DNA from: an uncultured Clostridia bacterium
GTDB taxonomy: Bacteria; Bacillota; Clostridia; Christensenellales; UBA1242
NCBI GenBank assembly: GCA_945921465.1
Contig: CAMEKS010000005.1
Coordinates: 1-52,495 of the forward strand
Reading direction: 5' to 3'
DNA: 52,495 bases
In this document: in pieces, positions 1-52,495 of the stretch
Layout of the letters: every line of letters begins with the position of its first letter
Position numbering within the stretch: the first letter of the stretch is position 1
Made by a program: the position numbers and the translations under genes
Notes under the pieces: model-generated
Seen by the model: only the letters and a program-made list of their open reading frames with translations
Database searches by the model: none
Told to the model about the DNA's origin: nothing

Positions 1-1749
1 AATCATTTCTCTAAATGCACCAATTCTCTCTGGGTCAAAGAACATATGCTCGGTACGGCATAGACCAATACCCTCTGCTCCTAATTCTCTAGCACGTTTA
101 GCATCTGCTGGAGTATCTGCGTTGGTCTTAACACCCAATTTCTTGTATTTGTCGGCTAATTTCATAATTCTGCCGAAGTATCCGCTATTAGGATCTGCAG
201 GAACAGTCTTAATCTCACAATTATAGATATTGCCAGTTGTACCATCTAGAGAGATATAATCCCCTTCGTGGAATGTCTGACCAGCAAGAGTAAAGCATTT
301 GTTCTCTTCATCCATCTTAATGTCGCCGCAACCAGATACGCAGCAAGTACCCATACCACGAGCAACTACTGCTGCGTGAGAAGTCTGACCACCACGAACT
401 GTTAGGATACCTTGGGCATATTTCATACCTTCAATATCCTCTGGGCTAGTCTCTAATCTAACCAATACAACTTTCTCTTTGTTTTTGCCTCTAATAACCG
501 CATCTTCTGCAGTGAACACGATCTTACCAGTAGCAGCACCTGGAGATGCAGCAATACCCTTACCTACTACATTGTTCTTATCTGCATTCTTCAACGCAGT
601 TGCATCAAATGTAGGGTGAAGTAGCATATCTAGAGTCTTAGCGTCGATTTGCATCAATGCTTCTTTCTCAGTAATCATACCCTCGTCGATCAAATCACAA
701 GCAATACGGATAGCTGCAGCAGCAGTTCTCTTACCATTACGAGTCTGAAGCATATATAGTTTCTTATCCTCGATTGTAAATTCCATATCTTGCATATCAC
801 GATAGTGTTTCTCTAGAGTATCACAAATTTTTAAGAATTGGTCATACACTTCTGGCATAATCTCTGCCATCTTGGCAATAGGCATAGGAGTTCTTACACC
901 TGCAACTACGTCCTCTCCTTGGGCATTCATAAGGAATTCTCCCATTAGTCCCTTCTCGCCTGTAGCAGGGTTACGAGTAAATGCAACACCTGTACCAGAT
1001 GTCTCACCCATATTACCAAATGCCATCATCTGTACATTGACTGCTGTACCCCAACTATAAGGAATGTCGTGATCCATACGATATACATTTGCTCTAGGAT
1101 TATCCCAAGAACGGAATACTGCCTTAATAGCCTCGAATAACTGTTCCTTAGGGTCATCTGGGAAATCTTTGCCCAATTGCTTTTTGTATTCTGCCTTAAA
1201 CTCTCTTGCCAATTCTTTTAGATCATCAGCAGTCAAGTCTACGTCGTAAACTACACCCTTTCTCTCTTTCATTTGGTCGATAAGTTTCTCAAAATATTTC
1301 TTACCAACTTCCATAACTACATCACTAAACATTTGGATAAAACGACGATAGCAGTCCCAAGCCCATCTAGGGTTGCCGGACTTCTTAGAGATAACTTCTA
1401 CAACATCTTCGTTAAGACCAAGGTTAAGGATTGTATCCATCATACCTGGCATAGATGCTCTAGCACCAGATCGTACTGATACAAGAAGTGGATTCTCTTT
1501 GTCGCCGAATTTCTTGCCAGTAATCTCTTCCATTTTGCCAATGTATTCCATGATTTGTGCTTGGATTTCTGGATTAATCTGTCTGCCGTCCTCATAGTAT
1601 TGAGTACAAGCTTCGGTAGTAATCGTAAAACCTTGTGGTACAGGTAAACCAATTCTTGTCATTTCTGCCAAGTTAGCACCCTTGCCACCAAGCAACTCTC
1701 TCATTTTAGCATTACCTTCGCTAAATAAATAAACATATTTATTTGCCAT
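1..1749 (-). CDS. ppdK: pyruvate, phosphate dikinase (N-terminal part; 3' end runs off the window)
   Basis: Reverse-strand translation from ATG at 1749 reads MANKYVYLFSEGNAKMRELLGGKGANLAEMTRIGLPVPQGFTITTEAC and ends near RTEHMFFDPERIGAFREMI, characteristic of PPDK; RBS ggagaaaaagt upstream; frame open to base 1. Confidence 0.95.
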   Translation of the reverse strand, partial: MANKYVYLFSEGNAKMRELLGGKGANLAEMTRIGLPVPQGFTITTEACTQYYEDGRQINPEIQAQIMEYIGKMEEITGKKFGDKENPLLVSVRSGARASMPGMMDTILNLGLNEDVVEVISKKSGNPRWAWDCYRRFIQMFSDVVMEVGKKYFEKLIDQMKERKGVVYDVDLTADDLKELAREFKAEYKKQLGKDFPDDPKEQLFEAIKAVFRSWDNPRANVYRMDHDIPYSWGTAVNVQMMAFGNMGETSGTGVAFTRNPATGEKGLMGEFLMNAQGEDVVAGVRTPMPIAKMAEIMPEVYDQFLKICDTLEKHYRDMQDMEFTIEDKKLYMLQTRNGKRTAAAAIRIACDLIDEGMITEKEALMQIDAKTLDMLLHPTFDATALKNADKNNVVGKGIAASPGAATGKIVFTAEDAVIRGKNKEKVVLVRLETSPEDIEGMKYAQGILTVRGGQTSHAAVVARGMGTCCVSGCGDIKMDEENKCFTLAGQTFHEGDYISLDGTTGNIYNCEIKTVPADPNSGYFGRIMKLADKYKKLGVKTNADTPADAKRARELGAEGIGLCRTEHMFFDPERIGAFREMI

Positions 1750-1804
1750 ACTTTTTCTCCTGTTTATATTTTTTTGGCTTAAATACCGAAGTAATTATAT
1801 TAAA

Positions 1805-1860
1805 TAAAAAAACAAATAGCAAATGATATCAGCAAAATTTTTTACAAAATTTGCTATTGT
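1805..1860 (-). terminator. putative intrinsic terminator downstream of recO
   Basis: Inverted repeat AATAGCAAAT (1815-1824) / ATTTGCTATT (1849-1858), followed on the minus strand by a T-run. Confidence 0.5.
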
Positions 1861-1957
1861 ATACATTATTGCTATTTGTTAAGAATTTGTAGTCAATTAC
1901 TGATATGTATAGTTTAGTCAGAAGTCTTGGATAGCATCAGTGTGTTGTAAAATATTA

Positions 1958-2653
1958 TTAATTACAAACCAATTTGAAAATTGTCTGAATCAAATTAAGC
2001 ATACCCAATGTATCAATATCCGATAGATTAATATCCTCTAATTCGGAATAAGCTGTCCTAGATATAATGCTTAGATTATGCAGTGCCTCACCAGATACTT
2101 TGGTCATACCTTTGGCAATACAATTATGGCAATATATATCACAAGTTTTTGCGTCAAGATAAGCTGTATCCCCAACTTCGCAGCCACATTTGGCACAATG
2201 TACAAAATTTTTGGCATAACCTAAGTTTTTGGTTGCTTCGACTAGAAATTTGGTATACACAATGTTAAGTTGAGTCTTGGTCTTAAGTAATACATTAAGT
2301 ATAGTCAGAAATAGCACAAATAGCTCTGTGCTATCTGGGTTGTAACGAGACACATATCTTACAACTTTGATTAGATCTACAGCCAATAAGTATTTATCGT
2401 AATCATACGCTATCTCAAAAAAGCTCTCTATTAGATCAGCAGAAATAACTGTATACATCCCACCTTTCTTAGATAATACAAAGTCAACAAAACAAAACAG
2501 TTGCCCTGCAAATCGCATCTTGGCAGTGTTTTTCTTAACACCCTTAACCACCGCATTGATTACACCTTTGTCAAAAGTCAAGATAGTTACTATTTTGTCA
2601 TATTCTTTGTAATCTTTGGCGTCTATTATAATGCCTTTAGTCTTAAGTTCCAC
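1958..2653 (-). CDS. recO: DNA repair protein RecO
   Basis: ORF 231 aa; MELKTKGIIIDAKDYKEYDKIVTILT..., CAKCG...CHNC zinc-finger residues, typical RecO length. Confidence 0.9.
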   Translation of the reverse strand: MELKTKGIIIDAKDYKEYDKIVTILTFDKGVINAVVKGVKKNTAKMRFAGQLFCFVDFVLSKKGGMYTVISADLIESFFEIAYDYDKYLLAVDLIKVVRYVSRYNPDSTELFVLFLTILNVLLKTKTQLNIVYTKFLVEATKNLGYAKNFVHCAKCGCEVGDTAYLDAKTCDIYCHNCIAKGMTKVSGEALHNLSIISRTAYSELEDINLSDIDTLGMLNLIQTIFKLVCN

Positions 2654-2677
2654 TAATTATCCCCTACCATATTGACA

Positions 2678-3502
2678 TTAGATCTGAATATTATTTGTCT
2701 CTTGAACCAAATCTAATAATTGCTTTTCGTTAATTGTTTTAATTATTCTACCACTATTATCTACAAAATTAAAAACAGAAAATGTGTTTTTGTCAATTAA
2801 TTTCAATAATTGTGGAATAGTAGTGTTTATTGGCACCACATATTCCTTAGCTGGGAGTATCGTGGGAGTATTGTTTTCTAATTTTTCGATATAAGCATAT
2901 TTATAATACAGACTTTTGTCCAAATCAAATGAGGACATAATCAATAGTATTCCTACAAACAATGTGCTTAGATTGATTTTACCAAACGCCGACCACACAA
3001 ATAATCCTAGAAAAATTATACCTACTACAATGCTATTAACACGATATAACTTATATATTTTAGCAAAATTGCGACGACTATGAATAAGTGCTAGTACAAT
3101 TCTGCCTGCATCTAAAGGGAAAAGTGGGAGCATATTAAATATAAACAGAGACGCATTGGACAACACAAAACTATATGACAAAGTATATGTCGCTGGAAAA
3201 ATCCACCATAGTGCTACAAATACAATCGCCAAAAACAAATTAACTAATGGTCCTGCCAATGCTATTTTGATTTCATCACGAAGCTTAAAGAAATTTTTGC
3301 TTCCACTAAGGCTGGCACCAAATGGTGAAAATGTTATATAGTTAAGGTTATATCCTAGTCGTTTTGCTACATAATAGTGGGCATATTCGTGAATAACAAG
3401 GGCTATAACATAAAATAGCACTTCGCCTATCCAACCAAAATATATGAATAGGAATAGTGCTATTATGCTTAATGGATTGATTACAATTTTTAACTTTGCC
3501 AT
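2678..3502 (-). CDS. spoIVFB: M50 family intramembrane metalloprotease, SpoIVFB-like, with C-terminal CBS-like region
   Basis: HEYAHYYVAKRLGY (HExxH), LFPLDAGRI (second metal motif), multiple TM segments; overlaps the SpoIVFA-like gene. Confidence 0.85.
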   Translation of the reverse strand: MAKLKIVINPLSIIALFLFIYFGWIGEVLFYVIALVIHEYAHYYVAKRLGYNLNYITFSPFGASLSGSKNFFKLRDEIKIALAGPLVNLFLAIVFVALWWIFPATYTLSYSFVLSNASLFIFNMLPLFPLDAGRIVLALIHSRRNFAKIYKLYRVNSIVVGIIFLGLFVWSAFGKINLSTLFVGILLIMSSFDLDKSLYYKYAYIEKLENNTPTILPAKEYVVPINTTIPQLLKLIDKNTFSVFNFVDNSGRIIKTINEKQLLDLVQETNNIQI

Positions 3503-4107
3503 ACGATTTTATTGTTTTCAATTTTTAGATTTTTAACTTGTTTGCCACCAAAGTATGCCTTAAACTGAACAGTTTCACCCAGTTTTGCCGTTCCTATCTC
3601 TTGATTTTTGGTGACGGCATTGCCTACACATACACCTACGACATCTAGATTGATATATTCTACATAGATGTCTTTGCCGTACATTATTTTAACAATTTTA
3701 ATGTCATTAATATCCGATATATTATCAACTACGCCATCTGCAACAGACTTAACCATAATGCTTTCTTTGACGACTGCGCTAACTGTTCCATCGGAATCGA
3801 TTGATATATTAGAACTATTAATAGGCATAGCAAAACCTAGGTCTAAATTGTTATAATCATAATTCCAAGTAAATACAATTTGACCAGTCTCCACATATGG
3901 CGAATATATAGGATTGTATATATTGCAAACCGATTGATTGATGGCTTTTAGAGTGTCTTCAGAAGAGAGCCTGAGACACCCCACAGCAAGAACTGGCACT
4001 AATAGCAACAGTAAGAAACTATATGCCTTTGCTCGTACATGTTTTGCGATTTTGTATTTTGTAGAATTAGGATAAACTTTGGTTATTTCTGCTTTGTGTA
4101 TTGACAT
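3490..4107 (-). CDS. spoIVFA: SpoIVFA-like / M23-like membrane protein
   Basis: Single TM near N-terminus, C-terminal LytM-like segment (DGVVDNISD...GKDIYVEYINLDVVGVCVGNAVTKNQEIGTAKLGETVQFKAYFGGKQV); adjacent to and overlapping spoIVFB. Confidence 0.7.
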   Translation of the reverse strand: MSIHKAEITKVYPNSTKYKIAKHVRAKAYSFLLLLLVPVLAVGCLRLSSEDTLKAINQSVCNIYNPIYSPYVETGQIVFTWNYDYNNLDLGFAMPINSSNISIDSDGTVSAVVKESIMVKSVADGVVDNISDINDIKIVKIMYGKDIYVEYINLDVVGVCVGNAVTKNQEIGTAKLGETVQFKAYFGGKQVKNLKIENNKIVWQS

Positions 4108-4326
4108 ATCACACCTCTTTTATTTTTTTAATTCTTAGCCGTCTTTAGTAATTATAATTTTTTTTAACTATTAACATTTTGCTATTTGCCAACTATTTGT
4201 GCACCTAGTCAATATCAATAATTGCAACTTCGAATTATCCATATATTGTATGATATTTAATGTTTTATTTTGTGGCAAAAATTGTCGAAAAAGTTTAATT
4301 ATTTATTATTCTCATATTTATAATGC

Positions 4327-4575
4327 TTAAGATATATAAGACACTGACTTTATATTGTGACAATCAGCCTGAATTGACAAGTGATAATATCCATTATTGC
4401 CTAGGCTAACATCTATATCTAGATCATAATCTTTTAAGTCAAAATAATTTTTGAGAACATACAGAATTTCTGATTTCAATATTCTATTAATTTTTTGTGG
4501 ATTATCTTGTCTATCTCTAATCAGCATATTGCGTAGTCTTCCTTCGCCATACGCCTGCATACTAGTATTGTCCAT
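4327..4575 (-). CDS. minE: cell division topological specificity factor MinE
   Basis: 82 aa; RLRNMLIRDRQDNPQKINRILKSEILYVLKNYFDL matches the MinE pattern; immediately downstream of minD. Confidence 0.85.
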   Translation of the reverse strand: MDNTSMQAYGEGRLRNMLIRDRQDNPQKINRILKSEILYVLKNYFDLKDYDLDIDVSLGNNGYYHLSIQADCHNIKSVSYIS

Positions 4576-4621
4576 TTAACCTCCTATAATTTGGAAAAAA
4601 ATTTATGACAACAAATTTAAT

Positions 4622-5416
4622 CTATACAATTTTGCGGAGTATTCGCCTAAAATATCCCATAGTTCCTTTGTATTTCTTGGTACAATCAAATATGTCAGAT
4701 TTGCCTTTTGCCAGATTATTAGCAAGACTACGAAAAGCATAAAAAGCATCAGTGCCTTTGGTTATACTGCCACCAATCATTAATTGATTACTAATCTCAT
4801 CATCTTCGGGTATAACACCTATTAGGTTAATGCCCAAAAATTCACTTATGCTAGATATGCTTAGAGATTCGCCACTTAGTATTAAATCGCCACGAGCTCG
4901 ATTGAGAACATAGTTTAGTACGCTGTAGCCAGAATTTCGCAGAATATTAATTACTTTTTCGGCATCTCTAACTGCAGATATATGTGGCGTGGTGACCACT
5001 AATGCCTCGCTTGCAAGATTAAGCACTCTAACAAATCCTTGGTCTATGCCGGCAGGACAATCAATTAAGATATAATCAAAATATGTATCTAATTCGTCTA
5101 TAATACGAAGAATGTCACTGGCCATAACTGCCCTACTATTGACAAATTTAGTAGCAGGCAGTATAGATAAATTGTCATTAAAAAAATCAGTGATTACGGC
5201 TTGTCTGGCCCTGCACCTACCTTGCAAAACATCAAATATATCGTATATTATTTTATTCTCCATACCCATTACTATATCAAGGTTATTTAACCCAAAATCC
5301 CCGTCAACTAGCAATACCCTATAACCTATATTAGAAATAATTGTACCGAGGTTAACACACACTGTTGTTTTTCCCACACCGCCTTTACCCGATGTAATCA
5401 CAATACGTCTTGCCAA
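4622..5416 (-). CDS. minD: septum site-determining protein MinD
   Basis: MARRIVITSGKGGVGKTTVCVNLG deviant Walker A; C-terminal amphipathic FRRILRKIV membrane-targeting-like tail. Confidence 0.95.
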   Translation of the reverse strand: MARRIVITSGKGGVGKTTVCVNLGTIISNIGYRVLLVDGDFGLNNLDIVMGMENKIIYDIFDVLQGRCRARQAVITDFFNDNLSILPATKFVNSRAVMASDILRIIDELDTYFDYILIDCPAGIDQGFVRVLNLASEALVVTTPHISAVRDAEKVINILRNSGYSVLNYVLNRARGDLILSGESLSISSISEFLGINLIGVIPEDDEISNQLMIGGSITKGTDAFYAFRSLANNLAKGKSDIFDCTKKYKGTMGYFRRILRKIV

Positions 5417-5589
5417 TGGATATCCTCCTAGGATAACAATAATTTGATATTATTTATATATATATAAAGATAATTATTATATACATTTATCTTAATGTAA
5501 TAAAATTTTTTTAATATAAGGACATAATAATTGATTGCATAAATCATTTATGTACTGGCATCATTCTAAATATATTGAAAAAAGAAAAA

Positions 5590-5625
5590 AAAGTAAATGA
5601 AAAACCATTTGTTTCATTTACTTAT
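5590..5625 (-). terminator. intrinsic terminator downstream of the MreB-like gene
   Basis: Perfect 12-bp stem AAGTAAATGAAA (5591-5602) / TTTCATTTACTT (5612-5623) followed on the minus strand by a T-rich run. Confidence 0.8.
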
Positions 5626-5668
5626 TTTGGCAATGTGATTTTATACGTCACAAAGCGTCAAAATTCGC

Positions 5669-6667
5669 TTAATTAACTGATAGTGTATTGATAATGGATG
5701 TGTCTCCAATAATGCTTCCCGCCCCACTTAGAATAGATACAATATAATCATCTACTACCTCAACTTTCAGGCCAAGCCTCTTTGCCAAAAAATTCTCTAG
5801 CCCTGTGATACCTGCCATATTTCCGGTCAGCATTAATCCAGATACATTTAATTCAGCGATTATCTCTTTTGATAAAGATTTAATTATACTATCTAATATA
5901 TCCGCCACTTCACTGACAAACTTAACATAATATTGATTAAAATCTGACGAATTAATATCAAATCTTACAAAGCCCCCACTCAAATTTTCTACACCAACAT
6001 AACTTTTTTCTATTATATCATTAGGCAAAATTGTGGCAATATCATTCTCAATCTGACACAATGTTTTGTCAGACACATCCACATCGTAACTATCTGATAA
6101 TCGCTTGCGGATATCGTTGGACACAATATCGTCTTCAAATGCTATAGTGTAGCCTTTTAGTACCTTATTATTAAGTACAACGGCAACATCTAGGTAATCA
6201 GAATTGATTACTACCATTAGTTTTGCAACTTGGTGTTGTGTGGTATTAAGCAAACTTAATGCTTGACCTTTACAAATCAAACGAATATTCTTTGCAGACA
6301 CCGAATATGCTAGGCTAATATATTTGTCAATATCCTCCTTCGATAATCCACAAGGAATAAGGAATATTAAGTCTCTATTTTTGAAGAATTTTCTTTCCTC
6401 CACCTTACAAAGCATATGATCTAAAAGTTGGCTACACACATCGAAATCTAATATTTTGCCACATCTTACAGGCGTCACTAGTCTGGTACCTTTGGGCAGT
6501 TTGCTAATCATATCTTCAGCTTCATACCCCACCGCTTCTAGGATATTATGATTAGATTTCTGCCGACACACCGCTAGCATTGGTTCATATAATACTATTC
6601 CGTCGTCAAATTTATAAACACTTATGCTGTCTTTTTCAAAGTTTACTACATAATCATAACCATCCAT
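5669..6667 (-). CDS. divergent MreB/actin-like protein with degenerate nucleotide-binding motifs
   Basis: GIVLYEPMLAVCRQ...AVGYEAEDMISKLPKGTRLVTPVRCGKILDFDV matches the MreB N-terminal region (EPS-VA, VG-EA--M-GR-P, PM--GVI-DFDV); located next to minD. Confidence 0.75.
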   Translation of the reverse strand: MDGYDYVVNFEKDSISVYKFDDGIVLYEPMLAVCRQKSNHNILEAVGYEAEDMISKLPKGTRLVTPVRCGKILDFDVCSQLLDHMLCKVEERKFFKNRDLIFLIPCGLSKEDIDKYISLAYSVSAKNIRLICKGQALSLLNTTQHQVAKLMVVINSDYLDVAVVLNNKVLKGYTIAFEDDIVSNDIRKRLSDSYDVDVSDKTLCQIENDIATILPNDIIEKSYVGVENLSGGFVRFDINSSDFNQYYVKFVSEVADILDSIIKSLSKEIIAELNVSGLMLTGNMAGITGLENFLAKRLGLKVEVVDDYIVSILSGAGSIIGDTSIINTLSVN

Positions 6668-7045
6668 TTGTATAAACTCCTTGCTTTACAAAATTTTTTA
6701 ATTTTTTTGAATAATTGTAAGATATCTGCACATCATACTAATAGAAGTTAATCAATTATTAGAGTTTTGATGAATCTATTCACATTATTTACTCCAATTA
6801 TTCTTTAACTTCTTTTTTTGTACTTATAAGCACTCACATAGTGTCATACTATAATTGATTGATACCTATTTACATCTCTTTTATTGCATATTAATTAATC
6901 TTAGTAAGTTCACTACAACTGGCAAAGTCCTAAATGAATAAATGCCAGTTATACATTAGAAGACCCTACAGTTTTCTTATCAAATACGGTCATATAATCT
7001 ATAGGAATTCATTGTGGCAAACTTCTTAGAACATTCTCTAGTTAA

Positions 7046-7600
7046 TTAATTATCTTGACAAATAATTTTTCTAAGTTCTTCACACCTATTAAACAAATCT
7101 GTTTCGGTACCATTATTTAGTATATAATAGTCGGCAATTGCAATTGGACCAGCCTTTTCGATATTTTCTATCTCTGTATAATCACGCTTGTCTACCTCTT
7201 CACTATTTAGCGATCTAATATCTCTTTGTCCAATACGGCGTTTTCTTAAATTTTTGTCAGCCACTATCGCAATAACTACAAAATCATCTCCATAGATATC
7301 TTTGATATACTTGTATTCACTCCAAGAATATAAACTTTCTATCACGACATTGCCTTTGGCATATGCATCTCTAATTTTGGGTTCGTTCAATTTAGCATAA
7401 ATAGCCATATCGCCACTGGCTCTAAATTCTTCCCTAATCTTTCTCTCATTATCTTGATTATTCTCTAGTCCTCTTTTGCGAATTTCATCAAAGGTGACAG
7501 CACCAAAATAAACCCTACCAAAGCCTTTTCCCTCGAAATAATCAGTCACTCTACTCTTACCAACTCCACACATCCCAACAATCGCTATTACTTTGTTCAT
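7046..7600 (-). CDS. P-loop kinase, dephospho-CoA-kinase-like / UPF0200-like
   Basis: GMCGVGKS Walker A; RKRGLENN...IREEFRASGDMAIYAKLNEPKI; VVIESLYSWSEY; KRDYTEIE...GPIAIADYYILNNG. Confidence 0.65.
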   Translation of the reverse strand: MNKVIAIVGMCGVGKSRVTDYFEGKGFGRVYFGAVTFDEIRKRGLENNQDNERKIREEFRASGDMAIYAKLNEPKIRDAYAKGNVVIESLYSWSEYKYIKDIYGDDFVVIAIVADKNLRKRRIGQRDIRSLNSEEVDKRDYTEIENIEKAGPIAIADYYILNNGTETDLFNRCEELRKIICQDN

Positions 7601-7887
7601 CCAATTCTACCTTTATGCTTATTTTTTATTCCAAAACTGTCTAATTTTTTCAAAAATATTTTTACGATTTTCTAATTTAATGATTTCTTTTGCATAGAAA
7701 TTATCTAACTTATCGCACAACTGCGGTATACAAATCATGTATATATATATATCATATTTAAGAAAAGAATCAAAACAAATTGATATTAGGCGAGCAATTT
7801 TGATTATCGCTAATTTGCTACTTTTTGTATGCCGTAAAGATTTGAAAGTGCTTTATTAAAAAAAGTTAAAAAAATAACAAAATTCTC

Positions 7888-7916
7888 TTGACATTGGCGG
7901 TGGCATATAGTAAAAT
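7888..7916 (+). promoter_or_regulatory. sigma-A-type promoter of the tRNA cluster
   Basis: TTGACA (7888-7893), 17-nt spacer, TAAAAT (7911-7916), 34 bp upstream of the first tRNA. Confidence 0.75.
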
Positions 7917-7950
7917 TTGTTCGTTATCTGAAAAATGGTAATATGTGTTT

Positions 7951-8027
7951 CGGGGTGTAGCGCAGTTTGGTAGCGCACATGATTTGGGATCATGGGGCCG
8001 GGAGTTCGAGTCTCTTCACCCCGACCA
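7951..8027 (+). tRNA. tRNA-Pro(TGG)
   Basis: Cloverleaf CGGGGTG...CACCCCG ACCA, anticodon loop TTTGGGA, T-arm GGAGTTCGAGTCTC. Confidence 0.95.
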
Positions 8028-8044
8028 TCTATCTATTATGATTT

Positions 8045-8121
8045 GGGCCTTTAGCTCAGTTGGTTAGAGCAACCGGCTCATAACCGGTTTGTCCGGGGTT
8101 CAAGTCCCTGAAGGCCCACCA
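8045..8121 (+). tRNA. tRNA with CAT anticodon (elongator Met most likely; Ile2 not excluded)
   Basis: GGGCCTT...AAGGCCC ACCA acceptor stem, anticodon loop CTCATAA. Confidence 0.9.
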
Positions 8122-8148
8122 TAAATTATAATAGATATTTACATATAT

Positions 8149-8225
8149 GGCCTGGTAGTTCAGCTGGTTAGAACGCTAGCCTGTCACGCTAGAGGTCGAG
8201 AGTTCGAGTCTCTTCCAGGTCGCCA
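8149..8225 (+). tRNA. tRNA-Asp(GTC)
   Basis: GGCCTGG...CCAGGTC GCCA, anticodon loop CTGTCAC. Confidence 0.95.
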
Positions 8226-8233
8226 TTATGTTT

Positions 8234-8309
<76 letters not shown>

Positions 8310-8344
8310 TAAAACAATTTTACTAATACGGATAACATATATAT

Positions 8345-8419
8345 GCTGGTGTGGCTCAACGGTAGAGCAGCTGACTTGTAATCAGCAGGTTGTAGGTTCG
8401 ATTCCTATCACCAGCTCCA
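8345..8419 (+). tRNA. tRNA-Thr(TGT)
   Basis: GCTGGTG...CACCAGC TCCA, anticodon loop CTTGTAA. Confidence 0.95.
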
Positions 8420-8537
8420 TCCAAACATCTATGGGTGTAAATTGAATATAAACAAATGTTATTTTTTTTAATTTTTTTCATATTCAACTCTATCTCCTTT
8501 CTTATAATTTACTACATAGGTGTTTGAAATAACTTTT

Positions 8538-8622
8538 GGGAGAGTTCCAGAGCGGCCAAATGGAACAGACTGTAAATCTGTCGTCTCAGACTTCGTTGGT
8601 TCGAATCCAGCCTCTCCCACCA
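8538..8622 (+). tRNA. tRNA-Tyr(GTA), long variable arm
   Basis: GGGAGAG...CTCTCCC ACCA; anticodon loop CTGTAAA; extended variable arm (CGTCTCAGACTTCG). Confidence 0.95.
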
Positions 8623-8630
8623 TACTAACA

Positions 8631-8658
8631 AAAAGCCCTAAAAATAGGGCTTTTTTTG
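8631..8658 (+). terminator. terminator of the tRNA cluster
   Basis: AAAAAGCCCTAAAAATAGGGCTTTTTTT directly after tRNA-Tyr. Confidence 0.9.
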
Positions 8659-9367
8659 GTACCAAAAATCGATTAGGTCCATTTGGGGTCCAAAAATTTT
8701 TACACTAAAAAGTGGGCTTTTAATACCCACTTATCTAAAACAACTTTTCTTTCTGACTTTTTGTTAGTTTTACTCTATTAATCTACAGCATCTCCCACCA
8801 GTCTATTAATTGCCACAGGCGTAACTTGTGGCTTTTTCTTTTATACAAAAAAACACTCAAACAAAGTAATACTATCCCTAGTTTACTTCAGATTAAGTGT
8901 CTATTTTTTATTCAAAATATAGTTCTATCATTGCACTTATTTTTCACTAACAATCTCTATTCGTCAAATAAAGGTTTGATAAAACAATTTAGAAAATAAC
9001 AATACAATCATATTAGAATAATTTACTGAACACAGTTTGCATAACAAATCAGTATACTATATTATCTTATAGTTGATTTATATAAGTAATACATAATATT
9101 TTTCTAATTCATCATATTTTACATCATTACCAGAATTAGTTCCATTGACTTATTCGCTTGACTCCTTATTAGCGCCTTGAGATAAAGAATCAACTTTTTG
9201 CTTATCTAGGATAGTTGCGACATACATCAATGTGAGTAGTATATAAATATATTACAAGCCAAATATTATAACATAATAGCACAAAATCACATTTTCTTTT
9301 CAATAATTTTAATTAAAATTAACTTGCTATCACTACATATCCGAACATAAATCTTTGCTACATTTGC

Positions 9368-9847
9368 TTAAAAGTTAATAGTTATTGATTTGTCGCTAAG
9401 GTTTAGTTGGGTATACTCTACTCCTGCCATTCTTAACAGTCTCTTACTTGCTTTAACCGAATCAGTTTCAGCATATTTGTCGGACAAATAATATACATGT
9501 TTTATGCCAGATTGTATAATCGCTTTAGCACATTCATTGCAAGGGAACAATGCAATATATATCTTTGCGCCCCTTACGGAGGTTGATGCATTAAGTATAG
9601 CATTCAGTTCAGCGTGTACAACATATGGGTATTTGATATCCAAATACTCTCCCTCTCTAGCCCAAGGCAATTCGTCATCGCTGCAGCCATTAGGGAAACC
9701 ATTATACCCTATCCCTATTATTCTATTATTATCGTCTACTATGCACGCCCCAACTTGCGAATTAGGGTCCTTGCTTCGCATACCAGATAATGCGGCTACA
9801 CCCATAAAATATTCATCCCAAGAAATATAATTATCTCTTTTTTTCAT
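9368..9847 (-). CDS. dCMP deaminase / ComEB-like
   Basis: HAELNAILN and PCNECAKAIIQSGIKHVYY zinc-binding deaminase motifs. Confidence 0.9.
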   Translation of the reverse strand: MKKRDNYISWDEYFMGVAALSGMRSKDPNSQVGACIVDDNNRIIGIGYNGFPNGCSDDELPWAREGEYLDIKYPYVVHAELNAILNASTSVRGAKIYIALFPCNECAKAIIQSGIKHVYYLSDKYAETDSVKASKRLLRMAGVEYTQLNLSDKSITINF

Positions 9848-9849
9848 CC

Positions 9850-10455
9850 TTATCTCTCTTTTAATTCATAAATTTTTTTGGATAACAGTTTAGTTCCTTC
9901 TTCTATCAATTCTGGAGTGATTTTATCTCCTTTGACATATCCAAGTTCTTTACTTAGCCAAAATTCTTGACCTACAACCATTTTGTTAAAGCAAAATGGC
10001 CTAAATTTTTTCTTAATATACGCAGGCACAATTGGCGAATCTGTTTTAAGAGCAAATATTATCACACCGCTCTTCAATTCATTTGATTCATCAGATTTTA
10101 GCCTAGTTCCTTCTGGGAAAATACAAACAGCCTTTTCCCGACGCAGCATATCCATCGTTGTCTTAATAGATTTAATATCTGTTGTATTGCGATTAACCGG
10201 ATAAGCACGAAGACACTTACATATATACCCAAAGAATTTATTGTGAAATAATTCTTCTTTTGCCATAAAGTTAAATCTTCGCCTAAATATCCTACTCCAG
10301 ATCACAATAGGGTCTACGCTGCTTTGGTGATTGGTACAAAGAATTACCCTTCCTTTGCGTCTAATATTACGCTTACCAACTATTCTAGTAGGATAAATTA
10401 ATATAAGCGGAATAAAAAATATGATAAGAAGTACAATCTCCCAAAATCTTTTCAT
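9850..10455 (-). CDS. plsC: 1-acyl-sn-glycerol-3-phosphate acyltransferase
   Basis: NHQSSVDP (NHX4D block), FPEGTR block, N-terminal TM. Confidence 0.9.
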   Translation of the reverse strand: MKRFWEIVLLIIFFIPLILIYPTRIVGKRNIRRKGRVILCTNHQSSVDPIVIWSRIFRRRFNFMAKEELFHNKFFGYICKCLRAYPVNRNTTDIKSIKTTMDMLRREKAVCIFPEGTRLKSDESNELKSGVIIFALKTDSPIVPAYIKKKFRPFCFNKMVVGQEFWLSKELGYVKGDKITPELIEEGTKLLSKKIYELKER

Positions 10456-10457
10456 AA

Positions 10458-11129
10458 TTACTTCTCCCCTTCTTTTACTTTATTAATAATTATATTTGAC
10501 ACTTCTTGTGCGGTAATATTGTCTGAGTTGATATATATAGAGTCTGCAGTTCTAATCAGAGGCGAAGTCTCTCTAGTTTGGTCTCTTCGGTCCCTTTCAA
10601 TAATCTCTGCTTCCACCCTAGCCAAATCATCCATATTAAGATGATCTTGATTCTTAGTATCATTAATTCTTCTAATTGCTCTAATTCTCGCAGAAGCATC
10701 TAGATAAAACTTGTACTTGGCATTAGGCAACACCACTGATGTTATATCTCGCCCCTCCATAACTACATCCACAGTTTCTGCTACTTGCCTTTGAATCGAT
10801 GTAATTAATTCTCGCACTTTTGGATAAGCCGAACTAATAGAACAAACATCACTTACTTTGAGACTGTATAACCTGTCTGTAACATCAACACCCTCCAAAT
10901 ATACACGTTGAATTCCATCAATGTACTTTAGCTCAATTCTCACCTGGTCTATACAAGATAGCACATCACGCTCATTATTAGGATCAATATTGTGTTCTAT
11001 CAAATACAAACCAACTGCTCTATACAACGCACCCGTATTAAGATGCAAAATATTAAGTTTGTTTGCCACGATATCACTAACTGTGCTTTTGCCCGAACCA
11101 CTTGGTCCGTCTATTGCAATGTTAATCAT
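10458..11129 (-). CDS. cmk: cytidylate kinase
   Basis: INIAIDGPSGSGKSTVSDIVA..., MEGRDITSVVLPNAKYKFYLDAS; adjacent to plsC. Confidence 0.95.
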   Translation of the reverse strand: MINIAIDGPSGSGKSTVSDIVANKLNILHLNTGALYRAVGLYLIEHNIDPNNERDVLSCIDQVRIELKYIDGIQRVYLEGVDVTDRLYSLKVSDVCSISSAYPKVRELITSIQRQVAETVDVVMEGRDITSVVLPNAKYKFYLDASARIRAIRRINDTKNQDHLNMDDLARVEAEIIERDRRDQTRETSPLIRTADSIYINSDNITAQEVSNIIINKVKEGEK

Positions 11130-11185
11130 TTCTAACCGCCTAAATAATAATATGCTTACTATATGCCAATAATTTTCTAAATAAA

Positions 11186-11905
11186 TTATCTGCTATTTCC
11201 AAATATTTTGTTCTCTATTTCAGTTTTGCTAAGAGAAATATATTTGCCAACAGGTATATTATCTAGTTTCAAATTACCGATAGCTATCCTCTCTAACGCA
11301 ATAACTGAGTGTCCTATACTATCAAACATTTTCCTAATTTGCCTATTTTTTCCCTCATAAATGGTAATATATCTATAATAATTAGCACCTATTCGCTTAT
11401 CTGTCGTAATCTTGGCAGGCAGAGTAACCTTGCCGTCTATCTCCACTCCACACTCCAACGACTTTTTGTCCTCCACAGACAACGCCTTATTTGTAGTTAT
11501 CTTATATGTCTTGGACACCTTAGTTGTGACCTTTGATGGATGTATTATGCTATTGGCAAAATCCCCATCATTGGTCAGAATTATCAAGCCAGTAGTATCG
11601 TAATCTAATCTGCCCACTGGGAAAACACTAGGGCTGCTAGGAACAAAATCTATAATTAATTTTCTGCCATGTCCATCTGCACAAGAACACAACACACCTC
11701 GTGGTTTGTTAAGTACATAATATACTTTGGATGTAACCGAGTGCAAAATATGACCTCGAAATAGTACTTCATCCCTATCCGATATATCTGTAGCCAAATC
11801 TTTGACGACAACGCCATTTACCCTTACTGCACCACTCAATATTAATTCTTCTACCTTGCGTCTACTTCCCAAACCACAAGACGCCAAAAACTTATTTATT
11901 CTCAT
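11186..11905 (-). CDS. rluB: pseudouridine synthase, RluB family
   Basis: MRINKFLASCGLGSRRKVEELI S4 domain; GRLDYDTTGLIILTNDGDFAN catalytic motif. Confidence 0.9.
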   Translation of the reverse strand: MRINKFLASCGLGSRRKVEELILSGAVRVNGVVVKDLATDISDRDEVLFRGHILHSVTSKVYYVLNKPRGVLCSCADGHGRKLIIDFVPSSPSVFPVGRLDYDTTGLIILTNDGDFANSIIHPSKVTTKVSKTYKITTNKALSVEDKKSLECGVEIDGKVTLPAKITTDKRIGANYYRYITIYEGKNRQIRKMFDSIGHSVIALERIAIGNLKLDNIPVGKYISLSKTEIENKIFGNSR

Positions 11906-11964
11906 TGAATATATTGTATATTAATAAATTAATTATGTCATTTCTTTTTAACCAATTTAGCAAA

Positions 11965-11996
11965 AAAAATGACTTACTATTGAATATAGTAAGCCA
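11965..11996 (-). terminator. putative terminator downstream of dacF
   Basis: CTTACTAT (11974-11981) / ATAGTAAG (11987-11994) followed on the minus strand by TCATTTTTTTT. Confidence 0.6.
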
Positions 11997-12084
11997 CATT
12001 ATTGCCAGTTTCAAAAGATTAGAAGTGTTTTTTATTTGTCTGTATGTTACTTCACTTTTTGATTTTTAAGCGACATAATAATTT

Positions 12085-13227
12085 TTACTGCCACCTTAAT
12101 ATAATCTCATCCAAAATATGCTTAATATCAATATTCTTAGTACTATCTATCGCATAAATATCGTCAGTAAAAATAGGTTCGCCATCAAAGCATACATAGA
12201 CTTTACCTATAGCCGAATTTAACTCAACTGGCGCATCGATGCTATCTGGTATATCATATTTGACAGAATATCTAGATTTGTCTTCTATTCTAATTGCCTT
12301 AGAATATTCCTTAATTGATACTAAGCTTACTTTATTCTTATCTCCATTGTTAACCGTCACATCTGCAACATATGCATAAGGTGATACAAACTCCTTAACT
12401 TCGTATTCTGCAAGTGCCAACTCAGTCAACCTCTTACATTCATCAAACATAGGACCACAATTAAGGACAACCGACACAATACGCATACCATTTTCTTCGT
12501 GTGCATTGACTAAGCATCTACCAGCATTATCAGTAAACCCCGTCTTGACACCAACACAATTATCCATACTAAATAATAATTTATTTTTATGTTTTAGATA
12601 TCTATCATTAGTGACGCCATTACCCGAGATTATTGCCCTCTTAGTAGATACAATTTCACGAAATTTTTCATTATCCAAGGCATAGTTTGTAATAACAGCC
12701 AAATCATATGCTGTAGTATAATGTGTATCACTATCCAATCCATGTGGATTATCAAAGTGAGTATTACTAAGTCCTAATTTGGATGGAAGTTCATTCATCT
12801 TAGTCATAAAATTGTCATAACCAAAATGCTCTGCAATAGCTACCGCACAATCATTACCACTAGCCAAAATAAGCCCAAGAAGCAAATCATTCATAGACAT
12901 CATCTCTCCTTCTTGCAAATATATGCTAGTGCCTTCTATACCTATAGCATTATCAGATACTCTAAATGGAGTATCAAAATCAATAGTATTCTCAATAGCC
13001 ACAATAGCAGTTACAATCTTAGTCGTACTAGCCATTGCCAGTCGTTGATCCGAATTGTGTGAATATAGCAAAGTATTAGTATAACCTTCAATTACTGCCA
13101 TAGCCTTAGCTGAAGAGGCAATATCTGTATTATTAGCAAATATAATATTTGTCACATTATATATACTTATTGTCAGTACTACCATAGTTAATAGCAATAT
13201 TGATAATTTTTTTGACATTTTATACAT
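12085..13227 (-). CDS. dacF: D-alanyl-D-alanine carboxypeptidase (DacF-like)
   Basis: S-x-x-K (ASTTK), SGN, KTG (VKTGFTDNAGRC) penicillin-binding motifs; signal peptide. Confidence 0.9.
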   Translation of the reverse strand: MYKMSKKLSILLLTMVVLTISIYNVTNIIFANNTDIASSAKAMAVIEGYTNTLLYSHNSDQRLAMASTTKIVTAIVAIENTIDFDTPFRVSDNAIGIEGTSIYLQEGEMMSMNDLLLGLILASGNDCAVAIAEHFGYDNFMTKMNELPSKLGLSNTHFDNPHGLDSDTHYTTAYDLAVITNYALDNEKFREIVSTKRAIISGNGVTNDRYLKHKNKLLFSMDNCVGVKTGFTDNAGRCLVNAHEENGMRIVSVVLNCGPMFDECKRLTELALAEYEVKEFVSPYAYVADVTVNNGDKNKVSLVSIKEYSKAIRIEDKSRYSVKYDIPDSIDAPVELNSAIGKVYVCFDGEPIFTDDIYAIDSTKNIDIKHILDEIILRWQ

Positions 13228-13229
13228 TT

Positions 13230-13613
13230 TTATTCTACATCTCCTTTGTGATTAATAATGTCCTTAAATGTGTCTAGAATGTCGCTAATAGGAAAACCCG
13301 CACCCACAGAGATATACTTAACATTATCACCTACAATTGTAAGCAATCCTATCGGAGAATAACTAATACCTGTGCCACTGACCCCTGCCAAAGAATCTGT
13401 AATACATTTGTGTTTTTGTCGACCATTATCAACGTCACAACCACCACTAATCAGTCCCATAGTAAGTTTACAAATCGGTACTATAATTATTTTGTCGCCT
13501 ACAATTATGGGCTGTCCAATAATAGAAGAAGTATCTAATATATCACTTAGCGAGTCAATCGTATTTGTTATTAAATTATCAATACTGTTTCCCATATTTA
13601 TATTTCCTCTCAA
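13230..13613 (-). CDS. ytfJ: GerW/YtfJ family spore protein
   Basis: IIGQPIIVGDKIIIVPICKLTMGLISGG ... GTGISYSPIGLLTIVGDNVKYI, adjacent to dacF and DUF2953. Confidence 0.85.
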   Translation of the reverse strand: MRGNINMGNSIDNLITNTIDSLSDILDTSSIIGQPIIVGDKIIIVPICKLTMGLISGGCDVDNGRQKHKCITDSLAGVSGTGISYSPIGLLTIVGDNVKYISVGAGFPISDILDTFKDIINHKGDVE

Positions 13614-14247
13614 ATATTGTTTTTATAACCGCCCATATCACATCTAGTAAACTTATTACTACTCTTGCATTTAGGCAAATTGTTAAATTATTTGTGTCAA
13701 ATCCTGTATATTGATTTTGATAAATTATCACATCAGATTGATTTCGCCTAATCTTATAAAATATTATAGATAACAATGTGGCGATTGCAGAATTAAACAA
13801 AACTGCAACATCTGGTCTAGTACAATTAACAGTTATATTCGAATTAATATAATCAATATAAAGATAATTTATAATATTGTTTTTTAGATTGTTAATAAAT
13901 GAAACTGTTTTCGAGTCTATTTTTAATCTCCAAGATTTCTTCTTTTTTCGACCTCTAAAATCTATACCATTTCTCGCAATTTTTAATTCAAAGAAAATAA
14001 TCGGTATAGCGAAAAGTTTTATAATTATCATTCCATAATTTTTTTTTAAGTCATATTCAATGCTTATATCGATAATTAATCCAATTACAAAAATAAAAAT
14101 TAAAGACGCTATTATTATAATCAACCAGTTCATATATATATTCTCTGCAATTATGTTCAAAACTATGTAAACGGCAACAAAAAAAGACTTAAGATGACAC
14201 AATTTAATGCATCTACTTAAGTCTATATAGTAATAAAACGACTTCAA
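13579..14247 (-). CDS. DUF2953-type protein
   Basis: Membrane-associated protein immediately upstream of and overlapping ytfJ; C-terminal TRPDVAVLFNSAIATLLSIIFY region. Confidence 0.6.
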   Translation of the reverse strand: MKSFYYYIDLSRCIKLCHLKSFFVAVYIVLNIIAENIYMNWLIIIIASLIFIFVIGLIIDISIEYDLKKNYGMIIIKLFAIPIIFFELKIARNGIDFRGRKKKKSWRLKIDSKTVSFINNLKNNIINYLYIDYINSNITVNCTRPDVAVLFNSAIATLLSIIFYKIRRNQSDVIIYQNQYTGFDTNNLTICLNARVVISLLDVIWAVIKTIFERKYKYGKQY

Positions 14248-14254
14248 TGCTTTA

Positions 14255-15412
14255 TTATTTTACACTATCCAAGTCTTTTAAGTATGACTTATATCTAGCA
14301 AAACTACTCTCTGGAATTGAATTGATTAGAGTATCCAAAATCTTTTTATCTTCTCTACTTAATGTTTTAGGACTTTCGGCAACTATTGTTACTAACAGGT
14401 CGCCATAAACATTCCCATTAAGATTCTTAATACCCTTACCCTTAATCTTGAATACTGTATTAGACTGAGTTAATTCTGGAATTTTAAGAGTTGTATAACC
14501 ATCTGCTAGAGGGACATCAATCTCGCCGCCGCGAATTAATGTATAGAATGGAACATAGATTTTAATCTTAAGATCATATCCATCACGCTCTAACAATTTG
14601 TGATCTTTGATATTAACAATAATATGCAGATCACCGTTAGCACCGCCACGTCGTCCTGCATTGCCACTTCCTCTAACTGTTATAACTTGGTGATTATCAA
14701 TTCCTGCTGGGATGTTAATTGATATTACCTTGTTTACTTTCTTAATACCTGCACCACCACACTCTGAGCATTTAACCTTGATTGATTTGCCAGTTCCATT
14801 ACAGTCTTTGCATACGCCCTGCCTAACCATTCTTCCAAAAAGTGTATTCTCGGTATAAGTAGCGATACCGGTACCTTTGCAAGTAGAACATGTTGTATAC
14901 TCTGTTCCGCCTTTTGCACCCGTACCATTGCAGCTAGAACATTGTTCTTGTCTAGTTATAGTTATATCCTTCTTACAACCTAGCACTGCTTCCTTAAATG
15001 TTAAATTGATCTGAACTTGCAAGTCCTCGCCGCGAACTGCACTGCTAGACCTAGTTGTACTACCTCCGCCAAATCCTCCGCCAAACATATTAAAGATGTC
15101 ATCAAAATCGAATCCGCCAAAACCAGAACTGCTAAATCCGTTTTGACTAAAGCCTCCAAAGCCGGCCCCGCCGCTATTGCCGCCAAAGAAACCGCCATTA
15201 GGATCCCCATATTTGTCATAATTGCTACGCTTAGTCTTATCGGACAACACCTCGTACGCTTCATTTACATCCTTAAACTTTTCGGCAGCACCAGCTTCCT
15301 TATTAATATCTGGGTGATATTTCTTTGCCATTCGCCTGTATGCAGATTTGATTTCATCATCACTGGCCGATTTGTCTACGCCCAATATCTCATAGTAATT
15401 CTTATTAGCCAT
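14255..15412 (-). CDS. dnaJ: chaperone protein DnaJ
   Basis: J-domain with HPD, G/F region, four CxxCxGxG repeats. Confidence 0.98.
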
Positions 15413-15459
15413 TATATTATCCTTATACTAAATAATTAGTTTTTTAGTTACTTAAAGAA

Positions 15460-15507
15460 ACAAAAGTGTGCGTACCAAATTTTCTAGCTTTGATACGCAT
15501 CTTTTGT
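15460..15507 (-). terminator. stem-loop in the dnaK-dnaJ intergenic region
   Basis: ACAAAAG..TGCGTA...TACGCA..CTTTTGT inverted repeat. Confidence 0.55.
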
Positions 15508-15514
15508 AAATAGA

Positions 15515-17362
<1,848 letters not shown>

Positions 17363-17399
17363 TTATATTTTCCATTTCTATTCTACTTAGTGTTATATA

Positions 17400-17903
17400 C
17401 TAATTCAATCTATTAACCTTAACTGTAGAATGTCTAATAACTTTATCTCCTAACATAAAGCCACTCTGATATTCTTCTAATACAGTATCGTCTGGATATG
17501 CTTCGTCCTTGCCAACCAATACCGCATTGTGCAGATTAGGGTCAAATACTTTGCCCAAGCAATCAATCTTATGAACATTCAACTCGTTCAAAGCTTTCAT
17601 CATTTGATTATATATCAAATCAATTCCGCTAAGCACCGCATCGTCTGTTATATTAGATTTTGCTTGATTAAAACTATCTATTGCTGGCAGCAATTTCTCT
17701 ACTGTAACAGCAATGCCGTTATTGTAACTAGTTGTTGCGATTTCGGCATTTCTTCGCTTATAGTTCTCAAACTCTGCTTTGATCCTTTGTGCCAACTCTA
17801 GATATTCACTTTCTTTAGACTTCGCCTCAACATTTTCTAACTTCGTTTCCTCAGCCTTATTCTCCGATTTTTCGTCAATGTGTTTCTTATCTTTGTCTTT
17901 CAT
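17400..17903 (-). CDS. grpE: nucleotide exchange factor GrpE
   Basis: RIKAEFENYKRRNAEI..., C-terminal DKVIRHSTVKVN; ATGA overlap with hrcA. Confidence 0.95.
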   Translation of the reverse strand: MKDKDKKHIDEKSENKAEETKLENVEAKSKESEYLELAQRIKAEFENYKRRNAEIATTSYNNGIAVTVEKLLPAIDSFNQAKSNITDDAVLSGIDLIYNQMMKALNELNVHKIDCLGKVFDPNLHNAVLVGKDEAYPDDTVLEEYQSGFMLGDKVIRHSTVKVNRLN

Positions 17904-18979
17904 TTCTTAGCATCATCTCCCTTTTTCTTTGCTTCCGAATTAAGTTCGTCAGTAATATATTTTAGCACAGATGCAATCTTGGCATAGTCCATTCGTTCTG
18001 GACCTACAACACCAATACTCGCCATTATACCATCGGATAGGCTATAATTGGCTTTGATTATGCTATACTCGTTCATATCCTCACTCTTATTCTCGTCTCC
18101 GATAGAGAATACCAATTCACTCTTATCATTATTGTCTATATTTTCAATAATCTTGGTTATTTTCTCCTCATTCTCTATCACATTGAGGAATTTTTTTGCC
18201 GAATCTATATCTTTGTATTCTGGCGAATCAAGCAACTTGGTTGTATTGCCAAGTTTGTAACTACGAGTCTTGTTAATAGCAAAATCTTTAAGTATTTGTG
18301 TCAAACTAAGGAATAAATCTTGGAAATAATTAAGTTGATTATTAAATATTCTAATATATTCGTCGTAATTATCTAATATATCCTTAATCTTCTTGTTGCT
18401 TAGATTTTTAGTTAAAAACTTACTTGCATCTTTGCAATTATCTTCGGTTATCTCTTCTCTCAATTGGAAAGTGTTGTTAATAATTCCTGCATTGGTCTTA
18501 ACCAACATCAATGCCTCACCAGTAATAATAGGAATTATATTAATAGCTTCGATTGTTAAAGTTTTATAATTGGATAGTTGCACAAATGTTGGATACTGAA
18601 CAACTTCATTTATCTTCTTGGCCAGTGTGTCTACCACTTCCTTCAAATTAGATGTACGAGTCTTAAACTTATCTTCTACCAACGAAATATTTTCAAAATT
18701 AAGCGCATCATTACTTATTATTGTATCTACATAATATCTATACGCTTTGGTTGTTGGCACTCTTCCACCACTGGTATACAACTGCCTAAGGTATCCCATT
18801 TCTTCTAGTGCATTTAGCTCATTCCGAAGAGTCGCACTGGATAGCGTAGTAAATATATTGGTCTGAACACGCTCGCTGGTTATTGGAGACGCATTCTCTA
18901 TATAATTCTCTACAGCACTAAGAAGCAACTGTTTTTTTCGTTCATTCAACTTAAAATCTGTTGTTGTAATTTCCTTCAC
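17900..18979 (-). CDS. hrcA: heat-inducible transcription repressor HrcA (start re-assigned to GTG)
   Basis: LNERKKQLLLSAVENYIENASPITSERV...; GTG at 18979 preceded by AGGGAGAAATT RBS. The track start at 19021 would place the start inside CIRCE. Confidence 0.92.
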   Translation of the reverse strand: MKEITTTDFKLNERKKQLLLSAVENYIENASPITSERVQTNIFTTLSSATLRNELNALEEMGYLRQLYTSGGRVPTTKAYRYYVDTIISNDALNFENISLVEDKFKTRTSNLKEVVDTLAKKINEVVQYPTFVQLSNYKTLTIEAINIIPIITGEALMLVKTNAGIINNTFQLREEITEDNCKDASKFLTKNLSNKKIKDILDNYDEYIRIFNNQLNYFQDLFLSLTQILKDFAINKTRSYKLGNTTKLLDSPEYKDIDSAKKFLNVIENEEKITKIIENIDNNDKSELVFSIGDENKSEDMNEYSIIKANYSLSDGIMASIGVVGPERMDYAKIASVLKYITDELNSEAKKKGDDAKK

Positions 18980-19014
18980 AATTTCTCCCTTTTGGCACTT
19001 TATGATTTTAATTG

Positions 19015-19041
19015 TTAGCACTCTTTAACCTTAAGTGCTAA
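19015..19041 (-). promoter_or_regulatory. CIRCE operator
   Basis: TTAGCACTC-TTTAACCTT-AAGTGCTAA; one mismatch to consensus TTAGCACTC-N9-GAGTGCTAA. Confidence 0.95.
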
Positions 19042-19044
19042 TTA

Positions 19045-19073
19045 ATTATATGCATATTATACGAATAAGTCAA
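19045..19073 (-). promoter_or_regulatory. sigma-A-type promoter of the hrcA operon
   Basis: Minus strand TTGACT-17 nt-TATAAT directly upstream of CIRCE. Confidence 0.85.
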
Positions 19074-19909
19074 CAGTTTTATGCAACTTTTTTGAAATTT
19101 TTTGAAAAAATATTTATTTTCTATAAAAGTGCTTAATTTAGGCATATTTTAGGGTTTTTGCCATACAATGTATACATTTTTTTAGAATTTTTCTTCATAA
19201 TTTTACAATATTATTGTTAATAACTATTTTTAATAGATTGCAGAAGTAACACTATAGCAAACTACTATATTTATTAAATATAAACATATTTATATAATAT
19301 ATATATCTTTATTAAGCTAAAAAATTTTGAACTAAGATAATCAATAATAATCATTTTACCTATAACCCGTTCGCAATTAAACACAAGCCTTACTAAGTCA
19401 AACCTATTTTAGAAAAAACTTACCAATAATTAAGTACAGTTTGTTAAAATGTATGGCAACACTAGTTATACAAACTATTCATTTTGACTCATTTTTTAAT
19501 CGTAAATTTGTTATATTGCTAGCGCTATACTGTTAGAATAACATCAGTTATATTTAAGTGGCCATTAACAAAGTTGTATTTACAACTTATGATATTAAAA
19601 TATATTTACATAATCAAAAAAAGCAGTATCAAAATAAGTAAATCTCCTACAATTGTCTAAATTTCAGAGATTCACCAAAATATTGATAATGCTTTCGATA
19701 TTTTATATAAATTTAGATAATTAAAAATAGTTAACAAAAATGCTAAAGCAACTTATATATAAATTACATATTTAGCCCAATATAACTAATATAATGATGA
19801 CATGAAGTTTATATATTAATGTCACTATAACTGACATCATTTATATTGTCTTAAGTTAATACACAAATACAGTATAGCAATTATAGTATCCAAATTGTCG
19901 GGTTAACGT

Positions 19910-21118
19910 CTACTTCTTTAGTAATTTTGCATACATTCTCTCTAGTTGTTTAGCATTCATCAGGATGGGTACTGGATACAGCGGATTGCCTTCTTTGTCG
20001 GCTCGTTTAGCTAATTCTGGAATATCTTCTTGGCGCAAATCATCAATATAAGTTGGTATGTTCATCTTAACATTCATTTCCTTAACCCACTTAATGAAGC
20101 TGTGGCTAGCATCAATATCTGCCATATCATTGTCTGCAACACCAACAATTCGTGCCAACTTGGCCAATTTTTTATAAATCTTAGGTTCATATTCTTCTAA
20201 GAAATATGGCAAAATAATTGCATTTGCCAATCCATGAGGCACTCCATATTTCCCACCAAGCGAGTGTGCTACAGCGTGCACATACCCCACATACGACCTA
20301 GTAAAAGAAATTCCAGCCAAGTACGACGCTCTTAACATTTTCGCTCTTGCATCGGCATTGTGACCATTAGAGTAACATTCATACAAATTGTTAGCAATCA
20401 ACCTAACCGCCTCTTCTGCCTTGTCCCTAGTATACTTAGTAGTACTGTTGCCTATATATGCTTCAACTGCATGCGTAAGAGCATCCATTCCTGTAGAAGA
20501 AGTTAGATGAGGTGGCAAATTGATTGTAGTCTTATAATCGAGCACCGCATATTTAGGAATTAAATTAAAATCATTGATTGGATATTTGAAGTGTGTAGAA
20601 TCATCGGTAATAACAGCAGACACTGTTACCTCACTGCCAGTTCCTGCAGTAGTTGGTACAGCAATCAACGTAGGCAATTGTTTTCTTATTTTTAATAAAC
20701 CTTTCATTTTCTTTACAGACTGTTTTGGCTTAACAAACCTTGCACCTATTATCTTAGCGCAATCCATAACCGAGCCTCCACCAAATGATAATATTGCTTG
20801 GCATCCCTCAGATTTATATATCTTCAAACCAGCCTCTATGTTACTAATAGTTGGATTAGGTACTACTTGGTCAAATATAACCAATTTATATCCATTAGTT
20901 GTTAAATCATCCTCCAATTCTTTAGTTAGTCCCAAATTCCTAACGCCAGTATCAGTTACTAACATTACAGAGCTCACTTTGTTCTCTTGTAACACATTTT
21001 TAATTTCAGTCACACTGTCCAAGATCTTGGGTTCCCTATAAGGCATCAATGGCATAATCATCTTAAATATACCTTGATATATTCTGCAATAACACTTCTT
21101 AAAAATATTCATAACCAT
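19910..21118 (-). CDS. iron-containing alcohol dehydrogenase
   Basis: FGGGSVMDCAK, PTTAGTGSE, AVAHSLGGKYGVPHGLANAIILP motifs. Confidence 0.92.
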   Translation of the reverse strand: MVMNIFKKCYCRIYQGIFKMIMPLMPYREPKILDSVTEIKNVLQENKVSSVMLVTDTGVRNLGLTKELEDDLTTNGYKLVIFDQVVPNPTISNIEAGLKIYKSEGCQAILSFGGGSVMDCAKIIGARFVKPKQSVKKMKGLLKIRKQLPTLIAVPTTAGTGSEVTVSAVITDDSTHFKYPINDFNLIPKYAVLDYKTTINLPPHLTSSTGMDALTHAVEAYIGNSTTKYTRDKAEEAVRLIANNLYECYSNGHNADARAKMLRASYLAGISFTRSYVGYVHAVAHSLGGKYGVPHGLANAIILPYFLEEYEPKIYKKLAKLARIVGVADNDMADIDASHSFIKWVKEMNVKMNIPTYIDDLRQEDIPELAKRADKEGNPLYPVPILMNAKQLERMYAKLLKK

Positions 21119-21188
21119 CTCCTATTTATTCGATCTTATACTCAACATTTCAAATAATATGAAACAGATTTTATTATAAATTTCTAGG

Positions 21189-21947
21189 CTATTTACTAAC
21201 AATATTTGTATTTTGATCGCTATCAGCTTTGCTTAAAATAATAGATTTAATTCCATAGAATATTGATGTTGCAAGAATTATTTCTGCAGGATAATATAGT
21301 CCTAGGCATAATATAGAAAATAATCTACCCATACCGCCGAAATTGCGAAACAATAAGCACATATCAGACAAGAAGAACATAATACTGCCGGCAAATATAT
21401 ACCACTTGACAAAACATCCTAATTTTTTGTCAAAAATATTACTAATAGATTTGCTTAGCATTGCACTAATAATTAATGCGTAACATATAATTACAGGGAA
21501 CATTCCCTTAAACTCAAAGTGTGGATATAACAAAATTATTAGCAAAGATATTCCAAATACAATTGCAAATATTAGACCATCTCTCCAATTTATTTTGCTT
21601 AATTGTAGATAAGAGATTAAAAACCATATATGACCAATAGCAAATAAACCTGCACCTATTGCGAAGTGTAAATTAATGACCACATCGCCAGCAAAAGCAA
21701 ATGCTAACCCGACAACCATAAATTCTGCAAATCTTTTTGATTTTTTATCCAAATTTTTATTTTGGATCAACAATAAATAATCAAACAATCCACATGCAAA
21801 GAAAAGTGCACTAGCCATTATCTTGAATGCAAATATTTCTGAAAATACAATATACAAAACATCATATGTCATTATTGATAGCAAGAATAGACAATTATAT
21901 AGTAATATAGTTCTATCTTCAAAGAGTGATTTTATTTCATTTTTCAT
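21189..21947 (-). CDS. YhhN/TMEM86 family membrane protein (lysoplasmalogenase-like)
   Basis: 8-TM-like hydrophobic pattern; GAGLFAIGHIWFLISYL, GSIMFFLSDMCL, LYYPAEIILATS. Confidence 0.75.
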   Translation of the reverse strand: MKNEIKSLFEDRTILLYNCLFLLSIMTYDVLYIVFSEIFAFKIMASALFFACGLFDYLLLIQNKNLDKKSKRFAEFMVVGLAFAFAGDVVINLHFAIGAGLFAIGHIWFLISYLQLSKINWRDGLIFAIVFGISLLIILLYPHFEFKGMFPVIICYALIISAMLSKSISNIFDKKLGCFVKWYIFAGSIMFFLSDMCLLFRNFGGMGRLFSILCLGLYYPAEIILATSIFYGIKSIILSKADSDQNTNIVSK

Positions 21948-22142
21948 AATAATCTCCTTTAGATTTTATATATCTATATACTATCACATTACATATTTTT
22001 TTACATTTATTTTGATACATATTTTCAAATATATTGATTTTTAACTTTATTTTGTTTATACTTTTTATAGTATATTACTATTATGTTTATTAATTTTAAT
22101 TGATTTACATACTAGTTCAAAATATTATTAATTAAGGTAATT

Positions 22143-22604
22143 ATGAGTAACAGTATAAAAGTTATAACAAACAACAAAAAAGCACATTTTAATTATTTTG
22201 TAGAAGATACTATCGAGGCTGGTATTTCACTATTAGGCCCAGAAGTAAAATCTCTTAGGCAAGGCTCGGCAAGTTTAGACGAGAGTTTTGTTTACATCAC
22301 TAATAATTTGGAGGTCATAATAAAAAACTTATATATTAAGAAATTTGATTATGCCACAAATATCTCCTTTGATGAAAGACGTGATCGCAAACTTTTGCTA
22401 AAAAAATCAGAAATTTCTAAGTTGCTATCCAAGGTCCAAGAGAAGGGATACACCCTAATCCCTATCAAAATATATTTCAGCGGCAAATATGTCAAAGTAG
22501 AAGTAGGTATATGCAAGGGTAAACATACTTATGACAAGAAAGATACTTTGAAGCAAAAAGACCTACAGCGAGAATTAGAAAGAAATCTAAGCAAATATAA
22601 CTAA
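22143..22604 (+). CDS. smpB: SsrA-binding protein SmpB
   Basis: NNKKAHFNYFVEDTIEAGISLLGPEVKSLRQGSASLDESFV; located just upstream of ssrA. Confidence 0.97.
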   Translation: MSNSIKVITNNKKAHFNYFVEDTIEAGISLLGPEVKSLRQGSASLDESFVYITNNLEVIIKNLYIKKFDYATNISFDERRDRKLLLKKSEISKLLSKVQEKGYTLIPIKIYFSGKYVKVEVGICKGKHTYDKKDTLKQKDLQRELERNLSKYN

Positions 22605-22791
22605 GTAACTATGGTTTATCAAAATTCAATAGTTATATTAACCTATAATATAATCATTATTAATTCAAAATATTTAATTAAAATAATATTTTTGCTATTA
22701 TTATGAGATAGATTATTAATCATAAATTTAATGTAATTATTATTAATAACACTGTTTAGTAAATTATATGCCAATAATATGGGTTGCATTT

Positions 22792-22821
22792 TTGACATTA
22801 ATTTGATATAATACATATAAT
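22792..22821 (+). promoter_or_regulatory. sigma-A-type promoter of ssrA
   Basis: TTGACA (22792-22797)-18 nt-TATAAT (22816-22821). Confidence 0.75.
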
Positions 22822-22860
22822 AGAATTATGTGTGTTGCACTATTCTATATATCCAAATAT

Positions 22861-23214
22861 GGGGACGAAATGGTTTCGACAGGCTAATATAGATGGATTT
22901 TAAGCAAGTGGTAGGTATCGACTGCCTTATCAACGATAAATTCAAATTAAATGCAGATAGAAATACTGCTCTAGTTGCTGCTTAAGTTCAGCATTAGTGT
23001 CTTATCCTAGTCCTTCTCACAGACTACTATAAGGCATAATCGATGTGAGATACTATTAGTATTTGCCTAAAATACTATTTAGGAAAATTGTTTAGGCTAG
23101 TTATGGTATGCTTGTTTGTTGGCAAGCCATAGTGAAGTTATGCAACAAACTAAACTTGTAGAAAGAGATTGGTCGTTAGTTTGGACACGGGTTCGACTCC
23201 CGTCGTCTCCACCA
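22861..23214 (+). ncRNA. ssrA: tmRNA; tag frame 22932-22985 encodes NDKFKLNADRNTALVAA*
   Basis: GGGGACGAAATGGTTTCGACAGG 5' end; CGTCTCCACCA 3' end with G3:U acceptor wobble; T-arm GGGTTCGACTCCC; hydrophobic ALVAA tag end. Confidence 0.97.
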
Positions 23215-23551
23215 TAGTTTTGCCCCATTGGGGCTTTATTTTTTTACTAAGACGGGAGTCTTTGTGCTTTTAGCACATGGCGAGTTGCCACTCGCTAACC
23301 CGTGCCACACTCTGTATTCGGGCACCCGTCAGTTATACTGCCACCCGAAGAATATTGGCTCCTCTGTAGAGTATCCAACATTGACGACTCCCGTCGTCTC
23401 CACCATAGTTTTGCCCCATTGGGGCTTTTATTTTTTTACTAAAACGGGAGTCTTTGTGCTTTTAGCACATGGCGAGCTTTCGCTCGCAAACCCGTGTCAC
23501 ACTCTGTATTCGGGCACCCGTCAGTTTCACTGCCACCCGAAAAATATTGGC
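23194..23551 (+). repeat. ~191-bp tandem duplication including the last 21 nt of ssrA
   Basis: CGACTCCCGTCGTCTCCACCATAGTTTTGCCCCATTGGGGCTTT... begins at 23194 and 23385; copies also share ACGGGAGTCTTTGTGCTTTTAGCACATGGCGAG and TCTGTATTCGGGCACCCGTCAGTT...CTGCCACCCGA.AATATTGGC. Confidence 0.95.
23220..23248 (+). terminator. tmRNA terminator
   Basis: GCCCC-ATT-GGGGC followed by TTTATTTTTTT. Confidence 0.9.
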
Positions 23552-23642
23552 AAACACTTAACTTAAACCCATTTCTTATAAATTATATTATCGGAAGTTT
23601 TGTCTGAATGCACACGAGCAAAGCGAGTGTATATTCAAGCAA

Positions 23643-23663
23643 AACTGATGTTAATTCAATCAG
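23643..23663 (-). repeat. dispersed repeat core, copy A
   Basis: Reverse complement CTGATTGAATTAACATCAGTT matches 48817-48837 with one mismatch. Confidence 0.6.
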
Positions 23664-23988
23664 GATGCCGTTGGGACAACGGAATTGCGATTAGCAAACT
23701 GATTTGCGAACAAAGAGAGCAAAACAACATCACATAGATTATTATCTTCGCTGCTTATAGTATATTTATTTTTTGAATACAACAACTATTTAATGCAAAT
23801 CAAATCCACTCTATTTGCCTTGCTATAATTGTAAAATATTTGTAAAAGATAATAACCATACTATTTGGTGACTAAAAAATGATTTTCGACACAAAATCTT
23901 AAATTTGTCAATATTGTTTCATTATTTTTCTTCTAAATTAACCCACATCAAGTTATCATTATATTATACAAATATTTTGGAGGTAAAA

Positions 23989-24732
23989 ATGAAAAGAATA
24001 TATAATTATTTGGCAGTTTTATCGCTGCTAATCATTGGTACTGCTACACTTTGCTCTTGCGGAGTATCGTATCTATGGCAATCTGATTTTAGCGAAGGAA
24101 ATAACAACGTATTCGGCATATATGGTACTGTTGTAGATAACGAAGACAACACCATAACTTTGAAAAAAGATGCGTCAGGTAATTATTCTGCTAGTACGTA
24201 TTTTGGTCAAAAAAGTAAAAATTATGACTGGCAACAAGGCGGAATGAATGTAGAATTAAAGGTATATGTAGACACAAATGTTTTAACCAACGGCAATTAT
24301 TTTGTGTGGTCACTCGCAATCAATGAACTAGACGGAACATATTTGACCGAATTGCCAGTGTTCTTCATTGGAACATCAGGCGGTGTGAAATTTGCATATA
24401 GTTTTACAGGAGTAGATGCCGACTACACAACTATTGCCAATTTAGAAAATTCTGCAACATTAACTAGTGGATACTATACCATTAATTACAAATTCAAAAC
24501 CGAAGAAAATGGTGAAATTAAGGCTACTGTAACGCTAGTATCTGAGGGAGGTAATGAGGTTTATAACTCAGGCGAAAACACTTTCACTGTTATAGACCCA
24601 ACAATACACGAAGGTAAAAATTATACAGACACCACAGTCGTGAAAGAAGATATGGTCAAAGGATTAAGATATTTGTGGTTAGTAAGAACAAGTGTAGATG
24701 TTAAAGTGGCATCTGTCGCAATAACAAAATAA
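23989..24732 (+). CDS. hypothetical lipoprotein (start re-assigned to ATG 23989)
   Basis: GGAGGTAAAAATG; MKRIYNYLAVLSLLIIGTATLCSCG signal peptide with lipobox-like Cys; beta-rich mature part. Confidence 0.75.
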   Translation: MKRIYNYLAVLSLLIIGTATLCSCGVSYLWQSDFSEGNNNVFGIYGTVVDNEDNTITLKKDASGNYSASTYFGQKSKNYDWQQGGMNVELKVYVDTNVLTNGNYFVWSLAINELDGTYLTELPVFFIGTSGGVKFAYSFTGVDADYTTIANLENSATLTSGYYTINYKFKTEENGEIKATVTLVSEGGNEVYNSGENTFTVIDPTIHEGKNYTDTTVVKEDMVKGLRYLWLVRTSVDVKVASVAITK

Positions 24733-24948
24733 TTTATGTCACTTTATTACTGTGTAAAAATAATTTAGATACTAAATTTATTAATAGCTACTAATGCGAA
24801 CCACTATAATATAACAAATCAATTTGCGCACTATTTTTATTTTTAACAACAAAGTTGATTAAATAGTCTAAAAATTAAAAACTTAAATAATCTATAATTA
24901 AAAGTTAATATTTGATAAAAATATATAAATTTATATTGATATTATAAT

Positions 24949-24986
24949 AACAAGAATTCCACCAATTTTAGGTGGAATTCTTTGTT
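24949..24986. terminator. hairpin between the convergent lipoprotein and ddl genes
   Basis: AAGAATTCCACC-AATTTTA-GGTGGAATTCTT perfect 12-bp stem. Confidence 0.6.
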
Positions 24987-25180
24987 AAAAATAACAATAT
25001 GAATTGATACTACGTATCATTAAATTATACACTGATACAGTGCTTATATTAACTATAATTATAAATTAACTATTTGTTAATTATTCGTTATGTTTTACTA
25101 TAATTAGAAAATACTTTATGTCAGAACTATATGCCAACGCGAACGACATCCAATCCGCAAGTACAATGTCAAAATAATGT

Positions 25181-26311
25181 CTATTTATTGATTTTTCCTA
25201 GATTTCCAACATTCGACAATACACTACTCTCAAAATACTTAATTGTATTATCTGATTGAGATTCAAATATAGCATTATCTATACAACCATTTAATAAATC
25301 ACTAAAAGACATTCCTTCAAATAGGTAATTAGCATAAGATCCAGGGATAGTATTCGCTTCATTTATATACAATTTTTGCTCATCATTATCAAACAAATAA
25401 TCAAATCGGACCACTCCCCTCATTTTCAAATTTTTATATAGTAGAACAGACCAACTCTCTATTTTTTTCTTTACAGACGAGCTAAGCTTTGCAGGAAATT
25501 TACGGGTTAAACTTTCCATACCAATAATTTTATTTCCAGCCAAATATTTATCTGAATATGTCAGAATTTGATTTTTACTAATAGGTTCTTCAATAGAAGA
25601 TATAATAAACTCATTACGAAATTTAACAACAGCAATATTATACTCAACAAAATTTTTTAATTTTTTCTCAACTAGTATATTTTTATCGTATTGAATAACT
25701 TCTAGAAGATTTTGCTGCAAATCATCAAAATTATTACAAACTGCGATTCCAATACTACTACCAAGGTTCGCCGGCTTAAGAATTACTGGATAACCAAATG
25801 ATTTTACTATTTTTTTATCCAAATTAACATAATCATCAGAACTATTATAAGAGATATATGGCAAATAATTAATTAAGCTCAATCCGGCCAAATAATTCTT
25901 AAAAGTAATTTTGTCTAAACATAGTGAACTACATAGCATAGGACAATTAATACAGCTTATTCCGTTAAGTTGCATTAATGCAGCCACACTTCCGTCCTCA
26001 CCATTAAGGCCATGCATTGCCAAAATTGCTAAATCAATTTGACAACGCTTTTTTAATTTGCCAAATTGATAAGTATATAGACATTTACTGTCGGCAGACA
26101 TCGAACAACGTTTTCCTACAATCTCATATTCAAGAACATCTTCTATACTTACTTTTTGCGGTAAATAATACCATTTAGCATTTTTATCAATATATATAGG
26201 AATAACAGAATACTTAGAATCATCCAAATTGTTAACAACCTGAACACCAGTTATAATAGAAATATCATGTTCACAAGAAACACCACCAAAAATTACAGCA
26301 ACATTAAGCAT
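25181..26311 (-). CDS. ddl: D-alanine--D-alanine ligase family (ATP-grasp)
   Basis: VAVIFGGVSCEHDISIITG, LKPANLGSSIGI, VVRFDYLFD...YINEANTIPGSY. Confidence 0.88.
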   Translation of the reverse strand: MLNVAVIFGGVSCEHDISIITGVQVVNNLDDSKYSVIPIYIDKNAKWYYLPQKVSIEDVLEYEIVGKRCSMSADSKCLYTYQFGKLKKRCQIDLAILAMHGLNGEDGSVAALMQLNGISCINCPMLCSSLCLDKITFKNYLAGLSLINYLPYISYNSSDDYVNLDKKIVKSFGYPVILKPANLGSSIGIAVCNNFDDLQQNLLEVIQYDKNILVEKKLKNFVEYNIAVVKFRNEFIISSIEEPISKNQILTYSDKYLAGNKIIGMESLTRKFPAKLSSSVKKKIESWSVLLYKNLKMRGVVRFDYLFDNDEQKLYINEANTIPGSYANYLFEGMSFSDLLNGCIDNAIFESQSDNTIKYFESSVLSNVGNLGKINK

Positions 26312-26449
26312 ATAGCCCCCAAAATAAAACTAAAAATATCAATCACCTTATGACAATTAAAAATAATAAAACATATTGCCTTACTAAACCAAAAAATACA
26401 CAAATATAAAACAATAAATTAAGTATATCCTAGTAATTTGATAAACAAT

Positions 26450-28057
26450 TTATTTGTAAGTATCGGGTAAATCATTTTCAAAAATAACTAAAAATTTATC
26501 GTCCAATTCATTGACTGAGCTAAATATATTTTTATCTAGAGTGTCATAAGTTTTAATAATACAATCGGCGTTCGAACTATTTGCACCCTCTAAAAGTGCA
26601 TATTTATTCACTTTGTTAATTATCCATATTTCATTAAATATATTGGCAGATAAAGCAGCCAGCCTATAATTAATATCATACTGTTCATTGCCCATATCAA
26701 CCACTCCAGGAGTAATCAATATTTTAATTGGCTTATCTATATCTTTAGCAACTTTTAACATTGCCCCAAAGGAAAATTCATTTGAATTATAGGCATCCAT
26801 AATTATCAACGCCCCACCAGGACCGATCTTAGGCTGCAATCTATTATCTACCGCTTTCAAAGAAGCAACACTCCTAACAACACTTGCGCTGTCAATACCC
26901 AACAAACGTGCACATGTTACTGCTAACGCTACATTTTGCAAATTATGTTCACCCAAAAGCATTGTGGATAAATATACTACTTTATTAGTACTTATATCAT
27001 AATATGATAGATTTTGCTTATTATTTTGCATTTTATAATATTTATATATATTGTCATTTGTTTCGCCATTTTCACAATATATTGCATAGTTTATGTCATT
27101 GCTATTATTGTTTATGACATAAACGCCTATTTTGTGCCCATTATACTCATTCCATGCTTTATAACACTTTTTATCATTAATATTATAAATCACAACACCA
27201 TTATTATCCATTAGATAGTCGGCTAGTTCATTTTTTGTTTTATAAATATTATCAACACTGCCAAATGTATCTAAATGTTGATTACCAATACTAGTAATAA
27301 TTCCAATATCCGGATGAACAAGCCGACACAATTTAGCAATGTCTCCTTTTCGCACAGCCCCCATTTCTACAATTAAATAATTAACATTATCAAGACTAGT
27401 GCCATTAATATATTTGCATACGCCCATTAGTGTATTATAACTCATAGGAGTGGCTTTAACAATATAATCATTTTGCAATATTGAGTAGAGATACTGTTTA
27501 ACACTTGTCTTACCATAACTTCCAGTTATACCAATAACTTTTAGATTGGGATAATTTGACAATTTCTTAATTGCTGCATTTTTATACTTTATTTCGTATA
27601 TATATTCAATTAGTTTAGATATTGTAATTCCTATTAGATTAACTATTTCAAATATTAAAAGTGATAAATGAATATACTTATAGTCCAATAAAATTATCAA
27701 CAATATTGCTATTAAGTATATTGATATTAATATCCCGATCCATCGCAACACCCGCTGTGTATACTTTAGTTTATTCTTTTGATAATTATACTTTTTTATA
27801 TTCCAAAATAAATATATTTTATACACTATAGCTACTATACCTATCACAATACAAGCAGTATTGTATTCATTAATATATAATAGATAATTTAATATATCTA
27901 TCAGTCCAATTATTACAAAATCAATTAAATAATTTGATAATAACATTTTGTAGCTTGTTTTTATCTCATACCTATTCATTTGAAAATAATAAATATGTAT
28001 TTTTTGTAAGATTAATATGGTTGTTAATAATCCAATAAAAGCAATAATTTCAATCAT
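26450..28057 (-). CDS. murF: MurF-like Mur ligase with N-terminal transmembrane region
   Basis: VIGITGSYGKTSVKQYL P-loop; SYNTLMGVCKYIN, EMGAVRKGDIA, SIGNQHLDTFGS; approx. 180-aa hydrophobic N-terminus. Confidence 0.8.
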   Translation of the reverse strand: MIEIIAFIGLLTTILILQKIHIYYFQMNRYEIKTSYKMLLSNYLIDFVIIGLIDILNYLLYINEYNTACIVIGIVAIVYKIYLFWNIKKYNYQKNKLKYTQRVLRWIGILISIYLIAILLIILLDYKYIHLSLLIFEIVNLIGITISKLIEYIYEIKYKNAAIKKLSNYPNLKVIGITGSYGKTSVKQYLYSILQNDYIVKATPMSYNTLMGVCKYINGTSLDNVNYLIVEMGAVRKGDIAKLCRLVHPDIGIITSIGNQHLDTFGSVDNIYKTKNELADYLMDNNGVVIYNINDKKCYKAWNEYNGHKIGVYVINNNSNDINYAIYCENGETNDNIYKYYKMQNNKQNLSYYDISTNKVVYLSTMLLGEHNLQNVALAVTCARLLGIDSASVVRSVASLKAVDNRLQPKIGPGGALIIMDAYNSNEFSFGAMLKVAKDIDKPIKILITPGVVDMGNEQYDINYRLAALSANIFNEIWIINKVNKYALLEGANSSNADCIIKTYDTLDKNIFSSVNELDDKFLVIFENDLPDTYK

Positions 28058-28781
28058 ATACCAAAAACTCTTTTATAATATTATTACAGATATATATATG
28101 TGAAAAAATAACAAAGTGTTCTGCTTTAGGTATGACTACTGATTTGACTTTACTTAAATATTTTTCATATTTTCTACACATATATATTGGGGTTGCAGAA
28201 TCGTTTGTGCCCCAAATAAGCATTATATTGTTATTCATACATGGCAACAAATAATCCAAATGTTGATTGACAACCTTAACAAATACTTTTTGCATATTTG
28301 CTGATAATTGTCTATAGTCTTCACTCCCATTGTTATTAGATGATATGTGCAATTTTTTAAGTAATTTATATTTGTAAATTTTCAGATAGTATACAATGCT
28401 TCGCTTTGGCTTTAGTCCTGCGCTACCTGAAAGGATTAACTTATTAATTTTAATATCAAACATAGATGATAAGATTGTTACAACTCTTCCGCCAAATGAA
28501 TGTGCAATTACATCTATCTCGTTTACTTTTTTTGATTTTAGGTAAATATATATTTGAGTAGCATATTCATAAATATCAAAAAAAGGTTTTGGACTGTCAC
28601 TTTGTCCAAAACCATACATATCAAAACATATTATATTGTAAATATTTTCAAATAATTGAATATAAGGAGTAAATATTTCTTTTGTGCAACCCCATCCATG
28701 CAGAAGCAACAAACACTTCTTTGAACTCTGCCACTTGGTATCCATTTCACTTAATGAAAAAAATTGCAAAATCAACCTCAA
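28050..28781 (-). CDS. alpha/beta hydrolase
   Basis: LLLHGWGCTKE, DMYGFGQSD, VIAHSFGGRVV nucleophile elbow, C-terminal AEHFV. Confidence 0.88.
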   Translation of the reverse strand: MRLILQFFSLSEMDTKWQSSKKCLLLLHGWGCTKEIFTPYIQLFENIYNIICFDMYGFGQSDSPKPFFDIYEYATQIYIYLKSKKVNEIDVIAHSFGGRVVTILSSMFDIKINKLILSGSAGLKPKRSIVYYLKIYKYKLLKKLHISSNNNGSEDYRQLSANMQKVFVKVVNQHLDYLLPCMNNNIMLIWGTNDSATPIYMCRKYEKYLSKVKSVVIPKAEHFVIFSHIYICNNIIKEFLVYD

Positions 28782-29224
28782 TTAGTATTATTTTGATACT
28801 CCATTATAATTGCGTCTGAGCCATCAGCATAATATTTATTCCGTCTACTAATTACTGTAAAACCAAATGATTGATACATATTTATTGCCCTATTATTAGT
28901 AGCCGATACCTCAAGAAACATTTTAGAAATATCATCTGATAGATATTCATATGCTAATTTTAGCATTTTTGTTCCCAGGCCTTTCCCCTGATACTGTGGC
29001 AACACAGCTATCCGTATTAGCTCCGCTTCGTTTCCTATCAGCATAACATCAATATAGCCAATAATTTTACCGTCAACAACACCCACAAATAAACTACATA
29101 ATTCATTGTTGTAATCACGTGTTATTAAGTCGAGCGAATACATCTCTTTACCAAAGCATTCTTTTTCTATTATTTGAATATCAGCAAGCACATCCATATG
29201 TGCTTTCTTAATTACTAAATCCAT
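28778..29224 (-). CDS. rimI: ribosomal-protein-alanine N-acetyltransferase RimI-like
   Basis: GNAT: LIRIAVLPQYQGKGLGTKML, LEVSATNNRAINMYQSFGF; next to tsaB. Confidence 0.88.
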   Translation of the reverse strand: MDLVIKKAHMDVLADIQIIEKECFGKEMYSLDLITRDYNNELCSLFVGVVDGKIIGYIDVMLIGNEAELIRIAVLPQYQGKGLGTKMLKLAYEYLSDDISKMFLEVSATNNRAINMYQSFGFTVISRRNKYYADGSDAIIMEYQNNTN

Positions 29225-29847
29225 TATATTTTTGCACCTTTATTAATTAACTGGTTTTCAGCTTGAGATAATTGCACATACAACGGCTCGATTGCAGCAG
29301 CATTGACAAAACACATTTCCGCACATTTCAATTCAATTGCCTTATCTAAGTATTCACTATAATTATCTAATAGTATACAACCATCACTTATATTATTTTC
29401 TTCCAACTGATACAACTTGCATTTACTGAACTTTTTCGTTACATCAATATTAGGTACCAGTCCAAAATCGATCAACCTGTTTTTTTCATATTTGCCATAA
29501 TACATCATAGTACTAGTTGACTTAATAAGCAAAACACCATTAGTAATTATAGAATTAAATACATCAAAAGAATTAATTGCTATACATTTAGCGTTTGTAA
29601 CAAAAGCAATACCTTTGATTGTGCTTAAACCAACCCTAATACCGGTGAATGAACCAGGCCCTACTACTACACCCAACACATCAATATCCTTGATAGTCAA
29701 ATTGTTATTATCCAACAATAACTCTATTTGCGGTAACAAACTCTCTGACACCTTGTCTTCTAACACACTACTGTGCAGTTTGCCATCAACATTCAAATTG
29801 ATATATGCTTTTGACTTAGTGGTATCAATCGACAACACCTTAGACAT
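29224..29847 (-). CDS. tsaB: tRNA t6A biosynthesis protein TsaB (start re-assigned)
   Basis: MSKVLSIDTTKSKAYI..., VGPGSFTGIRVGLSTIKGIA. Confidence 0.92.
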   Translation of the reverse strand: MSKVLSIDTTKSKAYINLNVDGKLHSSVLEDKVSESLLPQIELLLDNNNLTIKDIDVLGVVVGPGSFTGIRVGLSTIKGIAFVTNAKCIAINSFDVFNSIITNGVLLIKSTSTMMYYGKYEKNRLIDFGLVPNIDVTKKFSKCKLYQLEENNISDGCILLDNYSEYLDKAIELKCAEMCFVNAAAIEPLYVQLSQAENQLINKGAKI

Positions 29848-30262
29848 TTTCTTCCTCCATATTAAAAACTCTACCATCTCCATTATAGGATATAGTGATA
29901 TTTAGTATTTGGCCCCTAATATAATGTTTGGCAATTGCTGGCCATTCAATAATAGACAAAGAATTTGGCAACGTAATCAGTTCCTCAAATCCCACCTCAA
30001 CCAGCTCAGACTCATCCGCAATTCGATACAAATCAAAATGATTAATAGTCAAGTTCTTAGTATGATATTGTTTAACTATATTAAATGTGGGACTGTTTAT
30101 AACTTCTTTAACACCTAATTTACGCAAAAGATACTGGGTAAATGTTGTTTTGCCCGCACCCAAATCACCCTGCAAAAGTATTATATTATATTTAGAAATG
30201 TTTTTTGCAATATTATGTGCAATGCTTTTTGTCGCTCTTAGATTATTGCTAATCAGTTTCAT
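29840..30262 (-). CDS. tsaE: tRNA t6A biosynthesis ATPase TsaE (start re-assigned)
   Basis: LLQGDLGAGKTTFTQYLL, SPTFNIVKQY, HFDLYR, IEWP. Confidence 0.93.
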   Translation of the reverse strand: MKLISNNLRATKSIAHNIAKNISKYNIILLQGDLGAGKTTFTQYLLRKLGVKEVINSPTFNIVKQYHTKNLTINHFDLYRIADESELVEVGFEELITLPNSLSIIEWPAIAKHYIRGQILNITISYNGDGRVFNMEEENV

Positions 30263-30389
30263 ATAGATCCTTTTATTATTTTTATAAAATTTAATTAATG
30301 TCACAAATTAATTAATAATTGACAATAATTCCTATATTATTGTCACAATATTGCTATGTTGTGACATTATATTGATTTTGCTACACTCG

Positions 30390-31667
30390 CTATTTTATAA
30401 CTTTTTCTATCAACTTTAACTTCTTTGGCTTTCTATTGGTAATGGTATACGCCGTTCTAATAGCATCCTTGTCTTCAACTGAAATCTTAGTATCTGAATA
30501 TATAGTAACTAATTTATCTCCAGCAAGGATTCGATCCCCAACCGAAACATTAGATATAATTCCTTGTCTATATTTATCGTTGTCAACACGCTGCTTTAAT
30601 TCCATTACAAACCTGGCTACATTCAGTGCATCAATATCTGATATATATCCAGACTCACTAGCATTAATGGTTGTAACATATTTAGATTCTAATAATTTGT
30701 CTGGATTGTCTATATATTCCGTAGCACCACCATGTGCATTAACTATTTGTTTTAACTTATCCTTTATCCCCTTATCAAAAGCAATGTTTACTTCACTCAA
30801 GGCAGCTGCTCTATCTACATTCTTTGCCATCATATATAAATTAGTTGCTAATTCTATAGAAATTTTCTTTAAATTATTTTCTTCTCCATCAATAGTCTTG
30901 ATAACAGAATAGACTTCTTGTGCACAACCAACTCCTTCAGCCAGCGGCACATTCATATTGCTTATAACCGCCCAAACTTTTTTGTTGTCCAATTTCCCTA
31001 TTTTAACCATTAGCTTAGCTAGTCTTATAGCGTCTCTTTTATTTTGCATAAATGCACCTTTGCCATATTTCACATCTAGCAAAATTATATTTGATCCCAT
31101 TGCCAACTTCTTGCTCATAACCGAACTAGCAATAAGCGGAATAGAAGCAACTGTTGCAGTCTTATCACGCAAAGCATATATCTTTTTATCTGCAGTAGCT
31201 ATATCCGCACTCTGCGCTATAATACTAGCGCCAGTTTCTTTAATAATTCTATTAAACTCATCAAATGACTTATATACATCATAGCCTTTGAAAACTTCTA
31301 ATTTGTCTATAGTACCACCAGTTGTTCCAAGTCCCCTGCCGCTCATCTTTGCAACTCTAATCCCCATTGACGCCAACAATGGAGTTAATACAAGAGTCGT
31401 ACTATCACTTACCCCTCCAGTGCTGTGTTTGTCCACGGTAGGATAACTAAATTTAATAGTTTTACCACTAGCCTGCATCGCCTTTGTCAAATAATAAGTC
31501 TCAGTATCGTTCATTCCATTAAGGCAAATTGCCATTAAAAGGCTTGACATCTCCGCATCACTAACAATACCCGATACATAGTTAGATACAACCCAATCAA
31601 TTTCTTCTTTTGTCAAAGCCTGTCGCAATCGCTTCTTGTCTATAATGTTGTACATTAATATATCCAT
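30390..31667 (-). CDS. pdp: pyrimidine-nucleoside phosphorylase / thymidine phosphorylase
   Basis: DKHSTGGVSDSTTL, MSGRGLGTTGGTIDKLE, PLIASSVMSKKLAMG. Confidence 0.93.
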   Translation of the reverse strand: MDILMYNIIDKKRLRQALTKEEIDWVVSNYVSGIVSDAEMSSLLMAICLNGMNDTETYYLTKAMQASGKTIKFSYPTVDKHSTGGVSDSTTLVLTPLLASMGIRVAKMSGRGLGTTGGTIDKLEVFKGYDVYKSFDEFNRIIKETGASIIAQSADIATADKKIYALRDKTATVASIPLIASSVMSKKLAMGSNIILLDVKYGKGAFMQNKRDAIRLAKLMVKIGKLDNKKVWAVISNMNVPLAEGVGCAQEVYSVIKTIDGEENNLKKISIELATNLYMMAKNVDRAAALSEVNIAFDKGIKDKLKQIVNAHGGATEYIDNPDKLLESKYVTTINASESGYISDIDALNVARFVMELKQRVDNDKYRQGIISNVSVGDRILAGDKLVTIYSDTKISVEDKDAIRTAYTITNRKPKKLKLIEKVIK

Positions 31668-32012
31668 ACTAATCCTCTTATATTACTATAACTAACTATT
31701 CAATATTCTATCAACGAGTGTAGACATTGTCAAATAATTTAATCTTTACTTAAATTATTAGTAATATAAAAATTTGTTAAACGTTAATTATAACGCTGTA
31801 TTGCAAACATAATAACTATTATATTTCAAACATTATTAAGTTGTTTTAATTATTCATAACACCAAACACTACATCAAAAAGAGTGAGAGAAATTATTTCT
31901 AATAATTGTGATGCCCTAATAAATCATCATAATAATTATATACCACAACATATTCAGCCATTTAAGCAATAAACAATGTTTTACACACTTATTTTTGGTC
32001 AAAAATAATACT

Positions 32013-32798
32013 ATGAAAACAATTTATTCTATAGTGTATTATTTATTAATAGGGGTTCTAAGTTGGATTATTGGCGTGCTTTTGCTCAGTAAATTTGTTT
32101 GCAATGGTTTAGCATTGATATTAGGTGCGACAGCAATTGCGATTGCTATCATTCTGATCGCATACTGCATTAACATCAAAAAAGAGCCAAAAAAAGAAAA
32201 GACAGTCAAAATCACTACCGATTTGCAAAAGTTACGGGATTATATGTTGTATTCTTCTCTAAGCGAAAAGATGAATTACTTAAAATCAATATTAAACGAA
32301 TCAGATTACAAAAAATCCACCAACAATAAATATCTATATTACAAAAAATCAATTATATATCCAATTTTTAACAAAGAACAAATAGATTCTGGCGATATAA
32401 TAGAAACAATTTCGAATTATTCTGACAAGTATAGTAATATTACGATAATTTGTATAGACTACGATAAAAACTCGATAGAATTAAGTAAAAAATTAGAAAA
32501 GCCAATTACTTTGATTAATATTAAAGAATTATACTTAAAATATATATTAGACAAAATATCAATCCCCAACCCACCTATTAATCAAACTCCTAAAAACAAT
32601 TTTAATTGGTCATATATTAAACAGACAATGCTCAACGAAAATAATTGGAAAAAATATTTAGGATTTGGATTTTGCTTACTTATATTTGGAATATTTAATC
32701 GACAGCGTATATATTTTGTTGTATTTGCATCACTATTTTGGACTTTATCAATAATTTCTCTATCCAAGAAATTGTTTCGAAGATCAAATCAAAAATAA
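32013..32798 (+). CDS. hypothetical membrane protein; possible restriction-endonuclease-like (Mrr-like) central domain
   Basis: Two N-terminal and one or two C-terminal TM segments; central ITIICIDYDKNSIELSKKLEKPITLINIKELYLKYI resembles the end of Mrr-type folds. ATG at 32013. Confidence 0.6.
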   Translation: MKTIYSIVYYLLIGVLSWIIGVLLLSKFVCNGLALILGATAIAIAIILIAYCINIKKEPKKEKTVKITTDLQKLRDYMLYSSLSEKMNYLKSILNESDYKKSTNNKYLYYKKSIIYPIFNKEQIDSGDIIETISNYSDKYSNITIICIDYDKNSIELSKKLEKPITLINIKELYLKYILDKISIPNPPINQTPKNNFNWSYIKQTMLNENNWKKYLGFGFCLLIFGIFNRQRIYFVVFASLFWTLSIISLSKKLFRRSNQK

Positions 32799-33077
32799 AC
32801 ACAGATATCTATATAAATCAGACCACATATACTCAAGTAACTTACAGGTTATTTCACATCATATTAGCGTTTGAGTTTTTGTTTATCATTTTTTTATAAT
32901 ACAAATTGCATTTGCAATGATAATCATTATTCAACTAACAAATCTATAAAAAATTACAATTATACAAATATGTGCGTGCTATATTGCAAATGATTTGCTT
33001 TTTCTTTAATTAAACAAAATAAAAATTAATCTAAAATTTATATAATTAGCAATCAAATAACAATATAAGACATAAAA

Positions 33078-34787
33078 TTACAAGGCCATTTTGAATTTAT
33101 TTGCCTCGTCTATCAACTCCTTAGAATGAAGCATAGCATATTCAGTGCTGTCTATTACACCTATCATTCTGCCGATTTCTTCGGTCCGCTCTCCCTCATT
33201 AAGCAATCTTATATTAGTATATGTCCTACAATTATCTTCTAATTTGTTTATTTTGTAGTGACCATCTGCAAAAGAGGCAATCTGTGCCAAGTGTGTAATG
33301 CATAGCACTTGATTTTTTTGTGATATTCTTGTAATTTTCTTGCCTACAACACTACCTGTATTACCACCAATTCCAGCATCAATTTCATCAAAAATTATCG
33401 TCTTATTGGGTTCATCCAAGTTAAGTATAGCCTTGAACGCAAGTGAAAATCTACTCAACTCTCCACCAGAAATAATTCTATCTAATGGTTTAATAGCCTC
33501 ACCCAAATTAGCGCTGAACAAAAACTCAACCGAACTTAGTCCATTTTTTGTCAAATCGGATTCTTCAAACTCATCTTTGTTAGGCATTGTAATAGAAGCT
33601 TTGAATTGCGCATTTGGCATATTCAAATCTTTCAATTCACCAAGTAGCAACCTCTCAAACTCTCTCGCCTTTGCCACTCTAATATCTTGCATTTTAGTAC
33701 AAAGTACATATATATCGTCAAGTAACTGTGTTTTTTCTTCATTTAATCTTGCCAATTCTGCATCGCAATTAATTAACATATTAAGCCTTATTTTTGATTG
33801 TTCAAGATATGCCAAAACATCAGAGATTGTACTGCCATACTTACGCTTCATATCTTTAATAATCTCTAATCTATCCATTATATTATTAACATCTTGATCA
33901 GAATAATTTATATTATTAATACACTGGGAAATTGACGAAACAATATCATCTAGTTCCCACCTCACAGATGTTAGACGATCTTTTAGTGAACCCACATCAT
34001 TATACAATCCAGAAATTGGTGATAAATCTGAGATGGAGTTCTTGACTAATTCCACTACATCGACTCCACCCGCCAACTCATCATATGCCCCGTGCAAAGC
34101 AGTCACAATCTTTTCCGAATTAATCATCTCAATTCTTTTAGTTTCCAGTTCATCATCCTCGCCTTCTTGCAAGTCCGCATCTTCTATCTGATTAATCTCA
34201 AACTGCAATAATTCTATCTCCCTAGAACGCTGTCTTTCGTCTCCACCTAGCCTTGAAATCCCCCTATTATATTCGGAAAGCTTATTCAATTTATCCAATA
34301 AATCAACTTTTAATTTTTCAATTTCAGCACCAATAAACTTGTCTAAATACGCAATATGATTGTCTGCCTTAAGTAAAGCAAAACTATCGTGCTGACCAAA
34401 AATATCAAGAAGTTCTGCAGATATTTTGCGAAAGACATTCATTGTTGTCAATATCCCATTAAGCCTATATTCAGACCTACCATTTATATTAACCACTCGA
34501 GAAAGAGATACAGTCTCATCAATTTCGATATCAAATTCCTTAGCCACATTCAGCAATTTACTTCCATCCAAATCAGCAATATCAAATATAGCCTCAACCT
34601 TAGCATAGGGTCTGCCACTCTTTATTAAACTCTTATCTGCCTTTTCACCCAATAGCAAACAAATAGAATCAATCAATATAGATTTTCCCGCCCCAGTCTC
34701 ACCAGTAAACACATTGAACCCATCTGTAAAATCAATCCTAACTTCATCTATCAAAGCAACATCTTTAATATATAATGATTTAAGCAT
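33078..34787 (-). CDS. recN: DNA repair protein RecN
   Basis: MLKSLYIKDVALIDEVRIDFTDGFNVFTGETGAGKSILIDSI; FDEIDAGIGG. Confidence 0.97.
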   Translation of the reverse strand: MLKSLYIKDVALIDEVRIDFTDGFNVFTGETGAGKSILIDSICLLLGEKADKSLIKSGRPYAKVEAIFDIADLDGSKLLNVAKEFDIEIDETVSLSRVVNINGRSEYRLNGILTTMNVFRKISAELLDIFGQHDSFALLKADNHIAYLDKFIGAEIEKLKVDLLDKLNKLSEYNRGISRLGGDERQRSREIELLQFEINQIEDADLQEGEDDELETKRIEMINSEKIVTALHGAYDELAGGVDVVELVKNSISDLSPISGLYNDVGSLKDRLTSVRWELDDIVSSISQCINNINYSDQDVNNIMDRLEIIKDMKRKYGSTISDVLAYLEQSKIRLNMLINCDAELARLNEEKTQLLDDIYVLCTKMQDIRVAKAREFERLLLGELKDLNMPNAQFKASITMPNKDEFEESDLTKNGLSSVEFLFSANLGEAIKPLDRIISGGELSRFSLAFKAILNLDEPNKTIIFDEIDAGIGGNTGSVVGKKITRISQKNQVLCITHLAQIASFADGHYKINKLEDNCRTYTNIRLLNEGERTEEIGRMIGVIDSTEYAMLHSKELIDEANKFKMAL

Positions 34788-34931
34788 ACTTCCTCACTCA
34801 ATCAATTTTGATTAAACGCATATAACAACAAATTATAAGAAATCGAATTAATAATATTCTAACAAATCTTAATATATTTGACAAATATTTTAACACACTT
34901 TCGAACATTTTTTCGACCAGCGATTGCGTTT

Positions 34932-34970
34932 GTAAAAAAAATGAAATAGCCCTTGGTGCAGACTATTTCT
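34932..34970 (-). terminator. argR terminator
   Basis: GAAATAG/CTATTTC stem followed on the minus strand by ATTTTTTTT. Confidence 0.7.
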
Positions 34971-35031
34971 GTAATAAAAATAAAACAACAACAAAACAAT
35001 AATTACCCTAAATAAATTATCTAGGTATCTA

Positions 35032-35481
35032 TTATGCTATAAGTGACGCTATACGCTCACTTACCAGTTCGGCATCCGATTGATCTTTGGTTATAATAAG
35101 CACAGTATCATCACCATATGTAATACCCAATACTTGAGTAATTGCATACTCCCGAATTATGGAAGAAACAAATCCAGCCATACCATTCAATACTTTAACA
35201 ACAAGCAAATTATTGACTACGGTGTTAGAGATAACACAATCCCTAAACATAGACAATGTCTTATCTGTCAAAGATTTAGTCGAAGAAGGTGTAGCATATT
35301 TATACTTCTTGTTATCCGAAATGATTTTGATCAGACCCAACTCCTTAATATCTCTACTAATTGTAGCCTGAGTAACATCATATTTCGCATTACGAAGTGC
35401 AGTCACCAACTCTTCTTGAGTCTCAATCTCATTGTTGGTAATAATCTCTAATATCTTATTGTGTCTGGAATTTCTAGCCAT
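35032..35481 (-). CDS. argR: arginine repressor
   Basis: RHNKILEIITNNEIETQEELVTALRNAKYDVTQATISRDIKELGLIKI; C-terminal GDDTVLIITKDQSDAELVSERI. Confidence 0.95.
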   Translation of the reverse strand: MARNSRHNKILEIITNNEIETQEELVTALRNAKYDVTQATISRDIKELGLIKIISDNKKYKYATPSSTKSLTDKTLSMFRDCVISNTVVNNLLVVKVLNGMAGFVSSIIREYAITQVLGITYGDDTVLIITKDQSDAELVSERIASLIA

Positions 35482-35517
35482 AATACCACCTTATGATATA
35501 CCTTTGAAAAATAATTC

Positions 35518-35630
35518 TGCATAATTATAAACAAATATTTCTCAAATGTCAAAATAATTATACACCATTTTGTATTTTAATGCAATACTTTTTTGTATAT
35601 TTATGCAAAGATTTTATGCATAATTATACA
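35518..35630 (-). promoter_or_regulatory. array of putative ArgR boxes upstream of argR
   Basis: TGTATTTTAATGCA (35571-35584), TGTATATTTATGCA (35594-35607), TGCATAATTATACA (35617-35630), plus partial TGCATAATTATAAA (35518-35531) and TAATTATACA (35555-35564). Confidence 0.75.
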
Positions 35631-35634
35631 TAAG

Positions 35635-35663
35635 AAAAATCGGCTAAATTAAGCCGATTTTTA
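35635..35663 (-). terminator. proS terminator
   Basis: AAAAATCGGCT-AAATTA-AGCCGATTTTT. Confidence 0.85.
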
Positions 35664-35707
35664 CCCATAGTAAATATTTATAAATTAATTTATTCACGAA
35701 TTATTCA

Positions 35708-37381
35708 TTAAAAACGCTTTGCTAAATCTGCCAAATCAACCAACTCTCGCTTCATAGTCGACCTAACAACTAACTCCGCCTTGCCCTCAGATGTATATTT
35801 ACCTACAACTATAATGTAAGGCACACCAATCAATTCGGCGTCTTTCAATTTCGCTCCTATACCATCTGCTCTATCATCCAATAGCACTTCCACCTTCTTG
35901 TCCAATAAAGACTGATACAATGTTTCTGCTGCTTCTACGATATCTTTATCTTTCATATTTGCAATTACTATATCAACTTTGTAAGGAGCAACTTCTTCTG
36001 GTAACACAATACCATATTCATCTGAATATTGTTCCACTATTGCACTCATTGTTCGAGTCACCCCAATTCCATACGCACCCATTTGCATATATTGGCTCTT
36101 GCCATTCTCATCCAAATATTTGCACTGTAGCTCTTCGGTATATCTGGTGTTTTGTTTGAAAATATGACCTACCTCTATACCTCTAATGCTTCTTAATTCT
36201 CCGCCGCAAACAACACATTTATCTCCCGCTTGAGCCTTCTTGATATCTGCAAAATTGTCAATATGAATGTCTCTAAGGTTTGCATTTTCGTAATGATAAT
36301 CTATTTCATTTGCTCCAATAATAAAGTTGACCATATTTTTTACTGAATTATCTGCTACTATTTCACAATTATGCAATCCAAATGGACCAACAAAACCTGC
36401 AACTGAGCCAATGTCTTCTATATCTTGCAATGACGCCATCTCTATATTCATACCGCCTACTGCTCTGATCAACTTGGTTTCTTCAACCTCTCTATCACCT
36501 GGGACCAAAGCCACAATAGTACGCTTACCATCTATCTTATACACAATAGCTTTAAGCATATCTTTTGCTACCTTGCCTAGAGATTTTGCTAGGTCATCAA
36601 CAGTCTTTAACTTAGGAGTATGGCGTTTTGTTTTGTTTAGCAACTCAACCCCACTATTATCTACTGGGTGATAATCACATTCTGCTTTTTCTGTATTAGC
36701 GGCATACCCGCAGTCGCATACAATAATTTCGTCCTCACCAATATTGGATTTAACCATAAATTCTTGGGATGCATCTCCACCCATTGTTCCATTATCGGCA
36801 TTTACAATTACAAAATCAAGCCCCAATCTATTAAAGATTCGTTTATAAGTATCAGCCATAATATTGTATGAATTGTCTAGCCCTGCTTTGTCAACATCGT
36901 AGCTATAAGCATCTTTCATTAAAAATTCTTTGCCACGCATTAACCCAAATCTTGGTCTGACCTCATCACGATATTTGTTTTGGATTTGATACAAAATTAA
37001 TGGCAGTTGCTTGTAACTAGTAACAGCATCCTTCACTACATTGGTAAAAATCTCTTCGTGAGATGGCCCTAAGCATAATTCCTTTCCCGATCTATCAAAC
37101 AATCTAAACATATCTTTACCAAAATGTTCAACCCTGCTCGCATATGCTTCTATTGGAAGCAAACTAGTCATTTGCATTTCACAAGCACCCGACTTATCCA
37201 TCTCTTCTCTAATAATATCGCATAGCTTCCTTAGCATCCTTAAGCCTAGTGGCATAAACAAATATACTCCAGCCGATTGTTTCTTAATATACCCAGCCCT
37301 AACCATCAGTTTATGGCTTTTTATTTCCGCATCTTGTGGATTTTCTCTATATGTCTTAAAAAACATTTTTGAAATTCTCAT
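35708..37381 (-). CDS. proS: prolyl-tRNA synthetase
   Basis: MRISKMFFKTYRENPQDAEIKSHKLMVRAGYIKKQSAGVYLFMPLGLRML; class II motifs and central editing domain. Confidence 0.97.
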   Translation of the reverse strand: MRISKMFFKTYRENPQDAEIKSHKLMVRAGYIKKQSAGVYLFMPLGLRMLRKLCDIIREEMDKSGACEMQMTSLLPIEAYASRVEHFGKDMFRLFDRSGKELCLGPSHEEIFTNVVKDAVTSYKQLPLILYQIQNKYRDEVRPRFGLMRGKEFLMKDAYSYDVDKAGLDNSYNIMADTYKRIFNRLGLDFVIVNADNGTMGGDASQEFMVKSNIGEDEIIVCDCGYAANTEKAECDYHPVDNSGVELLNKTKRHTPKLKTVDDLAKSLGKVAKDMLKAIVYKIDGKRTIVALVPGDREVEETKLIRAVGGMNIEMASLQDIEDIGSVAGFVGPFGLHNCEIVADNSVKNMVNFIIGANEIDYHYENANLRDIHIDNFADIKKAQAGDKCVVCGGELRSIRGIEVGHIFKQNTRYTEELQCKYLDENGKSQYMQMGAYGIGVTRTMSAIVEQYSDEYGIVLPEEVAPYKVDIVIANMKDKDIVEAAETLYQSLLDKKVEVLLDDRADGIGAKLKDAELIGVPYIIVVGKYTSEGKAELVVRSTMKRELVDLADLAKRF

Positions 37382-37390
37382 AATTTTCTC

Positions 37391-37591
37391 CTACAAATTT
37401 TCTTCTATCATTTCTTCTATTTTATTCCTAAGCACAGTCACTTTGCCTTTGGTTTCTTCTAATTCTTTTATAGATTCTTCTATAATACCACACGCTTCGG
37501 TGTATTTCTTATAAGACTCATCTAAAGATATGTTTTCATCTTCCAATTCTTTAGATAATACTTTTAACTTTTCCAAATTCTTATCTATCAT
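37391..37591 (-). CDS. xseB: exodeoxyribonuclease VII small subunit
   Basis: 66 aa; LEKLKVLSKELEDENISLDESYKKYTEA; upstream xseA. Confidence 0.9.
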   Translation of the reverse strand: MIDKNLEKLKVLSKELEDENISLDESYKKYTEACGIIEESIKELEETKGKVTVLRNKIEEMIEENL

Positions 37592-38781
37592 AAATCTTCT
37601 CCTCTATTGACACCATCTACTATTGCACTGATTTTACCGTTCATCAAGCTCACCTCTATTGGTTGCCCAACTAATACATCAGCCACACTCTTGATCAATC
37701 TGCCATTGGCAAATACTTTAACAAAGCCTTTGTCTGTCAAGGATGCTATATCATAATGAGCAAACTTACTCTTATAATCATTAATCGCAACCATTGTGGC
37801 ATTAAGCTTGCTTAAGCACAATCTCTCGACCATAAATAATGATTTGAATAACTGATTCTTGGTCTGCAAAATTAAATTAGCAATTTGCTTATCATTACGC
37901 ATATTGCATAACTTTATATCTTGAGACCTATCAATTATTTTCTGATTAATCTTATTAGTTGCATCATCCAAAATTCCTTGCAGCAATTCATACTCGTCGG
38001 ATTTCTTATTTACCACCAACTCCGCCGCTGCAGATGGTGTAGGCGCTCTAAGATCGGACACAAAATCTATTATTGTATAATCAGTTTCGTGGCCAACTGC
38101 ACTAACTAAAGGCTTACGACACCTAAATGCAGCATCTGCTACAATCTCAGTATTAAATGGCTGCAAATCTTCTATACTACCACCGCCTCTAGCCACAATT
38201 ATCACATCTACTTTATCATAAGTCGAAAAGAAATCTATTGCTTTTGCAATTTCCTTATCTGCACCCAACCCTTGGACTTTGACTGGATATAACACTATAT
38301 CCACAGTATCATTACGCCTAGTAGTGACATCTATTATATCTTGAATAACAGCACCTGTTTCGCTACTCACCACTCCAATTCGCCTAACCCTTGCGGGTAG
38401 TGGTCGCTTGATAGCCTCATCAAAATATCCTTTTGCTTCTAACTTAGACTTTAACTCTAAGAATTGTTGATATAACAAGCCAATACCAAATCTTTCTATA
38501 CTAAAAGCATTAAAACTTAATTTGCCACCTTTGACATAATAGCTAACTCTTCCACCAACAACTACTTGATCTCCCACTTCAAAAGCAGGGAAAGAATCTG
38601 CTCCAAAAAGAACGCAAGGAAGCACACCCATCTCGTCTTTTAGATTAAAATATGCAATACCATTAGTTACTTTATATGTGCCTATTTCGCCGTAAACAAA
38701 AATATTTTGAAGCATTAATTCTGCATCAAAAATACTCTTAATATAATTATTAACCTGACTAACAGATATTGCATTCTCCAC
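37588..38781 (-). CDS. xseA: exodeoxyribonuclease VII large subunit
   Basis: ISVSQVNNYIKSIFDAELMLQNIFVYGEIGTYK; VARGGGSIEDLQPFN; SAVGHETDYTIIDFVSDLRAPTPSAAAEL. Confidence 0.97.
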   Translation of the reverse strand: MENAISVSQVNNYIKSIFDAELMLQNIFVYGEIGTYKVTNGIAYFNLKDEMGVLPCVLFGADSFPAFEVGDQVVVGGRVSYYVKGGKLSFNAFSIERFGIGLLYQQFLELKSKLEAKGYFDEAIKRPLPARVRRIGVVSSETGAVIQDIIDVTTRRNDTVDIVLYPVKVQGLGADKEIAKAIDFFSTYDKVDVIIVARGGGSIEDLQPFNTEIVADAAFRCRKPLVSAVGHETDYTIIDFVSDLRAPTPSAAAELVVNKKSDEYELLQGILDDATNKINQKIIDRSQDIKLCNMRNDKQIANLILQTKNQLFKSLFMVERLCLSKLNATMVAINDYKSKFAHYDIASLTDKGFVKVFANGRLIKSVADVLVGQPIEVSLMNGKISAIVDGVNRGEDL

Positions 38782-39227
38782 TATTTTTCTATATCCAAAT
38801 CCTCAATTATTTTAGCAAGTATACCATTGATAAAACCTGCACTTTTGTCGGTAGAATATTTTTTTGCCAACTCCACCGCTTCGTTGACTACAATCTTAGT
38901 AGGCGTCTGCTTATAATATATCAACTCGTTAACAGCCAGTACTATAATAGATAGATCCAACTTAAACATATTGTCCACAGTATATCCCATTACCTGCTTA
39001 GCAATTATATCAATAATCTCTTGTTTGTGTTTTAGCACACTTAGATAATTAGTTTTAATAAAATCTACATTATCAGCGTCTAATTCAGATATGTTGACCA
39101 CATACGTATCCATATCCATGTTCTCACCAGCAACAAAATTTTCGTAGGTAATACTATCTTTAGACTCTACAAACATATTCTCAAATACCAATTTGAACAA
39201 TATATCTCTTGCGTTTTTTCTTCCCAT
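38781..39227 (-). CDS. nusB: transcription antitermination factor NusB
   Basis: RKNARDILFKLVFENMF..., VVNEAVELAKKYSTDKSAGFINGILAKI. Confidence 0.93.
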   Translation of the reverse strand: MGRKNARDILFKLVFENMFVESKDSITYENFVAGENMDMDTYVVNISELDADNVDFIKTNYLSVLKHKQEIIDIIAKQVMGYTVDNMFKLDLSIIVLAVNELIYYKQTPTKIVVNEAVELAKKYSTDKSAGFINGILAKIIEDLDIEK

Positions 39228-39464
39228 AGTTATTTACTCCAGTTATTTTTTTAACATAATTATATAGTAGACATGGGCTTTGCAATAATTTGAGCTTACT
39301 CGTTAAATTATACTTGTGCGTAAGTATTAACAAATACTTTAGGCATCTACATCTAATAATAAAAGCTCAGATTGCTGATTTCCTTATATGCAATTTATCT
39401 ACACAAACAGTATATGTTTAGCAAATTTCTTGTACAAGACATCATAAGCCTATCTGCCAAAAAC

Positions 39465-39500
39465 AAAAACACCCAGTAGCACAATGTATCTATTGGGTGG
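39465..39500 (-). terminator. asp23 terminator
   Basis: CACCCAGTAG (39470-39479) / CTATTGGGTG inverted repeat with a T-run on the minus strand. Confidence 0.65.
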
Positions 39501-39509
39501 ATGAATTAT

Positions 39510-39887
39510 TTATACTTCTGCATCATCAGACTTAGAAAAATCTACGCCTATTACATGTACATTAATTTTGTCAATATTAATGTCAATCATAGAAGCAATA
39601 CTATTTTTAATGTTCTCCTGCACCCTATATGCAATCTCTGATACATTGTAGCCATAATAAACATTGATATATACGTCTACTGTCATAGAATTATTAAGAT
39701 AAGATATCCTGACGCCCTCGGCAAAATTCTTGCTAAACCATCTCTTAAGAGCACAGCCATACCTAGTATCAATAGAACTAACACCCGCAATTTCTTTTGT
39801 CGCAAGGTTAATAACTGAATATATTATATTGTCCTTAAAAGTAATTTTACCTTTGGTAGGTCTTAACTTAATCTCATTGCTAGCCAT
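39510..39887 (-). CDS. Asp23/Gls24 family envelope stress protein
   Basis: GKITFKDNIIYSVINLATKEIAGVSSI..., VDVYINVYYGYNVSEIAYRVQENIKNSI. Confidence 0.88.
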   Translation of the reverse strand: MASNEIKLRPTKGKITFKDNIIYSVINLATKEIAGVSSIDTRYGCALKRWFSKNFAEGVRISYLNNSMTVDVYINVYYGYNVSEIAYRVQENIKNSIASMIDINIDKINVHVIGVDFSKSDDAEV

Positions 39888-40249
39888 AATGTTAACGCCC
39901 TCTACTTTTTCATACTAATTAAATATTATCACAATTTAATCAAATATGCAATTAGTTGTATCAATATTTATTTAATTTCTATCCGTATTCGCATTAATTT
40001 CCCAACAATGATACAAATTGCCCATCTCAAACTCTTCCCCCATTATCGCAGGAAGCACTGTTATAGCAGTATTTGAACGCTTTGTCGTCGCAAGTGGTAT
40101 AATTATTCTAACTACTGGCTATTATAACGTCTCTTCTTTTTATTATATTTACTTTTGACTTATATATAAAACTTAGTAGAGATAATCTCTAACAAGATAA
40201 ATTATTGTAAGGAAATGAGTTTGCATCGTTTAATATCTACAAATAAAAA

Positions 40250-40303
40250 AACACCCATATCCCAAACGCCTTTACTTATGCCAAAGCGGGGAATATAGGT
40301 ATT
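40250..40303 (-). terminator. terminator-like nested hairpin after spoIIIAH
   Basis: ACCCATATCCC...GGGGAATATAGGT with T7 on the minus strand. Confidence 0.5.
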
Positions 40304-40369
40304 AATATTTACAAACCTAAGCGCTAATTACACTTACGCCACAGTACTGTATCAGCTTTGCAAAATAAT

Positions 40370-40858
40370 CTAAGCTACTGGAATAATTGTGATATTATCA
40401 ATATCATAATTAGACTTTTGTTCTTGAATTAACTGAACTATTTGTGCCACCTCTGCCTTGCTTAGTTCCGCACTTTTTACAATTACTGTCATACTATCAT
40501 TAAGATCAGACACAATTGCATCCTCAAAACCTTTTGCCTTAATCAAGCCTTCCAAAACTTGCTCACTACGCATTGCCGTAACAATTGCCAATTTTTCTTT
40601 CTCGGCATTAGCAATAGCCTCTTGACTAGAGCTGGCGCTAGTTATAATCGCCTCTAGATATAACAATTCTTGATCTCTAGAATCCGCCCTATTTGTTCGA
40701 TAATTAGTAAAGAAATTAGTTGTAGTTGTGTTAGCATTAACTTGCTGAGTGTCATTATTTTTTATTATAGAATTATTAACTAAAATATTGATTGTGCCAG
40801 TAAGCAAAAGCAGCAAGCAAAACGCTGTAATTATAAAAAATCTTTTTTTCTTAGACAT
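40370..40858 (-). CDS. spoIIIAH: stage III sporulation protein AH
   Basis: N-terminal TM, ASSSQEAIANAEKEKLAIVTAMRSEQVLEGLIKAKGFEDAIVSDL; last gene of the spoIIIA operon. Confidence 0.85.
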   Translation of the reverse strand: MSKKKRFFIITAFCLLLLLTGTINILVNNSIIKNNDTQQVNANTTTTNFFTNYRTNRADSRDQELLYLEAIITSASSSQEAIANAEKEKLAIVTAMRSEQVLEGLIKAKGFEDAIVSDLNDSMTVIVKSAELSKAEVAQIVQLIQEQKSNYDIDNITIIPVA

Positions 40859-40870
40859 AAGTTTACTCCT

Positions 40871-41470
40871 TTATTTTCCAGATAATACTTGAATATTAGA
40901 ACTATTGATATTGGTAAGAGATTTTACTGCTTGAACGATGTCAAGTTTTGTTTTGATATTATCTGCACCTTTGCAGACCACCAACACTCCGCTAATTTGT
41001 GGTAGAATTTCCTTAACAATTAATGGGATTTCACCAGATTCCGAATCTATTAGAATAGGCGTACTAACATCCACAGTATAAGAATTGTTAGTCGAAGATC
41101 CACTAGATGTATTAATTTTTTGCTCGGTCGAATTGGCCAAAACCAATTCTAAAGAACTAGACAATGTAATCATTACCTTAACATTGCTCACACCTTCTAT
41201 GTTGGACAAAACACTGGCCAATTTTTGTTCTAGACTATTACAATAATCTATACTAGATACATAGTAGCCCTTAGCCGTAGTAGATGCAGTTGCAGATGAT
41301 ATAGATTTAGTCGTAGATGTCGAAGAATTGTATTTAAGGCAAAGCACACCTATTACTGCAATCACGGCTATAATTACAATGTATTTTATTTTGCCAGCAG
41401 CAGTTAATTTAGATATAGCATCTTTTAATTTAGTTATCCATTTTTTGTTTGCAGCCTCTTCTTTATCCAT
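40871..41470 (-). CDS. spoIIIAG: stage III sporulation protein AG (ATG 41470)
   Basis: TM plus LEQKLASVLSNIEGVSNVKVMITLSSSLELVLA...GVLVVCKGADNIKTKLDIVQAVKSL. Confidence 0.85.
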   Translation of the reverse strand: MDKEEAANKKWITKLKDAISKLTAAGKIKYIVIIAVIAVIGVLCLKYNSSTSTTKSISSATASTTAKGYYVSSIDYCNSLEQKLASVLSNIEGVSNVKVMITLSSSLELVLANSTEQKINTSSGSSTNNSYTVDVSTPILIDSESGEIPLIVKEILPQISGVLVVCKGADNIKTKLDIVQAVKSLTNINSSNIQVLSGK

Positions 41471-41629
41471 CAAACATTTCCTCTCTCACCCCTTATTCGT
41501 ATAATAGCAAACATCAAGTATTTCTTGGTTTGTTACTTTATCTTATTGCACAAACCATACAATTAGAACTAGTCCGAATTAATTAATTACAACAAAATAT
41601 ATATGCCTTACAAAATATGCCAAAATTGG

Positions 41630-41812
41630 TCATAGCCAGTGTTGCAATGTCTGCAAAATGGGTACCGACACAATAATTAAGATAATAAGACCGAATATAA
41701 AATTAATCGAATCCGCCATTTTGGAGCTAGAAGTATTGACCACATCTATCAACAATCCAAGTATAGCCACCCCAAATAACGACAGTAAAAATTGTGACAT
41801 CAAAGCCTCCAT
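41630..41812 (-). CDS. spoIIIAF: short SpoIIIAF-like protein (60 aa; two TM segments only)
   Basis: Position between AE and AG; MSQFLLSLFGVAILGLLIDVVNTSSSKMADSINFIFGLIILIIVSVPILQTL resembles the SpoIIIAF membrane region. Confidence 0.7.
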   Translation of the reverse strand: MEALMSQFLLSLFGVAILGLLIDVVNTSSSKMADSINFIFGLIILIIVSVPILQTLQHWL

Positions 41813-41935
41813 ATATGATAAATATTATTGATATATTTAATTTATATTAATACTAACTAACTACAAATGCTCTATTTATAGAACTAAAACTGTTAATCAA
41901 ATAATCACAATATGCTATACACAAATTTTTTTAGT

Positions 41936-43234
41936 CTAAGCAGCTACAATGTTTCCGGTACATATAACCAAAGATACACACATCATAAACATAAAGCCCA
42001 AACCAACAATTATTGCTATAGGGAAGGCCAATAACTTAGATAATTTAGACAAAAGCGATGTGATTACAGAGTTCCCAATTAATTCGGTTAGAGATGCAAA
42101 CAATTGCATTAATAATTTCACACCTAGCACATAGATTATAGGAGACAATATAGTTAACGCTAATAATATTATACCAGCCAAACCTACGGCATTCTTCACT
42201 AACATAGAACTAAGTAAAACATAATTAAATCCGTCAGATATATAAGAACCAATAATAGGAATATAGTTCTTTACCGCAAACTTAGTTGTAAATATGCTTA
42301 CACTATCAAATTTACCTGCAGATATTCCCTTAATAGCAAATACACCACTAAATATTGTAAAGACAAATCCAAAAGCCCACTTAAACGCACTACCAAGAAA
42401 CTCTATAAACTTGTCCAACTTAATCTTATTAGTCAAACACGAAATAATGATTAACACAAATGACAAAACATATATGGGATAAATATATGTTGTTATAATA
42501 TTAGATGCGCCTGCCGACATTATGCTAGCAAGCGGCGTATATATCGCCACACTACTAGTCGCACCCATAGTAGTCATAAGCGTTAGCAGAATAGGAAATA
42601 AGATATTAATTATATTTTGCATAGAACTAAGACAAGTGTATACAACATCATTAATGCCTAAAAAAATTTTACCTAATAACAAAACAACTACACCGCAAGC
42701 CACAAAATTAATAATATCTGCCATGCCATCCTTAAATATATTTGGTGAAAAATTTTCAAGGCATCGACAAATTATAGATACGACTAGGATAATTATCAGA
42801 ATTGGAAAAATTTTCTTGATATTAAAAATTAATAACTTAAATAAGTAACTCAATATAGTGTTAGCATCAATATCCAAGTTACCCTCTATAGCCGCACGAA
42901 CTATCCCTTCAAAAGTCAAATTAGTCTCTACATCCAAGTTACTAAAAATATTTTCTAGTTCAGAATAATCAATGTTATCTATTTCAGCATATGTATCAAA
43001 TATTACACTAGATAGAATGTCTTCGGCATTGTCATTATTGGCAGCAACAAACCTATGTGATGACATTCCAAATAAAGAAAGGAAAAGAAATATAGCAATC
43101 AAGAGAATATATTTTGCCTTGGCCAATCTATTGCGACGCTTAAGTCGCAGACTATGAGAATTGTTAAAATAATTAAAACTCAAAAACGCAGACCTAAAAC
43201 AAATTGTATTTTTTGATAAAGATACTGATCTCAT
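41936..43234 (-). CDS. spoIIIAE: stage III sporulation protein AE
   Basis: Multi-TM; ATGA overlap with spoIIIAD; KNAVGLAGIILLALTILSPIIYVLGVKLLMQLFASLTELIGN. Confidence 0.9.
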   Translation of the reverse strand: MRSVSLSKNTICFRSAFLSFNYFNNSHSLRLKRRNRLAKAKYILLIAIFLFLSLFGMSSHRFVAANNDNAEDILSSVIFDTYAEIDNIDYSELENIFSNLDVETNLTFEGIVRAAIEGNLDIDANTILSYLFKLLIFNIKKIFPILIIILVVSIICRCLENFSPNIFKDGMADIINFVACGVVVLLLGKIFLGINDVVYTCLSSMQNIINILFPILLTLMTTMGATSSVAIYTPLASIMSAGASNIITTYIYPIYVLSFVLIIISCLTNKIKLDKFIEFLGSAFKWAFGFVFTIFSGVFAIKGISAGKFDSVSIFTTKFAVKNYIPIIGSYISDGFNYVLLSSMLVKNAVGLAGIILLALTILSPIIYVLGVKLLMQLFASLTELIGNSVITSLLSKLSKLLAFPIAIIVGLGFMFMMCVSLVICTGNIVAA

Positions 43235-43614
43235 AGCATACCACTAATCAAGTCAAATAGAGATTGAATTATAGGGATAGCCAATGCCAAAACACTAATT
43301 TTACCAGCAAACACAACTTTGTCTGACATAGAGCCGCAACCACTATCTTTGCAAATAGAACTAGCAAACTCTACCAGATAACCAATCCCTATACACTTCA
43401 AAATAATACTAAAGTATTCTTGATTAATACCTGTTGCAGCAACAATACTATTGTAAAATCTTAACAAAGTACTAAAGTAACCAAGAACATAAAACAAAAG
43501 CAGCGCCGAAGCAACTACTGTAATCAAAACAGCGAACTCGGGTCTTAATTCTTTGGTAATAGCAATTACAAAAACTACTATGATGGCAAGTATAACAATC
43601 TTGATAATATCCAT
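43231..43614 (-). CDS. spoIIIAD: stage III sporulation protein AD
   Basis: Small membrane protein; KCIGIGYLVEFASSICKDSGCGSMSDKVVFAGKISVLALAIPI. Confidence 0.92.
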   Translation of the reverse strand: MDIIKIVILAIIVVFVIAITKELRPEFAVLITVVASALLLFYVLGYFSTLLRFYNSIVAATGINQEYFSIILKCIGIGYLVEFASSICKDSGCGSMSDKVVFAGKISVLALAIPIIQSLFDLISGML

Positions 43615-43633
43615 ACTTCACCTACCATACATA

Positions 43634-43828
43634 TTAGAAGACAAATAGAGATCGGATAGTGTCAAATAAATTACTAATAATATCAATAACCATAAATAGC
43701 ACAACTATAACACCAGCCAAAGTAGACAGCATAGCAATCTCATCTTTGCCAGACATCTTAAGGACTTGATTAGCAACTGCAGTAATTATACCTACCCCTG
43801 CTATCTTAAAAATTATGTCTATACCCAT
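43634..43828 (-). CDS. spoIIIAC: stage III sporulation protein AC
   Basis: MGIDIIFKIAGVGIITAVANQVLKMSGKDEIAML. Confidence 0.95.
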   Translation of the reverse strand: MGIDIIFKIAGVGIITAVANQVLKMSGKDEIAMLSTLAGVIVVLFMVIDIISNLFDTIRSLFVF

Positions 43829-43860
43829 AGTCTCTCCAATTGGTTAATATCTTAATTCAA

Positions 43861-44331
43861 TCAAATAAGCAATACCAAGAAAGCAATGCCAAATATAATA
43901 ATTAATTTAGAACGAAGCACTCCTTTTGTCTTATATTCTTCTTTGGAGTTGTTATACATTTTATCCACTTTTGATACACATATATCAACATATTCAATCT
44001 CCCTCATTATATCAGACTTGCCAAAATTGAATAAAATATCGACAATTTCGTTTTTTAGGCTATTGTCTAGTATATAAGGCATATTGTCATATGAGATAGG
44101 TATTTTTGTCATATGTCGCATATATTGTGACATATGGCTATATGTTTTGGATATAATTTCTTCATAAGGCATTTTCTGAAAACTAACATATTGCTTGTAT
44201 ATTAATAGCCAATCATATAGTTCTTTTAATATTTTTTGTCTTGCTTTGTAATAATTAACATTAATATATGCTATCAGCATAACGCAAAGGAAAATAATTA
44301 GAATTAACAGTTCTTTCATATACCTATACAC
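43861..44331 (-). CDS. spoIIIAB: stage III sporulation protein AB
   Basis: Position between AA and AC; TM at both ends, SpoIIIAB length. Confidence 0.8.
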   Translation of the reverse strand: MYRYMKELLILIIFLCVMLIAYINVNYYKARQKILKELYDWLLIYKQYVSFQKMPYEEIISKTYSHMSQYMRHMTKIPISYDNMPYILDNSLKNEIVDILFNFGKSDIMREIEYVDICVSKVDKMYNNSKEEYKTKGVLRSKLIIIFGIAFLVLLI

Positions 44332-45218
44332 TCTAAATTTTCATTATAAATACCCAACATTTCGCCTGGTTTAGAATTAGCACCAAGCAAAATGTATCTA
44401 TCAAACAATTTGTTTTCTAGTATTTTACTTAGTTGTGGTTTGCATCTTATATCATTGATATTGCTGGCATGTACAGTCGCTATTACACTAACACCACTTG
44501 TAATTGCATTTGCTATGTAATCAATATCTCCACTGCCAATTTCATCAGTAATTATTACATCTGGTCTAAGTGACCTAATTCCATTATCAAAAGCATACTT
44601 CTTGTTGCAATTAGTTAGAATATCGCAGGTAGGTATATTACTTATCCTATCATTAACACCAGTGATCTCACACCTTTCATCTACTATTAACAAATTAATA
44701 TATTTATTGTGTTTTAACATTTGTTTTGCTAAATCTCTGATATATGTTGTTTTGCCTGCACCGGCAGGTGAGAGTACTAATGTATTATATATTTTATTAT
44801 TTGATGCTATGTATTGATATGTGCTAAGACTACAGTTATTAACGCTATGCGGAACACGAATATTAAGCGAATTAATGTTTTTGATAGTAACTAACTTATC
44901 ACCATTGTATACAAAATCACCAGCGACGCCAATTCTTACTCCCCCTTTGTATGCAATATATCCATTAATAATTTGATCATTTATTGTATACAAACAATTA
45001 TTGCTGGCTACCTCAATTACCCTATCTATAGTAGATTGTCTACAAATAATTGCGCTACCGACATTCTCTGTAATTCCATAATTCGCTAGATAGTGATATT
45101 GGCCACATACGCCAATAATTATTGGACTATTTAATCTTAACCTTAATTCGGTAATAGAGTTATAGTCTATATTATTGATTGCATTTTTTATTTCTGAATT
45201 TAACAAATCTAACAACAT
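44316..45218 (-). CDS. spoIIIAA: stage III sporulation protein AA (ATPase)
   Basis: SPAGAGKTTYIRDLAKQ; VDERCEITG; RPDVIITDEIGSGDIDYIANAITSGVSVIATVHA. Confidence 0.93.
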   Translation of the reverse strand: MLLDLLNSEIKNAINNIDYNSITELRLRLNSPIIIGVCGQYHYLANYGITENVGSAIICRQSTIDRVIEVASNNCLYTINDQIINGYIAYKGGVRIGVAGDFVYNGDKLVTIKNINSLNIRVPHSVNNCSLSTYQYIASNNKIYNTLVLSPAGAGKTTYIRDLAKQMLKHNKYINLLIVDERCEITGVNDRISNIPTCDILTNCNKKYAFDNGIRSLRPDVIITDEIGSGDIDYIANAITSGVSVIATVHASNINDIRCKPQLSKILENKLFDRYILLGANSKPGEMLGIYNENLECIGI

Positions 45219-45421
45219 AGTATACCTCCACTACACTAATAATAATTTCAATTAACTTATTATATCTATTACAACACTTTAACAACTTGTATTCTTAATA
45301 ATCTATTACTCTATATTTTATTGCTCTCAATAAACATTAATGCTGTAATGTTCTACAATTATTTAGTCTTATGTCAATTTGTTACAAAATAAGACCAATA
45401 TTTTTTATACCTATACATTTT

Positions 45422-45453
45422 TATAAAAAAAACTCATTCTAACGAATGAGTAA
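45422..45453 (-). terminator. nfo/truB operon terminator
   Basis: ACTCATT (45432-45438) / AATGAGT (45445-45451) followed on the minus strand by T8. Confidence 0.75.
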
Positions 45454-45655
45454 ATTATTATAAAATATTTATATGCAAATTGTAGAATATTGATAGTATT
45501 AAATTGAATGTATTGTAATGTTGCATTAATACCACTACTTAGTTTGATTTTTCAATGTTTCTCAAATAATTTAAGATTTGACATGTAAGAGATGTATACG
45601 GATATATAATAGAAATATTTCATATTTACACTAGCAAATAACAACTTGGTATATT

Positions 45656-46525
45656 TTATATTCTATTCAGGCATTCTAGATAAATATTCTTCATCTTCAA
45701 AGCATCTACTGCCATTATTCCTCGACTCTCACAAATAATCGTTGGGTTAATTCCTAATTCTATAATTGCCTCGGCTAATGGTTGAAATTCTGGACCAAAT
45801 ACATTGTCAACAAGGGTTAAGTGTTTTATTTCACCTTTGGCACCATACTCTATTTTACTAAAATGTATGTGACAACTATTAATTTTGTCAAAACCAAGTT
45901 CTTTTATTGCTAAATTGAATATATCCATATAATCTTGTTTGGTCTTTAAGCAACCTTGTCCCAAAGCATTTATATGGCCAAAATCAAATGTAGGGATAAA
46001 TTGATCAGATAGTTTACAAAACTCTATTATTTCTCTATAAGTACCTATTTGTGCTTGCTTACCCATAGTCTCAAGGCAAACTCTAATGTCCGAATACTCT
46101 GGATGCTCGTGCAATACTGTGGCTAATTGTTTAAGCCTATCAGTTGTTAATTTTATAGCCTCTTCTCGACTCATCTTCCCACACGAAGCTGGATGAACTA
46201 CTAACTTGGTCCCACCGAGCAAGCGTAATTTGTAAATAGAATTAATTACATACATTATGCTTTTTTCAGCCTGTTCTTCGGTTGGGGTAGCAAAATTAAT
46301 GAAATAAGGAGCATGTACGGATATTTCTATGCCATACTTTTTCATTTCTTCACCTATTGCTATTGCAGTAGAATCACTTAGGGTAATACCCTTACCAAAA
46401 GAATATTCGAACAAATCTAATCCTAATTCCTTTAGCCATTTTGCAGCTTCTATTGTTTGTTTATGCCCACTCGCATAGAAGCTTTCACAATTGCCTGCTG
46501 GTCCAAATTTTACCATTATTATCAC
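45656..46525 (-). CDS. nfo: endonuclease IV-like TIM-barrel protein
   Basis: VKFGPAGNCESFY..., VVHPASCGK, CLETMGK, TFDFGHINALGQG, ICESRG. Confidence 0.78.
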   Translation of the reverse strand: MIIMVKFGPAGNCESFYASGHKQTIEAAKWLKELGLDLFEYSFGKGITLSDSTAIAIGEEMKKYGIEISVHAPYFINFATPTEEQAEKSIMYVINSIYKLRLLGGTKLVVHPASCGKMSREEAIKLTTDRLKQLATVLHEHPEYSDIRVCLETMGKQAQIGTYREIIEFCKLSDQFIPTFDFGHINALGQGCLKTKQDYMDIFNLAIKELGFDKINSCHIHFSKIEYGAKGEIKHLTLVDNVFGPEFQPLAEAIIELGINPTIICESRGIMAVDALKMKNIYLECLNRI

Positions 46526-47379
46526 TCCATTAAATAGGTTTTTATCTTACACACATTATCCTTATTGGCCGCAACGCCCAACAATGTGCCATTGTATGTA
46601 ACAAATGCAGTATCGTATTTGATAGCACTTATTGAAATGCCCGATTTTAGTTTGTTGTACTGTTCCGAAGTAAGTTCAACTCTAGGAATTAAAGGAAATA
46701 CATCTAGTATATTATATAAATAATCATCTATTCTTGTATTATCGGCTAATAAATCTTCCAATTTGACCGCTTTGTTTATATCAAAGACTCCAGATTGAAC
46801 ACGCTCTAAGGATGTCATAGTAGCATATGTCCCCAATGCGGTGGCCATATCCCTAGCAATACTACGAATATATGTACCACTAGAGCATTCTATTTCTATC
46901 TCAAACGATGAATTGTCTATTTGCTTAATTACATCACAACGTTTTATCTCAATAACCTTGGGACTCAATTCTACATTTTCCCCAGCTCTCGCTAATTTAT
47001 ATGCTCGTACTCCATTAACCAGCTTAGCACTAAATTGAGGCGGAACTTGTGATATTTGACCAACCATAGTAGCAGCAATCTCTTTTACTTTAACCATACT
47101 AGGAATATTGTCTGATTGCAAAATAATTACACCATCACTATCTAGAGTATCGGTTTGATATCCAAATGTAAATGTTGCCTTATATATCTTGTATTTATCT
47201 AAGAAATAGTCGAACATTCGAGTTGCCTTGCCTATTGCTATAGGCAGTACGCCACAAGCCATAGGGTCAAGAGTACCCATATGTCCGACTTTGTCTAGAT
47301 GATACCTCTTTTTTAATGCCGCAACCACCCTAGAAGAAGTCATACCTGACGGCTTATAAACATTAAGGAATCCTATCAT
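46522..47379 (-). CDS. truB: tRNA pseudouridine(55) synthase TruB
   Basis: GFLNVYKPSGMTSSRVVAALKK, KVGHMGTLDPMACGVLPIAIGKATRMFDY. Confidence 0.97.
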   Translation of the reverse strand: MIGFLNVYKPSGMTSSRVVAALKKRYHLDKVGHMGTLDPMACGVLPIAIGKATRMFDYFLDKYKIYKATFTFGYQTDTLDSDGVIILQSDNIPSMVKVKEIAATMVGQISQVPPQFSAKLVNGVRAYKLARAGENVELSPKVIEIKRCDVIKQIDNSSFEIEIECSSGTYIRSIARDMATALGTYATMTSLERVQSGVFDINKAVKLEDLLADNTRIDDYLYNILDVFPLIPRVELTSEQYNKLKSGISISAIKYDTAFVTYNGTLLGVAANKDNVCKIKTYLME

Positions 47380-48329
47380 AAAAATTTTCTTGTAGCCCTA
47401 ATTAATTTATTTATTACACTATTGCAAGTGCCAAAAATATTACATCCCGCAGCATTTGCGTGACCACCACCACCAAACATACCTGTTAGTTTAGAACAGT
47501 CAACATTGCCTTTGCCACGAACTGATACAGCATACAAATTAGGCTTAATCTCGCTAATCAATATACCAACTTCGACTTTTTCTATGTTAACACAATAATC
47601 TACCAAGCCAAAACTTTCATTGTTTGACACATTGCATTCTTTGAAATTAGTGGATTTTAGAAACATTATAGCCAACTTTCCATCTAGATACAATTTCAAA
47701 TTCTTTAGTGCAGTCTGCATCAACATTACTTGGCCATAAGATCTTCGTTTGAACAAGAAATAATTGGCTTTGTTAAGGTCAAACTTGTATCTAAGCAATT
47801 GCCCTACCACCTTATGAGCATCGCTTGTAGTGTTGCTATGCTGAAAACAACCTGTATCTGACGCTATAGCGGCATACAATGCCATAGCAATCTCCCTATC
47901 CGGCTTTACCTTTATAGCCTTAAAAATATTATACAATATTTCACCAGTACTACTGCAATTAACCACACAATTAACCATACCAAAATTATCATTAGTAATG
48001 TGATGGTCAATGTTAATTCTATTTTCAATTTGGTTATACATCACGCCATATTTGCCTAATCTGCCTAAATCAGCACAATCTAGTGCAATAGCAGTATCGT
48101 ATTCCCGTAGTATTGGATTATTAAATTTATTAACATTCTTAATAAAATTGTAATTGATAGATATATCGTCTGCATCACAATACATATCCGCCGCCTTGCC
48201 CATCTTCTCTAAATACATCTTCAAGGCACATGACGAGCCTAAAGAGTCGGCATCAGGACGGATGTGGCAGAATATAGCAACATTCTTAGCATTATGCAAT
48301 GCATCAAAGATTTTACTATTAATTTTCAT
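47376..48329 (-). CDS. nrnA: DHH/DHHA1 phosphoesterase (NrnA-like)
   Basis: CHIRPDADSLGSSCAL, IDHHITND, GMFGGGGHANAAGC. Confidence 0.93.
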   Translation of the reverse strand: MKINSKIFDALHNAKNVAIFCHIRPDADSLGSSCALKMYLEKMGKAADMYCDADDISINYNFIKNVNKFNNPILREYDTAIALDCADLGRLGKYGVMYNQIENRINIDHHITNDNFGMVNCVVNCSSTGEILYNIFKAIKVKPDREIAMALYAAIASDTGCFQHSNTTSDAHKVVGQLLRYKFDLNKANYFLFKRRSYGQVMLMQTALKNLKLYLDGKLAIMFLKSTNFKECNVSNNESFGLVDYCVNIEKVEVGILISEIKPNLYAVSVRGKGNVDCSKLTGMFGGGGHANAAGCNIFGTCNSVINKLIRATRKFL

Positions 48330-48684
48330 CTAAGTTATCCTTCTTTAGTTCTCCTATCTTATCTAGCACTGCATCGATTCTTGCACCATATTCTATAGAA
48401 TTGTCTAAATAAAAATCTAAGTATGGTACTTTACGAATATTTAGTTGTGCTGCTAAATTTTTCCTAATATAGTTGGCAGAATGTTTGATTTGATTAAGTA
48501 CTTCGTCCTGTTTATCTTTGTTAAATACACTTAGATAAACCTTGCATATCTCTAAATCCTCGGTTGTACGACAATCCGTAACGCTAATTATCTCATCTTT
48601 TAATAAAGGATTGTTTAACCCTTTGATAACACCGCCCAAGATTTTCTGAATTTCCGAATTAATCTTTAATATCCTACTACCCAT
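48319..48684 (-). CDS. rbfA: ribosome-binding factor A
   Basis: RILKINSEIQKILGGVIKGLNNPLLKDEIISVTDCRTTEDLEICKVYLSVF. Confidence 0.92.
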   Translation of the reverse strand: MGSRILKINSEIQKILGGVIKGLNNPLLKDEIISVTDCRTTEDLEICKVYLSVFNKDKQDEVLNQIKHSANYIRKNLAAQLNIRKVPYLDFYLDNSIEYGARIDAVLDKIGELKKDNLDEN

Positions 48685-48816
48685 TTTGTCCTCCTATATT
48701 TCTATTATCTTATTTGCTTATTACAGCAAAATCTAATCTAAATGATATAGAGCCGCTTATGTTTTTCGCTAGCGACTCCGTCTACTGTCGCAACCTTCCG
48801 CTAATTCTTATGTCGT

Positions 48817-48837
48817 CTGATTGAATTGACATCAGTT
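48817..48837 (+). repeat. dispersed repeat core, copy B
   Basis: CTGATTGAATTGACATCAGTT; 20/21 identity to the reverse complement of 23643-23663. Confidence 0.6.
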
Positions 48838-48997
48838 ATATACAAACAACCCATTCGGGTAAATTTGTCTCTAACTTCCAACAATATTGTATGTCGTAGC
48901 AAATATATTAAATATCAAATTGATACACCTAGCATATTATCTTGAATTCAGTCTACAATTCTCAAATTATTATAATTTGCTTATACAAGGACTAATA

Positions 48998-51511
48998 TTA
49001 GGCTTTTCGCTCTACTTCTTTCATCTCGTAAATTTCTAATATATCGCCTACTTTGATGTCGTTATAATTCTTTAATTTAATACCACACTCATAGCCTTGC
49101 TTCATTGTCTTAACTTCGTTTTTACCCTGTTGCAATGTATCAATTTCTGTGTCGAATACTATTACATTAGATCTAAGCAACCTAACCTTTGACTTATTAT
49201 TTACTACGCCATCTGTAATATAACAACCCGCAATTGTTCCAACAGACGAAATCTTAAATGTCTGCCTTATCTCAGCGTGACCAATTACTTTTTCCTCGTA
49301 CTTAACCGTTAACATTCCGTTAATAGCAGCCGTTACATCATCTACTGCATCATAAATTATACGATACAATTTAATCTCTATGCCTTCACGTTCTGCCATC
49401 TGGTTTGCTTTAGCCTCTGGCCTAACATTAAATCCTATAATAATAGCTTTACTAGCCTGAGCAAGCAATACATCACTCTCATTAATTCCACCTACAGCAG
49501 AGTGAATAACCTCTACTCTAACTTCTTCATTCTGAATCTTCTCTAGAGTTTGTTTCAATGCCTCGGCACTGCCTTTAACATCTGCTTTGATAAGAATATT
49601 AAGTACTTTCATCTCGTTATCAGCTGACTTCTGCAAGAAATCTTCTAGAGTAATGCCAGAACTTTGTCTTGCTTTGGCTAATTGCAACTTTGCACTACGC
49701 TCTTCTATAATACTCTTTGCCATTTTTTCATCAACTACGTGAACCATATCTCCAGCCTCTGGAACGATATTAAATCCCAAAACTGATACAGCCATACTAG
49801 GTGTAGCCTTTGCCACATTCTTGCCAGTGTAATCCACCATAGCTCTAATTCTGCCACTAGCAATACCAGATACGACAAAATCACCAATATGTAGCGTACC
49901 ATTCTTAATAATTATAGTTGCAACAATTCCACGGCCCTTATCTATCTTACTCTCCAAGATATGACCGCTAGCAGGAACAGTTTCGTCTGCCCTTAAATCT
50001 GCCATCTCGGATACCAGTAGTATCATTTCTAATAGTTTATCTATGTTCTGATTAAATTTTGCAGAAATAGGCACACAAATTGTATCCCCACCCCACTCTT
50101 CTGGCAAAATATCATATTCAGTTAACTGTTGTTTGATTCGTTCTACATTAGCCTCTGGCTTGTCTATCTTGTTGATAGCCACAATCATAGGCACCTTGGC
50201 TGCCTTGATGTGATTGATAGCCTCTACTGTCTGAGGCATAATACCGTCGTCTGCCGCAACAACCAATACTGCTATATCAGTAATCATAGCACCACGGGCA
50301 CGCATAGATGTAAATGCTTCGTGTCCTGGGGTATCAATAAATGTAATCTTCTGCCCCTTAACCTCAACCGAGTATGCACCAATATGCTGAGTAATTCCAC
50401 CGGCTTCACTAGCTATTACGTTGGTCTGCTTGATAGTATCTAGCAACATAGTTTTACCATGGTCTACGTGTCCCATTACTGTTACAATAGGAGGTCTACG
50501 AGTTGCTGTAGCATTTTGGGTGCTGAACATTTCTTCTAGTTTTTCTTCCGAAGTCTTCTCTATATTCTTCTCTAATTTAACTCCAAACTCATTGGCAACT
50601 AGTTCGGCTGTATCAAAATCTACTACCGAGTTAATATTAGGCATCATACCCAACATCATAAACTTCTTAATCAATTCAGGAACTGGTTTACCAATCTTTT
50701 CAGACAAAAGTTTTACAGTAAGATTTTCTGTAGTAATTATTGCTTTGTCAATTACTATTTTTTCTGGCACAACGACTTCTTTTTGTTTCTTGTTCTTTTG
50801 TTTCATTCTGCCTATTACTCTTACTTCGTCATCACCATTATCGTAATCATCGATGTCTACATAGCCCATTTTTATCTTAGCTTTCTTAGATAATTCCTTT
50901 CGTTCGGTGTCAACTTGCTTAGTCTTATTTTTGTTACCAAATTGCCTTTCAGGCTTAGCAATAATTATATTGTCGCTCATTTCTAACTTAGACATCGACC
51001 ATGAACTTGACTTCTTAGAAGATCCTGTATCATCCTTTCGAACTGGCTTGTCGCCAAATGGTTTCTTGACAAATCCGCCATCAGATTTTGGAGCAAATTT
51101 ACCATCACGATTATCCCTATTTATACCCGATGGGCGTTGCTCACCATTACGATTGCCACCAAATTGTTTATCGCTATTGGATCTATCAAAAGTCTTTCGT
51201 TCTGAGTTTTGTCTATCTCTAGGTTGCTTATCTATCTTTTTGCCAGCATTTGGTGCCATAGCCTCTTCAAAATTAATATCTGGCTCGGCTGGCGTAACGG
51301 CCTTAACAGGAGCAGCAGCTTTGGCTTCTGATTTAGAAAGCGCTACTTCTCTATCCTTTAATGATTTGCAAAAAGTCTCTATTGCTTTTTTGGATCTACC
51401 CAAAGATATAGCAAAAGACTGTATATCGCCACCCTTTGCCAATATACTCTGCAATGTTCTCAAATTGTCAAACTGAACTTGTTTGTTCTCTTGTTGATGC
51501 TGATTACTCAA
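48998..51511 (-). CDS. infB: translation initiation factor IF-2
   Basis: [50 protein letters not shown]. Confidence 0.99.
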
Positions 51512-51810
51512 TTTTGTACCTCTTTTTTATATAATTGTCTAATTGCATTCGCCAAATCATTGGATGCAATACCTATCGCTTTGCAATTAGTAGTCCCTAA
51601 TACTTCGTCTAGATTATTAATAGTCAACATATCACAGTCTGGCTTGGCTTCTATAATTTTGGAAACCTTTTTCTTACTATTGTCGGCTAGCTTAGAATCT
51701 ATTATTATCATAAATATTTTGCCAGACTTGACTATACAATTATCTACTCCGAATATTAAGTTGCCGCTTTTTCTAGCAAAGCCTAAATAGGCGATTAATT
51801 TATCCTTCAT
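51508..51810 (-). CDS. ylxQ: L7Ae/YlxQ family RNA-binding protein
   Basis: YLGFARKSGNLIFGVDNC; between ylxR and infB. Confidence 0.88.
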   Translation of the reverse strand: MKDKLIAYLGFARKSGNLIFGVDNCIVKSGKIFMIIIDSKLADNSKKKVSKIIEAKPDCDMLTINNLDEVLGTTNCKAIGIASNDLANAIRQLYKKEVQN

Positions 51811-52063
51811 TCAATTCTACCTTTTTCAAATCATCATAGATTGTTGCTGGCAAATTGCATTTGAACGCTTTGTTTAACAACTTGCTACGACAACATCTAT
51901 CTATACATTCCTCAGTCTTGCATACATAGGCACCTCGCCCCTCGGCACGCGGCTGATTAATCTGATATGCCTCATTGTCTCGGGATACAACAACCCTAAT
52001 TAATTGTTTTTTGTCACGCATTTGCCTACAAGCAATACACATCCTTAACACTTCTTTTTTCAA
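51800..52063 (-). CDS. ylxR: YlxR family RNA-binding protein
   Basis: RMCIACRQMRDKKQLIRVV, GRGAYVCKTEECIDRC. Confidence 0.92.
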   Translation of the reverse strand: MKKEVLRMCIACRQMRDKKQLIRVVVSRDNEAYQINQPRAEGRGAYVCKTEECIDRCCRSKLLNKAFKCNLPATIYDDLKKVELNEG

Positions 52064-52081
52064 TGCCTAACCACCTTCGAT

Positions 52082-52495
52082 TTATTCTAGATCTTCAAAA
52101 GCATTATCCTCAAACAAATCACTTGTCTCTGATGTAATAGTCTCACTGTCGGTTTCTACTTCATCTTCATCAAAATTAAGCGAAGGTACTGCGGATTTTG
52201 CCTTTACATCTATCTTCCAGCCTGTTAACCTTGCCGCAAGTCTAACATTCTGACCACTCTTGCCTATAGCCAAAGATAACTTGTCATCAGGAACAATAAC
52301 CAAAGATGTCTTGTCATTATAATTTAACTCTATATGCAATATTGTAGCAGGACTAAGTGCTCCAGCAATAAACTCTGCAGGATTTTCGCTATAAGGGACT
52401 ATGTCCACTTTCTCGCCACGCAACTCATCAATAATTGCAGCCACACGCAAGCCCTTGTTGCCCACGCACGCTCCTACTGGATCTACATTAGGATT
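52082..52495 (-). CDS. nusA: transcription termination factor NusA (C-terminal part; 5' end outside window)
   Basis: NPNVDPVGACVGNKGLRVAAIIDELRGEKVDIVPYS...PDDKLSLAIGKSGQNVRLAARLTGWKIDVK. Confidence 0.97.
   Translation of the reverse strand, partial: NPNVDPVGACVGNKGLRVAAIIDELRGEKVDIVPYSENPAEFIAGALSPATILHIELNYNDKTSLVIVPDDKLSLAIGKSGQNVRLAARLTGWKIDVKAKSAVPSLNFDEDEVETDSETITSETSDLFEDNAFEDLE

Follow-up and report, generated by a model that had tools for sequence, protein, structure and literature searches.

A two-copy array of small structured non-coding DNA units behind the tmRNA gene of an uncultured Clostridia bacterium

The ssrA locus and its tandem units

The analyzed window is a 52,495-nt stretch of contig CAMEKS010000005.1 from the draft genome of an uncultured Clostridia bacterium (assembly GCA_945921465.1, hereafter G000), in which the tmRNA gene ssrA is followed by a tandem array of two units, the copy number being that of the draft assembly (Table 1). 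The last 21 nt of the tmRNA are present again downstream of the gene, as the first-pass annotation had read from the sequence. The unit copies are ~167 bp long, with 142 nt aligned at 88% identity and a start-to-start distance of 192. Each is composed of a terminator, a reversed copy of the tmRNA T-arm split by two hairpins (likewise noticed in that annotation and found here in both units), and a conserved core stem, whereas copy 1 also has a further hairpin and a right end. The insert of copy 1 consists of the hairpins TGTGCT-TTT-AGCACA and GGCGAGT-TGCC-ACTCGCT (z-score -4.2), and the strands of the window units fold more stably than shuffled sequences, both as RNA (z-score -5.5) and as DNA (z-scores -4.5 and -5.2). 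Since zero matches to the downstream core motif are expected in the window, and since the T-arm match is target-specific (see below), the arrangement is not due to chance.

No ORF of note was found within the window unit, and a 112-aa ORF spanning the repeats was taken as spurious. Immediately upstream of ssrA lies an smpB-like ORF (22143-22604), as read from the sequence. A cluster of six tRNA genes at 7951-8622 of the window (Pro, Met, Asp, Phe, Thr, and Tyr) has no unit behind it. A DNA search of the same genome gave no second locus similar to the tmRNA unit; more units are located there behind tRNA-Lys(ctt) (loci L209/L210) and, in degraded form, behind tRNA-Asn.

Table 1. Features of the ssrA locus and of both downstream units, in window coordinates
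Feature	Position	Strand	Basis
tmRNA (ssrA), tag ADRNTALVAA, target gene	22861-23214	+	ARAGORN; Rfam RF00023, E=1.3e-64
L: 5' half of the tmRNA T-arm, GGACACGGGTT, left of the T55/C56 junction	23183-23193	+	sequence
R1: first direct-repeat copy, tmRNA 3' end from C56 to CCA, CGACTCCCGTCGTCTCCACCA	23194-23214	+	
Terminator-like hairpin GCCCC-ATT-GGGGC and T run, copy 1	23222-23246	+	
Reversed R half of the T-arm, GACGGGAGTC, copy 1	23251-23260	+	
Hairpin HP1, copy 1	23263-23277	+	folding
Hairpin HP2, copy 1	23279-23296	+	folding
Reversed L half of the T-arm, AACCCGTGCC, copy 1	23297-23306	+	
Conserved core stem TTCGGGNNCCCGTC-HP3-KCCACCCGAA, copy 1	23317-23350	+	pattern; covariance model (CM), 57.5 bits; covariation
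HP4 and right end of unit 1 (terminus ...ACATTGA)	23351-23384	+	
R2: second copy of the tmRNA 3' end, identical to R1 from C56 exactly	23385-23405	+	
Terminator-like hairpin, copy 2	23414-23439	+	sequence
Reversed R half, AACGGGAGTC, copy 2	23443-23452	+	sequence
HP1 and HP2, copy 2 (HP2 sequence differs, pairing kept)	23455-23488	+	sequence
Reversed L half, AACCCGTGTC, copy 2	23489-23498	+	sequence
Conserved core stem, copy 2	23509-23542	+	CM, 57.3 bits
Truncated end of unit 2, without a third tmRNA 3' end	23543-23551	+	

Distribution among relatives and tRNA genes

Units of the same anatomy were observed in relatives behind Ser, Arg, Glu, Gln, Leu, Lys, Trp, Gly, Met, and Asn tRNA genes, including sister-species loci behind tRNA-Ser, tRNA-Glu, and tRNA-Leu that were retrieved by a DNA search of the family. 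The unit copies of relatives do sit at tmRNA and tRNA 3' ends, which the first-pass annotation had proposed to check, and the unit is found again in numerous independent genomes. Among 310 genomes of the family, the core pattern CGGGNNCCCGTC-N-CCACCCGA was matched at 25 places, distributed over 12 genomes; most of these places lie just behind a tRNA, and the reversed pattern gave no match in the same 310 genomes. Among 85,462 species genomes, the low-GC core-pattern matches beside tRNAs all belong to Clostridia MAGs, mostly from animal gut according to the record titles; the remaining matches carry no unit and look like chance. This genome-wide scan detects one core type only, and further core types exist. 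The tmRNA of a sister species (L017 in G158) also has tandem units, whose core stem differs (TTCCGCAATT..AATTGCGGAA). Two other tmRNA loci (L005 and L006) were scored as unit-free. Order-wide CM matches outside the family (at most 22 bits, no tRNA) and 30 pattern matches in viral contigs (0 near a tRNA) were attributed to chance, and no DNA similarity to the unit was detected in phages and plasmids.

We surveyed 197 operon-terminal tRNA and tmRNA flanks in eight genomes (four congeners, three representatives of other genera, and one of another family). An ordered reversed T-arm (score of at least 14) was present in 45 of them: 3/21, 7/22, 10/23, and 11/21 flanks in the congeners, 0/29, 5/29, and 8/25 in the other genera, and 1/27 in the other family. 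Direct repeats matching at 17 or more of 21 positions were found in 3, 9, 7, 9, 1, 5, 4, and 6 flanks of the eight genomes. In genomes of genus g1, tRNAs that are closely followed by another tRNA have no units. Occupancy of the same tRNA varies between congeners; for instance, the tRNA-Trp unit is present in G052 and G113 and absent in G000 and G137. A search of the open-access literature, to which the original paper on the E. coli RtT repeat does not belong, returned no description of the Clostridial units, and the window unit belongs to an apparently undescribed family, whose members are small non-coding DNA units located behind many tRNA genes of gut Clostridia.

Match between the reversed T-arm and the preceding tRNA

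The reversed T-arms (guides) of 20 units score on average 15.55 against their own tRNA in local alignment and 10.58 (sd 0.47) against the tRNAs of other units, a level of own-tRNA match that was reached by 0 of 20,000 permutations; the sense orientation scores 9.5 in the same test. Three of the 20 units (L032, L037, and L038) no longer match their own tRNA. Without any selection on the match, the score was 12.72 vs. 10.38 when permuted (sd 0.16) for the 87 terminal flanks in the genus, and 10.73 vs. 9.87 (sd 0.12) for 110 terminal flanks from four other genomes. Because units match whichever tRNA precedes them, they are not tmRNA-derived, a possibility that had been raised at first. Guide mismatches demonstrate a mild excess of G.U over A.C (54 vs. 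35). Where R1 and R2 differ, the guide sides with R1 in a ratio of 115:15, a figure that is biased since the units were chosen by their tRNA match.

Junction, unit architecture, and right ends

The direct repeat starts exactly at the T55/C56 junction in 33 of 38 strong cases from two families, the other five being either repeats that reach into the T-arm or duplications of greater length. In many split units, the reversed T-arm is split no more than 1-2 nt from the same junction, and the gap between its halves is mostly 31-43 nt. The reversed T-arm is unsplit in ten units; in L248 and L027, the unsplit copy has an altered T-loop center, like that of E. coli RtT. Right ends fall into recurring discrete types (ATAGA, TTAATG, ATTGA, GGCTC, and CTGCAC). 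Internal parts in common between loci are clear in only a subset of pairs (nine cross-tRNA pairs with a P-region local score of at least 22), mean identity being 0.54 within a genome vs. 0.49 between genomes. Tandem copies are frequent, and in some cases the duplicated segment takes in an entire tRNA 3' half.

Longer arrangements were also noticed. Loci L231 (G137:C16:25500-28400) and L108 contain an array of ~1-kb segments with ORFs that read as GNAT-like and GrpB-like from their sequence, each ORF being preceded by a tRNA-Arg fragment, a core stem, and the tRNA-like 3' end of another tRNA; these segments look like gene-carrying cassettes. At L353 (positions 1-1968; G012:C8), a gene for a large serine recombinase lies just upstream of a unit severed from its tRNA-Arg, which looks like the outcome of an island insertion between the two.

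Structure at the DNA or RNA level

The two-hairpin fold was found in 30 of 32 inserts of split units, with a mean z-score of -3.9. The paired positions of HP1 and HP2 comprise 393 Watson-Crick pairs and only 3 G.U pairs (3/396, 0.8%), compared with 8.5% of G.U pairs behind unit-free tRNAs, 10.5% in T-stems, and 14% in folded shuffles. This near-absence of G.U favors structure formed in DNA and points to pairing of the hairpins at that level, although a recent origin, or selection that strongly favors stable hairpins in RNA, could also explain it. The core hairpin demonstrates covariation. Units of the RtT family are transcribed and were detected as discrete RNAs (PMC4986893), so that an RNA role is possible for the units as well. 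The first-pass annotation had considered a mobile or structured element; the unit is indeed structured, and it is probably mobile.

Recombinases in unit-bearing genomes

Tyrosine recombinases (general family PF00589) are encoded in all scanned unit-bearing genomes and are the only tested class so distributed; in G000, a gene for a 350-aa protein of this class lies beside a LexA-like ORF, as read from the sequence. Y1 HUH transposases (PF01797) are absent from G000, G137, G052, and all five unit-bearing genomes of g13; reverse transcriptases (PF00078) from G000, G137, G113, and most other scanned genomes; IS110 recombinases (PF02371) from 11 genomes, no transposase gene being found inside the unit; and serine recombinases from the unit-bearing G137, G095, G197, G035, and G001. 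Each of these four sources was rejected as missing from some unit-bearing genomes, an argument limited by the incompleteness of the draft genomes in which the absences were read. The scans for Y1, reverse transcriptase, and serine recombinase gave no dedicated enzyme in the unit-rich G137, and no mobilizing enzyme linked to the units emerged from the recombinase scans. Six tRNAs located beside ordinary integrase genes in the same genomes have no reversed T-arm (scores 8-11), and the core motif is absent from integrase loci; integrase islands were therefore rejected as the source of the units.

Comparison with known systems

The closest counterpart is the 178-bp repeat of the E. coli tyrT locus (RtT, Rfam RF00391), which is likewise located behind a tRNA gene (tRNA-Tyr) and has a terminal repeat of the tRNA 3' end, a reversed T-arm followed by hairpins, tandem arrays of variable length, and exact empty sites in other strains. 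The K-12 repeat contains GGGGAAGGGTGAGAACCTTCGA, a 22-nt reversed T-arm of tRNA-Tyr with 19/22 matches and mismatches at the T-loop, a match reached by 1 of 5000 shuffles. In the Rfam structure, the first part of the reversed T-arm pairs with the downstream repeat of the tRNA 3' end, and the reversed tRNA 3' segment of the Clostridial units can pair with their terminal repeat in the same way. The position occupied by the RtT unit in K-12 is an exact empty site in strain SK1144; RtT-like DNA was found in 4717 of 5426 E. coli genomes, at 1-14 places each, and one strain has 3+5 tandem copies. The RtT copy of the T-arm differs in not being split by hairpins, the comparison of E. coli copies being confined to tyrT. 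Thus, the view that no described element has this arrangement was only partly right, since the RtT repeats follow the same plan. RF00391 gave nothing at the gathering threshold in the window, no match at E<0.5 when seven unit loci representing several tRNA types were searched, and matches in 0 of 299 genomes of the phylum, the E. coli control being detected. The layout is common to RtT and the Clostridial units, not necessarily by common descent.

The Dehalococcoides ssrA islands are also inserted in the middle of the tmRNA T-loop and have a 20-bp direct repeat, with a conserved motif just upstream and a serine recombinase, DsiB (PMC3146451). They differ in being many kilobases long, in carrying recombinase genes, and in having ssrA as their sole target, and no reversed T-arm was reported for them (PMC3146451). 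The units share with islands integrated in tRNA genes a direct repeat of the 3' end with a fixed T55/C56 boundary, but have no integrase gene inside. Integron attC sites are likewise folded single-strand hairpins, in which the insert between the paired boxes adjoins the crossover point. By contrast, the window unit has no cassette gene and no GTTRRRY or IntI evidence, the integrase search having covered the general family PF00589, and its crossover would lie in the tRNA T-loop. In the bridge or seek RNA of IS110/IS1111 elements, two guide halves likewise flank the insertion point with hairpin structure between them, whereas both halves of the unit are antisense to the same strand, and no transposase gene lies in the unit.

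Interpretation

The explanation that we favor, and to which we give about an even chance, is that the window contains a two-copy array of a small non-coding site-specific insertion unit, which occupies the tmRNA T-loop and carries a copy of its target. The target gene stays intact, since the unit brings a terminator and a complete 3' end with it. Site-specific recombination at the T-loop would insert and remove units, with the hairpins acting as DNA structures, either single-stranded or cruciform. The reversed T-arm may serve as a recognition copy of the target, with pairing-dependent repair or conversion restoring the match at every locus, and recombination between the 21-bp repeats would generate tandem copies. 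The enzyme, whose existence we infer, is probably host-encoded or acts in trans, and tyrosine recombinase is the only tested class present in all unit-bearing genomes scanned for it. A broader proposal, put forward tentatively and with more doubt than confidence, is that these are protein-less guide-carrying DNA elements that insert at T55/C56 of diverse tRNA genes, fold into DNA hairpins, and have their target copy rewritten for each tRNA, RtT being the only member described so far.

It seems unlikely that the units are instead cognate RNA regulators or processing elements like the RtT sRNA, in which a read-through RNA tunes the maturation of its own tRNA and the reversed T-arm works as a switch by pairing with the T-arm of the pre-tRNA or with the downstream repeat. 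The closure of the Rfam RtT structure by the reversed R half and the downstream 3' repeat fits such a role, as do the mild G.U excess in the guide and its agreement with R1, the latter being biased by selection. Northern blots have shown RtT-family RNAs of Pasteurellaceae beside the tRNAs for Asn and Lys, and RtT has been implicated in the stringent response (PMC4986893). However, a terminator separates the tRNA from the unit, HP1 and HP2 are nearly devoid of G.U pairs, unit types turn over at the same tRNA while their presence varies among congeners and E. coli strains, and a sharp T55/C56 junction is unnecessary for an RNA role.

Non-mobile local repeats, with a reversed T-arm made by template switching at tRNA hairpins, tandem copies made by slippage, and parts spread among tRNA loci by gene conversion, are a quite improbable origin: they would account for the common tandem copies, for duplications that take in a whole tRNA 3' half, and for the unit-rich G137 having no dedicated enzyme, but not readily for a boundary that is constant over many tRNAs, right ends of discrete recurring types, and two stereotyped hairpins at fixed spacing. 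The first-pass annotation had also considered a minimal attL/attR-like scar of a lost element, here taken as an ordinary genomic island at ssrA that has since been deleted. The Dehalococcoides islands provide a precedent for this reading, which is now largely refuted and very doubtful: integrase-adjacent tRNAs of the same genomes have no reversed T-arm, and the 142 nt common to both copies extend far beyond any core site, so that a plain att scar does not fit. The presence of dozens of such units, each 90-190 bp long, after many different tRNAs, and the five unit-bearing genomes without serine recombinases, also speak against it.

The decades-old RtT repeat thereby gains a context, the same plan being found behind many tRNA genes of another phylum and, in most cases, with a match to the host tRNA. 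If mobile, the units would be among the smallest site-specific elements, and the rewriting of the target-matched copy at each locus would need a mechanism; if RNA-based, they would constitute a per-tRNA regulator. Either reading is testable in E. coli strains with vs. without RtT.
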